The notes under the pieces: model-generated
The model's database searches: none
The model's input: only the letters and a program-made list of their open reading frames with translations
What the model was told of the DNA's origin: nothing
Shown: one piece after another, positions 1 to 55,450 of the stretch
Layout: the number at the start of each line of letters is the position of its first letter
How positions within the stretch are numbered: the stretch's first letter is position 1
Virus record (IMG/VR): IMGVR_UViG_3300017762_000006
Location: 1-55,450 of that record
Origin: a virus
Strand: one strand, 5' to 3'
Length of the DNA: 55,450 nucleotides
Translations under genes and position numbers: made by a program

Positions 1-276
1 GCTCAAGCTCTTCGTATTCAAAATACTAAAAAGCTATTCGGTGAAACTGCATTCGAAAAGTTTATCTTCTGTGATACTGGAGCTGATAAAGACGAGGTTC
101 TAGAACCTTACAGAGCTTCTGGTCTTTTGTGGATAGAAGACAAAGTTGAAAACGCTGAACTCGGCGATACGCTTGGTTTAGAAAGTGTTTTGATTGAACA
201 CGGTCATAATATGACAAATAGTAAATTCCCTTTAATGGCTAGCTGGAGTGATCTGTATGAATATATCGTTGGCTGA
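1..276 (+). CDS. HAD-superfamily hydrolase, C-terminal part (partial)
   Basis: The frame is open from the first base and ends in TGA at 274-276, giving the last 91 residues of a protein whose start lies outside the window. Near its middle is a segment reading LLWIEDKVENAELG followed by LGLESVLIEHGHN. This looks like the acidic motif IV region of HAD-type phosphatases (a Mg-binding IEDK-type loop, then a short strand with a conserved late His). In T4-like phages such proteins are usually annotated as HAD phosphatases or 5'-nucleotidases. The nucleophile Asp motif would be upstream and cannot be seen. The next gene overlaps its end by 20 bases. The family assignment rests on one motif region. 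Confidence 0.55.
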   Translation, partial: AQALRIQNTKKLFGETAFEKFIFCDTGADKDEVLEPYRASGLLWIEDKVENAELGDTLGLESVLIEHGHNMTNSKFPLMASWSDLYEYIVG

Positions 277-505
277 ACTTCTTTCCGATCGATACCAGTA
301 TGAAGAAATAGTAGGTTTTAGGAAGACCTATGATTTACCCACATATACTGGTGATATAGATAGTTTATATTATTTTGTGAATCATAGTGCTAAAAAGAAT
401 CGATTTAGAAAACGATTTGATGAAGCTATGGATCTAGCTAAAAAGATTTTAGAGAGTTATGAAAATGAAAAAACTAATTTACCAGGTGTATACCGGCAAA
501 CGTAA
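257..505 (+). CDS. Small conserved-looking protein, unknown function
   Basis: This encodes 82 residues with no recognised domain. The ATG at 257 is preferred over an upstream GTG at 248 because GGAG at 245-248 is correctly spaced in front of it. The protein is charged, with a central aromatic patch (DSLYYFVNHSAKKN) and a lysine-rich helical C-terminus (about residues 45-75). It overlaps the upstream HAD gene and the downstream glycosyltransferase, so it is co-translated with the sugar cassette. A role in that cassette is not shown. Confidence 0.6.
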   Translation: MNISLAELLSDRYQYEEIVGFRKTYDLPTYTGDIDSLYYFVNHSAKKNRFRKRFDEAMDLAKKILESYENEKTNLPGVYRQT

Positions 506-1253
506 AAAATTATATGATTTTTGTACTGCTTCAGTAAAAAAATATGCTGATAGAATTGGCGCTGATTATATTGTGCAGCGGCAACCTATACTCATGATTA
601 AGCCAGATGTTTTTCAAACAAATAGATCAAATGAATCATATATGAAATATGGCGGCTTTCTTCCCATTTATGAGAAAGAAAACGCATTTGCATATTTTAA
701 ATCGTATGACAAAATAGCATTAATTGATGGCGATATTTTTATTAGGGATTCAGCGCCTGATATTTTTAATGAAATTAATAATGACTATGATTTTGCCGGC
801 GTTGTTGAAAGAGAAATGCCTCTTAATGATCGTTATGTTTCTAAAATAACTAATTATTCTCGTATGCAGTATGGTAATATTAAAAACGTAGATTGGAAAT
901 GGAATAACAAAGGTGCTGAATTCTACAATATGGGAATGATGCTCATGAATAAATCTATGGGTAAATATCTAAACGGAGAAACACCTGCACAGTTTTTAAG
1001 ACGACCACGATTTAAGCCGTTCATCGATGGAATCGGCGCATGGAAATGGTCAACAGACCAGACTCTTCTTAATACATGGATTAAAGAAGAAAAAATGCGT
1101 ACCAAGAATTTAGATTGGAAATGGAACGGACTGTATAATGCTGTTCCTAACGATAAACTCCATGAAGCGCACTTTATTCACTTCTTTCATAAAACTGTTC
1201 TGCCTATGGAAGGCGAGAACATTGAAGAACTAGCAAAATTAGTAGGGATATAG
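465..1253 (+). CDS. Putative glycosyltransferase (DxD type)
   Basis: The 262-residue protein has the layout of a GT-A nucleotide-sugar transferase. After about 80 residues it has a hydrophobic strand ending in acidic residues (KIALIDGDIFIR, DGD at about 88-90), the usual metal and nucleotide-sugar binding DxD motif. The N-terminus (KKLIYQVYTGKR) resembles those of the genes at 1854 and 3526, so the three look like paralogues. An in-frame ATG at 459 also exists; 465 has the better GAGAG spacing. It is the first of the sugar cassette and sits 1 base before the methyltransferase start. Substrate and acceptor cannot be inferred from sequence. Confidence 0.7.
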   Translation: MKKLIYQVYTGKRKKLYDFCTASVKKYADRIGADYIVQRQPILMIKPDVFQTNRSNESYMKYGGFLPIYEKENAFAYFKSYDKIALIDGDIFIRDSAPDIFNEINNDYDFAGVVEREMPLNDRYVSKITNYSRMQYGNIKNVDWKWNNKGAEFYNMGMMLMNKSMGKYLNGETPAQFLRRPRFKPFIDGIGAWKWSTDQTLLNTWIKEEKMRTKNLDWKWNGLYNAVPNDKLHEAHFIHFFHKTVLPMEGENIEELAKLVGI

Positions 1254-1254
1254 T

Positions 1255-1860
1255 ATGAGATTTTTAGAAATTGCTGCTAGTCGTAAACGTGATTTAAATT
1301 GGGATGCAGTTAGAGACGTTGCAGATCCTGCTAATGGTGTAGAAAAATATGATCTAACAGATCTGCCTATGAGAGGTATTTCAGATAATACGTATAATGG
1401 CGTTTATAGCGAACACTTTATTGAACATCTCACAAAAGAAGAAGGCATAAATTACTTCAAAGAAATGTTTCGTATAATGAAACCAGGTGGAATTATTAGA
1501 TCTATCTGGCCACCTATGGAATTTGTAGAATGGCTAAGACAAGAAAATAGTTTAGAAAATCATTCTTGGGTTCAACACTATTATAACTTCTATGTTGTCA
1601 AACATAACTTTGCACCTAAAAATACACGGAGCATGCGCATACAAGATCAGTGCGCAGAAGGTATTATGTGGCAAAATGGTGAACATAAACACATTTGGCG
1701 TAAGACCGAACTTATTGAATCTTTAAAAGAACTAGGATACATTAACGTTAAGGAATGTCTATATCAAAAAAGTGGATTAGCTCCATTTAATAATATCGAC
1801 ACGCCTGGTACAGTTAGAGCATTTCATTCTGCAGTAGTAGAAGCTTCAAAACCATGGTAA
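1255..1860 (+). CDS. SAM-dependent methyltransferase, class I-like
   Basis: This 201-residue protein begins MRFLEIAASRKRDLNWD. Residues 48-60 (NGVYSEHFIEHLT) and then FKEMFRIMKPGGIIR form the typical post-motif pattern of class I methyltransferases of the Methyltransf_11 type, in which an H-x-x-E-H element is followed by an amphipathic helix and L-K/R-P-G-G. The classical glycine-rich SAM loop at the N-terminus is poorly conserved. It is translationally embedded between two glycosyltransferase genes, overlapping the next start by 7 bases. It may methylate a sugar or the glycan end; this is inferred from context only. Confidence 0.7.
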   Translation: MRFLEIAASRKRDLNWDAVRDVADPANGVEKYDLTDLPMRGISDNTYNGVYSEHFIEHLTKEEGINYFKEMFRIMKPGGIIRSIWPPMEFVEWLRQENSLENHSWVQHYYNFYVVKHNFAPKNTRSMRIQDQCAEGIMWQNGEHKHIWRKTELIESLKELGYINVKECLYQKSGLAPFNNIDTPGTVRAFHSAVVEASKPW

Positions 1861-2525
1861 ACATTATTCTACAGCATTTTGACGGTGAGTTAAGAGAGCT
1901 CGATAAACTGTCTATGGCTAATATTCAGGAATATGCTAAGCTAGTAAATGCAGATTATAAACTAATCACAGGTAAACCTTTTCGAAAGCATCTTACATCA
2001 CCTTGTCAAAAAGTTCATATGCTTCATGAAGAGTTTGATGACTATGATGATGTGCTAATGCTTGACATTGATATGTTTGCCCCGAAGAATATGACTACTA
2101 ATATATTTGAAGAATCTGGTATTGGCCTATATGAAGAGGTGCAGCATAGGCTACACCATAGACTGGCTGCTTCATATCCCATGTACGCTAGTCTTTTATA
2201 TCCTTATTGGGGTGGAGCTATTTACAAATTTTCAAAGGATATGAGAGTTAAGCTTAGATCTGAATTAGGCGGCAATGAAGCTTGGATGCATCCATATAAT
2301 AAACTTTATAATTATGAAGATGAAGGCATCATTCACACTTTAGCCGTTAAGTCTGGCTTTACTCCAAAGAAACCTTATCTTCACAGAAGATGGTGTCAGT
2401 GCAGTTTCCTTCCTAGCCCTCAAACCGCAGGGTTTATTCATGTAAGAACTAAGATTACGCCCCAGGGGCCAAAACGCGAGAAAATAGAAAACTATCAGGC
2501 ACTGGTTGACAAAGGTATATTATGA
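1854..2525 (+). CDS. Putative glycosyltransferase (DxD type)
   Basis: The 223-residue protein shares the N-terminal plan of the genes at 465 and 3526: an opening beta strand, an Asn- or Tyr-rich helix, then KLVNADYKLI. It carries DDVLMLDIDMF with the DxD motif at about residues 71-73. A second conserved-looking block, PYWGGAIYKF, lies near residue 118. The start overlaps the preceding methyltransferase and the stop overlaps the glf start by 4 bases, so translation is coupled. It is probably a GT-A enzyme adding one sugar of the phage-specified glycan; specificity is unknown. Confidence 0.7.
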   Translation: MVNIILQHFDGELRELDKLSMANIQEYAKLVNADYKLITGKPFRKHLTSPCQKVHMLHEEFDDYDDVLMLDIDMFAPKNMTTNIFEESGIGLYEEVQHRLHHRLAASYPMYASLLYPYWGGAIYKFSKDMRVKLRSELGGNEAWMHPYNKLYNYEDEGIIHTLAVKSGFTPKKPYLHRRWCQCSFLPSPQTAGFIHVRTKITPQGPKREKIENYQALVDKGIL

Positions 2526-3529
2526 AAATATTAGTGGTAGGTGCTGGATTATCTGGAGTTACTATAGCTAGAGAACTGGCTGATAGCGGCCACAGTGTTC
2601 ACGTAATTGACCGCCGTGATCACGTTGCCGGCAACGCCTATGATTACAATAACGAACACGGTATAAGAGTTCATAAGTACGGTCCACACCTATTTCATAC
2701 TAATAATAAAACAGTTTTTGAATGGCTGTCTAGATTTACCGATTGGGTTGAATATAGACACAAAGTAAAGGCCCAATTAGCAGACGGCCAATACGTAACG
2801 TTGCCTGTTAATAAAGAAACAAAAGATATAGTAGGTGAAGAAAACGTCTTAGATGTATTCTTCAGACCTTATACTAAAAAGATGTGGGGAGTAGAGTTAG
2901 ATAAACTTAATCCGGATATTATTAATCGTGTACCTATAAGAGATGACGACAACGAATTATACTTTCCAGATGATAAAATACAGTATATGCCTCGGCTTGG
3001 CTATACAGAAATGGTTAAGAATATTCTTTATCACCATAATATCACAGTTGATCTTAAAGTGCATTTTAATAAATCATTAGAGAAAGAATATGATCATGTG
3101 TTTAACTCTATGCCCATAGATGAGTATTATGAATTTAAATATGGAAAGCTACCTTATCGTTCTATTAAATTTGAGACAATAAGTCTACCTATACCAAAAG
3201 CATTACCAACTGCAGTTGTCAATTTTACTCATCACGGACCTAAGACCAGAGTTACAGAATGGAAAAATATACCATGTCATGGTGACAATAAGTATATGAC
3301 AACGCTTACGTTTGAAGAGCCATGTGATTATCTTGAAAATAATTTAGAAAGATATTATCCAGTAAAAGATGCTGATGGTAAAAATAAAAAGATTTACGAA
3401 AAATATAAAAAACTTCAATCTAAGAATATGACATTTATAGGTCGCTGTGGATTATATGCATACTTAGATATGCATCAAGCTATAAATTCTTCATTGGCTA
3501 TAGCAAAACGATTTAAGGATAAAAAATGA
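2522..3529 (+). CDS. glf: UDP-galactopyranose mutase
   Basis: Glf is an FAD enzyme that interconverts UDP-galactopyranose and UDP-galactofuranose. The 335-residue protein starts with the dinucleotide-binding loop VGAGLSG (residues 6-12) and a following acidic strand end VHVIDRR. It then has AGNAYDY, the substrate-region block KYGPHLFHTNN, and PYTKKMWG near residue 120. The C-terminus (FIGRCGLYAYLDMHQAINSS) matches the family GR..Y.Y.DM...I end. It is somewhat shorter than typical bacterial Glf (about 360-380 residues). The GalE-like gene two positions downstream would supply its substrate. This is one of the safest calls in the cassette. Confidence 0.93.
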   Translation: MKILVVGAGLSGVTIARELADSGHSVHVIDRRDHVAGNAYDYNNEHGIRVHKYGPHLFHTNNKTVFEWLSRFTDWVEYRHKVKAQLADGQYVTLPVNKETKDIVGEENVLDVFFRPYTKKMWGVELDKLNPDIINRVPIRDDDNELYFPDDKIQYMPRLGYTEMVKNILYHHNITVDLKVHFNKSLEKEYDHVFNSMPIDEYYEFKYGKLPYRSIKFETISLPIPKALPTAVVNFTHHGPKTRVTEWKNIPCHGDNKYMTTLTFEEPCDYLENNLERYYPVKDADGKNKKIYEKYKKLQSKNMTFIGRCGLYAYLDMHQAINSSLAIAKRFKDKK

Positions 3530-4344
3530 AAAACATGATTTACCAATATTGGCAAGGACCTTTAAAACCTGGGGTATTAGCTAGTACTAAACTAATGAAA
3601 GCATATGCAGATAAAATTGGAGCTGCATATAAGTTTGACCATAATGTTACTATCGCCAGTAAAGTAGTAAATGTACCAATATATTATGAACCTGCTAATC
3701 CATTAGTGAGCGCTGAATTTGATCAGTATGATAATGTGGCATTAATAGATATTGATGTGTTTCCTGTAGAAGGATTATCAGATAATTTGTTTATGCTTAA
3801 TGGCGAAGACGCGGGTATTTGCACTGAACCTAAGCAACCTTTCTTTAGAACAATTTATAATTCTGGTGGAATTACAAGCGCAGTAGATAAAGTATGGGCT
3901 AGAACCTGCGAAGACACTTGGGGCATAAAATATTCTTATGATAAAGAAGGTAGACCAGAAGTATTTAATACTGGCGTAGTAGTAATATCAAAAGCTGGAT
4001 TGCAAAAGATGAAAAAGGATTGGCCGTCATTTCAAGACTACGTAGATAAAATGGGTCAATTTCCTAGGTTCTATAGGCTCTTTCAAGATTACTTTTCAGC
4101 CTTTATTCATCTTCCTAATTTTAAGTTAATGCGTATGCCTAACGAATGGAATTGTTATATGCACAAAGTAGGGTCTCATCCTGTGGCCAAAATTGGTGAT
4201 AACAGGCCAGATAATGCAAAGCTAGTACATATTATGTTCCGCACAGCCGATGACTGGCCAGAAGAAGCTCTATGGCAGATTACTAATAGTCCTGTTAATG
4301 AATGGAATTTGCCAGTAAATAAAAACTGGCCTAATGAAGGATAA
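3526..4344 (+). CDS. Putative glycosyltransferase (DxD type)
   Basis: This is the third member of the local paralogous family, 272 residues, with IYQYWQGPLKPG at the N-terminus and NVALIDIDVFP carrying the DxD at residues 75-77. Later segments FNTGVVVISKAG and FQDYFSAFIH resemble the N-T-G and aromatic acceptor-side blocks seen in GT-A enzymes. The start overlaps the glf stop by 4 bases, making it a natural candidate to use the UDP-Galf made by Glf, but nothing in the sequence proves that donor. Confidence 0.7.
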   Translation: MKNMIYQYWQGPLKPGVLASTKLMKAYADKIGAAYKFDHNVTIASKVVNVPIYYEPANPLVSAEFDQYDNVALIDIDVFPVEGLSDNLFMLNGEDAGICTEPKQPFFRTIYNSGGITSAVDKVWARTCEDTWGIKYSYDKEGRPEVFNTGVVVISKAGLQKMKKDWPSFQDYVDKMGQFPRFYRLFQDYFSAFIHLPNFKLMRMPNEWNCYMHKVGSHPVAKIGDNRPDNAKLVHIMFRTADDWPEEALWQITNSPVNEWNLPVNKNWPNEG

Positions 4345-4347
4345 ACT

Positions 4348-5205
4348 ATGAGATTATTTGTGACAGGCGCCACGGGTTATATAGGTGCTCATTTTGTAAA
4401 AACCGCTGCAGAGGCTGGACATACAATTTCAGCTGCAGATTTTAATACTAAACAGAATGATATTTTTAAGTACTGTCACAAATTTTATCCTTGGGATATT
4501 CGAAATAAACTGCTGAATAATAATGATACATATGATAAAGTAATTCATATTGCTGCGCAAACAAAAGTTCCTAATTCAGTAAAAGATCCTTATAACTATT
4601 ATATGACTAATGTCATCGGAACTAAGAATGTAATCGATGCTGCAGCATGCGATCATTTTGTTTATTGTTCAACTGGCAGTGCTTTCGAACCACAAAGTAA
4701 TCCATATGCAGGATCAAAACATGCAGGTGAATTAATAGCAAAACAATTTAAACCCAAATGCAGTATTGTGAGATTCTATAATGTAAGTGGCAATGATGGT
4801 ATGGCAAAATATGATGATGAATATAGCCATCTCATTAGAAGAGCAGCTGCTGTAGTTAATGGTAAATTTGATAAGCTGTATATTCATGGAACTGACTTTG
4901 AAACAAGAGACGGTACGTGTGTCAGAAACTATACGCATGTCAAAGATATAGTCGATTCCTTAATGAGAATAACCGAGAACGAACCTACAAATGAAATCGA
5001 TTGTTTAGGTTCTCCTGAAGGGCATTCAGTAAAAGAAGTTGTAGATGCAATGGCCAATGTTTCGAGAGTTAATTTTGAAGTAGTTGAAGGGCCTCGCAGA
5101 GCCGGTGATATTGCCATATCAACTGTTCCTACCAAATCTAAATATTTTAAACAAAATAAATCATTAGAAGATATGTGCATTGACGCTATAAAATACGAGG
5201 TATAA
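4348..5205 (+). CDS. galE: NAD-dependent epimerase, UDP-glucose 4-epimerase-like
   Basis: This is an extended short-chain dehydrogenase of 285 residues. The NAD loop GATGYIG is at residues 7-13, a serine/threonine pair is at about 108-109, and the catalytic YxxxK reads YAGSK (Tyr120, Lys124). RDGTCVRNYTHV at residues 187-198 corresponds closely to the RDGTCVRDYIHV signature of GalE. It is shorter than E. coli GalE (338 residues), so related epimerases are possible, but the signature favours UDP-Glc/UDP-Gal interconversion. It is preceded by AAGGAT at 4338-4343. With Glf it gives a complete route to UDP-galactofuranose. Confidence 0.85.
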   Translation: MRLFVTGATGYIGAHFVKTAAEAGHTISAADFNTKQNDIFKYCHKFYPWDIRNKLLNNNDTYDKVIHIAAQTKVPNSVKDPYNYYMTNVIGTKNVIDAAACDHFVYCSTGSAFEPQSNPYAGSKHAGELIAKQFKPKCSIVRFYNVSGNDGMAKYDDEYSHLIRRAAAVVNGKFDKLYIHGTDFETRDGTCVRNYTHVKDIVDSLMRITENEPTNEIDCLGSPEGHSVKEVVDAMANVSRVNFEVVEGPRRAGDIAISTVPTKSKYFKQNKSLEDMCIDAIKYEV

Positions 5206-5206
5206 A

Positions 5207-5788
5207 ATGATAAATTCTGAACTAGGGCACGTAAAAACTCTAAAGCAGTTTCATAAGGAAATTGTAAGACAGCAGACAGAAGCACATGGCGAACATTATT
5301 GTGATCACCATGAGGTTATTAAAGAAAGAATGAAAGAGTGCGATTCTTATATGGAGCTAGGTACACACCAAGGTGGTACGGCTTCTGCGGCCCTACTTAC
5401 TAAACCAAAGAAAATCGTATTAGTCGATAACGATATGTCAAGATATAGAAAATTCTTACAGCCTATTGCAGAAGAGTTTTGCTTGAAACATAAAATCATT
5501 TTAAAAGAAATTGAACAAGATTCTACACATCTAAAATCTTCTGGTGGCCCTGTGGATTTTCTTTTAATTGATAGCTATCATCATCCTCAACACATGTCAA
5601 GAGAACTTATGACACATCAAGTTAATATTAAAAAATATATTTTGGCACACGACACTAGTATTATTAATGGTCGTCAGAATAGTTCTTTGTATGAAACTTT
5701 AGTTAGGTTTTGTGATCAGTATCCGTTTAAAGTCATTGAACGTAATGAAGTCGCAGAAGGATATACTTTACTAGAAAGAGTATCATGA
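5207..5788 (+). CDS. SAM-dependent methyltransferase (CmcI / Methyltransf_24-like)
   Basis: The 193-residue protein contains a clear SAM-binding motif I, SYMELGTHQGGTAS at about residues 47-60, followed by KKIVLVDND (motif II acidic residue). It then has VDFLLIDSYHHP, the strand 4 block with Asp and His residues found in the cephalosporin hydroxylase-like methyltransferases. The end FKVIERNEVAEGYTLLER resembles the family's last beta strands. It follows the epimerase after one base and overlaps the next gene by 4 bases. It is likely a sugar O-methyltransferase by context; the acceptor is unknown. Confidence 0.75.
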   Translation: MINSELGHVKTLKQFHKEIVRQQTEAHGEHYCDHHEVIKERMKECDSYMELGTHQGGTASAALLTKPKKIVLVDNDMSRYRKFLQPIAEEFCLKHKIILKEIEQDSTHLKSSGGPVDFLLIDSYHHPQHMSRELMTHQVNIKKYILAHDTSIINGRQNSSLYETLVRFCDQYPFKVIERNEVAEGYTLLERVS

Positions 5789-6477
5789 AAGCCTATGCTA
5801 TAGTAATTAGAGACCACGATATATCTGAGCACGGGTATAAAAACCTGGTGACTAGTTCTTTTAGGGTCAAGAACGATTTTGAAATAAATCGATTCAATGC
5901 TATAGTACCTGAAAATACTGATGTACTTCTTTCAAAATTTAAGTTACAATGGAATTATCCATGGACCGGAGAAGTTACTGATTTTGCGTCAGGCTTAATT
6001 AAACGCGCGTATGTAACGGCAAGACCTAAGGCTAGGGTTGCAGCCGCGCTGAGCCACTATTCACTGTGGCTTGAAGCCGCCACAAGCAACGAAACAATAT
6101 TAATATTAGAACACGATGCCTGTTTTACTTATAAACTAAATATTAATCCGAGTGAATGTAAAGGAAATATTATTGGAATTAATAATCCACTTGGCTGTAC
6201 ACGTAAGGCTAGAGTGTTTTATCAGAAAGTAATTGACAGCCAAAACATGTTTCAATTAGCTCCTAAGGTAGATAATGAAAATGTTCCACAGGGGTTAGCT
6301 GGAAATAGTGCATATATAATTAAACCAAGCGGCGCAATTAGAATGCTTAAGCTTGTAGAGGAATTTGGCCTTTGGCCAAACGATGCCATAATGTGCAGAC
6401 AATTATTTCCTGACTTATATGTCACCCGTAAATTCTATACTACTATTCAAAATTTAAAGAGTACCACGACTCAATGA
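5785..6477 (+). CDS. Glycosyltransferase family 25-like protein
   Basis: This 230-residue protein has the plan of LPS-type GT25 transferases: an N-terminal strand, then ALSHYSLWLEA (residues 88-98), then ILILEHDACF where GT25 enzymes have an acidic metal-binding ILEDDv block. Here the motif is E-H-D (Glu109, His110, Asp111). A late block GNSAYIIKPSGA corresponds to the family G..aYliS..gA segment. The gene at 6474 has the same blocks, so the pair arose by duplication or joint recruitment. Starts and stops overlap at both ends. Confidence 0.7.
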   Translation: MKAYAIVIRDHDISEHGYKNLVTSSFRVKNDFEINRFNAIVPENTDVLLSKFKLQWNYPWTGEVTDFASGLIKRAYVTARPKARVAAALSHYSLWLEAATSNETILILEHDACFTYKLNINPSECKGNIIGINNPLGCTRKARVFYQKVIDSQNMFQLAPKVDNENVPQGLAGNSAYIIKPSGAIRMLKLVEEFGLWPNDAIMCRQLFPDLYVTRKFYTTIQNLKSTTTQ

Positions 6478-7115
6478 AAAATTATGTTATTACTATGTCC
6501 CAAATGCCAAAGTCTGTTGAGGCGGCGGCACGGTGTATTACATCTGGAAAAAGATATGGCTTTGAAATACAAAATTGGGAAGCTACAACTCCTAATGAAC
6601 TTCTATATGGATTTCTTTTTGATGCAGGTATTGAACCAGAAGGATTTAAAGAAAAATATTCGCGTTTAGATAACTGCATGGCTGCTTTTCACTCGCATTG
6701 GTCGTTATGGAAGCATTGTACAGAAATAAAAGAAGAAGTTACTATATTTGAGCATGATGCAGTATTGGTTGATTATATCCCTAATATGCCTTTTAATGGG
6801 TGCATAAATTTTGGAAAGCCTTCTTATGGCAGATTTAATGTTCCACCTCTCCTCGGTAAAAATAAATTAGTATCTAAAAGATATTTCCCTGGTGCCCACG
6901 CCTACCGTGTGAGCCCGTGGGGTGCACAGCGACTTATTGATGAATCTAAGCGAAAAGCAAAGCCAACAGATGTGTTTTTACATCTTGACGTATTTCCGTG
7001 GCTAGAAGAGTATTATCCTTGGCCTGTAGAAGCAAGGGATACATTTACAACTATACAAAAAACAGAGGGATGCCTAGCAAAGCATAATTATAATGGTAGC
7101 TACAAAATCGTCTAA
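6474..7115 (+). CDS. Glycosyltransferase family 25-like protein (second copy)
   Basis: The 213-residue protein carries AAFHSHWSLWKH (about residues 70-81) and then VTIFEHDAVL with Glu93, His94 and Asp95, the same E-H-D variant of the GT25 metal motif as its upstream neighbour. The later block FPGAHAYRVSPWGAQRLID again matches the G..aY..s..gA..L pattern. Overall identity to the neighbour appears low outside these blocks. It overlaps the next gene by 23 bases. It is probably a glycan-chain transferase; donor unknown. Confidence 0.7.
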   Translation: MKNYVITMSQMPKSVEAAARCITSGKRYGFEIQNWEATTPNELLYGFLFDAGIEPEGFKEKYSRLDNCMAAFHSHWSLWKHCTEIKEEVTIFEHDAVLVDYIPNMPFNGCINFGKPSYGRFNVPPLLGKNKLVSKRYFPGAHAYRVSPWGAQRLIDESKRKAKPTDVFLHLDVFPWLEEYYPWPVEARDTFTTIQKTEGCLAKHNYNGSYKIV

Positions 7116-7743
7116 TCTTTTTATTACAGGGTGTGATCACATCACTGAATGGCAATTGCCATGGTTTGTAAATAATTTTAAAATGCATAATCCAAATGCT
7201 GAGTTAATGATATATGATTTCGGCATGAAAAATAATCCATATCCGGAATTAAGTGTGCATCTTAATAGTAATGATCGAGGGTGGTTTAAAAAACCATCTG
7301 CTATGATGAAAGCAGCTTTAGCAGCTAACAAGGTTTGTTGGTTGGATACTGACTGCCACGTTCAAGAAAACATTGAAAATATATTTAACTTTACTGAACC
7401 AGAAAAGCTATGCATGGTAGAAGATATTCCGTGGTCTAAAAGGCGTGGTGAAACCTGGCATAACTCCGGAGTAATAGCTTTTCAAGGTACGCCATCAATT
7501 TTAGGCAAATGGGCAACAGAAGTAGCATATAAGCCTATAGTAGGAGATCAGGAAGTACTTCACACTATAGTTGGACAAGCTCTTAATAGAATGAGATATA
7601 TAAAAGACCTACCTAGAGCGTTTAATGTATTAAGATTAGATGTTTTAGATGGCACTACTCCAGACAAAATAAAAGTTATGCACTGGACAGGCGCTAAGGG
7701 TAATGAAGAAATTAAAAAAATAATTAGAGAGACAATTAGATGA
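7093..7743 (+). CDS. Putative glycosyltransferase (DTD motif)
   Basis: This is a 216-residue protein starting inside the end of the preceding gene. Residues 82-88 read CWLDTDC, a DxD at Asp85/Asp87 at the end of a hydrophobic strand, followed by ENIENIFNF. A conserved-looking block ETWHNSGVIAFQ resembles the N-x-G segments of GT8- and GT77-like enzymes, and the C-terminal IKVMHWTGAKG resembles their H-x-x-G-x-K-P end. The Shine-Dalgarno is weak, so translation is probably coupled to the upstream gene. Substrate is unknown. Confidence 0.65.
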   Translation: MVATKSSNLFITGCDHITEWQLPWFVNNFKMHNPNAELMIYDFGMKNNPYPELSVHLNSNDRGWFKKPSAMMKAALAANKVCWLDTDCHVQENIENIFNFTEPEKLCMVEDIPWSKRRGETWHNSGVIAFQGTPSILGKWATEVAYKPIVGDQEVLHTIVGQALNRMRYIKDLPRAFNVLRLDVLDGTTPDKIKVMHWTGAKGNEEIKKIIRETIR

Positions 7744-8336
7744 CTAGAGTTGCTCATATTATTGGTAACGGTGATAATGCTCCTATGTACAAACCAGCCA
7801 AGGGCCTTAAAATTACGTGCAATCTTCCTCCATTTACGGTGGAAAACTGCTATACAACTTGCATAGTAGATTTTAAAATGTGCATGGCTATCACTGACGG
7901 TTCTGTTACCGTACCTGGCGATTGGGTGCTTGGGTTTAGACCTAAGATTTGGTATGACAAAAATAAAGATAATTTTCGTATGAGGTTTGGGCATCACATA
8001 AAAGAGTTTTATACCGTATTACCAAAATATGCAGGTAATTACACTAATCTTAATTGCGGGCATTTCGCAGCGCATTACACGGCAAACAGACTACAGGCAA
8101 AAGAGATACATCTATATGGGTTCGATTCGTTATTTGATATGAATCTAAGAAGCTGTACGGACTTTTATCTTGGATCAGACCGCGGCACTACAAATAACGT
8201 GCGGCTCAATGATAACTGGAGGCCTATTTGGCAAAAAATCTTTGAAGAATTTAAGGACACGCAATTTGTACTTCACCACAATCATGATAAACTTAAATTT
8301 CCTAAAGGCGAAAATGTTGAGATTGTAACAAAATAA
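7740..8336 (+). CDS. Unknown protein of the sugar cassette, possible transferase
   Basis: The 198-residue protein begins VAHIIGNGDNAP, a glycine-rich turn after a first strand. It later has NCGHFAAHYTANRLQAKEIHLYGFDS. This arrangement (GNG at the N-terminus, then an S/C-G-x-x-A helix and KEI-x-L-x-G-x-D) resembles the nucleotide-binding folds of GT42 sialyltransferases and DUF115 proteins. That is a fold-level resemblance only. It is last in the cassette, overlaps the gene before it by 4 bases, and stops 4 bases before the first early-type promoter. Confidence covers the gene being real; the function is open. Confidence 0.6.
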   Translation: MTRVAHIIGNGDNAPMYKPAKGLKITCNLPPFTVENCYTTCIVDFKMCMAITDGSVTVPGDWVLGFRPKIWYDKNKDNFRMRFGHHIKEFYTVLPKYAGNYTNLNCGHFAAHYTANRLQAKEIHLYGFDSLFDMNLRSCTDFYLGSDRGTTNNVRLNDNWRPIWQKIFEEFKDTQFVLHHNHDKLKFPKGENVEIVTK

Positions 8337-8339
8337 TGG

Positions 8340-8368
8340 TGTACAAATATTGTTAGGTAGTGTAGAAT
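8340..8368 (+). promoter_or_regulatory. Early-type promoter copy 1 (TGTACA - 17 bp - TAGAAT)
   Basis: The -35-like TGTACA is at 8340-8345 and the -10 TAGAAT at 8363-8368, separated by exactly 17 bp and preceded by AGTG. The same arrangement recurs five more times in the window. The predicted transcription start (about 8375-8376) coincides with an ATG at 8376, so the mRNA would be leaderless or nearly so. Confidence 0.75.
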
Positions 8369-8375
8369 TATGCCT

Positions 8376-8747
8376 ATGATGATAGTTGAATTCCAAAATA
8401 TAAAATCCGTAAAATTTCAGGATCTAATCTGTGACGTACTAGAGTTCGGTCGAAAAAAATTATTTCCTCGTCATAAGCACGTTTATATAAATATTATTGC
8501 AATGCGCAATAGAGGAGTATATGGCGACTGCATGTATGAAGATGATCGTGACTTTACGATTCGCTTTGATACAACCCTTCCCCAAAATGAAATCGTAGCA
8601 ACACTTTTACATGAACTCGTTCATGTCAAACAATATCTTCATAAAGAAGAGATGTACTATGATTTGCCATATGATGAAAGACCACATGAAATTGAAGCGC
8701 TTGCGAAGGAGAAACAACTAACGGAGGCTTACTATGGCCGCACGTAA
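8376..8747 (+). CDS. Zincin-type metallopeptidase, SprT/WSS1-like
   Basis: The frame is open from an ATG at 8370, but the promoter -10 ends at 8368, so 8376 is the first start codon likely to be on the transcript. The 123-residue product has LLHELVHVKQ (HELVH at residues 79-83 from this start), the HExxH zinc and catalytic motif. Downstream RPHEIEA probably supplies the third ligand. The size and the motif followed by an E-I-E-A helix fit small SprT-like or related phage metallopeptidases. The substrate is unknown; possible roles are host protein cleavage or DNA-protein crosslink processing. Its stop overlaps the next start. Confidence 0.7.
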   Translation: MMIVEFQNIKSVKFQDLICDVLEFGRKKLFPRHKHVYINIIAMRNRGVYGDCMYEDDRDFTIRFDTTLPQNEIVATLLHELVHVKQYLHKEEMYYDLPYDERPHEIEALAKEKQLTEAYYGRT

Positions 8748-9042
8748 AAAGAATGAAATATTTGATAAACATTGTGGAGATCTAATTGACGATAATATTA
8801 ATATGACAGTACCATGGTACCTTATGGCTGCATATGCATATTATGAACAAGATCGTCCTATATTATCAGATAGCTATTTTGACAGACTGGCAAATAAAAT
8901 GCTAAAAGATTGGGATAAAGTAGAACATATGCATAAAGAGCTTATAAGTAAAGATATGTTAGAAGCAGGCACTTTTTTAGGAGAGTATCCCAGCCGGGTT
9001 AAATATGCATTAGCGGATTTAAGAGGTAAAGATGGCAGATAG
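8734..9042 (+). CDS. Small protein resembling NAD-ligase domain Ia
   Basis: The 102-residue protein has a strong GGAGG site before its ATG. Residues 25-55 (PWYLMAAYAYYEQDRPILSDSYFDRLANKML) resemble domain Ia of NAD-dependent DNA ligase LigA, where YYvlDnPiiSDaeYDrL binds the NMN half of NAD+. No adenylation domain (KxDG) follows, so this is not a ligase. It could be an NMN- or NAD-binding protein, or share only a helical hairpin. It overlaps the preceding and following genes. The resemblance was judged by eye. Confidence 0.6.
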   Translation: MAARKKNEIFDKHCGDLIDDNINMTVPWYLMAAYAYYEQDRPILSDSYFDRLANKMLKDWDKVEHMHKELISKDMLEAGTFLGEYPSRVKYALADLRGKDGR

Positions 9043-9175
9043 CGACGATCCTTGTGATGGCATTGAAGCAGCAAGCTTGACTGGATGGATTAAAAGCGAT
9101 AACTCCAACACTAAAAAGGAAAAAAATAAAAAAGAGATTGTACCACTTTCATATGCCCGTTTTGAGCACGGATAA
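9032..9175 (+). CDS. Short acidic/basic peptide, unknown function
   Basis: This 47-codon frame starts at an ATG behind AGAGG and overlaps the previous gene by 11 bases. It begins MADSDDPCDGIEAASLTGW, followed by a lysine-rich stretch (NTKKEKNKKEIV). The close SD and the overlap typical of neighbouring genes support it as real. No family was recognised. Its stop lies just before the upstream element of the second early promoter. Confidence 0.5.
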   Translation: MADSDDPCDGIEAASLTGWIKSDNSNTKKEKNKKEIVPLSYARFEHG

Positions 9176-9223
9176 GTTATTGAAAACAAACGAAACAAAG
9201 TTTGAAAAAAGCTAAATTAACTG

Positions 9224-9252
9224 TGTACAAATGATTTGGAATAGTGTAGTAT
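9224..9252 (+). promoter_or_regulatory. Early-type promoter copy 2
   Basis: TGTACA is at 9224-9229 and TAGTAT at 9247-9252, with a 17-bp spacer ending AATAGTG. An upstream element GATAAGTTATTGA at 9171-9183 is identical to one before copy 5. The expected start near 9259 gives an 18-nt leader with a GGAGAA ribosome site before the ATG at 9277. Confidence 0.75.
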
Positions 9253-9276
9253 GGTTATATCAAATGGAGAAAAACA

Positions 9277-9534
9277 ATGTCAAAATTCGGAATCAACTTT
9301 GTAAATGCTTGTAACGCTGGTCTTAGCTTTCGTATTCAAACCGCTGAAGGTGAAATCGAACGTCGTGCAGATGATACTGCTGATGGTGTATATTTGGTAG
9401 AGCGTTACGGTATTGCTTCTGATTGTTATTTTTCTTCAGATATGGATTTTGCATCTGATGAAGGTTTCGCTGATGACGATGGAGCTAAAAAGCTTTTTAA
9501 CCGTATCATGAACAACGTATGTGAGGCGGCTTAA
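9277..9534 (+). CDS. Small acidic protein, unknown function
   Basis: The 85-residue protein starts at MSKFGINFVNAC behind ATGGAGAAAAACA. It is strongly acidic in its second half (SSDMDFASDEGFADDDG), a composition seen in some early phage inhibitors and DNA mimics, though nothing more specific supports that. It is the first gene of a run coupled through TAATG junctions (stop 9532-9534, next ATG 9534). Arginine is encoded mainly by CGT, as in other early genes here. Confidence 0.65.
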   Translation: MSKFGINFVNACNAGLSFRIQTAEGEIERRADDTADGVYLVERYGIASDCYFSSDMDFASDEGFADDDGAKKLFNRIMNNVCEAA

Positions 9535-9608
9535 TGTTTAGCCTCAATACACTTCTTAATGGCATGACCATTGCCGGTCTTTTCTTTGCAATAGGAGCTA
9601 TCTTATAA
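9534..9608 (+). CDS. 24-residue hydrophobic membrane peptide
   Basis: A mini-ORF joined at both ends through TAATG overlaps: the upstream stop shares its A with this ATG, and this stop (9606-9608) shares its A with the next ATG. The product has a polar start followed by a hydrophobic run, MTIAGLFFAIGAIL, long enough for one short membrane segment. Translational coupling on both sides supports that it is translated, but its short length makes this uncertain. Function is unknown. Confidence 0.45.
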   Translation: MFSLNTLLNGMTIAGLFFAIGAIL

Positions 9609-9808
9609 TGTTTGATTCTGAATTTGTAACCGCCTTTGAAAAAGCATGTAATAACTATGTTAACCAGACTGAAGACGGAACGGTTATATGGAACTATGTT
9701 GAGTCTGATTTAGCTTTGGATGGCTGGATAGAAAAATTAGGTGAAAACTTTAATTCGTTCTTTGACGATATGGCAGATCAATTTCTTGCAGCTAAGAGGG
9801 CAGTGTAA
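9608..9808 (+). CDS. Small acidic protein, unknown function
   Basis: The 66-residue product, MFDSEFVTAFEKACNNYVN onward, is acidic and rich in Phe, Trp and Asp. It is linked to neighbours by stop-start overlaps on both sides. Its N-terminus (F-x-x-A-x-x-x-A-C) faintly echoes the gene at 9277 (INFVNACNAG), so the two may be distant paralogues; the similarity is too short to be sure. Confidence 0.6.
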   Translation: MFDSEFVTAFEKACNNYVNQTEDGTVIWNYVESDLALDGWIEKLGENFNSFFDDMADQFLAAKRAV

Positions 9809-10047
9809 TGATTCAATCAACTCGTAATGGCTTTGATATTGCCGAAGAAGAAATCAATCGCCTTGAAGCCTCACCTGTTCAAGGTGATCAGTCTTGCATG
9901 GTTCAAAGAGACATGAAGCAATGGGCTCAAAAAGAAGGTATGTGGCCTATGTCACAATATACGCATATCGTTGATGCACATGCTAGGCATCGTGGCTGGA
10001 CTCAAGAAGGATTTACTGGAATGGAGATTGCAGATGAGACCATCTGA
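9808..10047 (+). CDS. Small protein, unknown function
   Basis: The 79-residue protein starts at an ATG overlapping the preceding stop. It is mixed charge, with a possible helical segment at residues 10-35 and a Trp- and His-rich C-terminal half (VDAHARHRGWTQEGF). No family was recognised. Its 3' end overlaps the next gene by 14 bases, as expected for compact early phage operons. Confidence 0.6.
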   Translation: MIQSTRNGFDIAEEEINRLEASPVQGDQSCMVQRDMKQWAQKEGMWPMSQYTHIVDAHARHRGWTQEGFTGMEIADETI

Positions 10048-10222
10048 GATAGCTATGCAAATATTTGCTTCGTTGTATGATAAGCAGCATATCACTGCCG
10101 AAGATATTCATGAATGTCTTACTGTTCAACTGTATGCGGGCGATTTACCTGCTCTTAATTCAACTGACGTAGATGTGGCAATTGAACTTGTAACATCTCT
10201 TAATGAGGAATATAATAGATGA
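10034..10222 (+). CDS. Small protein, unknown function
   Basis: The start at 10034 (MRPSEIAMQIFASLYD) is chosen because GGAG at 10023-10026 sits in front of it; the longer upstream reading lacks this. The 62-residue product is predicted mostly helical and acidic, with a DADI-type spacing (ITAEDIHECL and STDVDVAIELV). It overlaps both neighbours. No homologue was recognised. Confidence 0.6.
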   Translation: MRPSEIAMQIFASLYDKQHITAEDIHECLTVQLYAGDLPALNSTDVDVAIELVTSLNEEYNR

Positions 10223-10659
10223 AATATTTAATTACTGCTGCAGCGGTTTTAGCTGCTACTTCTGTTTCTGCAGAAGTAACTAATATTAAAGTCTTTGACC
10301 ATAAAAAAACTGTAACGCAATCCGTTCCTGTATCTGAACGGCGATGCCAAGATGTGCAAGTTCCTATTTATCAGCAAGGCGGTCAAGCCTCTGGGGGTGA
10401 TGTATTACTTGGCGCAATCTTAGGTGGTCTTATTGGTGGTACTGCATCTGGTAAAGACAGTGGTGCTGCGATTGGTGCTCTTGGTGGTGCTATCGTAGCC
10501 AACGAATCGGCTAAAGGTGCTAAGGTAACTGGATATGAACTTCAAAGACAATGTAGTGATGTTGTCGTGTATCAGAATTCTAATGTAAGTGTATATAGTC
10601 ACTCGACTATAAGATTTTATATTGACGGCAAACGATATGTAGTGCCGTTTGAAAGGTAA
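10219..10659 (+). CDS. Exported glycine-zipper envelope protein
   Basis: The 146-residue protein has a clear signal peptide (MKYLITAAAVLAATSVSA, cleavage likely after Ala18). Residues 55-95 contain a glycine zipper with repeated G-x-x-x-G spacing (LGAILGGLIGG, then GAAIGALGGAIVAN), as in the Rick_17kDa_Anti / glycine-zipper 2TM family of outer-membrane proteins. Cysteines at about 43 and 111 flank the zipper and could form a disulfide in the periplasm. It is not a lipoprotein, as no lipobox Cys follows the signal. It probably modifies the host envelope during infection, for example in superinfection exclusion; this is inference. Confidence 0.75.
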   Translation: MKYLITAAAVLAATSVSAEVTNIKVFDHKKTVTQSVPVSERRCQDVQVPIYQQGGQASGGDVLLGAILGGLIGGTASGKDSGAAIGALGGAIVANESAKGAKVTGYELQRQCSDVVVYQNSNVSVYSHSTIRFYIDGKRYVVPFER

Positions 10660-10667
10660 GGTAGAAA

Positions 10668-10859
10668 ATGATTGTAATAATTTTAGCGTTGTTTGCTCAT
10701 GATAACCAAGAGTTCTTTGCTCTTTCTCATCAGCAGCAACAAGAAGGTTATCAGTGGGAGATGATTAATCCAAATTGTCGTCCTCCTGGTGAAGGAACTC
10801 TAGCTCTTGTAGATGGAGATGGTAATGTTTGTTGGCAGCTCGTAAAGCCAACTGAATAA
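10668..10859 (+). CDS. Small protein with hydrophobic N-terminus, unknown
   Basis: The 63-residue product begins with a short hydrophobic run (MIVIILALFA), then Gln-rich and Gly/Pro-rich segments with two cysteines. The run is too short for a confident signal peptide. It has a GGTAGA-like site before the ATG, follows the glycine-zipper gene by 8 bases and precedes the tRNA gene by 6 bases. Confidence 0.55.
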   Translation: MIVIILALFAHDNQEFFALSHQQQQEGYQWEMINPNCRPPGEGTLALVDGDGNVCWQLVKPTE

Positions 10860-10865
10860 TATAAT

Positions 10866-10942
10866 GGACACGTAGCTCAGCTGGATAGAGCAAGTGCCTT
10901 CTAAGCACTAGGTCGAGGGTTCGAATCCTTCCGTGTTCGCCA
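10866..10942 (+). tRNA. tRNA-Arg (anticodon TCT)
   Basis: This 77-nt cloverleaf is readable by hand. The acceptor stem GGACACG pairs with CGTGTTC (one G-T). The D stem is GCTC/GAGC, and the anticodon stem AGTGC/GCACT has loop CTTCTAA. The T stem is GAGGG/CCTTC with loop TTCGAAT. The 3' CCA is encoded at 10940-10942. Anticodon TCT reads AGA (and AGG). AGA is the dominant arginine codon of the late structural genes in this window, so the tRNA likely supports late translation. Confidence 0.95.
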
Positions 10943-10957
10943 ATAAGGAGAAACTAA

Positions 10958-11191
10958 ATGGAAGTAGCAATAATTTGGTTTTTGTCTATGTACGGTATGG
11001 GTGAGTACATCAAGAAAGTGGATAGCCACAACAAAGCTCTTGGTGCATATATCGCCCGTGTCGATGAGGAAATGAATAGAATAGACGAGCAGCATGTAGA
11101 TCTAGCAGTAGCTTATGCTGCATTCAGAGCTCGTCAAGTAGTTCAGCAGGAGAGTCTCCAAGAGAGAATCCAACTGCTGGAAGGCGAATGA
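10958..11191 (+). CDS. Small helical protein, unknown function
   Basis: The 77-residue protein starts behind AAGGAG, 15 bases after the tRNA. A hydrophobic N-terminal segment (VAIIWFLSMYGMG) is followed by a long charged helix with heptad-like spacing (about residues 25-77), suggesting a membrane-anchored coiled coil. No family was recognised. It is the last coding gene before the structured non-coding stretch and terminator at 11192-11353. Confidence 0.6.
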   Translation: MEVAIIWFLSMYGMGEYIKKVDSHNKALGAYIARVDEEMNRIDEQHVDLAVAYAAFRARQVVQQESLQERIQLLEGE

Positions 11192-11327
11192 GGAAAGCCT
11201 GCAATATCGCAAACGTACTCAACTAAACCCTATTCACGTTAAACGCTCGAGCGGTGTTTAGGTTGGTATACGATCTGGTACCAGGAAACCCAGACGGTTG
11301 CTGCATACGTTAAATGCAGATAGGAAG
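11192..11327 (+). other. Non-coding stretch with several hairpins, candidate RNA or structured 3' UTR
   Basis: No ORF with a ribosome site is visible in these 136 bases. CTAAAC (11223-11228) can pair with GTTTAG (11256-11261) around an inner CGC-TCGA-GCG hairpin. TCTGG (11274-11278) can pair with CCAGA (11290-11294), and CTGCAT (11301-11306) with ATGCAG (11314-11319). The terminator follows directly. It may be a small RNA or the folded tail of the upstream transcript. A by-eye fold is weak evidence. Confidence 0.4.
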
Positions 11328-11353
11328 GGGGGCTCTGCAGAAGCCCCCTTTTT
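11328..11353 (+). terminator. Intrinsic terminator
   Basis: GGGGGCT (11328-11334) pairs perfectly with AGCCCCC (11342-11348) across a 7-nt loop, followed by TTTTT at 11349-11353. This is the best-formed intrinsic terminator in the window and ends the tRNA-containing operon. Confidence 0.88.
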
Positions 11354-11361
11354 GATAAATA
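11354..11361 (+). promoter_or_regulatory. Late-promoter-like box (GATAAATA), weak
   Basis: GATAAATA differs at one base from the T4 late consensus TATAAATA seen elsewhere in this window. It lies directly after the terminator and 35 bases upstream of the thermonuclease start, the spacing of the exact boxes. It could therefore give the nuclease gene late expression. Confidence 0.4.
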
Positions 11362-11395
11362 TAGTTTAATCATAATAATAAAGATAGGTTAAACT

Positions 11396-11890
11396 ATGAA
11401 AATGAATCAGAATAAGTACGATGTAACTGTAATAAAAGTTGTTGATGGTGATACCGTTGATGTGGATATTGATCTAGGTTTTGGTATTTGCTTAAAAGAT
11501 GAGCGCGTGAGAGTAATGGGTATTGATACGCCTGAATCTCGTACGTCTGATAAAGTTGAAGACTTATTTGGTGAAGCTGCTAAAGCACGTTTAAAGGAGC
11601 TTATGAAGCACGGCGGAAAACTTATCACGACGGAAGATAAGCATGGCGAAGACATGAAGGGTAAGTTTGGCCGCATTCTTGGAGATTTTGAAGTAGACTA
11701 CCACGGTGAAATGAAACGCGTGACAGAGATTATGGAATTAGAAGGCCATTGCGTGCCATACTTCGGTGGCAGTAAAGAAGAAACCCAAGCAGCTCATATG
11801 GTGAATAGAGCACGCCTTATAGCTGAAGGCGTAATCTCTCAGGCCGATGTTGATGCTGCTCAGGCTAAAATGGATAAAAAGAAAAAGTAA
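11396..11890 (+). CDS. Thermonuclease (staphylococcal nuclease homologue)
   Basis: The 164-residue protein is an OB-fold Ca-dependent nuclease of the SNase family. All expected catalytic residues are visible: VDGDTV with Asp17 and Asp19, then RVRVMGIDTPE with Arg39, Asp44 and Glu47, and KFGRILG with Arg93. There is no signal peptide, so it would act in the cytoplasm, for instance in degrading host DNA or RNA. It lies alone between a terminator and a convergent minus-strand gene whose stop begins immediately after its own. Confidence 0.88.
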   Translation: MKMNQNKYDVTVIKVVDGDTVDVDIDLGFGICLKDERVRVMGIDTPESRTSDKVEDLFGEAAKARLKELMKHGGKLITTEDKHGEDMKGKFGRILGDFEVDYHGEMKRVTEIMELEGHCVPYFGGSKEETQAAHMVNRARLIAEGVISQADVDAAQAKMDKKKK

Positions 11891-12262
11891 TTATTTCTTA
11901 TCTTCTTTGGGGCCTTTTCCTTTTGAATAGGCTTGGGCTCCAAAGAACGCAGCTACAAGACCGGCAATTGCTACAAAGTATGTAGGTGCAATATCGCCTA
12001 CTATTTTTGCAGCGCTGTCGACGCCTAATATACTAGTAAGTAGAATAAGCACAGGATAGAGAAGCATGCCCCATAAAGCAAACCACGCCATAGACCTTAT
12101 CTGGTCTTCCTTAGCATCTTCGTTCTCTTGCATTTTCTTTTTATGTTCCCACTCTGCAATTTCTTTTGCGCGAGCCATTTCTTCGTCAGTAATAATTCCA
12201 TCACCGTCGGTGTCTAGATGTGCGTAGATGGAATCTGCTTCCATCATTTTAGCTTTAGCCAT
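11891..12262 (-). CDS. Membrane protein with one EF-hand, two transmembrane segments
   Basis: The 123-residue product has a canonical 12-residue EF-hand loop at residues 17-28 (DTDGDGIITDEE, with Asp17, Asp19, Asp21 and Glu28 in ligand positions). A charged helix follows, then two hydrophobic segments at about 58-79 and 91-112, and a lysine-rich C-terminus. The start at 12262 is preferred over 12274 because GGGGGAT lies at proper distance. A late promoter box stands 26 bases upstream. Two TM segments, small size, a basic tail and late expression fit a holin, but Ca-binding is unusual and the holin role is inference. Confidence 0.7.
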   Translation of the reverse strand: MAKAKMMEADSIYAHLDTDGDGIITDEEMARAKEIAEWEHKKKMQENEDAKEDQIRSMAWFALWGMLLYPVLILLTSILGVDSAAKIVGDIAPTYFVAIAGLVAAFFGAQAYSKGKGPKEDKK

Positions 12263-12287
12263 ATTATCCCCCATTCCTTTTCATTTG

Positions 12288-12295
12288 TATTTATA
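12288..12295 (-). promoter_or_regulatory. T4-type late promoter (minus strand)
   Basis: The plus strand reads TATTTATA, i.e. TATAAATA on the minus strand, 26 bases before the start of the EF-hand membrane gene. It is the only exact late box found among the early-type small genes on this strand. Confidence 0.75.
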
Positions 12296-12324
12296 AGAAA
12301 GAGACATTATGCAGGAGAGATATC

Positions 12325-12546
12325 ATGAATATATCAAGAGGAAACTCAAAGAAGAACGTGAAAGAAATGAACTGGATAGACATAGACAAGATATTATGGG
12401 AAAAGATTTCAAAGTGGAACGGGAAAGAACCAAGCAAAAAGAAGATACTATCTGAGGTATCTAAGTTTTTTAATTGGTCTGATAAGCAAACTAATTTAGC
12501 TTGCGCAAGACATTTTAATATGTACAATAATAAAAAAATAGTGTAG
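12325..12546 (+). CDS. Small basic protein, unknown function (overlapping frames)
   Basis: The 73-residue product starts behind GGAGAG and is lysine-rich, with a possible small helical domain (ILSEVSKFFNWSDKQTNLACARHFN). A second frame, 12309-12455, starts 16 bases earlier behind AAAGAGA and encodes a 48-residue highly charged peptide (MQERYHEYIKRKLKEERER). Both have plausible ribosome sites; only one may be real, and the longer is listed. The third early-type promoter lies inside its 3' end. Confidence 0.5.
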   Translation: MNISRGNSKKNVKEMNWIDIDKILWEKISKWNGKEPSKKKILSEVSKFFNWSDKQTNLACARHFNMYNNKKIV

Positions 12547-12549
12547 AAT
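12521..12549 (+). promoter_or_regulatory. Early-type promoter copy 3
   Basis: TGTACA is at 12521-12526 and TAGAAT at 12544-12549, with a 17-bp spacer ending ATAGTG. The expected +1 (about 12556) falls on the A of the ATG of the next gene, predicting a leaderless transcript. Confidence 0.75.
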
Positions 12550-12555
12550 AATTTT

Positions 12556-13128
12556 ATGAATATTTTTATATTGTCAACAGACCCCGTAGAAGCCGCAGTA
12601 CTACAATGCGACAAGCATGTAGTCAAAATGATTGTAGAATCAGCACAGATGCTATCCACAGCGCACAGGATGCTCGATGGTTATATGGAGTTACGTCCAT
12701 CTAAGTCAGGCAAGCGCATGGTCAAATATTGGGTGCATCCTAAATTATCACTGGAAAATACCCTATATAAAGCTGTACACCACGGGCACCCGTGTACGGT
12801 ATGGACTATGCAGACAAATGCTAACTATGAATGGCATTACAAACACTTCGTGGCTTTATGCGATGAGTACAAATATCGCTATGGTAAAGTTCATGCCACT
12901 GATATTCTGCTTCGAAAAACATTACGAAAACCGCCGAGTGGCACAACATGGTCAAATCTCTATACTCCATTTGCTCTTGCCATGCAGCATGAACCACAGT
13001 GTATTCATAAAGATGATCCTGTTAGATCCTATAAAGAATACTATCAAACAAAGCAAGATCGGTTTAAAATGGTATGGTCTAAGCGTGATGTTCCGGAATG
13101 GTTTTCTGAGAAAATGCTAACTAGTTGA
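12556..13128 (+). CDS. Conserved phage protein, distant resemblance to pyrimidine-dimer glycosylases
   Basis: The 190-residue protein begins MNIFILSTDPVEAAVLQCDKH, then VVKMIVESAQMLSTAHR, a conserved-looking His/Lys/Glu helix, and YWVHPKLSLEN near residue 60. The pattern D..aA..L...h..KM.vE..Qml, then HP, then an aromatic helix loosely matches the Pyr_excise (pyrimidine-dimer DNA glycosylase) layout; this was judged by eye and is not secure. There is no Shine-Dalgarno, and the promoter places the transcript start at the ATG. It may be a DNA-repair or nucleic-acid enzyme. Confidence 0.6.
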   Translation: MNIFILSTDPVEAAVLQCDKHVVKMIVESAQMLSTAHRMLDGYMELRPSKSGKRMVKYWVHPKLSLENTLYKAVHHGHPCTVWTMQTNANYEWHYKHFVALCDEYKYRYGKVHATDILLRKTLRKPPSGTTWSNLYTPFALAMQHEPQCIHKDDPVRSYKEYYQTKQDRFKMVWSKRDVPEWFSEKMLTS

Positions 13129-13168
13129 TTTCATTGAAAACAAAGTTTTGATTTTCCGCATTTTTTTA

Positions 13169-13197
13169 TGTACAAACGATTCGTAATAGTGTAGGAT
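13169..13197 (+). promoter_or_regulatory. Early-type promoter copy 4
   Basis: TGTACA is at 13169-13174 and TAGGAT at 13192-13197, with a 17-bp spacer ending AATAGTG. Upstream AT-rich sequence contains GAAAACAAAGTTTTG, also seen in related form before copy 2. The start near 13204 gives an 18-nt leader with AAGGAG. Confidence 0.75.
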
Positions 13198-13221
13198 GTA
13201 TATATGATAAGGAGAAACACA

Positions 13222-13623
13222 ATGGAATTTACTTACTCAGATGATCTTTGGTCAGACCTTCATAAAGATGTTCATGGCTTCCGTCCTTCTGCAATTTTCA
13301 TGAAAAACCTTCTAGCGTTTGATGATGAAACAAAGCAAAATCTTTGGGATGCTCTGTGTGAGCAACTTGAAGAAAATACTAAAGCCGAGCAATCGGCTGA
13401 AGTAGTTGCTATCGAAAAGTTCGAAGCTCGTCTTAAAGATGTTATCGAGCTTGGTGCCGGTAATCGTACCAACGCTCTTTTGTGGATGACTAGTACTGAA
13501 ACCTTCTATCACATTCAAGATGTTGAACACTTTGTGTGGGAACAAGGTATTTTGTTTACTCAATATGGTAAACAGCTAGTTAAAGATTTAGCTGCCGTTG
13601 TCGATTATAAGGAGGCAGCATAA
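13222..13623 (+). CDS. Small acidic protein, unknown function
   Basis: The ATG at 13222 follows AAGGAGAAACACA; the earlier in-frame ATG at 13204 would place the ribosome site inside the gene. The 133-residue product is acidic and mostly helical, with blocks such as QNLWDALCEQLEENTKAEQSAEV and HFVWEQGILFTQYGKQL. No domain was recognised. Arginines are CGT. It ends in AAGGAGGCAGCATAATG, coupling to the next gene. Confidence 0.65.
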   Translation: MEFTYSDDLWSDLHKDVHGFRPSAIFMKNLLAFDDETKQNLWDALCEQLEENTKAEQSAEVVAIEKFEARLKDVIELGAGNRTNALLWMTSTETFYHIQDVEHFVWEQGILFTQYGKQLVKDLAAVVDYKEAA

Positions 13624-13853
13624 TGTATGATCTAGATGTAATTGTAAAAGGTTGGAATAAACTTCCTCGTCACGGTTCACCTCAAGATCGTGGTAGTGCA
13701 GATGCCTATTACGGCCGGCCAGAAGATCCTCATTATTATGTTGGTTCTACATATCAATCTGAACGTGTTGGAAAAGATAACATGACTGTCGGTGAGATCG
13801 AAGCCTACATGTATGGTTATGATAACGAAGAAGATAGAAAAGATTGGGGATGA
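13623..13853 (+). CDS. Small protein, unknown function
   Basis: The 76-residue product has a Gly/Pro/Tyr-rich centre (RHGSPQDRGSADAYYGRPEDP) and an acidic C-terminus. It has a strong GGAGG site inside the preceding gene and is joined to the next mini-gene by an ATGA overlap at 13850-13853. The central segment looks disordered. No family was recognised. Confidence 0.6.
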   Translation: MYDLDVIVKGWNKLPRHGSPQDRGSADAYYGRPEDPHYYVGSTYQSERVGKDNMTVGEIEAYMYGYDNEEDRKDWG

Positions 13854-13957
13854 TAAAGGTTAACGATAAAATCTTTGATTGTCTTTACAAAGCAATTGAG
13901 TATCGAGATCACCTTGATGCTCACTATATAGCAGTGGTGTGGAATGTATACAGTTGA
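13850..13957 (+). CDS. 35-residue peptide, unknown function
   Basis: The start overlaps the previous stop (ATGA), with GGGG at 13846-13849 as the only SD-like sequence. The product MIKVNDKIFDCLYKAIEYR onward looks helical and well mixed in composition, unlike a random frame. Its 3' end overlaps the next gene by 14 bases, the same pattern as genuine neighbours. It was supported by coupling rather than by homology. Confidence 0.45.
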   Translation: MIKVNDKIFDCLYKAIEYRDHLDAHYIAVVWNVYS

Positions 13958-14171
13958 ATTTGATGAGGACGAAACACTCATTACAATCTTAGACGATAAA
14001 GGAAAATACGATGACGTTTCGGTTTTTCTTTATGACGATGTAGTTTATATTCGCCAGTGGAATGAAAAGGATGACAGATTTCAAGTTATAGCTTTGACTG
14101 ATATGATGTATCTAAAATTAATGTCAGCATGGACTTCACCGGAAGGTGCATTTATTTTAGAAAAAAAATGA
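13944..14171 (+). CDS. Small acidic beta-rich protein, unknown function
   Basis: The 75-residue product consists of short strands separated by acidic turns (TVEFDEDETLITILDDKGKYDDVSVFLYDD), suggesting a small beta sheet or Sm-like barrel, with a net strong negative charge. No family was recognised. Its stop sequence is part of the GATAAGTTATTGA element that precedes the fifth early promoter. Confidence 0.6.
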   Translation: MYTVEFDEDETLITILDDKGKYDDVSVFLYDDVVYIRQWNEKDDRFQVIALTDMMYLKLMSAWTSPEGAFILEKK

Positions 14172-14202
14172 TAAGTTATTGATTTTAAACAAAACAAAAA
14201 GG

Positions 14203-14231
14203 TGTACAAACCGTTTTTAATAGTGTAGAAT
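14203..14231 (+). promoter_or_regulatory. Early-type promoter copy 5
   Basis: TGTACA is at 14203-14208 and TAGAAT at 14226-14231, with a 17-bp spacer ending AATAGTG. GATAAGTTATTGA at 14170-14182 repeats the 13-mer before copy 2. The expected start near 14238 gives a 19-nt leader with GGAGAA. Confidence 0.75.
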
Positions 14232-14256
14232 GGTTTTATTAATTATGGAGAATACT

Positions 14257-14514
14257 ATGAAAACTGCAACTACTCAATCTGATCGTCTTGCTCTCATCAA
14301 AGAAATCGCTGAGCGTAAGAAAAAAATGTCTAAGATCCGTAAACAGTCTGCATCAGTTATCTCTCGCGCCAAGCCTGTTTCTCGTAAGAAAAAAGATCTT
14401 GACATTCCTAAAGAGTCTAACATGTATCACTGGACTGATGCATCTAAATACGCCAAAGAATACTATGGCGAAACAATGTTTGAAACAACTCGTTACGACA
14501 ACGATTGGGATTGA
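14257..14514 (+). CDS. Small very basic protein, unknown function
   Basis: The 85-residue protein from MKTATTQSDRLAL is chosen over an upstream ATG at 14230, which lies within the -10 box. The first 55 residues are strongly basic (RKKKMSKIRKQ, SRKKKDLD) and likely bind nucleic acid or are disordered; the last 30 are acidic and aromatic (WTDASKYAKEYYGETMF). The stop codon forms part of the following hairpin terminator. Confidence 0.65.
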   Translation: MKTATTQSDRLALIKEIAERKKKMSKIRKQSASVISRAKPVSRKKKDLDIPKESNMYHWTDASKYAKEYYGETMFETTRYDNDWD

Positions 14515-14529
14515 GTCTTAGACTCTTTT
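14513..14529 (+). terminator. Hairpin with short U-run, probable terminator
   Basis: GAGTC (14513-14517), loop TTA, GACTC (14521-14525), then TTTT. The short stem and 4-T run make it weak alone, but it sits exactly at the stop codon of the preceding gene and before the structured non-coding segment. Confidence 0.55.
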
Positions 14530-14702
14530 CCTCATACGTCCGTGCAGAGGGCAGGCCACCTGAAAACACAATCTCGCGAGAATAATTCGCCTGTGAAATA
14601 TCAGTGTCGTGAAAACGTGGAGATATTAGTTTCAATCAAACTAGAGCGGCAACGTCAATAAGGCCGTGCGGAAGTGATTGGATATACTAGGGGCGTATGA
14701 GG
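14530..14702 (+). ncRNA. Candidate structured RNA closed by a 12-bp long-range stem
   Basis: These 173 bases have no credible ORF. CCTCATACGTCC (14530-14541) pairs over 12 positions (one G-T) with 14691-14702. Inside, five successive hairpins can form: CAGG/CCTG (14552-14562); GCGA/TCGC (14576-14590), enclosed by CACA/TGTG; ATATC/GATAT (14598-14626) with an inner CGT-GAAA-ACG tetraloop hairpin; TAGTTT/AAACTA (14627-14643); and CGGC/GCCG (14647-14666). The stem ends immediately before the AAAGGAG ribosome site of the next gene, so it may be a cis-regulatory leader rather than a free RNA. It matches no RNA family known to me. The fold was drawn by hand. Confidence 0.5.
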
Positions 14703-14715
14703 AAAGGAGTTTATT

Positions 14716-14922
14716 ATGAGAACTGTACACTATGTTGGTATGAGTGAGGCTCGTTATGAGGCAGCCCGCAGGGTCTTCGGTGGTCCTGCCTACTATCACA
14801 AACATATGGACGCTAGAGTCTATAGCGAAGTTGGTGATAGTGATGTTGTTATAGTAGGTGATCCTAGAATGCACAAGTATGTATGGGATGCATCTGCAGT
14901 TGATAGGAGGTACACAGATTGA
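14716..14922 (+). CDS. Small protein downstream of the structured RNA, unknown
   Basis: The 68-residue protein has AAAGGAG directly after the closing stem of the candidate RNA. It begins MRTVHYVGMSEARYEAARRVFG and has a strand-like DVVIVGDPRM near residue 44; it resembles no family known to me. If the upstream structure is regulatory, this gene and the SWIM-type gene coupled to it would be the regulated ones. It contains TAGGAGG at its 3' end, serving the next start. Confidence 0.65.
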   Translation: MRTVHYVGMSEARYEAARRVFGGPAYYHKHMDARVYSEVGDSDVVIVGDPRMHKYVWDASAVDRRYTD

Positions 14923-15125
14923 TTTTTAGTACTAGTCTCATTGATACTCAGGACCATTGGATGGTCGGTACTGAATGGATTTATGCCAAAGGTACTGTCA
15001 CCATGCATCCTGAGGGTTTCAGTTGTTCTTGTAAAAAAGCGCCACGTAAACCATGTAACCATATTCGTAATGTTAAGTTACGTATCTATGGCACATTCGA
15101 TCAACATTATAAGGAGGCAGCTTAA
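14919..15125 (+). CDS. Small SWIM-type zinc-binding protein (TTG start)
   Basis: Translation probably starts at TTG 14919, with TAGGAGG at 14904-14910 at ideal spacing, overlapping the previous TGA. The 68-residue protein contains CSCKKAPRKPCNH, i.e. Cys36-x-Cys38-x7-Cys46-x-His48. This matches the SWIM zinc-finger signature CxCxnCxH found in SWI2/SNF2, MuDR and RAD51-associated proteins. The preceding strand EWIYAKGTVTMHPEGFSC fits the beta-beta part of the fold. It likely binds DNA or protein. It ends in AAGGAGGCAGCTTAATG. Confidence 0.7.
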   Translation: MIFSTSLIDTQDHWMVGTEWIYAKGTVTMHPEGFSCSCKKAPRKPCNHIRNVKLRIYGTFDQHYKEAA

Positions 15126-15466
15126 TGTCTATGCATATGATTAGAGGAGTTCAAGTCCATGGTGTAGGGAAACGCCGTAAGGCGAAACGAAAATCGAATA
15201 AATTATTAAAGGCGGAAGCCGAACATCAAAAGTTTCTAGATAAACTTGTTTCAGGTAAGTCAAGTTATAGGCCTGACTTACCTGACTATAATTGTGGTCC
15301 TCGTATGACGAGTGATCGTATAGCAGGCAATGGTCTTGCAAAAGAACGTAGTCGCTATACAGGTGATGAAATCGCTGGTATTGTAGTTACACATAAATCA
15401 AATCTAATGCCAGTTCGTAAAGATAACAAACAAGCAGCGATAGATGCTGCATCGATGAGGAGATAA
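15125..15466 (+). CDS. Basic conserved-looking protein, unknown function
   Basis: The 113-residue protein starts with a very basic stretch (KRRKAKRKSNKLLKAEAEHQKFLDKL). A middle segment carries YNCGPRMTSDRIAGNGLAKERSRYTG, and the end is hydrophobic to basic. It is coupled to the SWIM gene by TAATG. Proteins with this layout occur in several tailed phages without known function; that is from memory. DNA binding is plausible from charge alone. Confidence 0.6.
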   Translation: MSMHMIRGVQVHGVGKRRKAKRKSNKLLKAEAEHQKFLDKLVSGKSSYRPDLPDYNCGPRMTSDRIAGNGLAKERSRYTGDEIAGIVVTHKSNLMPVRKDNKQAAIDAASMRR

Positions 15467-15467
15467 T

Positions 15468-15662
15468 ATGTCAGACTATCAGGTTGCACATCTCGATCGA
15501 CGTGTGCAATATCTAGAAGGTAAAATTCAAGATTGGGAAAAGGTCATTGACATACTAATGGCTGATCCTACTTTTATGCACACACTTGGCGTAAAAGAAT
15601 TAAAAAAGAACCAGAACCCGAATATCGATTTAACTTACAAAGTAAAGGATCCCTATAAATGA
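15468..15662 (+). CDS. Small coiled-coil protein, unknown function
   Basis: The 64-residue product has a helical N-terminal half with heptad-like leucines and valines (VAHLDRRVQYLEGKIQDWEKVIDIL), followed by a polar tail. It has GAGGAGA before its ATG and overlaps the next gene by 4 bases (ATGA). No family was recognised. Confidence 0.6.
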   Translation: MSDYQVAHLDRRVQYLEGKIQDWEKVIDILMADPTFMHTLGVKELKKNQNPNIDLTYKVKDPYK

Positions 15663-15919
15663 TTGACTCAAGCTCTCGCGAATATATGATTAATGAATTG
15701 CAGAAACGTGTCTGCCGTGTCATTTTTAAAAAAGTAAATGGTGAAGAGCGTGATATGATGTGCACGCTAATTGAAGATGTTCTGCCTGACGCTAAGAAGA
15801 ATGAACCTATTACGCAAAAAAAGGTTCGTGATATTAATGAAGAAACAATCGTAGCATTTGATACATTAAAGGGCGGTTTTCGTTCTTTTCGCGTTGCAAA
15901 TGTCATCTCTTTCACATAG
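15659..15919 (+). CDS. WYL_2 / Sm-like SH3-fold protein (DUF2693 type)
   Basis: The 86-residue protein has an N-terminal helix (MINELQKRVCRVIFKKVNG) and a series of strands ending ETIVAFDTLKGGFRSFRVANVISF. This resembles the DUF2693 / WYL_2 family of small phage proteins predicted to have an Sm-like SH3 barrel, typical of T4-like phages. The end pattern (W/F-R-S-F-R-x-x-x-I) is characteristic as I remember it. The role is unknown, possibly nucleic-acid binding. An exact late promoter box follows its stop by one base. Confidence 0.65.
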   Translation: MIDSSSREYMINELQKRVCRVIFKKVNGEERDMMCTLIEDVLPDAKKNEPITQKKVRDINEETIVAFDTLKGGFRSFRVANVISFT

Positions 15920-15927
15920 TATAAATA
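15920..15927 (+). promoter_or_regulatory. T4-type late promoter
   Basis: Exact TATAAATA, 25 bases (box end to ATG) upstream of the membrane-protein gene at 15952. It lies in an otherwise early-type region, so that gene may be expressed late. Confidence 0.75.
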
Positions 15928-15951
15928 GTCATTCATAATTAAGGAAACCAT

Positions 15952-16158
15952 ATGTTTACTACACTTTCTATTATTCAGTGGCTTCTTCTTGGTGGTGTAG
16001 CTATAGTCGGTTTTTTATTTGGTCGCGACATGTCACGCCATGAGACAGAAGAAGTTATTGAAGCCACAATTGTGGCGCTAATCAAAAAGCGATTTGTAAG
16101 AGCTAAATTAGTTGATGGTGAATATGAACTATATGAGTATGACGAAAAAAAATTATAA
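15952..16158 (+). CDS. Small single-pass membrane protein
   Basis: The 68-residue protein has one strong hydrophobic segment at residues 5-24 (LSIIQWLLLGGVAIVGFLFG), then a charged cytoplasmic helix (RHETEEVIEATIVALIKKR) and an acidic tail. A late promoter and AAGGAAA ribosome site precede it. It might be a lysis accessory (spanin- or holin-like), but there is no direct evidence. Confidence 0.65.
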   Translation: MFTTLSIIQWLLLGGVAIVGFLFGRDMSRHETEEVIEATIVALIKKRFVRAKLVDGEYELYEYDEKKL

Positions 16159-16186
16159 CTGATTGATTTCTAATAAAAAGTTTTTA

Positions 16187-16215
16187 TGTACATTACAGCA
16201 AAACTGTGATAGAAT
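16187..16215 (+). promoter_or_regulatory. Early-type promoter copy 6
   Basis: TGTACA is at 16187-16192 and TAGAAT at 16210-16215, with a 17-bp spacer ending GTGA. It is preceded by GATTGATTTCTAATAAAAAG, similar to the upstream element of copies 4 and 5. The expected start near 16222 gives a 21-nt leader. Confidence 0.75.
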
Positions 16216-16242
16216 AGTATTATATTATGAATGGAGATCATC

Positions 16243-16824
16243 ATGGCTCGTAAGTCTAAACTCAATCAGATTCGTGAAGAATTGGCAAAAACATCTACTG
16301 TAAAGCCTGTTAAAAAACCACGTAAAAAACGAGTATTAACGCCCGAACAAAAGGCTGTATTAGTTGAACGTATGGCAAAGGCAAGAGAAGCTAGAGGACC
16401 GGCTAAGCATATGTCAATTGACGAGTCGATTCGTAACTTGCCTGACGATCATTTGCTTTCCCCAAAGAAAGTAAAAGAATGGCTTAAGCAGCAGAAAGAA
16501 ATGCTGAAAGCCTTAAAACATCAGAAAGATAGTAAAGATTCTGCAATGCGTAAACAGTATTATGATACTGAAACATACGTATTTAATCTGCAGCGCTATC
16601 TGACTGATGGTGTCTATCGTGATTTTCGGTATGGTGCCGAGAAGCAAAGTAAAATTAAACATAGCTGTACAGTAATGGCATACTATCCTGATGGTACAGT
16701 TAAAAGAACTCCAGGAGTATTTTATGCTGATATCGGCGGAGAGTATACAAACGAAATGGCAGCTGAAGACTATGCAAGACAAAGAAAAATTTCTAACAAA
16801 AAGCGAGTTCGCAAAGTTAATTGA
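16243..16824 (+). CDS. Basic protein, unknown function
   Basis: The ATG at 16243 (MARKSKLNQIREEL) follows GGAGATCATC; the in-frame ATG at 16231 is inside the ribosome site. The 193-residue product has a highly basic N-terminal third (KPVKKPRKKRVLTPEQK), a helical middle, and a C-terminal region with VMAYYPDGTVKRTPGVFYADIGG, apparently beta strands. No family was recognised. It overlaps the gp33 gene by 53 bases in another frame. It sits between an early promoter and the replication/transcription genes gp33 and gp32. Confidence 0.65.
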   Translation: MARKSKLNQIREELAKTSTVKPVKKPRKKRVLTPEQKAVLVERMAKAREARGPAKHMSIDESIRNLPDDHLLSPKKVKEWLKQQKEMLKALKHQKDSKDSAMRKQYYDTETYVFNLQRYLTDGVYRDFRYGAEKQSKIKHSCTVMAYYPDGTVKRTPGVFYADIGGEYTNEMAAEDYARQRKISNKKRVRKVN

Positions 16825-17005
16825 AAAGACTGTTAAGTCGCATAGATCATCTTATATGGACGCAATCATCTGGTTGTGTGAAGATAATAACGTTGAATTG
16901 GAAGATGTAAAAAAGTTTATATCACCGATCATCAAAACGAAGTTAGAGGCAGAAGCAATGAATTTAAATTTTCTGCCTCGACAAAACAGTTTACCTTTTG
17001 AGTAA
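16772..17005 (+). CDS. 33: Late-transcription coactivator gp33
   Basis: The start at 16772 is preferred over one at 16691, which would overlap the upstream gene far more. The 77-residue protein has FLTKSEFAKLIEKTV, SYMDAIIWLCEDNNVELEDVKK, FISPIIKTKLEAEA and MNLNFLPRQNSLPF. These match the T4-like gp33 family layout (Trans_coact), in which the C-terminal hydrophobic LP-x-x-x-x-L segment contacts the sliding clamp. gp33 links RNA polymerase to the clamp and, with gp55, activates TATAAATA promoters, which are abundant here. It overlaps the preceding gene. Confidence 0.8.
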   Translation: MQDKEKFLTKSEFAKLIEKTVKSHRSSYMDAIIWLCEDNNVELEDVKKFISPIIKTKLEAEAMNLNFLPRQNSLPFE

Positions 17006-17068
17006 ACTGATATATAATGTTCATACTATAAACATTAAAACATATTGTAACATACAAGGAAAATATAT

Positions 17069-17992
17069 ATGAGTTTTGCAGCACTAAAACGTAATCGTAC
17101 TGATCTTAATAGCTTGATTAATCAGGCTCAAGAAAACACAGGTCAACAATCTCAACGTCAATCAGAAGATCCACGCTTCTGGACACCAACACGAGATAAG
17201 GCTGGCAATGGTTACGCTGTAATCCGTTTCCTACCAGGAGACGCAGAAGCCCCAACACCATGGGTTCGGTACTGGGATCACTTCTTCAAAGGCCCAACAG
17301 GTCAATGGTATGTAGAGAAGTCTCTTACATCTATTGGTCAACCAGATCCATTAGCTGAAAGTAACAGTAAGCTGTGGAATGAAGATGGCTCTGACGAAGC
17401 CAAACGTACTGTACGTGAGCGCAAACGTAACTTACGATATATTGCAAACGTACTAGTTATTTCAGATCCTGCAAATCCAGAGAACGAAGGTCAAGTTAAA
17501 CTTTATCGCTTCGGCAAGAAAATCTTTGACAAGATTATGGATAGCATGCAGCCTCAGTTTCCTGATGAAGCTCCGGTTAATCCATTTGATATGTGGGAAG
17601 GTGCAGACTTTACGCTTAAGATTCGTAAGGTCGAAGGTTATCCAAACTATGATGCTTCTTCGTTTAAGTCAGCTTCGGAATTACTTGCCGGAGACGATGA
17701 GAAAAAAGAAGTCATTTATGAAAAACAACATGAAATGACTGAATGGACTGATCCAAAAAGCTATAAGACATATGACGAACTTAAGTCACGTCTTGCTCTA
17801 GTCCTTGGAGAGTCTGTACCACGAACTGTCCGCGAGCAGGTATCATTAGATACTACAGAGTCTTATAGTTCTCCGGTAACAGCCGCTCCTGAGCCTGCAA
17901 TGCCATCAGCACCTGCAGCTACGGCAGAAAGTTCATCTATGGATGATGATGACACCATGTCGTATTTTGCTAAACTAGCAGCAGAAGACTAA
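17069..17992 (+). CDS. 32: Single-stranded DNA-binding protein gp32
   Basis: The 307-residue protein matches T4 gp32 along its core: MSFAALKRNRTDLNSL at the N-terminus (the cooperative LAST-like basic region), FWTPTRDKAGNGYAVIRFLPG, NILV-like strands and DPANPENEGQVKLYRFGKKIFDKI. It ends in a C-terminal acidic tail (MDDDDTMSYFAKLAAED). The zinc ligands of T4 gp32 (His and three Cys) are absent: the corresponding region reads WYVEKSLTSIGQPDPLAE. It organises ssDNA during replication and recombination. It is preceded by AAGGAAA. Confidence 0.93.
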   Translation: MSFAALKRNRTDLNSLINQAQENTGQQSQRQSEDPRFWTPTRDKAGNGYAVIRFLPGDAEAPTPWVRYWDHFFKGPTGQWYVEKSLTSIGQPDPLAESNSKLWNEDGSDEAKRTVRERKRNLRYIANVLVISDPANPENEGQVKLYRFGKKIFDKIMDSMQPQFPDEAPVNPFDMWEGADFTLKIRKVEGYPNYDASSFKSASELLAGDDEKKEVIYEKQHEMTEWTDPKSYKTYDELKSRLALVLGESVPRTVREQVSLDTTESYSSPVTAAPEPAMPSAPAATAESSSMDDDDTMSYFAKLAAED

Positions 17993-17999
17993 TATATTG

Positions 18000-18019
18000 G
18001 GGGCGGCTAGCGTCGCCCC
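18000..18019. terminator. Hairpin between convergent gp32 and tape-measure genes
   Basis: GGGGCGGC (18000-18007) pairs with GTCGCCCC (18012-18019) over 8 positions with a TAGC loop. It is located between convergent genes and touches the minus-strand stop. No strong U-run follows on either strand, so termination efficiency is uncertain, but its placement suggests a bidirectional terminator. Confidence 0.6.
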
Positions 18020-19932
18020 TAATCCATCATCCACTTATTATGAGCACCGGCAAAACCTCTGATCATTTGCTTAGTCGTTGCAACAGCATCAACTGCAGAC
18101 TTAGGAGCAGGTTTTGGCATACTAGTTCCAGCATTATTGTTATTTGTAATAATGTCACCTTCATTTACAACAATTGGCGCAGACTTACCGGCTGCAGCTA
18201 GAGCACCAAATGAGTCAAGTATATCAAAATTAGTTTCTCTACTGTCCGTTGCCGGCATAAGATTTGGTGAACTATCTTGGCTATTTTTATACGCTCTTAA
18301 TCCCATATTATTTAAGATGCCTGAGAATAAATTAAGAACAGACTTTTCAGCGGCTTCTGGATTATTTTTGTAATAATTTTCTAGGGCTTGTTCATTAGAT
18401 ATCTTTTTATATTCAGCTGCAAACATAGCCGCAGCATCTGATAGCGTTAACGCAGCTCCAAACGGACTATCCATAGGAGATACTATGCCAGCTAACCGTT
18501 CTGCATTTGCTTCAGTACTAGCTCTTCTTAATAAATCCCTTAAAAAGACTTCTTGAGTGGTTCCTACTCTGGCTTCAGCATCTCCAAATCTAGATCTGCC
18601 AATTCTTCTTCCTGCCTGTTGTATACGATGAGTTCTTTCACCTTCTAATATAATATTTTTAGCAGCTAAATCATTAGCTGCCTCCGCGGCATCAGTAAAG
18701 GCTCCTCCTATAGATGAAGCCGAAACAGCAATTTGAGTTGCTGCAGCTGTAGCATCTGCTCCTGATTCAATAAGCTGATTAGTTAATCTACGAAATTGAT
18801 CTAATCCTTCATCATAACCAACATCGCTTCTACCCAATACATCTGCTTCTAGTTCAGTCGCGGCGGCCATCGCAGAAGTATCTCCTGCAGCCTTCGCGCC
18901 TTCAAATGCTGTTCTAGATTTATCAGCAAAATACGATGCTTCATCTGCTGCTAGTTGGCCTTGAAATATTCCAGACATGAAAGAGCGTTGACTTGCAATC
19001 ATGGACTTTGCTACTTCGCCTGCAGCTTCATCTTTACCTTCTTGAATAAGCCTGTCGACATCTAATTGCAACTTATCTAATTCTTCAAGTTGCTTTTGCT
19101 TCATTCTATCGCCTTTGCCTTTCATCCAAGCGGCGATAGCTGACACTGACTCGTAAGCTATATAAGCTCCGGCGGCCACAAGAGCACCAACTGGCCCTCC
19201 GACCATAAACCCTACCCCTGTAGCCGCCATCGCATTAGATACGGTGTCAGCAAAATCTTTTGACCCGGTTAAAGTTTTAGCAAAGTCTCCTACAGAATCT
19301 GCTACAGCTATAGCTATGCCTCCGATTCCTAATCTACTTAAAAATGTTTTTCTTAATCCTGGGCCATTACTGTTAGGACCTCTTCCCCCTCCTGACAGTA
19401 AACTACTAACAGCTGTACTAATTAACTTAGGGCCGAAAATAAGAGCCAGACCTCCAGCAAATCCTGATACAATTTTAGATGCATCTATTTGCTTGCCAAA
19501 CATTGACCAAGTTGCATCATCACCAGTGATCTTATCAATAATGGGATCAACCCATTTATCTAGATATTTAACTCCGAGTAGAGCACCTAAAGCAGGCATA
19601 AACAATCTTCCTGCGCCCATTCCTAGTAAAGCTCCTATACCTAGACCACCGGCTGTGCCACCGAGTATATTTTTAAACCCGTCTAATAAGCCTCCTAATC
19701 CAGCTCCTGCAACAAACCCTCCGCTAAACGATTTTGGAGTTGGCTTATCCCTATCTTTAATCCTACTTTTGCGAGCTTCTCTTTTTTCTTCTTCTTCATC
19801 GCCGGCTTTTCTTTGGTTATCCAAAGATTCTTGAATCTGGCCTTTAAGCATAGCAGAAATGTTCTCATTTACACTAGTGAGAACACCGTTTTGCTCTTTT
19901 AATTGTTCTACTACTGCTTTTAAATTTGCCAT
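18019..19932 (-). CDS. Probable tail tape-measure / gp29-like protein
   Basis: The 637-residue protein starts with a coiled-coil-like N-terminus (MANLKAVVEQLKEQNGVLTSVNENI) and a charged linker. Several glycine/alanine-rich hydrophobic segments follow at about residues 70-130, 150-180 and 200-270 (AGLGGLLDGFKN, GIGALLGMGAG, GGLALIFGPKL). The rest is long and helical. This alternation of helices and membrane-like segments is typical of tape-measure proteins. Its place after gp26 and the gp51-like frame, as the last gene of the minus-strand block, agrees with a gp29 counterpart. Assignment is from architecture and synteny, not motif identity. Confidence 0.6.
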   Translation of the reverse strand: MANLKAVVEQLKEQNGVLTSVNENISAMLKGQIQESLDNQRKAGDEEEEKREARKSRIKDRDKPTPKSFSGGFVAGAGLGGLLDGFKNILGGTAGGLGIGALLGMGAGRLFMPALGALLGVKYLDKWVDPIIDKITGDDATWSMFGKQIDASKIVSGFAGGLALIFGPKLISTAVSSLLSGGGRGPNSNGPGLRKTFLSRLGIGGIAIAVADSVGDFAKTLTGSKDFADTVSNAMAATGVGFMVGGPVGALVAAGAYIAYESVSAIAAWMKGKGDRMKQKQLEELDKLQLDVDRLIQEGKDEAAGEVAKSMIASQRSFMSGIFQGQLAADEASYFADKSRTAFEGAKAAGDTSAMAAATELEADVLGRSDVGYDEGLDQFRRLTNQLIESGADATAAATQIAVSASSIGGAFTDAAEAANDLAAKNIILEGERTHRIQQAGRRIGRSRFGDAEARVGTTQEVFLRDLLRRASTEANAERLAGIVSPMDSPFGAALTLSDAAAMFAAEYKKISNEQALENYYKNNPEAAEKSVLNLFSGILNNMGLRAYKNSQDSSPNLMPATDSRETNFDILDSFGALAAAGKSAPIVVNEGDIITNNNNAGTSMPKPAPKSAVDAVATTKQMIRGFAGAHNKWMMD

Positions 19933-19934
19933 AG

Positions 19935-20111
19935 TTACCTCTGCATATTTTGTCTTTGGTTTTCTTCATTCATTTTTTTAATATCATCAATAAGCATACT
20001 AACATAAATCTCCCTCTCCCACGGTATCATTTGGTCTACGTCAGTTAATGAATACTTATGATTTTGTATTAACTGATAGTTTACCCTGAAATAGTTTATT
20101 AAACTATCATG
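19935..20111 (-). pseudogene. 51: gp51-like baseplate hub assembly frame without start codon
   Basis: On the minus strand, an open frame ends at TAA (19937-19935). It encodes about 58 residues from codon 20111, including SLINYFRVNYQLIQN, HKYSLTDVDQMIPWEREIYVSML and KKMNEENQRQ. The W-E-R-E-I-Y-V-S block is what I associate with gp51, and the slot after gp26 matches T4 order. The frame is open back to 20156, yet no ATG, GTG or TTG lies before Met43 of that frame. An ATG at 20110 is one base out of frame and reads only three codons. A sequence error, an unusual start or a frameshift are all possible. Confidence 0.55.
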
Positions 20112-20119
20112 AGAGAGGC

Positions 20120-20824
20120 CTAGGATAAAAAATCTTGTATTCCTCTTAATATTTCTTTATTACTATGTTCGCACGATTCACAGTCATACTCTAAATCATA
20201 TGTTATTGCAGGAAGATTACTAACAAATGTTACAATTTTATCAAATTGTTCAGACGTAAGACTTTCCATAAATTCCTTTTTATCTTCATCAGTATATTCC
20301 TCAAACCTAATAATATCATCTTCCGTATAGAGACAACTCATGCATAACAAAACAGTATTGTAAATATTTTCTACAGCCGAATCTGTATTCATATCTTCTC
20401 TTAAAATAATCTCATAGGATGGATATTTCATTTCTATAGTAAACTGGTCATTAAGAACAAATTTTTTGTCAGGTCCCTTTTTAATTTTTATATCTTCTAG
20501 ATCTACTTTAACTTTATTTTCGTGGTCGCATTCTCTGCACTTCATTATAAGATCAGCGCTCTCACCTACACTTTTTCCCCTGATTTGTAGAAAAATATAT
20601 TCAAGATCAAATATTGCTAACTTATCGATTTCAATATCTTCATATATACAGGCCTTAATAGTATCTACTACTGCCTGTAATATCTGTTTTTCATCTTGAG
20701 ACTCTAATGCTATTAGCAGAACCTTTTGTTCTTTAACTAAAAACGGTCTAAAATATACCTTTTTGTCTGTTGATGGAATAGTGATTTCATACTTTGGTAC
20801 ATCATTTAATTTGGGTAGTGCCAT
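20120..20824 (-). CDS. 26: Baseplate hub assembly protein gp26
   Basis: The 234-residue protein matches the T4 baseplate protein family of gp26 in its N-terminus: MALPKLNDVPKYEITIPST, then YFRPFLVKEQKVLLIALES, and LAIFDLEYIFLQIRGKSVGE. Two Cys pairs, Cys96-x2-Cys99 and Cys215-x2-Cys218, suggest a zinc ribbon made from both halves. gp26 helps assemble the central baseplate hub. It lies 12 bases after the tube-protein gene and just before the gp51-like frame, as in T4. Confidence 0.85.
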   Translation of the reverse strand: MALPKLNDVPKYEITIPSTDKKVYFRPFLVKEQKVLLIALESQDEKQILQAVVDTIKACIYEDIEIDKLAIFDLEYIFLQIRGKSVGESADLIMKCRECDHENKVKVDLEDIKIKKGPDKKFVLNDQFTIEMKYPSYEIILREDMNTDSAVENIYNTVLLCMSCLYTEDDIIRFEEYTDEDKKEFMESLTSEQFDKIVTFVSNLPAITYDLEYDCESCEHSNKEILRGIQDFLS

Positions 20825-20836
20825 TCATTTCATCCT

Positions 20837-21550
20837 TTACGAAAATGCTCTGCTAAGTGCGGTCCCTATTTGTGTTTTAATAAATTTCTCAGTGGCATTT
20901 TGAACGCCAAATTCTACTGGTTCCCAGTTAGTATAAGATAACTGAATGTTAAGCTCAACTAAACCGTCTAACTCGTTATTTAATTGTATAGCATTCATTG
21001 ATGTCGGGAAAGCATCTATGAGTCTGCAACTATAAACGACTTGATCTTTTGTAACAAAATCTAAATCAAGTTCACCTTGTGCAAAATCAAATGGTCCGAT
21101 TTTAGGCAATCGGCTTTGAATTTCTGCCGGCAGTTTTGGTAGCCCAAGTGGTGTAGAATACACTGGAAGACCAAATCCCTTTTTAAGTTGCTTAATTAGA
21201 ACAGGTTTGGCATAACCCTCTTTCCCTCTTTGGTATCCTACTTCCTTTGTTTCTTGATTAACTGCCAAGTTTTGCCATGTCTCAAAATACTTTCTAATAC
21301 CATAGTCATTCATCACGTGGAATGTCATACTTGTATCTGTTATTGCATACCCGTACGGAACTTTCTCAACTTGCATGCCGATCCGCCGCTCACTAGTTAG
21401 TATCTGTCTGCCTGGTAACTGTACATCTTTGCATAAGAGGTTTACTTCTTCTCCTCTTACTCCGTTGATAGAAGGAAGTATGACCTGGAATACACTTGAC
21501 CTAGCCATGCCATCTCTTTTAGATATAAGCCCTTTAAATTTATCTATCAT
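20837..21550 (-). CDS. Baseplate tail-tube protein, gp54/gp19-type
   Basis: The start at 21550 (MIDKFKGLISKRDGM) is preferred over 21604, which would run well into the previous gene. The 237-residue protein has VNLLCKDVQLPGRQILTSERRIG, SMTFHVMNDYGIRKYFETWQ and a late VYSCRLIDAFPTSMNAIQ. These fit the tail-tube fold of the T4 gp19/gp54 superfamily (LPG..i...e....g, then sF..d....r..f..W). Two tube-initiating proteins, gp48 and gp54, are expected; gp48 is at 22697, so this is most likely gp54. Confidence 0.65.
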   Translation of the reverse strand: MIDKFKGLISKRDGMARSSVFQVILPSINGVRGEEVNLLCKDVQLPGRQILTSERRIGMQVEKVPYGYAITDTSMTFHVMNDYGIRKYFETWQNLAVNQETKEVGYQRGKEGYAKPVLIKQLKKGFGLPVYSTPLGLPKLPAEIQSRLPKIGPFDFAQGELDLDFVTKDQVVYSCRLIDAFPTSMNAIQLNNELDGLVELNIQLSYTNWEPVEFGVQNATEKFIKTQIGTALSRAFS

Positions 21551-22134
21551 TAGATCATTTTCCTTGAAGAAGAATAAACAGCTGCAGCACTTGTTTTTTG
21601 CCAATCAGCGGTTGGAAGAAACGCTGCGATCTCCCACTCGGGCGCGTGTACTTCAGCAAATCTACTTCTCACGTTTCCCGCAAGATAATGTTTGATACAC
21701 GGCTTAAAATATTTAAACTTAGATGCTCTCTTTAATGTATTATATGTAACGTTAAATTTAGTTGTCTCGTCATACTTATTATTATTTGTAATATCCAATA
21801 AAGAGTCTAAAAACTTTGCTCTCAGCGTAGGTGGTATATAATGCAAATTAAGTCCCATAAATCCTTTTGGTGCAGGGCTTAATACAATAGTAAGCGGAAA
21901 GCTATCATAGAACGGGAGTTTATCTTTATGCTTAGGATCATAGAAAAACATCTGCATTGATCCAATAAGACGTCTGCTGCCGAGAGATAGTTGCTCATCT
22001 TTCATTAATTGATTTCTATTGATTCGTCTGATACCTTGTACCTTACGACGAAACCAGTCACGCGACTGACTTGTGCGTGGCGTAATACCTGCCCTAAAGG
22101 CGTCTTGTTCTATTTTTTGAAATAAGTTGCTCAT
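21550..22134 (-). CDS. Conserved T4-like structural-region protein, function unsettled
   Basis: The 194-residue protein has AGITPRTSQSRDWFRRKV, MQMFFYDPKHKDKLPFYDSFPL, GFMGLNLHYIPPTLRAKFLD and WEIAAFLPTADWQK. I associate this combination with a protein found beside gp4 and tube genes in marine T4-like phages, where it is usually hypothetical. A role in DNA packaging completion (gp2-like) or in the baseplate is possible but unproven. Its last base overlaps the next start, and it follows gp4 by 9 bases. Confidence 0.65.
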   Translation of the reverse strand: MSNLFQKIEQDAFRAGITPRTSQSRDWFRRKVQGIRRINRNQLMKDEQLSLGSRRLIGSMQMFFYDPKHKDKLPFYDSFPLTIVLSPAPKGFMGLNLHYIPPTLRAKFLDSLLDITNNNKYDETTKFNVTYNTLKRASKFKYFKPCIKHYLAGNVRSRFAEVHAPEWEIAAFLPTADWQKTSAAAVYSSSRKMI

Positions 22135-22143
22135 GTAGCTTAT

Positions 22144-22656
22144 TTATCTCTTTTTTAAGACTTTTTTTCTACTGATAGGCTTTATCGGCCTAAGGGGCTT
22201 CAACGCACCTTTTTTACTCTGCGAAGGCATGATACCCATTTCAGTAAGAGTCTTTTCAGTCCATATTTGGAATTCCCATCCACGATCTTTGGCATACTCA
22301 TTTGCTGCTTTCCACTTGTTCATATTTTTAACGTAAGTCATTGCCTCACCTATATAGCGTTTTGATTTATCAGGCCGCTTAGGTGGTTTCGTTTCTTTAT
22401 CTGGCTTTATTTCTACAAGTATAGTCCTATTGTCTTTAAAGGTTATTTTTAAATCAGTAAAATAGCGATGGTATTTTTTATCTACTTCCCATAAATATGG
22501 TACAACTACTTCTTCTGAAGACCAATTTTTTATGTTAGGATTATTATCGCACCATACAAAACAATATCTTTCCCACATGGATCTAAAGGTTACCTTGTCT
22601 GGATCACCCTTATATTTAGTTCTATGTTTTACTATGTATTTACCTGAATAAGCCAT
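22144..22656 (-). CDS. 4: Head completion protein gp4 (gp50/gp65)
   Basis: The 170-residue protein closely follows T4 gp4: a SGKYIVKHRTKYKGDP-type N-terminus, then FRSMWERYCFVWCDNNPNIKNWSSEEVVVPYL, KYHRYFTDLKITF and ILVEIKPDKETKPPKRP. The D...K E-I-K core (TDLKITF, then LVEIKP) resembles a PD-(D/E)XK nuclease fold, as noted for the family. gp4 completes heads before tail joining. It is the first gene of the minus-strand block, 22 bases from a minus-strand late box. Confidence 0.9.
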   Translation of the reverse strand: MAYSGKYIVKHRTKYKGDPDKVTFRSMWERYCFVWCDNNPNIKNWSSEEVVVPYLWEVDKKYHRYFTDLKITFKDNRTILVEIKPDKETKPPKRPDKSKRYIGEAMTYVKNMNKWKAANEYAKDRGWEFQIWTEKTLTEMGIMPSQSKKGALKPLRPIKPISRKKVLKKR

Positions 22657-22663
22657 ATAAATA
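22656..22663 (+). promoter_or_regulatory. T4-type late promoter, rightward
   Basis: Exact TATAAATA on the plus strand, 33 bases before the gp48 start. It overlaps the first base of the minus-strand gp4 start codon and forms a divergent pair with the box at 22678-22685. Confidence 0.8.
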
Positions 22664-22677
22664 ATCTCATAAAATTC

Positions 22678-22685
22678 TATTTATA
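22678..22685 (-). promoter_or_regulatory. T4-type late promoter, leftward
   Basis: The plus strand reads TATTTATA, i.e. TATAAATA on the minus strand, 21 bases between box and the gp4 start. Transcripts from this box and the rightward box at 22656 would overlap in the 15 bases between them. Confidence 0.8.
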
Positions 22686-22696
22686 GGCTTGCAAAT

Positions 22697-23752
22697 ATGC
22701 CCAATGATCCATATCCATTTACTATCAATACATATAGTCCACAATTTGTTTTTCCTCTAGAAAATAAAGATGATTATAGAGGTTTTATTCGGTTCGAAGC
22801 CTTTGATGAAGACTATCAGAGTTTGTCGAGTCTTGCTAATCAGGGCCTAGCTTCCTTAGGAGTAGACGCGGCTCCTATTGCGGGAATTGCTGCAGCAGAT
22901 GAATTTAATTCTATACAAGATATATTAACATCTGGTCTTACTGGAAGTGAACATCAAACCGTAAAAGGAAAATCCAATAAAACTATTAATAAAGGTGAGG
23001 CTATTCTCTATCTACCGCAATCAATTCAAGTTCAGGATAATATTCAGTACGGTTCTTTAGAATTAGGTGCAATTGGTGCTACTGCTATGCAAGGTGTTGC
23101 TGCCGGGACTGGTGCCGTTGCTTTAGGTGGAGAAGCTCTTAAAAGTATCATGAGTGATATTGCAGCAGCGGCATTTGGTGATCTAGGTGACGCCGGCGCT
23201 GCCGCGGCGGTGCAAAGAACAGCTAAAAGATTTGGTGCGCCTCAAATAGCAGGGGCGATTGCTACTTCTACTGGAGTGACCATCAATCCAAATAATAGAA
23301 ATATTTTAAACGGTGTGGGGCTTAGAACGTTTAGGTTTCAATTTAAATTAATTCCTACTTCAGCAAAAGAGTCAGAAGTTATTAAAAAAATGATAAAATG
23401 GTTTAGAGTTGCAATGTACCCAGACATAGGCGTGCCGATAAGCCAGGCTCAAGGAACAAGTCTTACTTTAAAATATCCATCTAAATTTAATATAACAATG
23501 GAATATGGAAACTTTTTAAATGCTGGGATACCAGGAGAAACTAAGCAAGTAGCAACTGGTTTGTTGCCATGTTTTCTTCAAGGCTTTGATGCAGTTTATA
23601 ACCCTAATGCAATGGCATTTCATACAGATGGAAATCCTCAAGAAGTAGATATTAGTCTAAATTTTGTTGAAGAAAGAACTCTTAATAGAAACGATGTTGA
23701 AAATGATGGTCACGATTATAATGATTACTTAACAGGTGCAGGAGCTGGATAA
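22697..23752 (+). CDS. 48: Baseplate tail-tube cap gp48
   Basis: The 351-residue protein has an N-terminal strand region with YRGFIRFEAFDE and a long Ala/Gly-rich helical insertion (residues 120-185). The C-terminal tube-like core reads LRTFRFQFKLIPTSAKESEVIKKMIKWFRVAMYPD, SLTLKYPSKFNITMEYG, LLPCFLQGFDAVYNPN and EVDISLNFVEERTL. These are the recognisable blocks of T4-like gp48, which caps the baseplate and starts tail-tube growth. It is first in the rightward late operon and is coupled to gp53 by TAATG. Confidence 0.8.
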   Translation: MPNDPYPFTINTYSPQFVFPLENKDDYRGFIRFEAFDEDYQSLSSLANQGLASLGVDAAPIAGIAAADEFNSIQDILTSGLTGSEHQTVKGKSNKTINKGEAILYLPQSIQVQDNIQYGSLELGAIGATAMQGVAAGTGAVALGGEALKSIMSDIAAAAFGDLGDAGAAAAVQRTAKRFGAPQIAGAIATSTGVTINPNNRNILNGVGLRTFRFQFKLIPTSAKESEVIKKMIKWFRVAMYPDIGVPISQAQGTSLTLKYPSKFNITMEYGNFLNAGIPGETKQVATGLLPCFLQGFDAVYNPNAMAFHTDGNPQEVDISLNFVEERTLNRNDVENDGHDYNDYLTGAGAG

Positions 23753-24816
23753 TGACTTTTTTTACGAACTTTCCACTTGTTGCTTATAATTTCGGTAACG
23801 AGAATTCGCAAGCAGCGTTTCAAAATTTAACGACTTATATTGATATTATAGATCAACTGTCTGATCAAATAGGGGTATATACCGAAATAGTTATTCCGAA
23901 CGGCGAGAGACCCGATGTATTATCTCAAAACTTATATGGAACTACCGATTATTATTGGCAGTTCTATTTATTAAATGAAAAATTAAGAACGCAAGGTTGG
24001 CCGTTTACTCCATCTGAAGTATATGATTATCTTAAGTTATATTATCCTAATACTACAATTAAAACAAATTCGAATCTTCAGTCAGAGTTTTTTGTTAATG
24101 ATCTTATTGCAAAAAAAGATATTGATGGGACATTTGATAATCCACCTTTCAAGGGTAAAATTATTAAAAAGGACTTAGACCTTGGGCATCTTATTGTTAA
24201 GCCTATTGTTGAAGTTGCTTCTATAGCTATTACTAATGGAGGATCTGGTTATACAGATATTCCTACTATTTCATTTTCGGGTGGAGGCGGCGGTGGAGCT
24301 GTAGCGGTGCCAGAGTTAAATGAAGATGGAGAAGTGTCAGGCGTAGCAGTTATTGATGGCGGAGATGATTATAAATCTGCTCCTACTATAACTTTCTCTG
24401 CTCCTGAATTAGCACGAGGAGTTAGAGCCACTGGTATTGTCACTCTATCTAGCTACGGATTGCCAGGAGGCTCTCAAGAACTTTGGTCTCAAAAGGGCGA
24501 AAAAGACATAGGACTTTGGACAGGTTCTCCCGCTGCAGATCCGGATAGTTTTGGGATTGTGGCTCAACAATCATTTGCGCAGTATGAAAGCGTGCATCAT
24601 TATGAAGACGCTAATGGTAATATAGTAGATCTTCCAAGGCAAATTGATGGAGGCGTAGATAATCTCCCCTTTACTTTAAATAATCTTGGATATACTGGTA
24701 AAACTATACAACAACTCTTTATAGAAAACAATGATAATCTGTCACAAATTAAAATATTTACGCCAGAGGTTGCAAGGCGAATTCAAGACGAATACCAGAG
24801 GCTTCTTGTTCAATGA
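23752..24816 (+). CDS. 53: Baseplate wedge protein gp53 with inserted Gly-rich domain
   Basis: The N-terminal 110 residues match gp53: MTFFTNFPLVAYNFG, RPDVLSQNLYGTTDYYWQFYLLNEKLRTQGWP. The last 60 residues contain the family end (QIKIFTPEVARRIQDEYQRLL). Between them, residues 150-225 form two repeats of a Gly-rich beta motif (GSGYTDIPTISFSGGGGGGA, then GDDYKSAPTITFSAP). The total of 354 residues compares with 196 in T4. gp53 joins wedges around the hub; the insert probably faces outward. Confidence 0.82.
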   Translation: MTFFTNFPLVAYNFGNENSQAAFQNLTTYIDIIDQLSDQIGVYTEIVIPNGERPDVLSQNLYGTTDYYWQFYLLNEKLRTQGWPFTPSEVYDYLKLYYPNTTIKTNSNLQSEFFVNDLIAKKDIDGTFDNPPFKGKIIKKDLDLGHLIVKPIVEVASIAITNGGSGYTDIPTISFSGGGGGGAVAVPELNEDGEVSGVAVIDGGDDYKSAPTITFSAPELARGVRATGIVTLSSYGLPGGSQELWSQKGEKDIGLWTGSPAADPDSFGIVAQQSFAQYESVHHYEDANGNIVDLPRQIDGGVDNLPFTLNNLGYTGKTIQQLFIENNDNLSQIKIFTPEVARRIQDEYQRLLVQ

Positions 24817-26222
24817 ATCCAAACACCAACTTTACGCCAGAAACCTTTGATTTAACAAAGCTCTCGTTAAAAATACCTGGCTATAATTTTAAAATAAATT
24901 CAGGCACTGTTACTGATGAGATTGATATTATTCAAACGTCAGTCGAACTTAGTATGTTTGAGCACATCTCAATGCCGTACCTCACAGGTAAATTAGTACT
25001 TGTTGATGACTTCGGCTTGCTTGATTTTCCTGGCATTAAAGGCTCAGAAAAAATAGTTATTGAATTTGGATATCCAGCATCGTATATTAAAAATATAACA
25101 AAGACATTTATTATTAGATCTATTGCTTCTGCTGAAACTTATAACGACTTTACTAACGTTTTCGTGTTCGATTTAATTGAAGACATAGGTTATTATGATA
25201 AAGTTCAAAAGATAAGCAAAGGATATACCGGTACAGGTGAGCAAATAATCCAGTCTATTCTACAAGATAATCTTGGAATAGAATTGGATACTAACTTTAG
25301 TAAACCTTCACATCAATCTGCTTTTAAATACGTAGTGCCATACCTTTCTCCTATGCAGGCATGTTTGACAGTTTTAAGTAAAATGACTACTACTACTGGT
25401 TGTCCATATTTTCTTTATTCTTCTTTATATTCAGATAAACTTATATTGGCAGACCTTGAGTCCATATTAACAAGGCAGTCGTTTAACGAAAGCTTGCCAT
25501 TCGTATATTCTCAAGGGCAGACGAATGCTCCTTTAAATAACTTTGCGGCAATATCTTCTGCACTAAAAAGCTATTCTGGATCTGCATTAGAAGATACACT
25601 TAGCCTCGTAGAACAGGGAGCAGGTGGTATATTACATAACTATGTAGTTTTAGGTGATGAATCAAAAGATGACACAAGACATTATTCTATAGTTAACTCT
25701 GTTATAACTATGCTTGAGAATAATAATATTATTGACGAAAAAGAATTTACTAAACTTATCGATGAAAACTTTATTGTAGATCCTAGTGGGGCAACAGAAA
25801 AAACATTGGGAGAAATGAATTCAAAAATAATTTCAACCATTTCTACATCTAACTACCCTTTAACTCCGGTAAATAGCTTTAACCAAGAGTCAACTTATTT
25901 TGAAGCAGTCCTACCAGAATTTAGAAATGCGCTTTTATTATATCTTACTAAAAATATCTATAACCTAGAAATGCCAGGGTTTTTGTTTTTACCTAAAACT
26001 AATTCATCTGAGAATGTATTGCTAAGTGTAGGTAATCAACTTTCTGTTACTATTTTAGGCGAATCTCCATCTTCACTAAATACAATAGTAAAGAAAAGCA
26101 CCACTAATTCGGGTAGGCACGTAATGCTTGCAAAAAGACATATTCTTGATATTCCAGAAAGGACGCATAATATTTCTATTCAATGCGCCAGAATATCTAG
26201 ACCGAATTTTATTAAAGGATAA
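24813..26222 (+). CDS. Baseplate hub protein, gp27-like
   Basis: The 469-residue protein starts with tube-like strands (LSLKIPGYNFKINSGTV, IIQTSVELSMFEHI, MPYLTGKLVLVDDFGLLDFPG). Then come FVFDLIEDIGYYDKVQKISKGYTGTGEQIIQSIL and YLSPMQACLTVLSKMTT, blocks characteristic of VgrG/gp27-type hub proteins (a sensor-like ...MsP...i..l...). Position directly before the gp5-like lysozyme agrees with T4 gp27, which trimerises around gp5. Sequence identity to T4 gp27 is not evident by eye. Confidence 0.65.
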   Translation: MNPNTNFTPETFDLTKLSLKIPGYNFKINSGTVTDEIDIIQTSVELSMFEHISMPYLTGKLVLVDDFGLLDFPGIKGSEKIVIEFGYPASYIKNITKTFIIRSIASAETYNDFTNVFVFDLIEDIGYYDKVQKISKGYTGTGEQIIQSILQDNLGIELDTNFSKPSHQSAFKYVVPYLSPMQACLTVLSKMTTTTGCPYFLYSSLYSDKLILADLESILTRQSFNESLPFVYSQGQTNAPLNNFAAISSALKSYSGSALEDTLSLVEQGAGGILHNYVVLGDESKDDTRHYSIVNSVITMLENNNIIDEKEFTKLIDENFIVDPSGATEKTLGEMNSKIISTISTSNYPLTPVNSFNQESTYFEAVLPEFRNALLLYLTKNIYNLEMPGFLFLPKTNSSENVLLSVGNQLSVTILGESPSSLNTIVKKSTTNSGRHVMLAKRHILDIPERTHNISIQCARISRPNFIKG

Positions 26223-26224
26223 AA

Positions 26225-27157
26225 ATGTATTACGGCGATAATATAAGATGGTTTCTAGGAACAGTCGTTGGCGTTAGTTCTCAACGTGCCGCTGTAGGCA
26301 AAGCTAAAATTAGAATACATGGTATCCATGGTCCTAATGTTGCTTTTGAAGATCTTCCATGGGCTGATTGCATGCTACCTACTACTGAAGCCGCAATATC
26401 AGGTATGGGTAAAATACCTCAGATACTTCCATCAAGTACAGTTTTTGGGATATTTGCTGACGGTGCTTTATCACAGTCACCTATTATACTCGGATCATTA
26501 AATAAATTTGAAAGACCATCAAAGATACAACAAAAGCTTGCAGGACTATCAGGTAATGCTGCGAGTCTTGCTGACAATAATGTCGGTAGAGATGGCGTAT
26601 TTATTCCTATTGAATTAAAACAAAGCTATAGAGACGATACTAGTATAGCACAAAAAAGAGTTATTATTACTCAGTTTTTTGTGGCTAATCGGCTATCACC
26701 TATAGCCGCAGCTGGTATCGTTGGTAATCTGCAGGCTGAAAGCGCGCTTGATCCTTCAAGGCCTACTGACGTAGTAGGTGAAAATTCATGGGGACTTGCA
26801 CAATGGAATAATTCAGCAAATGCAGGCTATCGTCAGGATAAATTAAGAGCCTTTGCAGAGTTAAGCCACAAGCAGCCAGATGACTTCTTTCTACAACTAG
26901 AGTTTATTTTACACGAGCTTAGAGGCCAAAAAGACACAGCAACTAATGGTGCAGCATTTGCTAGTACTTATTCAAAACTTATTAATACAACTACTTTTGA
27001 AGGCGGTATTAGCAATAGAAATTCTACGTGGGTGTTTTTAGATAAGTATGAGAATCCAGCACAAAAAACTAAGAAGTTAAAAAAACGAGAAGAGCTCGCC
27101 AGGCTTGCGTATGAAGACTATAATAACGCGCTCAACAATTCAATTAGTGGATTATAA
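26225..27157 (+). CDS. 5: gp5-like hub protein: OB domain plus tail lysozyme
   Basis: The 310-residue protein has an N-terminal OB-fold typical of gp5/VgrG (RWFLGTVVGVSSQRAAVGKAKIRIHG, SSTVFGIFADGALSQSPIILGSL, residues 8-92). After a linker, it has a Phage_lysozyme2-type domain at about residues 140-305. VGNLQAESALDPS carries the probable catalytic Glu172, and SWGLAQWN at 188-195 is the family GL.QW block. It would cut host peptidoglycan during tail penetration. Unlike T4 gp5, the needle part is not attached; it is encoded two genes downstream. Confidence 0.85.
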   Translation: MYYGDNIRWFLGTVVGVSSQRAAVGKAKIRIHGIHGPNVAFEDLPWADCMLPTTEAAISGMGKIPQILPSSTVFGIFADGALSQSPIILGSLNKFERPSKIQQKLAGLSGNAASLADNNVGRDGVFIPIELKQSYRDDTSIAQKRVIITQFFVANRLSPIAAAGIVGNLQAESALDPSRPTDVVGENSWGLAQWNNSANAGYRQDKLRAFAELSHKQPDDFFLQLEFILHELRGQKDTATNGAAFASTYSKLINTTTFEGGISNRNSTWVFLDKYENPAQKTKKLKKREELARLAYEDYNNALNNSISGL

Positions 27158-27159
27158 TA

Positions 27160-28722
27160 ATGTCATCTGAATTTATTCATAGCATATTTTCAAATCTTAG
27201 AAGAGCTCAAAATATTGAGAATACTAACACAATTCTTAATCAGCTACAAACACAGGCAGCCATTAGTAAAGTCTCAAAGGCTGGTGTTAATCCTGGAGAT
27301 AATTTTAATGGATTCTCTTCTCTTACTGGTATTAATGATGTTGTTAGTAATGTTGCCGGCTCTACCCCTACTCAGGTTACTACTAATCTAGTTTTAACGG
27401 AGCTTACTTCGGTTAACAATTCTGAATTGTCTTCGACTTTAGTCAAAGAAGTAGGAAGCCAAAGTGATCTTACTACAATAACAGGAAGCAATGATTTAAC
27501 AACAGGTAGTCTATTAGATGACGTTGTTTCATCAGGATCCCCTGAAGCGATGGCTCAGGCACTTACTACTGCTGTAGGAGCAACTAGCGATCAAATAAAG
27601 GCAATAGTAGGAAGAAATATAGATCTCTCAAGCCCCCTTAGCTCTACAGGATCCCTTAATCCTATGGATGATTATGAGATTTATGCACAGAACTTTCTTA
27701 CTTCTTCTTTTAATAATATTTTTTCTGTTACTAATTCTTTAAGTGCATTAAAATCTAATGCAGTTTCCGAGTTTTTATCGTCCGCAGGAAAAGTTATTGC
27801 AAAGAATACTGCCGGCTATAATTCTATTATGGATAACATAGTAGAGGATAATCTTAAGATAACTGAAAATGCTGTTTTACAGCTCACCTCTCCGGAATTT
27901 AGTAGATCTTTCGAAAATAACAAAGTAAAAATTATATCCCTAATAGCCAATAAAAATTATATTAAAGCTGTTGATCTAATATCATCGATGAGTAATAAAA
28001 CCGCGGATGAAATATATAAAGCTTTAATTATCATAGACGTTTCTGCAAGTAAAAATCTAGTAGAAAATATTCCTGTTAGTTCAGTTCCTGGCATTGACTT
28101 GTCTAAACTTAAAAATGAGTGGAAAGGAAGAGATACTCCGAATTCTTATTTTAAAAATAATATGTTCAGTGAAAGAGAGATACTTAATGAAGTAAGTAAT
28201 ATTGATAGAGATATTACTGAAGTAATCATTATTAGCACCAATACTACGACCGACGTATTAGCAAATGCGTATAGCTTACACCAAAAAGCAATCGATGCTG
28301 GTAGAAATGGTATAGGATATCATTATGTATTTACAAGATCCGGTGATTTACAGAGAGGTCTTCCTGCTGATAATGAAACTCCACCTAATAGGCTACTAGT
28401 CAACGATCACCATAAGAGATCTATTGTTATTGGTTTAGTCGGAGGTATAGATAGAGAAGCTGGTAGAGGAATAAACTATAGAGATTATTATAGCTCAAAT
28501 TCTTACACCGATCAACAAATGAAAACTCTTAAAAAATTCTTAAAAAGCTTATATCTCGTAAAGCCTGGAGTGCAAGTATTTGGTATAAGTCAAATAAACG
28601 TTAATCAGCCTGGTCCACATTTTGATGTAGATTCTTTTATTAAAAATTCGTTTAAAAGACAAAATAATCTAGACTATGATCCTAGTGTTAATCCTCCCCT
28701 AGAAAGAAAAGATATAATATAA
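27160..28722 (+). CDS. Baseplate protein with degenerate N-acetylmuramoyl-L-alanine amidase domain
   Basis: The 520-residue protein has a Ser/Thr/Asn-rich N-terminal two thirds. From residue 354 its C-terminus follows the amidase_2/PGRP fold of T7 lysozyme: LANAYSLHQKAIDAGRNGIGYHYVF, DLQRGLPAD, SIVIGLVGGID, SYTDQQMKTLKKFLKSL and GPHFDVDSF. The zinc ligands are not conserved. The first His is in a stretch reading ISTNTTT, the second in VFGISQIN, and the Cys before P-x-F-D is Gly. Tyr387 remains. It probably binds or formerly bound peptidoglycan and now serves a structural role in the tail tip. Confidence 0.7.
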   Translation: MSSEFIHSIFSNLRRAQNIENTNTILNQLQTQAAISKVSKAGVNPGDNFNGFSSLTGINDVVSNVAGSTPTQVTTNLVLTELTSVNNSELSSTLVKEVGSQSDLTTITGSNDLTTGSLLDDVVSSGSPEAMAQALTTAVGATSDQIKAIVGRNIDLSSPLSSTGSLNPMDDYEIYAQNFLTSSFNNIFSVTNSLSALKSNAVSEFLSSAGKVIAKNTAGYNSIMDNIVEDNLKITENAVLQLTSPEFSRSFENNKVKIISLIANKNYIKAVDLISSMSNKTADEIYKALIIIDVSASKNLVENIPVSSVPGIDLSKLKNEWKGRDTPNSYFKNNMFSEREILNEVSNIDRDITEVIIISTNTTTDVLANAYSLHQKAIDAGRNGIGYHYVFTRSGDLQRGLPADNETPPNRLLVNDHHKRSIVIGLVGGIDREAGRGINYRDYYSSNSYTDQQMKTLKKFLKSLYLVKPGVQVFGISQINVNQPGPHFDVDSFIKNSFKRQNNLDYDPSVNPPLERKDII

Positions 28723-31232
28723 TGCCTGAGATTTATACGGAAAGCGATATTGAAAAAGAAATAGAAGATCGTTCTCAAGTTCAGCATGAGGATCCTCGTG
28801 GTGAATATCCTAAAGCCGAATATTTTAATTCCTCTAGTGTTAACTATGGGGCGACTGGTTCTAGAAAACACGAATTGTTTTTTAAAGGCAAAGCCGCTGC
28901 TGCTGTATTAGAATCCGAGTCAGATGAAATAATTGCCTCCGAATATCCTTTATGCCAAATTCAAGAAACTATTTCAGGGCATATCATTGAAACTGATGAT
29001 ACACCAGGTGCTGAGCGGGTGCTAATAAAACATAACACTGGAGCAGGTATAGAGCTCACCAAAGATGGTAGCATTAAGATATCGGCATTAGATAACCAAA
29101 TTAATGTAACAGGCGGAGATCAAGTTACTATTGTAGAAGGTGAAGGACAAATTATATACAAGGGCAATCTTAATCTTAAAGTTACGGGTGACTATAATAT
29201 TGACTGTTTAAACTATAATGTTACTGTAAGAGGTAATAAAACAGAAAAGATTCTAGGTCATATAAAAGAATCTATTGCAGGCAATATTGAAAAGCTTGTT
29301 GGCGGTTCTTATGTAAAAGCAGTTACTCAAGCTGTCACTAATACTTTTCTTGCTGGTAAGAAGCAAAGTATTAAAGGCGAATATATCAACAGAGTAGAAG
29401 GCTCTGCAAGATATTCTACAAGCGATGATACCAAAATTACTGCAGAAGATAAGCTTACTGTATCTTCTAACAATATGAACCAGTTTGCTAACTCTATGGC
29501 AGTTACTGCTAAGTCAGGTACTATTGGTAATCCTAACATGGTATTCTCAGGTAAAGGAGCTGTGTTTGAAGCAGGAGTAACAGCACCAACATTTCATGGA
29601 GACTTAGATGGCACCGCTACTACAGCTACAGTAGCACAGTCTCAGAACTATGCGGATCCAAGTACTGGAGGAGGTGTTGGGTCAGCAGGAACTATTACGA
29701 ATACAGCAACCCCTGCCATTACTAAACCTAGCGACTCTATCATTGACGATTATCTCACTAAGTCAGCGGGCGGTATAAACAGAGTAAAGATTGATGTAGG
29801 AGACTTTATTAAAAATTATCTAGATAGAAGTGTTGATACTGGAGGCATATCTAATTCTAATATCAATGCTGACAAGGCTAGATCGCGATTAAGAGATCCG
29901 GCCAACAGGTCTAATAGCTCATTTGTATCATATCTTTTGGCAGAAGGAATAATATGCGGTGAGTGGAACTCACCTATTCCAAAGGGTACAGGAAGAATTC
30001 TTTCAAGCGATGCTACCCCTGTTTCATCTCACTCTGAATTAGATAGAATTGGTTCTCAGACAAATAATAAATTGTCAGCGTTTCTTCCGAAGAGAGCTAA
30101 TCCTCATGTATTACCTGAAGAAGTTTATAATCCTTATAGACAAAAATCTATTAGTGCCTCTACTAAATTAGCAGAAGGTATTACTCTTTCTAAATTTTTA
30201 GGTACAGATGATCCTACTAACATTGACTTTATTAGAGATCAAGCCGTAAGAGTAGAAATAGCAAAGTATTTGTACATTCATGCGCGGATCATAAAATTAG
30301 TACGGGATAATGATAGTGAATTTAAAGATGTAACTTTAGAAGTTGCAGAAAGTATATACAAGCCAGGTCCTTCTGAAACAATCACTCCAGATTCTTTAAA
30401 TGATCTTAAGCTCAAAGGCCGTACAGTTGTATATAATGTGGTCGATAATAGTGGCAAATCAAGCATACAAAGAACGTTTGATATTGCTGTATTCTTAAAA
30501 GACAACGCGGTTTATGATGAACTTATATTGTCATATGATACCATTGATATTAATCCAGATTCAGGTAAAGAGTTATTGTCTAGCAGAATTATTATAACTC
30601 TCCCTGAAATTGATAAGAACTGGATCGGCACATTTAATCGCAAAGTTAAAACGGAATTTAATAATAACGATCTTACATCCGGAGACCTGGTAGAAGTTTT
30701 ATCTCAGAGCAGATTTAAATCAGAATTTGATGGAGTTCTTTCGAAAGGTGGCGATTATGGTATTAATTTAAGTCCGGCTAATAATCCTTATATAACTAGG
30801 CAAGGCGATAAAACCCATCCAAGTATATCGCCGGGTGCGGTAGATAATATGGCAGCACTACTTGCCAATCAATACACACTTATGCAGCAATATTATGGCG
30901 GCAAGCTTATTATCAATGATGCGTTGCCTAAAGCTAGCACCTCAAGAAAAGTTGCCAAAGTAGATAATGGATATAATCAGCACTGGTTCGGAAAGGCATT
31001 AGATATTAGTATTACAGGAATGAGTAATGCACAAAAAGATAAGCTAGTAGCAGCTGCAACTAAAGCAGGATTTAAAGGCTTTGGATTCGGTAATACCATT
31101 CTACACGTTGATATTGGTGCTAGAAGAGTATGGAGTTACGATAACACCCATTTTGCGGGGCGTGAGGTTGGAAGTATTCGTCAGCAAGATGGTTATTGGT
31201 TTAATTATGTTCGAGCAAATGCCGCCCCTTAG
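28722..31232 (+). CDS. Tail needle (gp5 beta-helix type) fused to M15 peptidase domain
   Basis: The 836-residue protein has a gp5/VgrG-like needle region (about residues 90-270) with repeated short strands (GAGIELTKDGSIKISA, GNLNLKVTGDYNIDC, YNVTVRGNKTEKILG). After a long linker it ends in a metallo-D,D-carboxypeptidase-like domain (about 705-836). QHWFGKALDI supplies H-x6-D (His754, Asp761) and ILHVDIG supplies His795, the M15 zinc ligands. It would puncture the outer envelope and trim peptidoglycan peptides. The domain pairing was inferred from motifs. Confidence 0.75.
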   Translation: MPEIYTESDIEKEIEDRSQVQHEDPRGEYPKAEYFNSSSVNYGATGSRKHELFFKGKAAAAVLESESDEIIASEYPLCQIQETISGHIIETDDTPGAERVLIKHNTGAGIELTKDGSIKISALDNQINVTGGDQVTIVEGEGQIIYKGNLNLKVTGDYNIDCLNYNVTVRGNKTEKILGHIKESIAGNIEKLVGGSYVKAVTQAVTNTFLAGKKQSIKGEYINRVEGSARYSTSDDTKITAEDKLTVSSNNMNQFANSMAVTAKSGTIGNPNMVFSGKGAVFEAGVTAPTFHGDLDGTATTATVAQSQNYADPSTGGGVGSAGTITNTATPAITKPSDSIIDDYLTKSAGGINRVKIDVGDFIKNYLDRSVDTGGISNSNINADKARSRLRDPANRSNSSFVSYLLAEGIICGEWNSPIPKGTGRILSSDATPVSSHSELDRIGSQTNNKLSAFLPKRANPHVLPEEVYNPYRQKSISASTKLAEGITLSKFLGTDDPTNIDFIRDQAVRVEIAKYLYIHARIIKLVRDNDSEFKDVTLEVAESIYKPGPSETITPDSLNDLKLKGRTVVYNVVDNSGKSSIQRTFDIAVFLKDNAVYDELILSYDTIDINPDSGKELLSSRIIITLPEIDKNWIGTFNRKVKTEFNNNDLTSGDLVEVLSQSRFKSEFDGVLSKGGDYGINLSPANNPYITRQGDKTHPSISPGAVDNMAALLANQYTLMQQYYGGKLIINDALPKASTSRKVAKVDNGYNQHWFGKALDISITGMSNAQKDKLVAAATKAGFKGFGFGNTILHVDIGARRVWSYDNTHFAGREVGSIRQQDGYWFNYVRANAAP

Positions 31233-31235
31233 ACG

Positions 31236-31243
31236 TATAAATA
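31236..31243 (+). promoter_or_regulatory. T4-type late promoter
   Basis: Exact TATAAATA four bases after the needle gene stop and 18 bases before the gp25 ATG, starting the baseplate wedge sub-operon. Confidence 0.8.
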
Positions 31244-31261
31244 AAGAAAAAACGGGCTAAA

Positions 31262-31702
31262 ATGACTAATAGAGTTTTATCAGTTGAAGACAGAAATCTA
31301 GATGCAAGTATTATTGTATCTAGATCAAAGAAGTTTTCTGATATTGATATTTCCTTTACCGCAAAACCTAATGGTGAGATATATAAAAAGATTGATGCGG
31401 CAGCGGTGAAACAATCAGTAAAGAATATTGTTTTAACTAATCACTATGAAAAACCATTTCAGCCATATTTTGGCGGTAATGTTTCGGCTATGTTATTTGA
31501 AATGGCAGATGGTACAACAACATCAGCAATAAAAAGAACAATAAAAGAAGCTATAGAAGCATATGAACCTAGAGCTTTGATATTAGATATTAAAGTTGTA
31601 TCTAATTCAGATCGAAATAGCGTTAGTACTACTATAGTATTCCAAGTAGTAAATTCAAGAGAGCAAGTTACTCTATCTACAACACTTTCAAGGTTAAGAT
31701 AA
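31262..31702 (+). CDS. 25: Baseplate wedge protein gp25
   Basis: The 146-residue protein matches the gp25 (lysozyme-like fold, GPW_gp25) family: FSDIDISFTAKPNGEIYKKIDAAAVKQSVKNIVLT, then YEKPFQPYFGGNVSAMLFE, IKEAIEAYEPRALILDIKV and a final VNSREQVTLSTTLSRLR. T4 gp25 is 132 residues. gp25 sits at the wedge core, near gp6 and the sheath start. It is followed directly (no gap) by gp6, the T4 neighbour relationship. Confidence 0.92.
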   Translation: MTNRVLSVEDRNLDASIIVSRSKKFSDIDISFTAKPNGEIYKKIDAAAVKQSVKNIVLTNHYEKPFQPYFGGNVSAMLFEMADGTTTSAIKRTIKEAIEAYEPRALILDIKVVSNSDRNSVSTTIVFQVVNSREQVTLSTTLSRLR

Positions 31703-33712
31703 ATGGCAACAACTATTAAATCAACAGCATTAGATTTTAATAATATTAAAAATAATTTAAAATCTTATCTTGCGAATCAAGATGAATTCAGTGACTATAA
31801 TTTTGAAGGTGCTGCGCTATCTAATATTCTTGACGTGTTAGCGTATAATACACATATTAATGGACTTATTGCTAACTTTGCATTAAATGAATCTTACTTA
31901 AGTACTGCACAACTTAGAAGCTCTGCCGTGTCTTTATCAGAAGGTATTGGTTATGTTCCGGATACTAAGACATCTTCTCAAGCTAAAATAAGAATCTATT
32001 TTACAAATACTGAAACGACAAGAAGCAAAAAGATTAATTTACCGGCATATACCAAGTTTACAAGCGAAGTTGATAATGTAACCTATACATTTTCAACTAT
32101 TGAAACAATAGAAGCTGAAGATGATGGTACTGGATTTTATGAGTTTAAAACTTCATCAGGGTCCAACCAAATTACAATATATGAGGGTGATATAAAAACT
32201 AAAACTTTCCTTGTAGGTGAAGTAATTGATAATCCTGTTTACGTTATTCCAGATGCTAATTTAGATGCTGATACTGCTATCGTAAAAGTATATACCGATA
32301 CCACTGGTAATGATTTTTCTACATATACAAATATTATTAATACTAGAACGATATCAGCTAGAACTACTATTTACATTCTTAGAGAATCCCCTAATGGAAA
32401 CTTTGAGCTTTCTTTTGGTGATGGAGAAACATTTGGTATTGCGCCAGTGGCTGGTAATAGAATTGAAATTCAGTATGTGTCAACAAATGGAAAAATAGCA
32501 AATGGTGCGGCAACGTTTTCACCCGTGTCTCAGCTTACGGCTGGAGGTATTACCACCACTTTAAATACCACGACCTTTACAGCTTCAACTGGTGGTGACG
32601 CAAAAGAAAGTATTTCTTCTATTAAAAAAAATGCGCCTTTTCAGTATGCGACCCAGAATAGAATGGTTACCGCATCTGATTATACTTCGTTAATTTTAAA
32701 ACAATATTCTACACTTATTAAAGATATTACCACGTTTGGTGGCCAAGATGCTATTGAGCCTGAATTCGGTGCAGTGTTTACCTCTATACTATTTGAAGAT
32801 GATGTTGATGCTTCTACAAAAGCTAACACTAAAATAAGTATTGAAACATTAGCAGAACAACTTGCGATCGCAGGGTTTAATATTAGGTTTGCTGATCCTG
32901 TCACTACATTTATTGAACTTGATACATTTTTCCAGTTTAACTCATCTCTTACAGAACAAACTTTAAATTCTATAACTTCTAATGTTACTTCTACAATTGC
33001 CGCTTATTTTGCTGATACGGTAGGAGGATTTGGGCAATCATTTAGAAGATCTAACCTATTAACATTAGTAGACGATGTTAGTACAGCGGTGCTATCAAGT
33101 AGAGCTAACGTTCGAATGCAGCAAAGGTTTATTCCTTCTTCTCCTAATATTATAGCTGTTATTAATAATATAACAACAAACAGAATTTCTAATGATTCTA
33201 ATACATTAAATTATATAGTAAAATTAGTAACTTCTGGCCAATATGATAAGGCCACTACATTTCTTATTAATAATGAATATGCTACTTCTTCTAATTTTAA
33301 TACTGTAAGATCAGAGCTCCTAAGTGCTTCTATATCAACATCACAGACAATGAAATTTCCAGTTTCTATTGCCACTAAGGATGACGATGAATATATTATT
33401 ACAAGTAGCGCTTTTATATACAATAATAAAACTTGTATTATTCGCAACAAATTATCTACCAATAATTTAGAAATTGTACAAGCATCTGGTACAGAAGTTA
33501 TTGTCGATAACATTGGGTCGTTTGATTCAGTATTAGGTACAGTAACAGTAAATTATTTTAATCCTCAAGCTATTATCGGAGGATTTGAGTATGTAAAACT
33601 AGCAGCCGTTCCTGCAAATCAAAGTGCTATTACTCCAACCAGAAACGACCTTTTAGTATATGATGCTGATGCATCAACATCTAAAGCCGTATCAACGAAT
33701 GCTCTTAACTAA
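31703..33712 (+). CDS. 6: Baseplate wedge protein gp6
   Basis: The 669-residue protein is close to T4 gp6 (660) in length and order. The N-terminal LDFNNIKNNLKSYLANQDEFSDYNFEGAALSNILDVLAYNTH is the most recognisable gp6 block. Then come LGSAV-like helices, RKAPFQYATQNRMVTASDYTSLILK (here KNAPFQYATQNRMVTASDY) and long beta-rich C-terminal domains. It forms the continuous ring of the baseplate. It starts one base after the gp25 stop, and the stop overlaps the next ATG. Confidence 0.92.
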   Translation: MATTIKSTALDFNNIKNNLKSYLANQDEFSDYNFEGAALSNILDVLAYNTHINGLIANFALNESYLSTAQLRSSAVSLSEGIGYVPDTKTSSQAKIRIYFTNTETTRSKKINLPAYTKFTSEVDNVTYTFSTIETIEAEDDGTGFYEFKTSSGSNQITIYEGDIKTKTFLVGEVIDNPVYVIPDANLDADTAIVKVYTDTTGNDFSTYTNIINTRTISARTTIYILRESPNGNFELSFGDGETFGIAPVAGNRIEIQYVSTNGKIANGAATFSPVSQLTAGGITTTLNTTTFTASTGGDAKESISSIKKNAPFQYATQNRMVTASDYTSLILKQYSTLIKDITTFGGQDAIEPEFGAVFTSILFEDDVDASTKANTKISIETLAEQLAIAGFNIRFADPVTTFIELDTFFQFNSSLTEQTLNSITSNVTSTIAAYFADTVGGFGQSFRRSNLLTLVDDVSTAVLSSRANVRMQQRFIPSSPNIIAVINNITTNRISNDSNTLNYIVKLVTSGQYDKATTFLINNEYATSSNFNTVRSELLSASISTSQTMKFPVSIATKDDDEYIITSSAFIYNNKTCIIRNKLSTNNLEIVQASGTEVIVDNIGSFDSVLGTVTVNYFNPQAIIGGFEYVKLAAVPANQSAITPTRNDLLVYDADASTSKAVSTNALN

Positions 33713-34746
33713 TGTCACATAAAAGAGATCTTACATTACTTGACAATAATCGCAAGGCTCTTCCTTTTCATAGGGCTGAGGTTAAAAAAGTATTACCTGA
33801 CCATATAGTTCAGGACAATCCTAATCTTATAGAATTGTTTGAATCTTACTATGAATGGATGGAAAAAGATTCAAATCCTAATGGTATTTTAAATAGAATT
33901 TATTCTACTCGAGATGCTACTTCTATTCCTAAGATGCAACTTCCTTTTCTTGAAGATGAACTGCTCTTAGGGGAAGCATATTTTGGTGGATTTATTAATA
34001 AAAGAGAAGCAGTAAAGTTTTCTAATACACTATATAGGTCTAAAGGCACTAAGTATAGTATCGAGCAATTTTTTAGAGGTTTTTTTGGCGTAGATCCAGA
34101 AGTAATTTATCCTAAAGAAAATGTTTTTAGAGTTGGCCCGGCCATTGACCTTGAGAAAGACAGCGTTAACACTGCGGGGGAACAAGTTAAAGAGAGGGCT
34201 TCAAATCTTGGCCCGGAATCTTTACGCTATATAACAAATGATAAATTATATCAAACTCTTTCAATACTTCTTCGCAGCACAATTCCTGTAGGTAAGTGGA
34301 TAGATACATATAAATTATTTGTACACCCTGCTGGATTTTTTATTGGCTCAGAATTAGTAATAGAAGCGGCTAATATAAATCCTCTGCCAGTATTACAAGA
34401 TGATGTCGGTGAAAAACCAGCAGAATTTATTTCTATTCAGGTTGTAGCATCGTTTGATATTAGAGCTGATAAAGATATTACTCTACTTAATCATGGTGAT
34501 GCAACATTCACCGTACATCGCCAAGATGTTGATACATTTGTATCCATTGCAAAAGATGTGGTACTAGGCGATATTGATAATTATACGTTTGCTGAATTGT
34601 TGTCACCTAACTCACTTACTATGGATGACTCTGATGTCGTTACTCTTGTTAGCTTTGACGAGGATTCAAGTGCTACTAAACTTAAAACATATACACAAAC
34701 ATTTGATAAAGGTATATACGATACTCAATATGATTCAGCGAATTAG
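33712..34746 (+). CDS. Baseplate-associated structural protein
   Basis: The 344-residue protein begins with a basic strand and LPDHIVQDNPNLIELFESYYEWMEKDSNP, then LPFLEDELLLGEAYFGG, LYRSKGTKYSIEQFFRGFFGVDPEVIYPKE. These blocks (F..YYeWme, then rsKGTeyS...FFr..fG) recur in marine T4-like phages and resemble a tail protein I / gp7-type wedge component. It is much shorter than T4 gp7. It overlaps the gp6 stop by one base and precedes a late promoter. Confidence 0.65.
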   Translation: MSHKRDLTLLDNNRKALPFHRAEVKKVLPDHIVQDNPNLIELFESYYEWMEKDSNPNGILNRIYSTRDATSIPKMQLPFLEDELLLGEAYFGGFINKREAVKFSNTLYRSKGTKYSIEQFFRGFFGVDPEVIYPKENVFRVGPAIDLEKDSVNTAGEQVKERASNLGPESLRYITNDKLYQTLSILLRSTIPVGKWIDTYKLFVHPAGFFIGSELVIEAANINPLPVLQDDVGEKPAEFISIQVVASFDIRADKDITLLNHGDATFTVHRQDVDTFVSIAKDVVLGDIDNYTFAELLSPNSLTMDDSDVVTLVSFDEDSSATKLKTYTQTFDKGIYDTQYDSAN

Positions 34747-34758
34747 ACTAATTACCTA

Positions 34759-34766
34759 TATAAATA
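34759..34766 (+). promoter_or_regulatory. T4-type late promoter
   Basis: Exact TATAAATA, 24 bases before the ATG at 34791, at the junction between the gp6 sub-operon and the gp8 sub-operon. Confidence 0.8.
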
Positions 34767-34790
34767 ATGTTAATCAATTAAGGCACAGAT

Positions 34791-35750
34791 ATGGTTCAAG
34801 AAGCAATTAATGTTGGCTCGGCGGCTAATGATGGTACAGGCGATACCCTTAGAGCTGCTGGCAATAAAATTAATAATAATTTTACAGAGTTGTACAACCA
34901 GTTTGGTGGTGCAACTTTAGGTAATGTTACACGACTTACGGACAGCGGTATTTCTATCGTAGGAAGCAGCTTTATTACGCAGGTAGGAGCTGCTGATCCG
35001 GCTTCGACAATTAATATTGATTTTCCTGATTCAGCTGGTAACGTAGTAGTTGATACGGCCACTCAAACACTTACGAACAAAACCATTAGCGCTGATGATA
35101 ATACATTATCTGGACTTGCTACTTCTAGTTTTATTCTATCTAATGCTTCAGGAATTATTGATGGGGCAGCCAGTCGTAAAACTATTCCAGCCGGGGTAGT
35201 TGTCGGTACTACTGATACACAGTCTCTTACAAATAAAACTTTAAATCTACCTACGCTAAAAAGAGCTAACGTTCATGAATGGTTAGCAGATTCGAATGGG
35301 CATCCAGTCATATCGTTTACTGATACAGTAAATGCTAGAAATAGATTAAGGATTGAGAGCAAAGCTTCTCCTGATTCTCCTATTATTTCTACAGAGGGAT
35401 CTGCAGACACTAATATTAATTTAGAGCTTAATCCCAAAGGAGCTGGTTCAGTAAGAGTTAGTAAACTTGCTTATTCTTCAGGTACTATTAGCTCAACAGG
35501 CACTGTAGCTCAAAATATAAGTTATATTCAAAGTACAGCAACAGCTAATATTGTTGCTACAGTAGATAATGGATTAACAACGGGTGAAGTAAAGGTATTT
35601 ACCCATGACGGAGCTAATACCACAACGGTTACTCCAACTAATTTTTCTCAAGGAACTAGTATTGCACTATCACCAAATGATACGGTTATGATTATTTGGA
35701 ATGGCTCTCAGTGGAGCGTTATTGGTGGTGAAGGCTATACAATTTCTTAA
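34791..35750 (+). CDS. Short tail-fibre-like structural protein
   Basis: The 319-residue protein begins INVGSAANDGTGDTLRAAGNKINNNFTELY, an N-terminal module very common in marine phage fibre and baseplate-attached proteins. It is followed by repeats of T-x-T-L-T-N-K-T (QTLTNKTISA, QSLTNKTLNL), the NKT motif of fibre shafts, and a beta-rich tail with a final TVMIIWNGSQWSVIGG strand. It is probably a trimeric fibre or decoration. It is led by its own late promoter. Confidence 0.7.
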   Translation: MVQEAINVGSAANDGTGDTLRAAGNKINNNFTELYNQFGGATLGNVTRLTDSGISIVGSSFITQVGAADPASTINIDFPDSAGNVVVDTATQTLTNKTISADDNTLSGLATSSFILSNASGIIDGAASRKTIPAGVVVGTTDTQSLTNKTLNLPTLKRANVHEWLADSNGHPVISFTDTVNARNRLRIESKASPDSPIISTEGSADTNINLELNPKGAGSVRVSKLAYSSGTISSTGTVAQNISYIQSTATANIVATVDNGLTTGEVKVFTHDGANTTTVTPTNFSQGTSIALSPNDTVMIIWNGSQWSVIGGEGYTIS

Positions 35751-35762
35751 TAGGGTATAACA

Positions 35763-37262
35763 ATGGCAGCGATAATTACAGATAAAATTAAATTACAATT
35801 AGCTCAAACTATTTTTGACGAGTTTAACACAGCTAATATTGGTGACTCCAATAATTACTATTATATTGGAGTAGGTAGATCGCAACAATGGCAAGCAGAG
35901 GCTCAAACCGATGTAGTACCTAATACTACAGCTGCTGACAACCACGACAGAGAAGAAAGATTATTTAGATATAATTTACAATCAGTCAAAGCTGCAGAAA
36001 ATCTTTCATTCGTAATTCCAGGTGGGCCAGACTATGACTGGTCGCCTAATAAAGAATATTATCAGTACAGCGATGCTATATCAGGCCAGCCTCAAAATAC
36101 TTACTATATAAGAACAGATGAAAACAAAGTTTACATTTGTTTGCGCAAAGGTAAAAACAGTGACGGTACTCCTAAAACTTCTACAGTAAAACCGGATCAT
36201 ACTAATATAACTCTTGCACCTGAAACAGATGGTTATGTATGGAAATACATGTATACTATTACGACTGCAGCTGCTAATAATTTTTTAACAACTAATTTTA
36301 TGCCTGTAGAGTTCGTAGATTCAGCTGAATTAACAGACCCTAGATTCTCTCAGCTTTCAGTTCAAAATGCTGCAGTACCTGGACAAATTATAGGATATCG
36401 AGTAATCACTCCTGGCGGACCTTACACGGGCACTGTTCATTCTTCCGGGCAAAAGGTAGGCCCGGCTCTTACTGTCGTGGGAAATGGTGTTAACGCAAAA
36501 GCTTATGCTATTTTAAATCCAATTAATAATTCAATTGCAGCCGTAGAAGTTGGTGATAGCCCAGATGCTGGAGCTATTTCCTTTGTAGCAGATCAGGGAT
36601 CTGGTTATGATTATGCTAATATAAACGTAAGTGCTACTAATCTACAAGCTGGTGGTACCGATGCTGTTATTGCTCCTGTTTTTGGCCCCATAGCAGGAAC
36701 TGGAGCTGATGCAAGAAAAGATCTCAGGTCAACATCTCTGATGTTCAATATTAAGCCTGTTGGTGGCGTTAATGTTAATAACAGCCCCACATGGCCGGTT
36801 GATCAGGACTATAGGCAAATCGGATTAATCAAGAATATTAAAGACAGTGCTAATGGCACATTATTTACTGCAGAAGCAGGAACAGCTCTTAAGAAAATGA
36901 GAGCTAACTTGGCGTTTGGTGATGGAGATTATCTACAGGCGTCAGGCGAATATCAGTTAGAATTTGATGATGATCCTATTATATTTGGTACAGATAGTAA
37001 CGCCCAAGGTTACATGGCATGGAACGACGACAGCGCTACTATTTGGTATCATCAGACAGAAGAAACTGGATTTACCGCGTTTGTAGATGGTGAAGCTGTT
37101 ACTGTTCCTGGCAAAATATCAGGTAGTTTAACTATTGATTCCGCTAACATTGCTCCAGATGTTGATAGATTTTCTGGTGAAGTTTTGTTTGTTAGCAATC
37201 AATCAGCTACTGCCCGGGATCCTCAGCAAACAGAAGATATTAAAGTTGTAGTAAGACTATAA
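35763..37262 (+). CDS. 8: Baseplate wedge protein gp8
   Basis: The 499-residue protein matches gp8 in its blocks: NNYYYIGVGRSQQW near residue 35 (T4: ITFGRSEPW), YRYN-like FRYNLQSVKAAENLSFVIPG, YIRTDENKVYICLRKG, and ETDGYVWKYMYTI (T4: GDGYVWEYLFEI). T4 gp8 is 334 residues. The extra part includes a Gly-rich beta motif (VGNGVNAKAYAIL, then DQGSGYDYANINVS), similar in style to the gp53 insert. Follows the fibre gene by 12 bases. Confidence 0.82.
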   Translation: MAAIITDKIKLQLAQTIFDEFNTANIGDSNNYYYIGVGRSQQWQAEAQTDVVPNTTAADNHDREERLFRYNLQSVKAAENLSFVIPGGPDYDWSPNKEYYQYSDAISGQPQNTYYIRTDENKVYICLRKGKNSDGTPKTSTVKPDHTNITLAPETDGYVWKYMYTITTAAANNFLTTNFMPVEFVDSAELTDPRFSQLSVQNAAVPGQIIGYRVITPGGPYTGTVHSSGQKVGPALTVVGNGVNAKAYAILNPINNSIAAVEVGDSPDAGAISFVADQGSGYDYANINVSATNLQAGGTDAVIAPVFGPIAGTGADARKDLRSTSLMFNIKPVGGVNVNNSPTWPVDQDYRQIGLIKNIKDSANGTLFTAEAGTALKKMRANLAFGDGDYLQASGEYQLEFDDDPIIFGTDSNAQGYMAWNDDSATIWYHQTEETGFTAFVDGEAVTVPGKISGSLTIDSANIAPDVDRFSGEVLFVSNQSATARDPQQTEDIKVVVRL

Positions 37263-37271
37263 GGATAAATC

Positions 37272-40205
37272 ATGGCAACTACGGTAAACGAAAATACATT
37301 TCTTGGCTCCTACAACGATGATTATCGTGATAGCGATCACTATCATAGAATTCTTTTTAATAACGGAAGAGCTCTGCAGGCAAGAGAATTAACTCAATCT
37401 CAGACGATTATTCAAAAAGAAATTGAGCGTATTGCTAAATTTATTTTTACTCCTGGTGGGTTATTTAATACTTCTTACGGCACATCAAACAGTGCAAACG
37501 ATCCTATTGGCTTCGTACGGGTATCTACACTTCCAGTGGGCTATGATGTATTTGTCGGGGAAACATTCTCTAATCAAAATGGCGTAAAGGCTATAATAAA
37601 AGCTGTTATTCCTTCTACTTCTGTAAATAGCTCTGTTGGTACAGATGTTTATAATACTTTACTAGTAAAATATATCGACGCTAATTCTACTACCTCTGAA
37701 GATACTACAGTTTCTGTTAAATTTAATCCAGCTGATACATTAACAGCTACCATTAGATCCACTTCTTACGAGCTGAGTGTATCTACGGATGAACAGGTGC
37801 AAGATGCTATTGGTAATGCCTCATTCTTAGAAGTTCCTGAATTTAATACCTTTGCCGCCGGACATATTTTGTTCGTAGAAAAACAGTCACTGGTACTAGA
37901 CAAGTTTAACCCTCAGTTTAATGGTACTGTGGGTTTTGAAGTTACACAAGAAATTTACAACACATCTGATAATGTTGCATTATATGACAACTCCGGCGCT
38001 ACTCCTAACTTAACTTCTCCGGGAGCTGATAGACTAAGAATTACCCTTACGCTAAAAAAAGAAGCAGATAAAACTGCCGGTAAAACATTTTATCCGCTTA
38101 TGAAACTTAATCAAGGTTATGTCACCAATGTACAAACCGCGGATAATGTGTTATCAACTCTAGGTGGTATTATATACAACAGAGCTAATGATACTAATGG
38201 CAACTTTATTGTGGATGAAAGGCTTGGTTCCCTTGACCTTACTATCTCAACTAAGCCAGATAGTTCAGATTATCTTTGGTACCAAGTTTCAGATGGTACA
38301 GCCTTTGTTAACGGAAAGAGATATGACAAGCAAAACTTAGCTCCTATTAAAGTAGCTAAACCAAGAAATCTTGTAGACGACATAACAACTAAAAATAATG
38401 AATTTATTTCAGCGAGATATGGTAATTACTTTTTAACTGATGGTGCTAATACTAAAGGTCTTCTTGATGTAATTAACGGATATGATTCTGTAGGAATCTA
38501 TAGCGGCACTGCAACAAGCGGTAGTTCTATAGGTAGAGCTAGAATTAGAAATATTGATGAGTTCGATAATGATTTTAGATTACACGTTTTTGATGTTGAA
38601 ATGTACGGCTCTAACTCACTAAGAAATGCTCGTAGCGTAGGTACTAGTGCTAATAGCTATGGTAACATTGTGGCTATTAATAGCAACTATGATATTATTG
38701 ATAAGTTAGAAAATAATCTATTATTTCCTTTACCCGGAAGAATTAATACAGTTAAAGATGGATCTGTAACTTTAAATATAGGTAAAGTATATACAGCCAC
38801 TGCGTCCAATAATTCAGCTACGTTCTCTACAGGCGGAAATACATTTGCTGATCAAGAGCAATGGATTGTAGAAGAAGTGGCAAATAATAATAATCTTATT
38901 TCTCCTCCTACAGTATCAGGTACTCCTACGTCTTCAGCAACTATTACTGGCCTTACTAATGGATCAGTTAGATTGTTTGGATATGAAAGAAAAACTGCAG
39001 TAAGAAAAACTAAAACTCTTGTTGTTGACCGGACTCAAACGCTAGCGCTTTCGGGGGGTAAATTTACACTTTCTCATCATGACATTTATAAATTTAAAAG
39101 CGTCGTAGATAGCACGACAAGTGAGGACATTACTCATAGATTTATTTTCGATAACGGCCAGCGCGATAATTTCTATACTGTAGGATCTGGTAAACTTAAA
39201 GGTGGTGCCGCTGCCCCTTCAGGTAATGTAGTCGTTACCTTTGATAGCTTTGATCATACTACCGGAGATTATTTTGCTGGCGGCGCATCTTATCCAGATT
39301 TAGAATACGATAAGATTCCATATTATAATACTGAAACAGGTGCTACTGTAAGGCTATCAGACGTTATGGATCTAAGATCTGTAAAAGATAATACCGGTGA
39401 CGATTTTGCTGGTACAGGAGCAGTAATTCAATATGTTCCAAGAAATACTGATACGATTGATATTGGTGAGGTGTCTATATGGGAGCCTAGAGTAGATATA
39501 GTAGCTATTAATAATAATGGTAATCTTGAAGTGCATACGGGAGTAACAAGCTTATCTCCCAGTGATCCTGAAGGAGTTCCTTCTTCGTCTATGAGATTAC
39601 ATAGAATTATGTTGGCTCCTTATCATCTTAATGAGCGCGACCTTATGCAGTCTAAGTATGATAACCGTGGTTATAAAATGTCAGATATCCGCAAGATTGA
39701 AAGACGTGTGGAAAATGTAGAAGAGTTAACTTCGCTTTCACTTGCTGAAATTGAACTAGAACGGACAGTTATACCTGATCGTGTGAAACAAGGAATGACA
39801 GGAGACACGTTTACTAATAACATTCAATCTAAAGTAACAGATAATGATTACAAGGCTGCTATTCGTAAGAAATCTGGCGTCCTAGCGCCAATGAGATACT
39901 GGAGAGATATTGGCCTTAAATATGATTCTGCTGCATCAAGCGGAGTGGCTCTGCATGGTAGTACTATTTGGCCAAACTTTACTGAAACTGTTATGGTCAA
40001 TCAGGACAAGGCAACTGGATATCAAAGTGTAAATAGATTTGAACTTGTTAAGTTTATTGGTTCAGGATTCGTTGAGCCGGCAGTTGATACATATGAAATG
40101 AGAAGAGAAGTTGACGTTAACCATGTAGGAGAGCATAATGAATCGCTCACTTCACAAGGTGATACGGTTGTTCTTTCTCAAGGTAATCAGAACGAGGAAG
40201 CATAA
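37272..40205 (+). CDS. Large baseplate/fibre-connector structural protein (DUF4815)
   Basis: The 977-residue protein begins NTFLGSYNDDYRDSDHYHRILFNNGRALQARELTQSQTIIQKEIERIAKFIF, the signature of DUF4815 proteins (gp10-like position) in marine T4-like phages. The middle is beta-rich with Ser/Asn-rich loops. Near residue 790 is a helical bundle with KMSDIRKIERRVENVEELTSLS, and the end is the typical W-R-D-I and VNRF region. It presumably links the wedge to peripheral fibres. Its stop overlaps the next start. Confidence 0.8.
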   Translation: MATTVNENTFLGSYNDDYRDSDHYHRILFNNGRALQARELTQSQTIIQKEIERIAKFIFTPGGLFNTSYGTSNSANDPIGFVRVSTLPVGYDVFVGETFSNQNGVKAIIKAVIPSTSVNSSVGTDVYNTLLVKYIDANSTTSEDTTVSVKFNPADTLTATIRSTSYELSVSTDEQVQDAIGNASFLEVPEFNTFAAGHILFVEKQSLVLDKFNPQFNGTVGFEVTQEIYNTSDNVALYDNSGATPNLTSPGADRLRITLTLKKEADKTAGKTFYPLMKLNQGYVTNVQTADNVLSTLGGIIYNRANDTNGNFIVDERLGSLDLTISTKPDSSDYLWYQVSDGTAFVNGKRYDKQNLAPIKVAKPRNLVDDITTKNNEFISARYGNYFLTDGANTKGLLDVINGYDSVGIYSGTATSGSSIGRARIRNIDEFDNDFRLHVFDVEMYGSNSLRNARSVGTSANSYGNIVAINSNYDIIDKLENNLLFPLPGRINTVKDGSVTLNIGKVYTATASNNSATFSTGGNTFADQEQWIVEEVANNNNLISPPTVSGTPTSSATITGLTNGSVRLFGYERKTAVRKTKTLVVDRTQTLALSGGKFTLSHHDIYKFKSVVDSTTSEDITHRFIFDNGQRDNFYTVGSGKLKGGAAAPSGNVVVTFDSFDHTTGDYFAGGASYPDLEYDKIPYYNTETGATVRLSDVMDLRSVKDNTGDDFAGTGAVIQYVPRNTDTIDIGEVSIWEPRVDIVAINNNGNLEVHTGVTSLSPSDPEGVPSSSMRLHRIMLAPYHLNERDLMQSKYDNRGYKMSDIRKIERRVENVEELTSLSLAEIELERTVIPDRVKQGMTGDTFTNNIQSKVTDNDYKAAIRKKSGVLAPMRYWRDIGLKYDSAASSGVALHGSTIWPNFTETVMVNQDKATGYQSVNRFELVKFIGSGFVEPAVDTYEMRREVDVNHVGEHNESLTSQGDTVVLSQGNQNEEA

Positions 40206-41023
40206 TGCCCTGGGTAACAGCAACAAAAATAGAACAAGAATCTAGAGTAAGAGAATTAGATAACGGATATGATTTTAATCCTGCATTTAGATCTCGTTTT
40301 ATTTACTTTAAGTTTTCAGGTTTAAGACCTAATGATAATCATTGGTTATTTTTACAAAATAGAGACGTGACAGCATTTGCTAATACAAGTTTTAGTATTA
40401 ATGATTTTAATGCTTCAGCTCGTAGTTCTGTGTTTAGAAATCCAGGCGATAAATATTTGTTTGAGACGCAGTTTCCTTCAGATCTCGGAGGACCTTCTGG
40501 CACTCCTCTTACTACTACTGCTTCAGGTGAATTGGAAGGAGTGCTTTTTTTACAAAGTAATTCAACTTACAGCTGGAGATGTGGTACAGGATCAACAAAT
40601 TATAGCTACAATGGGGGTGATAACAGTATTCCTCTTTTAGCTATTAATATTTCTACAACTGATAAAGCGGCGGCCCTATCTCATGCTACGGCAGAATACT
40701 CTTCGATTGGCCAGTTTATTAATTATTCAATGGAAACTTATAGTGTTGACGTAGAAGTAGAATATGAAGTGTGGGAAGATGATCCGCCCCCAGCGCCAGG
40801 CCCAACAATTACTTCAGGTAATGATAATGATACAGGTCCGAGTATAAGCACGGATTATGAGTATTTTTTTGGTTCTACTGATACAGGTCCAAGCATTTCG
40901 GATGCCGACGCCGGTGGTTTTTTTGGAGACACTTGGACCTCATCCGCTAGACCTAGTGCTAGACCAACTACTACTACTACTACTACTACTAGCAGTTGGA
41001 TGGATACCTTTAGTTGGTTCTAA
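40205..41023 (+). CDS. Structural protein with low-complexity C-terminus
   Basis: The 272-residue protein starts MPWVTATKIEQESRVRELDNGYDF and FIYFKFSGLRPNDNHWLF. This block in some related phages lies inside the DUF4815 polypeptide, so it may be a split part of that protein. The C-terminal 70 residues are disordered and proline/threonine-rich. They contain two DTGPSIS repeats (about residues 212 and 227) and an eight-threonine run encoded by a perfect (ACT)8 tract. It is expected at the baseplate periphery. Confidence 0.6.
   Translation: MPWVTATKIEQESRVRELDNGYDFNPAFRSRFIYFKFSGLRPNDNHWLFLQNRDVTAFANTSFSINDFNASARSSVFRNPGDKYLFETQFPSDLGGPSGTPLTTTASGELEGVLFLQSNSTYSWRCGTGSTNYSYNGGDNSIPLLAINISTTDKAAALSHATAEYSSIGQFINYSMETYSVDVEVEYEVWEDDPPPAPGPTITSGNDNDTGPSISTDYEYFFGSTDTGPSISDADAGGFFGDTWTSSARPSARPTTTTTTTTSSWMDTFSWF
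40967..40990 (+). repeat. (ACT)8 trinucleotide tract
   Basis: Eight uninterrupted ACT units encoding eight Thr residues within the structural protein gene at 40205. It is in frame, so gain or loss of units would change only Thr number. Confidence 0.9.
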
Positions 41024-41047
41024 CTTACTATATAGAAAGAAATTTAA

Positions 41048-42706
41048 ATGTCAGGTAAATTACAATTAAGTGAACAGCTCAACCCATCAGCACAGACGTT
41101 TGTGGTTGATGAGCCTGTCGGATCAGTTCTTACTGGAGTAGGTCTTTTCTTTGCTCAAGCTCCAACAGGCTCTTCTGCTCAGCCAGTTTCTATTGAATTG
41201 AGACCTTGTGCCGAATCAGGAGCGCCAAGTGCTAAGAAATTTATTCAAGGTACAAAGGTAACGGTTGCAGCCTCAACTGTTGCTGCGGCTGCTAATACAA
41301 ACTTTGCCTCTGCTGCTGAAGTTAAATTTAGTTTTAGAGAGCCTGTCTATATAGCAGGTAATACATTACTTGCGCTTGTTATTAGTACCGGCGCTTCTGC
41401 AGATCAGTATAAAATTTGGGTAGGTAAAAACGGCGAACATCTTACTAACTCGACAACAGAATTCTTTTCGTCTACCATTGAACGCGGCGCATTTTACGAG
41501 TCATCAAACGGTACTTCTTGGCGGCCAGACAATGAGAAAGATTTAGCATATAAAGTTTACAGAGCTGAATTTACTCAGCAAAATAGTTTTGCCGTTTTTC
41601 ACGCAGACGCTCCACCAGCAAAAAGATTAACTGAACAGACACTAATTGATGATAACACTAAATATCCGGCAGACCCTTTTATTTTTACGGCAGGAAGTAA
41701 ATTAGTAGATGTAGTTCATCCTGCTCATGGATTTCAAGTTGGTGATAAAGTAGTTTTATCTAAAGGGTCAAATGGATTTGACAGCAGTGATACTATTAAT
41801 GGCATAACCGGATCTAATTTGTATGGCACTAAAACTATTACTGCGGCTGATCCTTATGGTTACACATTTAATTGTGGTGGATCTGCTAATGCTACTGCGT
41901 CCATTAGAGCCGGCGGAGCTGGAGTACTAGCAACTGAGCAATATGTTGTCGATCAGTTTCAAACAATTTTACCTGCAGTTACTCCTCCTAAAACAAACAT
42001 GTTTGCAGTAGGTGATTTTTTAGCATCTAAATCTTTCGGTGGTAATGAAACCGCATATTCTAATATTGCAGATGTTAGAATTAAAAAGAATTATGTTCAA
42101 GGATTTAAAAACCCGGCAGTGATTGCTAGCGCGCAATCTGAAACAGATCATAATTCAGGTAATCCCTCTACTAAAATTAGAGTTGGCTTTACTACTCAAC
42201 ATAAATACACGTCTCCTTATATTAATGAGCACGCTGCAGCAATGCGTATTACTAGTAATTTTATTGACTACCAAGCTGCTACAACTACTCCCAATAGAAA
42301 CCTTATCTCTACTGTACCATTTACTCTTGAAACGGAACCAAACGGCGGAACTACGGCGGCAAAACATCTTTCTATTGTTTATAGTCTTGAGCTTGCAGCA
42401 ACATCATTGCGAGTGCTAATAGATGCTATTAGGCCGCAATTCAGTGATTTTTCTGTTTGGTACAGAACAAGTGGAGATGATACCAATATTGAAGCTAATA
42501 ATTGGGTAGAGTTTAGTAAGACTATTAATACTCCGGACGTGTCTAATTATGCAGACCAGCCAAGAGACAATATGCCAAGAACCTATGAGTTTAATAAGTA
42601 TGATTTACCTTTATTTAGCAAATATCAGATTAAAATTACAATGAACAGTAGTAAATCTACTCATATTCCGCTATTTAAAAATCTTAGAACTATTGCAACT
42701 GTATAA
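41048..42706 (+). CDS. Baseplate/fibre structural protein
   Basis: The 552-residue protein begins SEQLNPSAQTFVVDEPVGSVLTGVGLFFAQAP, then PVSIELRPCAESGAPSAKKF, FSFREPVYIAGNTLLALVIS and YKIWVGKNGEHL. This is the block order I recall from the C-terminal half of the DUF4815-type giant structural proteins of cyanophages. Late segments (SIVYSLELAATSLRVLIDAIRP) are hydrophobic strands. With the two preceding genes it probably forms one structural assembly from three polypeptides. Residue-level function is unknown. Confidence 0.65.
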   Translation: MSGKLQLSEQLNPSAQTFVVDEPVGSVLTGVGLFFAQAPTGSSAQPVSIELRPCAESGAPSAKKFIQGTKVTVAASTVAAAANTNFASAAEVKFSFREPVYIAGNTLLALVISTGASADQYKIWVGKNGEHLTNSTTEFFSSTIERGAFYESSNGTSWRPDNEKDLAYKVYRAEFTQQNSFAVFHADAPPAKRLTEQTLIDDNTKYPADPFIFTAGSKLVDVVHPAHGFQVGDKVVLSKGSNGFDSSDTINGITGSNLYGTKTITAADPYGYTFNCGGSANATASIRAGGAGVLATEQYVVDQFQTILPAVTPPKTNMFAVGDFLASKSFGGNETAYSNIADVRIKKNYVQGFKNPAVIASAQSETDHNSGNPSTKIRVGFTTQHKYTSPYINEHAAAMRITSNFIDYQAATTTPNRNLISTVPFTLETEPNGGTTAAKHLSIVYSLELAATSLRVLIDAIRPQFSDFSVWYRTSGDDTNIEANNWVEFSKTINTPDVSNYADQPRDNMPRTYEFNKYDLPLFSKYQIKITMNSSKSTHIPLFKNLRTIATV

Positions 42707-42921
42707 TGAGTGGTTATATTTCTGTAGATGGTTATCCAGATCTTGCAAGAGATAAAAGTACTGGTATGATTTTGAATATAAATAAAGATAATACTAATGC
42801 GTTTATTGAAAAAAGAGATCGTGAATTACAGCAGCGCCAAGAGATTGAAGCTCTAAAATCAGACGTACAGGATATAAAGATGATGCTACAAAAATTAACA
42901 GAAAGTTTCGCAAATGCCTAA
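42706..42921 (+). CDS. Small coiled-coil structural accessory protein
   Basis: The 71-residue protein has a polar N-terminus (SGYISVDGYPDLARDKSTGMILNIN), a pattern typical of small proteins found among tail genes of marine T4-like phages. It is followed by a heptad-like helix (residues 35-70: KRDRELQQRQEIEALKSDVQD, IKMMLQKLTES). It overlaps both the preceding stop and the next start, so it is made stoichiometrically with the fibre proteins; it may trimerise them. Confidence 0.65.
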   Translation: MSGYISVDGYPDLARDKSTGMILNINKDNTNAFIEKRDRELQQRQEIEALKSDVQDIKMMLQKLTESFANA

Positions 42922-45900
42922 TGCTAAAATAGCAAAAGTTAATCTAGCCACAGATACTATTAACACGCAGCGTCTTAGGTTTAACCAACTTATCGACTCA
43001 GTAGGAAGTGTCAGTCTTACTAATGTAAATCAGACAGCCGGAAGAAGCACATTTACTGGAACTTATCCTACAGTAGCTGAAGCTTTGAAGGAGCATGAAG
43101 CAAGACTCGATTCTGCTGATATTATTGAAGTAGTTACTCCACGTATTAGAGCATTTGATAGCACGTATGATAATATATTTGCCGGTGATGTTTACATGCA
43201 AAGTAATGTTGACATTGGAGGTAACCTTCAAATAGATGGCACTCTTACCGTTGACGGCGTAGTGAATATGAAAGCTGGCTCATCTGGTACTGTTACATTA
43301 GGTGATGATAATACCGATAACGTTGTATTTGATGCAGATATTAACTCGAATGTTATTCCGAACACAACTAATGCATTTGATTTAGGTAGCTCCACGCAGC
43401 AGTGGAGACACGGTTATTTTGATGGCACATTAAATACTGATAATCTATTAGCGGATTCTGCTACAATTGCAAATAATGCTGCTGTCGTAGGTAACCTAGA
43501 CGTAGATGGTGTTACTACATTAGATGTAACTACTATTGACGGCCAGCTGACCGTTAATGCTCCCACCTTAATGACTGATGCCCTTACAGTAGAAGATAGT
43601 GCCTATATTACAGGCAATTTTGATATTGGTGGAGACTTAGATATCACTGGTAATGCAACATCAACTGGATGGGCATTAAAAATTGCGGCTGAGAGCGGGA
43701 CAACTGACGAAATATCACTAGGTAATACTATTACTTTCTCTGCTGGAGAAGGTATTAATACAACCGTATCAAATAACCAAATTACTATAGCCGGGGAACA
43801 TGCTACCAATAGCAATATAGGTATTGCATCATTTTCTTCAAGCGACTTTGACGTTAATACTGGTGTTGTTACTATTAATTCAATTGGCAATAACCAAATT
43901 GATAATAGTTTTATTAACATAGCATCAGAAGCCGGTACTACTAATGCCGTTAATTTAGGAGAAACACTTACCCTGGCTGCAGGTGAAGGTATTAATACTA
44001 CTGTAGCAAATAATACTATTACTATTGCCGGAGAACTTGCGTCTGATACTAATATAGGCGCTGCCAAGTTTGATAACGGAGATTTTGCTGTATCTAATGG
44101 CAATGTAACCCTGGCTAACCTTACAACCGGCGCGGTTTTAGGAATAGACGGAACAACTAATGAAGTAGAGGTTTCTAGAACTAACGGGACAGTGACCGTA
44201 GGTTTACCTAATAATGTTACTATAACTAATGATCTTGGAATAGGTGGAAACTTTACAATCGGCGGTGATTTTATTATAACTGGCGCTCAAAAATTGGCTT
44301 CAGCTTTTGTTGAACTTTTAGATGGTACAACTGGAGCTCCTTCGGCCAATGCTGGTATTTCCATTGATAGAGGTACACAAGATAGCGCCGTAATCCAATG
44401 GAATGAAACTAGCGATTATTGGGAAGCGTCTTATAACAACGCTGCAACTCCAAGCCGATTAGTTGCATACGCTAATCTAGACACTACTGATTTTACCACT
44501 GGAGCTACTATCACTATTAGCGATGAAGCTATTCAGGACATGGTTGGCGCCATGGTTACCGGTAATACTGAAACAGATATTACAGTCACATATCAAGACG
44601 GAGATGGCACTCTTGATTTTGTATTAGATGATACAACAGTAACAGCTGGTTCATATGGATCTACAACTTCTATTCCATCATTTACTGTAGATGGTAAAGG
44701 TAGACTTACTAACGTAACTCCGGTAAGTATTGCTACTACACTTACTATAAGCGATGATAGTTTAGATTCTGATGCAGTTGATCTTTTAAATGACAAACTT
44801 AGGTTTTCTGAAGGTGAAGGTATTAACGCTGCAGTAACTAATAATAAAGTAACTATATCAGCAGAGCTTGCGACAAGCACTAATAAAGGTGTAGCTTCAT
44901 TTAGTACTGATAACTTCTCTGTATCTAACGGAGTTGTTACCATTAAAGATAATGGTGTAATTCTAGGTACTGAAACTACCGGTAATTATATGTCTGGTAT
45001 CTCAGGTACTGCCAATGAAATAGAAGTAAGTCACACACCAGGTGAAGGATCTTCTGCCACCGTGGGTTTACCAAGCAGTGTTACTGTAACTACAGACCTT
45101 ACCACAGGTCAAGATGTATTTGTAGGCCGTAACTTAGATGTTACTGGTAATGCGGTTATTGATGGAAATCTAACAATATCTGGCACCACTACTACAGTTA
45201 ACACTGAGACTGTAGCTATTGCTGACAATATTATTTTGCTTAACTCTAATGCAGCTAATACTCCAACACAGAACGGTGGTATTGAGATTGAAAGAGGTAA
45301 TAGTACCAACGTACAATTAAGGTGGAATGAAGCTAATGATTACTGGCAGGTTGGTGAAGGTAACGACCCTGTTTATACAAGAGTAGCAACCGCTGGTTGG
45401 TTAAATGCGGGCGGGGGATTATCATATAATAGCTCTACAGGTGAATTTGCTCATACCGACACTTCTTCTCAAGGATCAGTTAATAATACAGGCAACAGCT
45501 TTATTCAAGATATCTCTTTAGACACATACGGTCACATTACTGATATAGTTTCGGGTTCAGTGACTGTAGGTGATGCTACTATTACATTAGCAGCTGGCAG
45601 TGACCTTCACTTTGATGAAACAGATAGGACATTTACAACTAATCAGAGTACTAATCAAACATTAACTATCGACCATGATAATATAACAAGAACTAATACA
45701 AATAATGCAAGTGCTCCTGCATTTGGAGGTACGTTTACGGCTATTGACAGTCTTACTTCAAACGCAAGAGGGCATGTTACAGGTGTTAATACAAAAACAG
45801 TTATGATTCCTGCACTAGGCACTTTTGATAACTATGTTTCATGGTCGTTTTTAGAAGGTAATGGAGGCGAAACAGGTACTATAACTTCTGGCGACACCTT

Positions 45901-46942
45901 GCATTTTGAGCAAGGGACGGGGATGCAAATAGAAAAGACAGCTGATGATCAGCTTACTTTTACTAATGTAGATAGAGGTTCTCTTCAGAGTATATTTAAA
46001 AGAATTATACCGGAAGCAGCTGATGGCTCTGATCTAGACGTTATTACAGCGGGTGTTAATGATGATATTTTCTATATTAGAGCAGGAGGAGGTATTACTC
46101 TTGCTTCTGATGCTGCTAGTGACAGAATGACTATCAGTCACACAGATACATCCGACCAAGGATCTTCGAATAATAGTGGTAGAACATATATTCAAGATAT
46201 TATGTTAGATACATATGGACATGTTACTGGTATTAGTACTGCCACAGAAACTGTAACGGACACAAACCAATTAACTACATTTCAAGTTGAAGATCATGAT
46301 GGTACTGAAGTTACTATTTCACACAATAAAGAGTGGAAATTTAGAGAAGGTGGCGGAGTTAGGATTATCTGGACGGACACTAATCCAGGTTCTAATACAG
46401 ATCCGTTTGATTTAACGTTTGAGACTAATACAGGAGTTACTGCCGGTAATGGATTAACCGGCGGAGGCACACTAAACGTTAATAGAACTATTAATGTAGG
46501 AGCAGGAAATGGTATTACTGTAGCAGCCGATGAAGTAAAAATGTCCGGCTCATATACCGGTTCTTTCTCTGCTACAGGTAATATTACAGCTTATTCTTCA
46601 GATGAGAGATTAAAAGAAAATATAGCAGTTATTTCTGATCCTATTAGAAAATTAAAAAGCATTGGTGGTTATAGTTATACCTGGAACGAGGAAGCTGCAA
46701 CAGCTGTAGGCTTTACTCCGGAATCAAAAGATGAACATGGTGTTATTGCTCAAGAAATCCAAAAAGTAATTCCGGATGCTGTAACTTCAGCTCCATTTGA
46801 TACAGATGAAGATGGTAACTCTAAGTCAGGTGAAGATTACCTGACGGTTAGATATGAAAGAATAGTTCCTTTACTAATTGAAGCTATTAAAGATCAACAA
46901 GTTCAGATAGATAAACTAAAAAAAGAATTGCAAGGTAGATAA
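42914..46942 (+). CDS. Large tail fibre with S74 self-cleaving chaperone domain
   Basis: The 1342-residue protein has an attachment N-terminus with RIRAFDSTYDNIFAGDVYMQS and a long shaft of beta repeats. Modules such as VTINSIGNNQIDN, EGINTTVSNNQITIAGE and TLTVDGVVN recur through the shaft. The C-terminal 115 residues are a Peptidase_S74 intramolecular chaperone: SSDERLKENI with Ser1229 and Lys1234 as the Ser-Lys dyad, then a HGVIAQEIQKVIPDAV block and a final coiled coil. The fibre would trimerise and cut itself before Ser1229. Confidence 0.88.
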   Translation: MPNAKIAKVNLATDTINTQRLRFNQLIDSVGSVSLTNVNQTAGRSTFTGTYPTVAEALKEHEARLDSADIIEVVTPRIRAFDSTYDNIFAGDVYMQSNVDIGGNLQIDGTLTVDGVVNMKAGSSGTVTLGDDNTDNVVFDADINSNVIPNTTNAFDLGSSTQQWRHGYFDGTLNTDNLLADSATIANNAAVVGNLDVDGVTTLDVTTIDGQLTVNAPTLMTDALTVEDSAYITGNFDIGGDLDITGNATSTGWALKIAAESGTTDEISLGNTITFSAGEGINTTVSNNQITIAGEHATNSNIGIASFSSSDFDVNTGVVTINSIGNNQIDNSFINIASEAGTTNAVNLGETLTLAAGEGINTTVANNTITIAGELASDTNIGAAKFDNGDFAVSNGNVTLANLTTGAVLGIDGTTNEVEVSRTNGTVTVGLPNNVTITNDLGIGGNFTIGGDFIITGAQKLASAFVELLDGTTGAPSANAGISIDRGTQDSAVIQWNETSDYWEASYNNAATPSRLVAYANLDTTDFTTGATITISDEAIQDMVGAMVTGNTETDITVTYQDGDGTLDFVLDDTTVTAGSYGSTTSIPSFTVDGKGRLTNVTPVSIATTLTISDDSLDSDAVDLLNDKLRFSEGEGINAAVTNNKVTISAELATSTNKGVASFSTDNFSVSNGVVTIKDNGVILGTETTGNYMSGISGTANEIEVSHTPGEGSSATVGLPSSVTVTTDLTTGQDVFVGRNLDVTGNAVIDGNLTISGTTTTVNTETVAIADNIILLNSNAANTPTQNGGIEIERGNSTNVQLRWNEANDYWQVGEGNDPVYTRVATAGWLNAGGGLSYNSSTGEFAHTDTSSQGSVNNTGNSFIQDISLDTYGHITDIVSGSVTVGDATITLAAGSDLHFDETDRTFTTNQSTNQTLTIDHDNITRTNTNNASAPAFGGTFTAIDSLTSNARGHVTGVNTKTVMIPALGTFDNYVSWSFLEGNGGETGTITSGDTLHFEQGTGMQIEKTADDQLTFTNVDRGSLQSIFKRIIPEAADGSDLDVITAGVNDDIFYIRAGGGITLASDAASDRMTISHTDTSDQGSSNNSGRTYIQDIMLDTYGHVTGISTATETVTDTNQLTTFQVEDHDGTEVTISHNKEWKFREGGGVRIIWTDTNPGSNTDPFDLTFETNTGVTAGNGLTGGGTLNVNRTINVGAGNGITVAADEVKMSGSYTGSFSATGNITAYSSDERLKENIAVISDPIRKLKSIGGYSYTWNEEAATAVGFTPESKDEHGVIAQEIQKVIPDAVTSAPFDTDEDGNSKSGEDYLTVRYERIVPLLIEAIKDQQVQIDKLKKELQGR

Positions 46943-46943
46943 C

Positions 46944-47288
46944 GTGAAAACTGCTTTAGTTATTAACACTCATACTAATATTATTGAAAATATTATTGAT
47001 GTAGATTCTTTAGGATCTGTTGCATCGTTTATAGATTGGGCAGTCTTAGACTCTGATGTACAAGGATCAGGTGAAATAGGTAAGTATTATGATACTAACT
47101 TACAAGCTGTATATTGGGCAACCTCTCCTGTAGGGGGCTATATATTAGATTCATCTACTTATGAGTATATTGCTCCTGTTGCTTATCCGGGAACAGCAAC
47201 AGAAGATTATATCTGGGATAGTTCGTCTACTTCTTGGGCGTTGAGTAGAGTTTGGGATTCAGATGAAGAATATATGAGGTATGTGTAA
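46944..47288 (+). CDS. Small protein between fibre genes, possible fibre accessory
   Basis: Translation appears to start at GTG 46944, one base after the fibre stop, behind AAGGTAGATAA. The 114-residue product has IINTHTNIIENIIDVDSL, then DWAVLDSDVQGSGEIGKYYD and a YPGTATEDYIWDSSSTSW segment. Similar short beta-rich proteins occur beside fibre genes in marine phages. It may be a fibre chaperone or tip. No firm family. Confidence 0.55.
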   Translation: MKTALVINTHTNIIENIIDVDSLGSVASFIDWAVLDSDVQGSGEIGKYYDTNLQAVYWATSPVGGYILDSSTYEYIAPVAYPGTATEDYIWDSSSTSWALSRVWDSDEEYMRYV

Positions 47289-49039
47289 TGGCTTTACAAG
47301 AATCTGGACCTATCTCTCTTAATAACATACATCAAGAAGCAGCAGGATTTACTGGTGCGGTAGCGGTTGGAATATTCTCTGCTAGCGGCTCTTATAACTT
47401 AAGAACTAATAATGATTGGACGTCCATTAAAGTCTTTGCTATTGGAGGTGGCGGTAGTGGTGGGGCAGCTAGTACAGATGCCGGTAGAGAAAAGGTTGCT
47501 ACAGGAGGCGGTGCTGGAGGTACTGCAGTAAGAACTTATTATAGATCTTCTGGTATATCAAGTTTTTCTGCTACTATTGGTTCTGGAGGTGCTAGTGTAT
47601 CTGCCGCCGGTGGTGGAGGTAGAAGATCAGGCCGGTCTGGTGGTACTACAACTTTTGATCCTAATGTTGGAACAACTATTAGCGCATCTGGAGGAGAGCG
47701 TGGTTATGGATCTGCTACAGATCCAGCTAACGGTGACAACAGCGATGTTTATGTAAATGGTTGGGGTTATGCTCATGAGAGTAACGGAGGAGTTGGATCA
47801 GGCGGTATGGATAATTATACTGGTGGAGGATCCACTCTTTTAACTAGAGGTGGTGATGGATCAGGCGCAAAAGGTGGAGGTTCTGCAAACTTAGTTGGTC
47901 AATCTGTGTCTGGATTAAATGGTATAGAGATCGGAGGGGCTGGAGGTCCGCACTTTGGTCAATACTCATCTGCACCAGCTTTTCCTAATGAATTTACTTT
48001 AAAAAATGGCCAAGTAGCAGTATCTAATACTTTCCAAGGAGGTCGCGGCGTTCAACACAGTAGCGGACAGGCCGGGTCAGCTTCGCCTGGGCTAGCTTAT
48101 GGTGCCGGTGGAGGGGGAGTTGCCGCTGAAGGTGGTACAAACTATAGCGGTTCGGGGCACTCAGGAGCAGTCATAATAGCGTATTTAGATGAAGGTGTCG
48201 GCGAAACTACAGTAACTATAAATGATGAAGATGTAAGAGCATTAATAAATAAAGCCTCTGAAGCGCAATCTAGTTTTTCTGAGTTTTATGGAGCAGCTTC
48301 TGGAGGCATTCCAGTAGGTAATTACCCGTATACATTCTATCCAGCTGATAATCCTGATCCTTGGGGATGGTTAGGACAAACTCCTATGAAAATTACTAAT
48401 ACAACATCATCAGACATATATTTCATGAAATATAATGGATCTCGCACTATTAGATTTGATACCTCTACAACTGATTTACTTGCAGTTAAAACTATTATAC
48501 CGTATAGAGAAAACTATCAATCTAAGTTGCCTAGATTAGGATCAGGAGCAGGAATATATGAGGGGTGGAGACCAGAAATAAACGTATCTGCAATTACTAA
48601 TAGAGTAAATTTATCTCAAAGTACCAGCGTACCTTCCGGAACAGACCCTACCACCTGGGTCACCGGCGCGAGTTTTTATTTTTTTATAAACCTTTACAAT
48701 GAAAATTCTAATGGAGGGTACACATCTTCTGGAGAAATGATTGGAGGCCGGCAATCACAACCGACACTTAAACCCAACGCTTTAGGTAACATTGTTTTTA
48801 AACTTAAGTGGTCTAATAAAGAAGGGATTTTTACTTTTCCTTTAAGCTCTCATACTAGTGATTCTTATACACTACAAAGTTACGTATGGTCTCCGGAAGT
48901 TCATACGTATATCTTTAGAGATGCTGCAACATCCTCTTCCTCAAGTGTATCAGGTCCAGTTACTTATACTGGGGATAGATTTGCTAGTGGAGACACAGGA
49001 CAAGATGTTACAGTAGAGTTTTCTTTTAACCAAGCATAG
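47288..49039 (+). CDS. Glycine-rich adhesin / tail-fibre tip protein
   Basis: The 583-residue protein begins ALQESGPISLNNIHQEAAGFTG, then NWTSIKVFAIGGGGSGGA (here NDWTSIKVFAIG), and its residues 55-290 are dominated by glycine. There are at least eight Gly-rich runs (TGGGAGGTAV, SAAGGGGRR, YGAGGGGVAAEGG) separated by polar loops. Such arrays form polyglycine-II helix sandwiches in T4-like gp38 adhesins, where loops contact the receptor. The C-terminal half is beta-rich and not recognised. It is likely a receptor-binding protein. Confidence 0.75.
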   Translation: MALQESGPISLNNIHQEAAGFTGAVAVGIFSASGSYNLRTNNDWTSIKVFAIGGGGSGGAASTDAGREKVATGGGAGGTAVRTYYRSSGISSFSATIGSGGASVSAAGGGGRRSGRSGGTTTFDPNVGTTISASGGERGYGSATDPANGDNSDVYVNGWGYAHESNGGVGSGGMDNYTGGGSTLLTRGGDGSGAKGGGSANLVGQSVSGLNGIEIGGAGGPHFGQYSSAPAFPNEFTLKNGQVAVSNTFQGGRGVQHSSGQAGSASPGLAYGAGGGGVAAEGGTNYSGSGHSGAVIIAYLDEGVGETTVTINDEDVRALINKASEAQSSFSEFYGAASGGIPVGNYPYTFYPADNPDPWGWLGQTPMKITNTTSSDIYFMKYNGSRTIRFDTSTTDLLAVKTIIPYRENYQSKLPRLGSGAGIYEGWRPEINVSAITNRVNLSQSTSVPSGTDPTTWVTGASFYFFINLYNENSNGGYTSSGEMIGGRQSQPTLKPNALGNIVFKLKWSNKEGIFTFPLSSHTSDSYTLQSYVWSPEVHTYIFRDAATSSSSSVSGPVTYTGDRFASGDTGQDVTVEFSFNQA

Positions 49040-49049
49040 TAGGTAGATA

Positions 49050-49514
49050 ATGTCTTTAGAGAATGACGTTAATAATTTTTTAAATATCCCAAGTACAAAT
49101 TTTGATCATACTATGATTGATTTTTTTATAAGGCTTGAGGAGAGGTTTAATAATACACAAAATATGAAAAAGGAATTTGAAAGATCGGGTGCTACCACAG
49201 TCGATGGATTTAGAGATGTCATGCAATCTTTTATCAGAGGCGCTACTGTAGAAGAGCAGTATGGATATACTAGTATTGAATATTCGATAAATGCAGCTCA
49301 AAATTACGATGTTTTGTTTACTAAAAAAGATGACATAATGGTTTCTATTTTTGTAAATAATGTTTGGCAGACTAAATGCTCTAATATAGAAGCAGCTGTA
49401 CCTTTTTTCGATAACAGAACATTTTTAGCATATTGGTTAAGATATTGTGGCACTGAGTTAACCCTAGAAACGTTAGGTACTCATTTTAAAATAGTTAGAC
49501 CCTTCAACATTTAA
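49050..49514 (+). CDS. Unknown protein in the fibre region
   Basis: The 154-residue protein has TMIDFFIRLEERFNNTQNMKKEF and a C-terminal beta region ending LETLGTHFKIVRPFNI. It looks globular with no repeats and no recognised family. It follows the adhesin by 10 bases, behind AGGTAGATA, and precedes a late promoter. A chaperone role for the adhesin is possible but unsupported. Confidence 0.55.
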   Translation: MSLENDVNNFLNIPSTNFDHTMIDFFIRLEERFNNTQNMKKEFERSGATTVDGFRDVMQSFIRGATVEEQYGYTSIEYSINAAQNYDVLFTKKDDIMVSIFVNNVWQTKCSNIEAAVPFFDNRTFLAYWLRYCGTELTLETLGTHFKIVRPFNI

Positions 49515-49518
49515 AAAG

Positions 49519-49526
49519 TATAAATA
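49519..49526 (+). promoter_or_regulatory. T4-type late promoter
   Basis: Exact TATAAATA five bases after the stop at 49514 and 58 bases before the next ATG, leaving an unusually long leader (about 51-53 nt) compared with the other late boxes. The leader contains CAGCGAGGAATTCT as ribosome site. Confidence 0.78.
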
Positions 49527-49584
49527 ACATCAAATAGCGGCAGGGTGCGATAGTGTACCGACAAATGAATCAGCGAGGAATTCT

Positions 49585-49938
49585 ATGGCCCAGTATGAAG
49601 AATTTACCATCGACCAAGGGGCCGATGTAGCAATAGAAGTACATCTAGTTGCATTAGATGGTTCGACAAAGGACCTGACTAATCATACAGTATCCGCTAA
49701 ACTCAAAAAATCCTATAATAGTGATAGTGCAGACACGGTAGACTTTACAGGTATTGTAGCTACCCCTGCTACTGATGGCAAAATTACTTTAAGTCTTTCA
49801 AACACTCAAACAGATGCATTGAAAGCCGGTCGCTATGTTTATGATGTGGAGCTACAATATCAGGATTCAGACAATAATACAATTATCGAGCGGATATTAG
49901 AAGGAAGAGCCCAAGTGACTCCTTCTGTAACTAGGTGA
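49585..49938 (+). CDS. Small beta-sandwich structural protein (BppU-like)
   Basis: The 117-residue protein has FTIDQGADVAIEVHLVALDGSTKDLTNHTVSAKLKKSY and LSLSNTQTDALKAGRYVYDVELQ. This is the pattern of Ig-like N-terminal domains of baseplate upper proteins and related virion proteins (DqGsdf...l.l.d..g.p.dltg.t...klrk, then l....t..l..g.Y.ydi). The end ERILEGRAQVTPSVTR is typical. It probably docks fibres onto the virion. It opens a late sub-operon. Confidence 0.7.
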   Translation: MAQYEEFTIDQGADVAIEVHLVALDGSTKDLTNHTVSAKLKKSYNSDSADTVDFTGIVATPATDGKITLSLSNTQTDALKAGRYVYDVELQYQDSDNNTIIERILEGRAQVTPSVTR

Positions 49939-49942
49939 GTGA

Positions 49943-50860
49943 ATGTCTGACAAATATGTAGTAAAGGTAAATCAAAACCCCGAGATAAGAGTATCTGAAA
50001 GCACTACCATTGTAAAAAAGGTGATGGTTGGTACTCCTATAAAATCTGTTGATCAGGTTTTTTATGACGCGGCTACCTTAGGTGGAGATTCTCCGGGGTT
50101 TTATCGAAACTATGAAAACCTCACTAATAAGCCTACAAATATTGTTTTGTCAGGAATCACTGATAATGTAGATTCTGGTGGTACTATTGTTACCGGTAAT
50201 ATGGTACCTGATACTGACATTGCTTACAATTTAGGTTCTCCTACAAAAAGATTTAAAGAATTATTTCTAGCTGGTGAGACAATCTTCTTAGGAGGAACCG
50301 TCCTAGCAGATGGAGGCGGTGGAACACTTTCCGTAGGGCCCGCACCTGTTCCTGGCCAGCCAGTGGATTCAAGCCAATTAGTTCCTTTATCTAAATTTGA
50401 TTCAGCCAGAACTATTGACACAATTAATGACTGGATTCGAGGTGATAATTATATTTATGATTCTACTCAGACGGCGCCAGGATTAGAAAACTTTTTTGAT
50501 TCGGCATATGTTTTGGAGAGGGCTAAAGGAGCGTCTTTATTTGAATTAGATGCAGATATGCCAGAACCAGGATTAACTACTGCTGACTATGTAGTTGATA
50601 CTTTTTCTGCAGACCAATATAGGTCACTTAAATATTTAATATCGCTTCATGAAACTGATAACAATAAGTATTATTCTTCTGAAGTTTTATTTACACATGA
50701 TAATACTAATGTTTATATGACTGAATATGGCGTGCTGCAAACTGACTCTGATTTAGGAATAATTGATGCGCGGATACAAGATGAGCAATTTGAGTTAATT
50801 GTTACACCGTATTACGTTAATACAATAGTCAAGGCAAAAAGAATAAACATTGAAGCATAA
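49943..50860 (+). CDS. Fibre-associated structural protein
   Basis: The 305-residue protein begins with KYVVKVNQNPEIRVSEST and QVFYDAATLGGDSPGFYRNYENLTNKPTNI, then has DIAYNLGSPTKRFKELFLAG, the NLGS..kRf..lfl block that also appears in the large S74 fibre (DLGSSTQQWRHGYF). The C-terminus is globular and acidic (QYRSLKYLISLHETDNNKYYSSEVLFTHD). It likely ties a fibre to the virion; exact role unknown. Confidence 0.62.
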   Translation: MSDKYVVKVNQNPEIRVSESTTIVKKVMVGTPIKSVDQVFYDAATLGGDSPGFYRNYENLTNKPTNIVLSGITDNVDSGGTIVTGNMVPDTDIAYNLGSPTKRFKELFLAGETIFLGGTVLADGGGGTLSVGPAPVPGQPVDSSQLVPLSKFDSARTIDTINDWIRGDNYIYDSTQTAPGLENFFDSAYVLERAKGASLFELDADMPEPGLTTADYVVDTFSADQYRSLKYLISLHETDNNKYYSSEVLFTHDNTNVYMTEYGVLQTDSDLGIIDARIQDEQFELIVTPYYVNTIVKAKRINIEA

Positions 50861-50871
50861 AAGAAAAAACA

Positions 50872-50879
50872 TATAAATA
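50872..50879 (+). promoter_or_regulatory. T4-type late promoter
   Basis: Exact TATAAATA, 37 bases before the ATG at 50917. The leader contains a five-codon reading frame (ATG at 50895, ending CTCTAA) across the probable ribosome site. Confidence 0.78.
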
Positions 50880-50916
50880 AAGGTAATATTTGTCATGAAT
50901 AGGAGTCTCTAAGCAT

Positions 50917-51225
50917 ATGGCGATTAAACAAAAGTTTGTCATAAAAACCGGTTTAGATGTCACGGACTCTGCAGTATTTCGCGGTTCGCTGCAAGTTGGA
51001 GAGTTAAGTTATCCGACTGTAGACGCAGACTCAGCGGGATCTGTAATGATAACAGATGGCGCAGGGAACCTATCCTTTGGTAAGGTTAGGTTTGAAAATT
51101 TAAATGTAGACTTTACAAGTTTAGCAGATGGTTCATTAATTATCTATGATTCGGCGAGTGACAAATGGGCAGCAGGAAATGAACTGGGTAATGTAGAAAT
51201 AAGTCAAGACGGGGGCTTTTATTAA
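50917..51225 (+). CDS. Small fibre-region protein
   Basis: The 102-residue product begins AIKQKFVIKTGLDVTDSAVFRGSL, then GELSYPTVDADSAGSVMITDGAGNLSFG. This resembles the head of several marine phage fibre proteins (kf.iktGL.v..sa...g....g..l.yPt.Dg..Gqvl.TdG.GnL.f). It is short enough to be a separated attachment domain for the large fibre encoded immediately downstream with a one-base overlap. Confidence 0.65.
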   Translation: MAIKQKFVIKTGLDVTDSAVFRGSLQVGELSYPTVDADSAGSVMITDGAGNLSFGKVRFENLNVDFTSLADGSLIIYDSASDKWAAGNELGNVEISQDGGFY

Positions 51226-54200
51226 TGGCATCTATAATTAAGATAAAAAGATCGGGTACTAGTGGCGCCCCATCGGCTTTACGAAACGGAGAAATGGCAT
51301 ACAGCTATGCTGACCATTCAGTCGTATCCGGTGGTGATAGACTATATATCGGCACAGGAACTGAAACGGCAGGTGTAGCAGCCAATATTGAAGTTATTGG
51401 CGGTTCATATTTTACTGATAAACTAGATCATGCTTTAGGTGTACTTACAGCCTCGAGTGCACTTTTAGTTGACGCTAACAGTAAAATAGATAACTTAAAA
51501 GTTGATAATATTGACATTGACGGATCAACTATCTCCATTACAGCTGCTGACACTGCTCTTACCCTAACCCCCAACGGTACAGGCGCAGTTAACGTTCCAG
51601 CTGGATATAAAGATAGATCAGGCTTTGGCACAAACTCTCTTACCACAAAAGAATATGTTGACTTTATTGCTGGTGCCAAGACTATTGACATTGCGGGTGA
51701 TACTGGTACTGATGTAGTTAATATCGCTGATTCTGATCTTAGCTTCTTGGGTACAAGCGGTATTTCAACTACTGTTACTAACAATACAGTAACTATTAGC
51801 GGTGACTTAGCTACAACTTCAGCGGTTGGTGTTGCATCGTTTGCATCAGCTGACTTTGACGTATCAGGTACTGGTGAAGTTACTATTAACTCAATTGGCA
51901 ACAGTCAACTTGATAATAGTACTATTGGTATTGCTTCTGATGCAGGTACTGGTACGGCAGTTGACTTAGGAGACACTCTTACCTTATCTGGTGGCACAGG
52001 TATCGAAACCTCTCATGCTGCTGATGAATTAATTGTAACTCTATCTAACACAGCAGTAACTCCAGGTTCTTATGGCTCTGCTTCTGCTATTCCAACGTTT
52101 ACCGTAGATCAACAAGGTCGCTTAACTGCTGCTGGTACACTTAATATTTCAACTGATCTCACTATTCGTGGCGATACTGCTGACAGTGATACAGTAAATC
52201 TTCTTGACTCTGCTCTAAACTTTACAGGCGCTGCAGGTCATGTAACAGCTACTATTAGTAATAATACAGTATCTTATGCCTTAGATGCAACTGCGGTATC
52301 AGCTGGATCATATGGTTCAACTACGGCAATTCCTACATTCACAGTAGATACTTTCGGCCGCTTAACAGCAGCAAGTACAGTTAATATTGCTACTACGTTA
52401 GATATCACTGATGGTACTAACAACAATGCCGTGGACTTGTTATCAGACACATTAACATTTACAGGCGGAACTGGGCTAACCTCTACAGTAGGCACTGACG
52501 AGGTAACATTTGACCTAGACAATACCGCTGTGACAGCTGGTACATATGGTACTGCAGCGTTAATTCCCGTACTTACTATTGATGCTCAAGGTAGAGTTAC
52601 TAATGCTACAACAGCTTCTATTTCTACTGATCTTACAATTAAAGCTGATACTGGTACCGATGATAATGTTAACCTACTAGATTCTGAACTCACTTTTACT
52701 GGTGGTACAGGTATTGCTACAGCAGTTTCAAATAATACTATTACAATATCTGGAACAGATGCTAGCACCAGTGCAAAAGGTATTGCTAGTTTTGCTGCAG
52801 CTGATTTTGCGGTATCTTCAGGCGCAGTTACTATTGCCGCCGGCGGTGTTTCAAATACTCAGTTAGCAGGGGCAATTGTAAACAGCAAGCTTGTAAATTC
52901 AACTACAACATTTACTGGTGATGATGCTAATACAACGCCTATATCGCTTGGTGGAACAATTGACATTGCCGGTGGAGAAGGTATTACAACTTCTGTAACT
53001 TCTGGTACTGTTACAATTGCTACTGAAGAGGCAACAAGTTCTAATCTTGGTACGGCATCATTTAGTACTGATAACTTTGAAGTCGCATCTGGTCATGTCG
53101 CAGTTAAGACTGGTGGTATTTCCGATAGTGAACTTGCTACTACATTAGATCTTACTGGCCATTCTGTTACATTTGCTAATAACGAAATTAGTAATGCTGA
53201 ATTAGCTAACTCAACTATTGAGATTTTAGGCAATACAATATCACTAGGCGGAAGTATTGATTTCGATACCGACAGCGTAGCTGAAGGCTCGACTAATCTT
53301 TACTTTACAAATGCAAGAGTTACATCTCCGGCCAGACAAGCTATTTCTGTTACTGATGCAGGTGGTGATGGATCTTTAGCTTATAACAACTCAACTGGCG
53401 CTATTACCTACACAGGACCTAGCCCGGCTGAAGTAAGAGCTCATTTTGCCGCTGGAACTGGTGTAACATATACATCAGGTACTGGTACCTTTGCAATTGG
53501 ACAAGCAGTAGGTACTACTGACTCTGTAACATTCTCAGGTGCTAACTTTACCAGTAATGTTATTATTGATGGTGACTTAACAGTACATGGTACTAACACG
53601 GTAATCAATACAACTACATTAGCTGTTAGCGATGCTATGATCCAACTTGCTAATGGCAACGAGACATCAGACACAATTGATATTGGTTTCTTAGGTCATT
53701 ATTCAGATGATGGCGGTAGCACAAAAAGACACACTGGTCTTGTAAGAGACGCCACTAGCGGAACTTATCAGCTCTTTGATAATTTAGATCAACCAGGCTT
53801 AGATTCTACAGACCCTGATACAGAAATTAACGTATCAGCTGCTTCATATCAATTTGCAGATCTTAGAGTAGGCACTATCACAGCTGATACCATTGTTGGT
53901 CCGAGTGATAACTTTAATACTCAGTTTGCTCAAAGAACTACTGATAGCTTAAGCGAAGGTCTCTCTAACCTTTATTATACAACTGCTCGTGTCGATTCAG
54001 ACATGGAAGATATCTTAACAGCTGGTACTGGTATTAGTATCACTCCAGGCAGTGGTATTATTACAGTTGCCGGCACGGACGCTGCTGCTGATGGTTCTAC
54101 AAAAGGTATTGCAACCTTTAATGCCACACATTTTAGTTCTTCTTCTGGTATTATTAGTGCAGATGATATTACGCTTTCCGGGCAAACCGGTACAGCGGCT

Positions 54201-54665
54201 GCAACTCTTGGCGAAACGTTTACTATCCAAGGGGAAACCACTCATAACACTATTACTACTGCGGCGACCGGTACTGCATTAACTATTAGCGCTGCTATAG
54301 CATCTGCCAGCCAAAAGGGTGCAGCTAGCTTTAATTCTACTAACTTTACAGTTAATACTGGTGTAGTAACTTCAAATGATATTACTTTCGGAACTGGTAG
54401 CACGGGTACAGGAGCTCCTGGTGCAGGTACCAGTTTACAACAAACACTAGGTGAAACACTTAATATTGTAGGTGACTGGCCTCAAGGTATTAGTACCTCG
54501 GGTTCGGGTTCTACTATTACTGTTACTGGTAGAAATGCTACAAGAACATCTAAAGGTGTAGCAAGCTTTGGCGCATACGCTGATAGTGCAGGTGAAGGTA
54601 CAAGACAGTTTACACTTACTAATGGTGACGTAGCACTTTCTACAATTGATGGTGGTACTTACTAG
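51225..54665 (+). CDS. Large repetitive tail fibre
   Basis: The 1146-residue protein has an N-terminal attachment module, IIKIKRSGTSGAPSALRNGEMAYSYADHS, followed by RLYIGTGTE, the L..GE.ayny.D..LyiGtg pattern of phage tropism-type proteins. It then has about a thousand residues of beta repeats. The recurring unit runs roughly V-T-A-G-S-Y-G-S-x-x-x-I-P-x-x-T-V-D, then GRLTAA and T-L/T-F-T-G-G-x-G-I. It lacks an S74 domain. It is probably a long trimeric shaft whose tip may be another protein. Confidence 0.8.
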   Translation: MASIIKIKRSGTSGAPSALRNGEMAYSYADHSVVSGGDRLYIGTGTETAGVAANIEVIGGSYFTDKLDHALGVLTASSALLVDANSKIDNLKVDNIDIDGSTISITAADTALTLTPNGTGAVNVPAGYKDRSGFGTNSLTTKEYVDFIAGAKTIDIAGDTGTDVVNIADSDLSFLGTSGISTTVTNNTVTISGDLATTSAVGVASFASADFDVSGTGEVTINSIGNSQLDNSTIGIASDAGTGTAVDLGDTLTLSGGTGIETSHAADELIVTLSNTAVTPGSYGSASAIPTFTVDQQGRLTAAGTLNISTDLTIRGDTADSDTVNLLDSALNFTGAAGHVTATISNNTVSYALDATAVSAGSYGSTTAIPTFTVDTFGRLTAASTVNIATTLDITDGTNNNAVDLLSDTLTFTGGTGLTSTVGTDEVTFDLDNTAVTAGTYGTAALIPVLTIDAQGRVTNATTASISTDLTIKADTGTDDNVNLLDSELTFTGGTGIATAVSNNTITISGTDASTSAKGIASFAAADFAVSSGAVTIAAGGVSNTQLAGAIVNSKLVNSTTTFTGDDANTTPISLGGTIDIAGGEGITTSVTSGTVTIATEEATSSNLGTASFSTDNFEVASGHVAVKTGGISDSELATTLDLTGHSVTFANNEISNAELANSTIEILGNTISLGGSIDFDTDSVAEGSTNLYFTNARVTSPARQAISVTDAGGDGSLAYNNSTGAITYTGPSPAEVRAHFAAGTGVTYTSGTGTFAIGQAVGTTDSVTFSGANFTSNVIIDGDLTVHGTNTVINTTTLAVSDAMIQLANGNETSDTIDIGFLGHYSDDGGSTKRHTGLVRDATSGTYQLFDNLDQPGLDSTDPDTEINVSAASYQFADLRVGTITADTIVGPSDNFNTQFAQRTTDSLSEGLSNLYYTTARVDSDMEDILTAGTGISITPGSGIITVAGTDAAADGSTKGIATFNATHFSSSSGIISADDITLSGQTGTAAATLGETFTIQGETTHNTITTAATGTALTISAAIASASQKGAASFNSTNFTVNTGVVTSNDITFGTGSTGTGAPGAGTSLQQTLGETLNIVGDWPQGISTSGSGSTITVTGRNATRTSKGVASFGAYADSAGEGTRQFTLTNGDVALSTIDGGTY

Positions 54666-54682
54666 ATATATAATATTAATAT

Positions 54683-54710
54683 AGTCGGATAGCTTTTTAG
54701 TTGTCCGACT
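54683..54710 (+). terminator. Hairpin between fibre genes
   Basis: AGTCGGA (54683-54689) pairs perfectly with TCCGACT (54704-54710) around a 14-nt loop. It is followed by TTAAATAAAC rather than a clean U-run, so it may be a weak terminator or an mRNA-stabilising stem. Confidence 0.5.
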
Positions 54711-54738
54711 TTAAATAAACTCCTTTTTAGGGATTAAA

Positions 54739-55450
54739 ATGTCGACTAACATTAAACTGAAAAAGTCCAGTGTTGCTGGACGCATACCTCTTAATACGGA
54801 CCTCGAGTACGGCGAAGTAGCTATCAACTATGCTGATGGCCGCTTGTACTATAAGACATCTGGTAATACGGTACAGCATTTTCAGAGTAATGATTCAGCT
54901 CATTTTAATACCCTTACGACAGATAATCTCACTGTCGGCAACTATTCACTTCCCGCTACAGATGGCGCCGCAAACCAGGTTTTAACTACTAATGGTTCTG
55001 GCACCCTTACATTTGTAAATAGGGGCTCGGTGGGATTAGATTCTGCCGCTATTAATAGTATAATTGATAGCCATGTCGATCAATCATTTGTAAATTTATT
55101 AGATGTTAATGCCGGAACATTAGATGGGCAAGATGGTACATATTATCTTAACTATAATAACTTTACTAACGCTCCTATTATTCCTGACTCAGCATTTATT
55201 GGTGGAATTGCTGCTAATACAGTAGGCCCAGTTGATTCAAATGAAGTAGCGGGAATTGTTGATAGCGCCTTTGTACAAAATTTAATTAAAGAAAATTATG
55301 TTGCTACTATTGTTGACTCGGCTTACGTTGCAATTAGATCAGGAGACTTTGTTAATAACTTCGGTACAGTAGCAGTAGTTGGTGACTTATCAGTAGATGC
55401 TACCACAGGTGGTGATACAGTTACATTTGCTGGCGGTACAGGAATTGATA
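54739..55450 (+). CDS. Tail-fibre protein, N-terminal part (runs off the window)
   Basis: The frame starts at ATG 54739 behind TTAGGGATT and is open to the last base, giving at least 237 residues. The N-terminus (NIKLKKSSVAGRIPLNTDLEYGEVAINYADGRLYYK) has the same l.yGE.ain.aDgrLy pattern as the fibre at 51225, so the two share an attachment module. Then come SLPATDGAANQVLTTNGSGTLTF and repeats of DSAFI or DSAYV-type units. It is probably another fibre of the same family. Confidence 0.8.
   Translation, partial: MSTNIKLKKSSVAGRIPLNTDLEYGEVAINYADGRLYYKTSGNTVQHFQSNDSAHFNTLTTDNLTVGNYSLPATDGAANQVLTTNGSGTLTFVNRGSVGLDSAAINSIIDSHVDQSFVNLLDVNAGTLDGQDGTYYLNYNNFTNAPIIPDSAFIGGIAANTVGPVDSNEVAGIVDSAFVQNLIKENYVATIVDSAYVAIRSGDFVNNFGTVAVVGDLSVDATTGGDTVTFAGGTGID

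Follow-up and report, generated by a model that had tools for sequence, protein, structure and literature searches.

Phage T4 encodes two small non-coding RNAs next to its tRNA genes, rnaC and rnaD (species 1 and 2 RNA). Neither has a known role, and a T4 review states that no small trans-acting T4 RNA has been functionally characterised (PMC3014915). The phage RNAs ROOL and GOLLD, likewise of no known function, are also often found near tRNA islands. They have intermolecular kissing loops backed by covariation, are known to form cages and are large, GOLLD often exceeding 800 nt (PMC12286853). In marine T4-like phages, comparative genomics has revealed the structured RNAs manA and wcaG, which occupy 5' UTRs upstream of metabolic genes and are found chiefly in cyanophages (PMC2864571). 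At the retroviral dimer initiation hairpin, as outlined in PMC4588261, a GC-rich self-complementary loop centre starts kissing.

The element described here shares features with each of these. Like rnaC and rnaD it belongs to T4-like phages, and at several loci, the window not among them, it lies directly against a tRNA gene (Pro, Thr, Asn or Trp). Its fold, however, differs from the one predicted for rnaC and rnaD, and its covariance model, run with filters off, gave no match at their T4 positions, so homology to them was rejected. At about 130-210 nt it is much smaller than ROOL and GOLLD, does not belong to either family by Rfam and has a kissing contact that is so far predicted from its sequence. 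It does not match manA or wcaG in Rfam either, and psbA was found in none of ten carrier records, most of them fragments, on which ground a cyanophage identity was rejected. The likeness to the retroviral hairpin is one of principle and not of kinship; the common centre in the element is 4 nt long and lies in a small RNA of a DNA phage.

The window, which is the whole stretch of DNA analysed, is an IMG/VR record of 55,450 bases and looks like a T4-like phage: the top GenBank relatives of its ssDNA-binding protein gene (17069-17992), at 49-51% identity, are one Kyanoviridae phage and cyanophages. The window also has a series of sugar-related ORFs at 459-8336, glycosyltransferase-like members included, with a UDP-galactopyranose mutase-like protein at 2522-3529 and an epimerase-like protein at 4348-5205; these were judged by eye from the translations. 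The element lies on the plus strand, as do all features given below, between a small ORF that ends at 14514 and a 68 aa ORF of the MRTVHYVG.. family (14716-14922). The segment had been described from the sequence as ORF-free; only short minus-strand ORFs overlap it and there is no conserved coding across it, the homologues varying by indels and swapped modules. ARAGORN found a single tRNA in the window, tRNA-Arg at 10866-10942, and called the element neither a tRNA nor a tmRNA.

The element was searched against Rfam 15 (4227 families, among them GOLLD, ROOL, manA, wcaG, HEARO, riboswitches and ribozymes). Over the whole window only a tRNA matched at the gathering threshold, the region 14480-14760 gave no match up to E = 10 with ribozyme families included, and the element gave none in five homologous loci. 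The sequence-only reading had likewise recognised no family. No earlier description was found in the open literature searched, and the RNA is previously undescribed. A likeness of GGAGATACTAG to the P7 region of group I introns was dropped; P3 pairs differently and the Rfam search was empty.

The fold is closed by a long stem. Two complementary 12-base arms had been proposed, and CCTCATACGTCC (14530-14541) and GGGGCGTATGAGG (14690-14702) do pair, with one G-U and, at their inner end, a little freedom of register. The 173 nt that they span have a folding energy of -54.6 kcal/mol (z = -3.13; 2 of 200 shuffles were equally good). The longer segment 14519-14714 folds at -71.5 kcal/mol with z = -5.41, a value that none of 200 shuffles reached; therefore, the closing stem (P0/P1) has about 23 bp and not 12. 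Its 5' strand is 14519-14541 and its 3' strand is 14691-14713. The stem includes the 3' half of the terminator-like hairpin upstream and also the Shine-Dalgarno sequence (SD) AAAGGAG of the 14716 gene (14703-14709), which lies opposite GACTCTTTT (14521-14529). The 3' arm had been thought to stop one base before this SD, which is instead inside the stem.

The refined structure was evaluated on an alignment of 46 distinct homologues, in which 98.1% of the pair cells are kept and 24 of the 51 pairs show compensatory double changes. There are 151 double-change cells, compared with 42.5 +- 5.3 in shuffled alignments and at most 30 with slid partners. A tree-preserving null was written for this analysis, and its maximum score over 200 simulations was 48.5. 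The best pairs of the stem have scores of 73.8, 71.2 and 60.3, and E<0.05 is reached by four stem pairs that lie next to each other. Two pairs outside the helices also beat this null, and both are within the P2 loop. There is little variation in the inner helices, in part as a result of gathering the sequences by an exact match to the core. The model scores 164.5 bits on the plus strand and 26.2 bits on the minus strand, so the plus strand is the sense strand of the RNA. A chance fold is ruled out by the shuffle controls together with the covariation. Excess stability, covariation and the empty Rfam search strongly support a new structured RNA.

Homologues were entered through relatives of the neighbouring ORFs, which led to copies of the element at 74-99% identity. 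The exact core AGCGGCAANGTCAATAAGGCCGTGC is present in 86 IMG/VR stretches, and the family comprises about 90 viral contigs in all. The exact core is absent from about 85,000 prokaryote genomes, and BLAST of the element against GenBank phages gave no match and no cultured carrier. Looser core patterns added at least two further true copies that differ at loop positions only, most of the matches listed being unrelated and due to chance. The covariance model added one more (L353), in which GCCGC replaces GCCGU and an otherwise constant G-U pair becomes G-C. With minus-strand echoes at the same position ignored, the model found the element exactly once in every one of 16 long records, those of 182.7, 177.5 and 275.4 kb among them, which rules out a multicopy mobile repeat. 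Not every relative has the element: among 16 fragments picked by their gp32 gene alone, all of them partial, two had a match to it, one of which was weak.

The closing stem encloses three domains, and the five inner hairpins counted earlier from the sequence were roughly right. The P2 hairpin (GUG..CAC, 14542-14569) is supported by covariation in helix 2 and by an inner G-C pair that changes to A-U. It is followed by a variable module at 14571-14624 with an AUCUC..GAGAU outer helix, in which five of five pairs show double changes, and with optional inner hairpins, one of them with a GAAA loop. This module is shorter or missing in some homologues. The P3/P4 domain (14626-14690) contains the invariant core GCGGCANNGUCAAUAAGGCCGUGC, with a P4 stem formed by 14646-14650 and 14663-14667 and a P4 loop at 14651-14662. 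Independent support for P3 comes from the diverged L341, where TTTGACA/TGTCGGA replaces TTCAATC/GATTGGA. No antisense target for the P4 loop was found within the window except the element itself.

The third domain also varies in kind. When the P2 module was used as a query, RNAs in L041, L203, L200 and L339 proved to share the closing stem and P2 of the element and to have other third domains; within the window there is no further copy of a related P2 module. P4 is naturally lost in L344 and replaced in L345 and L332. The scaffold thus seems to be fixed, with a third domain that can be exchanged. Small RNAs that share the closing stem and P2 but differ in the third domain were also noted at about 4815-4905 of L041 and in L054, L203 and L339, and in L339 a strong terminator-like hairpin comes next.

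In all 14 distinct alleles of the P2 loop, a run of 4 nt or more is self-complementary. The palindrome is at the exact centre of the loop in 13 of these alleles, which are related and so represent fewer than 14 independent changes; 3.9 were expected when loop halves were exchanged, and none of 200,000 shuffles did as well. When the register was moved by 1-4 nt, only 0-2 alleles were palindromic. The two adjacent central bases may be GC, CG, AT or TA and the four central words are GGCC, CCGG, GAUC and GUAC, the palindrome extending to 6-8 nt in some alleles. Self-complementarity is therefore kept by compensatory change, across 13 of 14 alleles and four words. Because adjacent bases cannot pair within one molecule, this constraint fits the pairing of two identical molecules and points to a kissing-loop homodimer, with GGCC at 14554-14557 as the proposed contact in the window. 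The CAGG at 14552 had been suggested to act as a switch by pairing with either of two CCTG sites. It sits in the P2 loop and overlaps GGCC; nothing was found in support of a switch, and what is kept in the loop centre is its self-complementary kind and not its sequence.

It had been left undecided whether the structure is a free RNA or a leader of the next gene. An SD sits in the 3' arm at 23 of 54 distinct loci and is missing from the arm at the other 31, and the downstream genes belong to several unrelated families. In L233 a TTGCAC-17-TATAAT precedes the element and a GC-rich terminator follows it, as read by eye; a scan confirmed the terminator, while the promoter fell under the scan threshold. 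L244 has a similar layout by eye, with TATAAA instead. A promoter-like site was also read by eye directly behind the element in L199, L206 and L268. A riboswitch or gene-specific leader would be placed constantly before one gene or pathway, whereas the element is followed by unrelated genes, tRNAs and terminators. The SD-less arms, varied followers, stand-alone-like units and single copies combined indicate a free-standing RNA gene, and a free RNA fits these contexts better than a leader does.

Other RNAs were observed in related contigs. A second unnamed structured RNA (TAGTACGAGC..AACCCGTAAAATCCTGGT..GACTACTA) is present in L227, L045 (near 4850-4985), L063 and L037. It has its own long closing stem, the strands of which co-vary, and it is often beside the element or replaces it. 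The third RNA is also conserved and structured, and it ends in GGGGAGRG..ACTGCAG..CTCTCCCACGAAAACT. Its 18 distinct copies (L055, L041, L045, L200, L248, L271 and others) are often immediately 5' of the element, and in those loci that were scanned Rfam gave no hit to it. ARAGORN also found permuted tmRNA genes of the two-piece type in L195 (9467-9844), L248 (6549-6943) and L034 (3549-4011), and the permuted tmRNA tags in related phage contigs include ANDNVAPSGYALAA.

The loci whose arm contains an SD, the window among them, have a further feature. The terminator hairpin noted earlier is present as a motif at 14513-14525 (H0, GAGTCTTAGACTC then TTTT), and its 3' strand GACTC also belongs to the closing stem, so that H0 and the stem compete. 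An H0-type hairpin occurs in 19 of these 23 loci and in none of the other 31 (Fisher P 5e-11, which overstates the independence of related loci). In the predicted fold the unpaired probability of the SD bases 14703-14709 does not exceed 0.004 as long as the 5' arm is there, and is 0.25-0.87 once the arm is removed. Of the refuting outcomes named beforehand none occurred, except for the state of L043 and L044: in these the outer stem and SD are kept 5' of the 14716 homologue, the RNA body is missing and the junction is CTGCAG. T4 genes e, soc, 49 and I-TevI offer a comparable precedent with hidden ribosome sites (PMC3014915). All of this would suit a cis-acting leader whose stem hides the SD of the next gene until H0, or a ligand or protein on the inner domains, frees it. 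As a general account this is unlikely: it does not fit the 31 loci whose arm lacks an SD, or the unrelated genes, tRNAs and terminators that follow, and the 14716 gene family has a separate SD of its own in L193, L234, L250 and L252. A leader is still a viable reading at the 23 loci where the stem contains the SD. There the SD and the accompanying H0 count against a free RNA alone and suggest gene control; the H0 pattern, the hidden SD and L043/L044 make such control possible in the window as a second use.

L043 and L044 also bear on mobility. Their junction could come either from an empty site or from a deletion between TGCA repeats. Insertion or splicing by a mobile RNA element or a ribozyme could account for the absence flanked by a 4-bp TGCA repeat, the differing genomic sites and the swapping of inner domains on one scaffold. 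Such an element would not be expected to leave a single copy per contig, and the arm sequences vary among loci, unlike transposon ends. Since no Rfam ribozyme family matches and the absence may equally be a deletion between short repeats, this explanation is very improbable.

It is only slightly less improbable that the structure is a processing or stabilising hairpin and nothing else, a cut site of the RNase III type in polycistronic transcripts that releases a functionless RNA. RNase III cuts such long stems, and a long perfect stem between genes, directly 5' of tRNAs, would suit this role; the invariant P4 core and the palindromic P2 loop would be left unexplained.

The reading that we favor, with reasonable but not high confidence, is that the element is a free small non-coding RNA gene of uncultivated marine T4-like phages and that use as a leader is secondary. 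The RNA is probably transcribed alone or inside transcripts of tRNAs and small genes, and may be released by cutting at the long closing stem. It would then fold into the closing stem, the P2 hairpin, the variable hairpin and the P3/P4 domain with its invariant core. Since the P2 loop is self-complementary, two copies probably kiss through their P2 loops, and the invariant core is a likely contact for a partner. In the window and a minority of loci, the 3' arm would double as the ribosome site of the next gene and keep it closed while the stem is formed. A more tentative extension, which we consider possible but hold with less than even confidence, is a new class of small phage RNAs that acts as a homodimer or as a larger RNA-only kissing-loop assembly and has a modular scaffold, the third domain of which is swapped from phage to phage.

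In T4-like phages this family provides a compact and widely kept RNA whose fold is defined, whose core is invariant and whose proposed dimer contact can be tested. Variants in which the core domain has been lost or replaced naturally (L344, L345 and L332) make the parts of the RNA directly testable.
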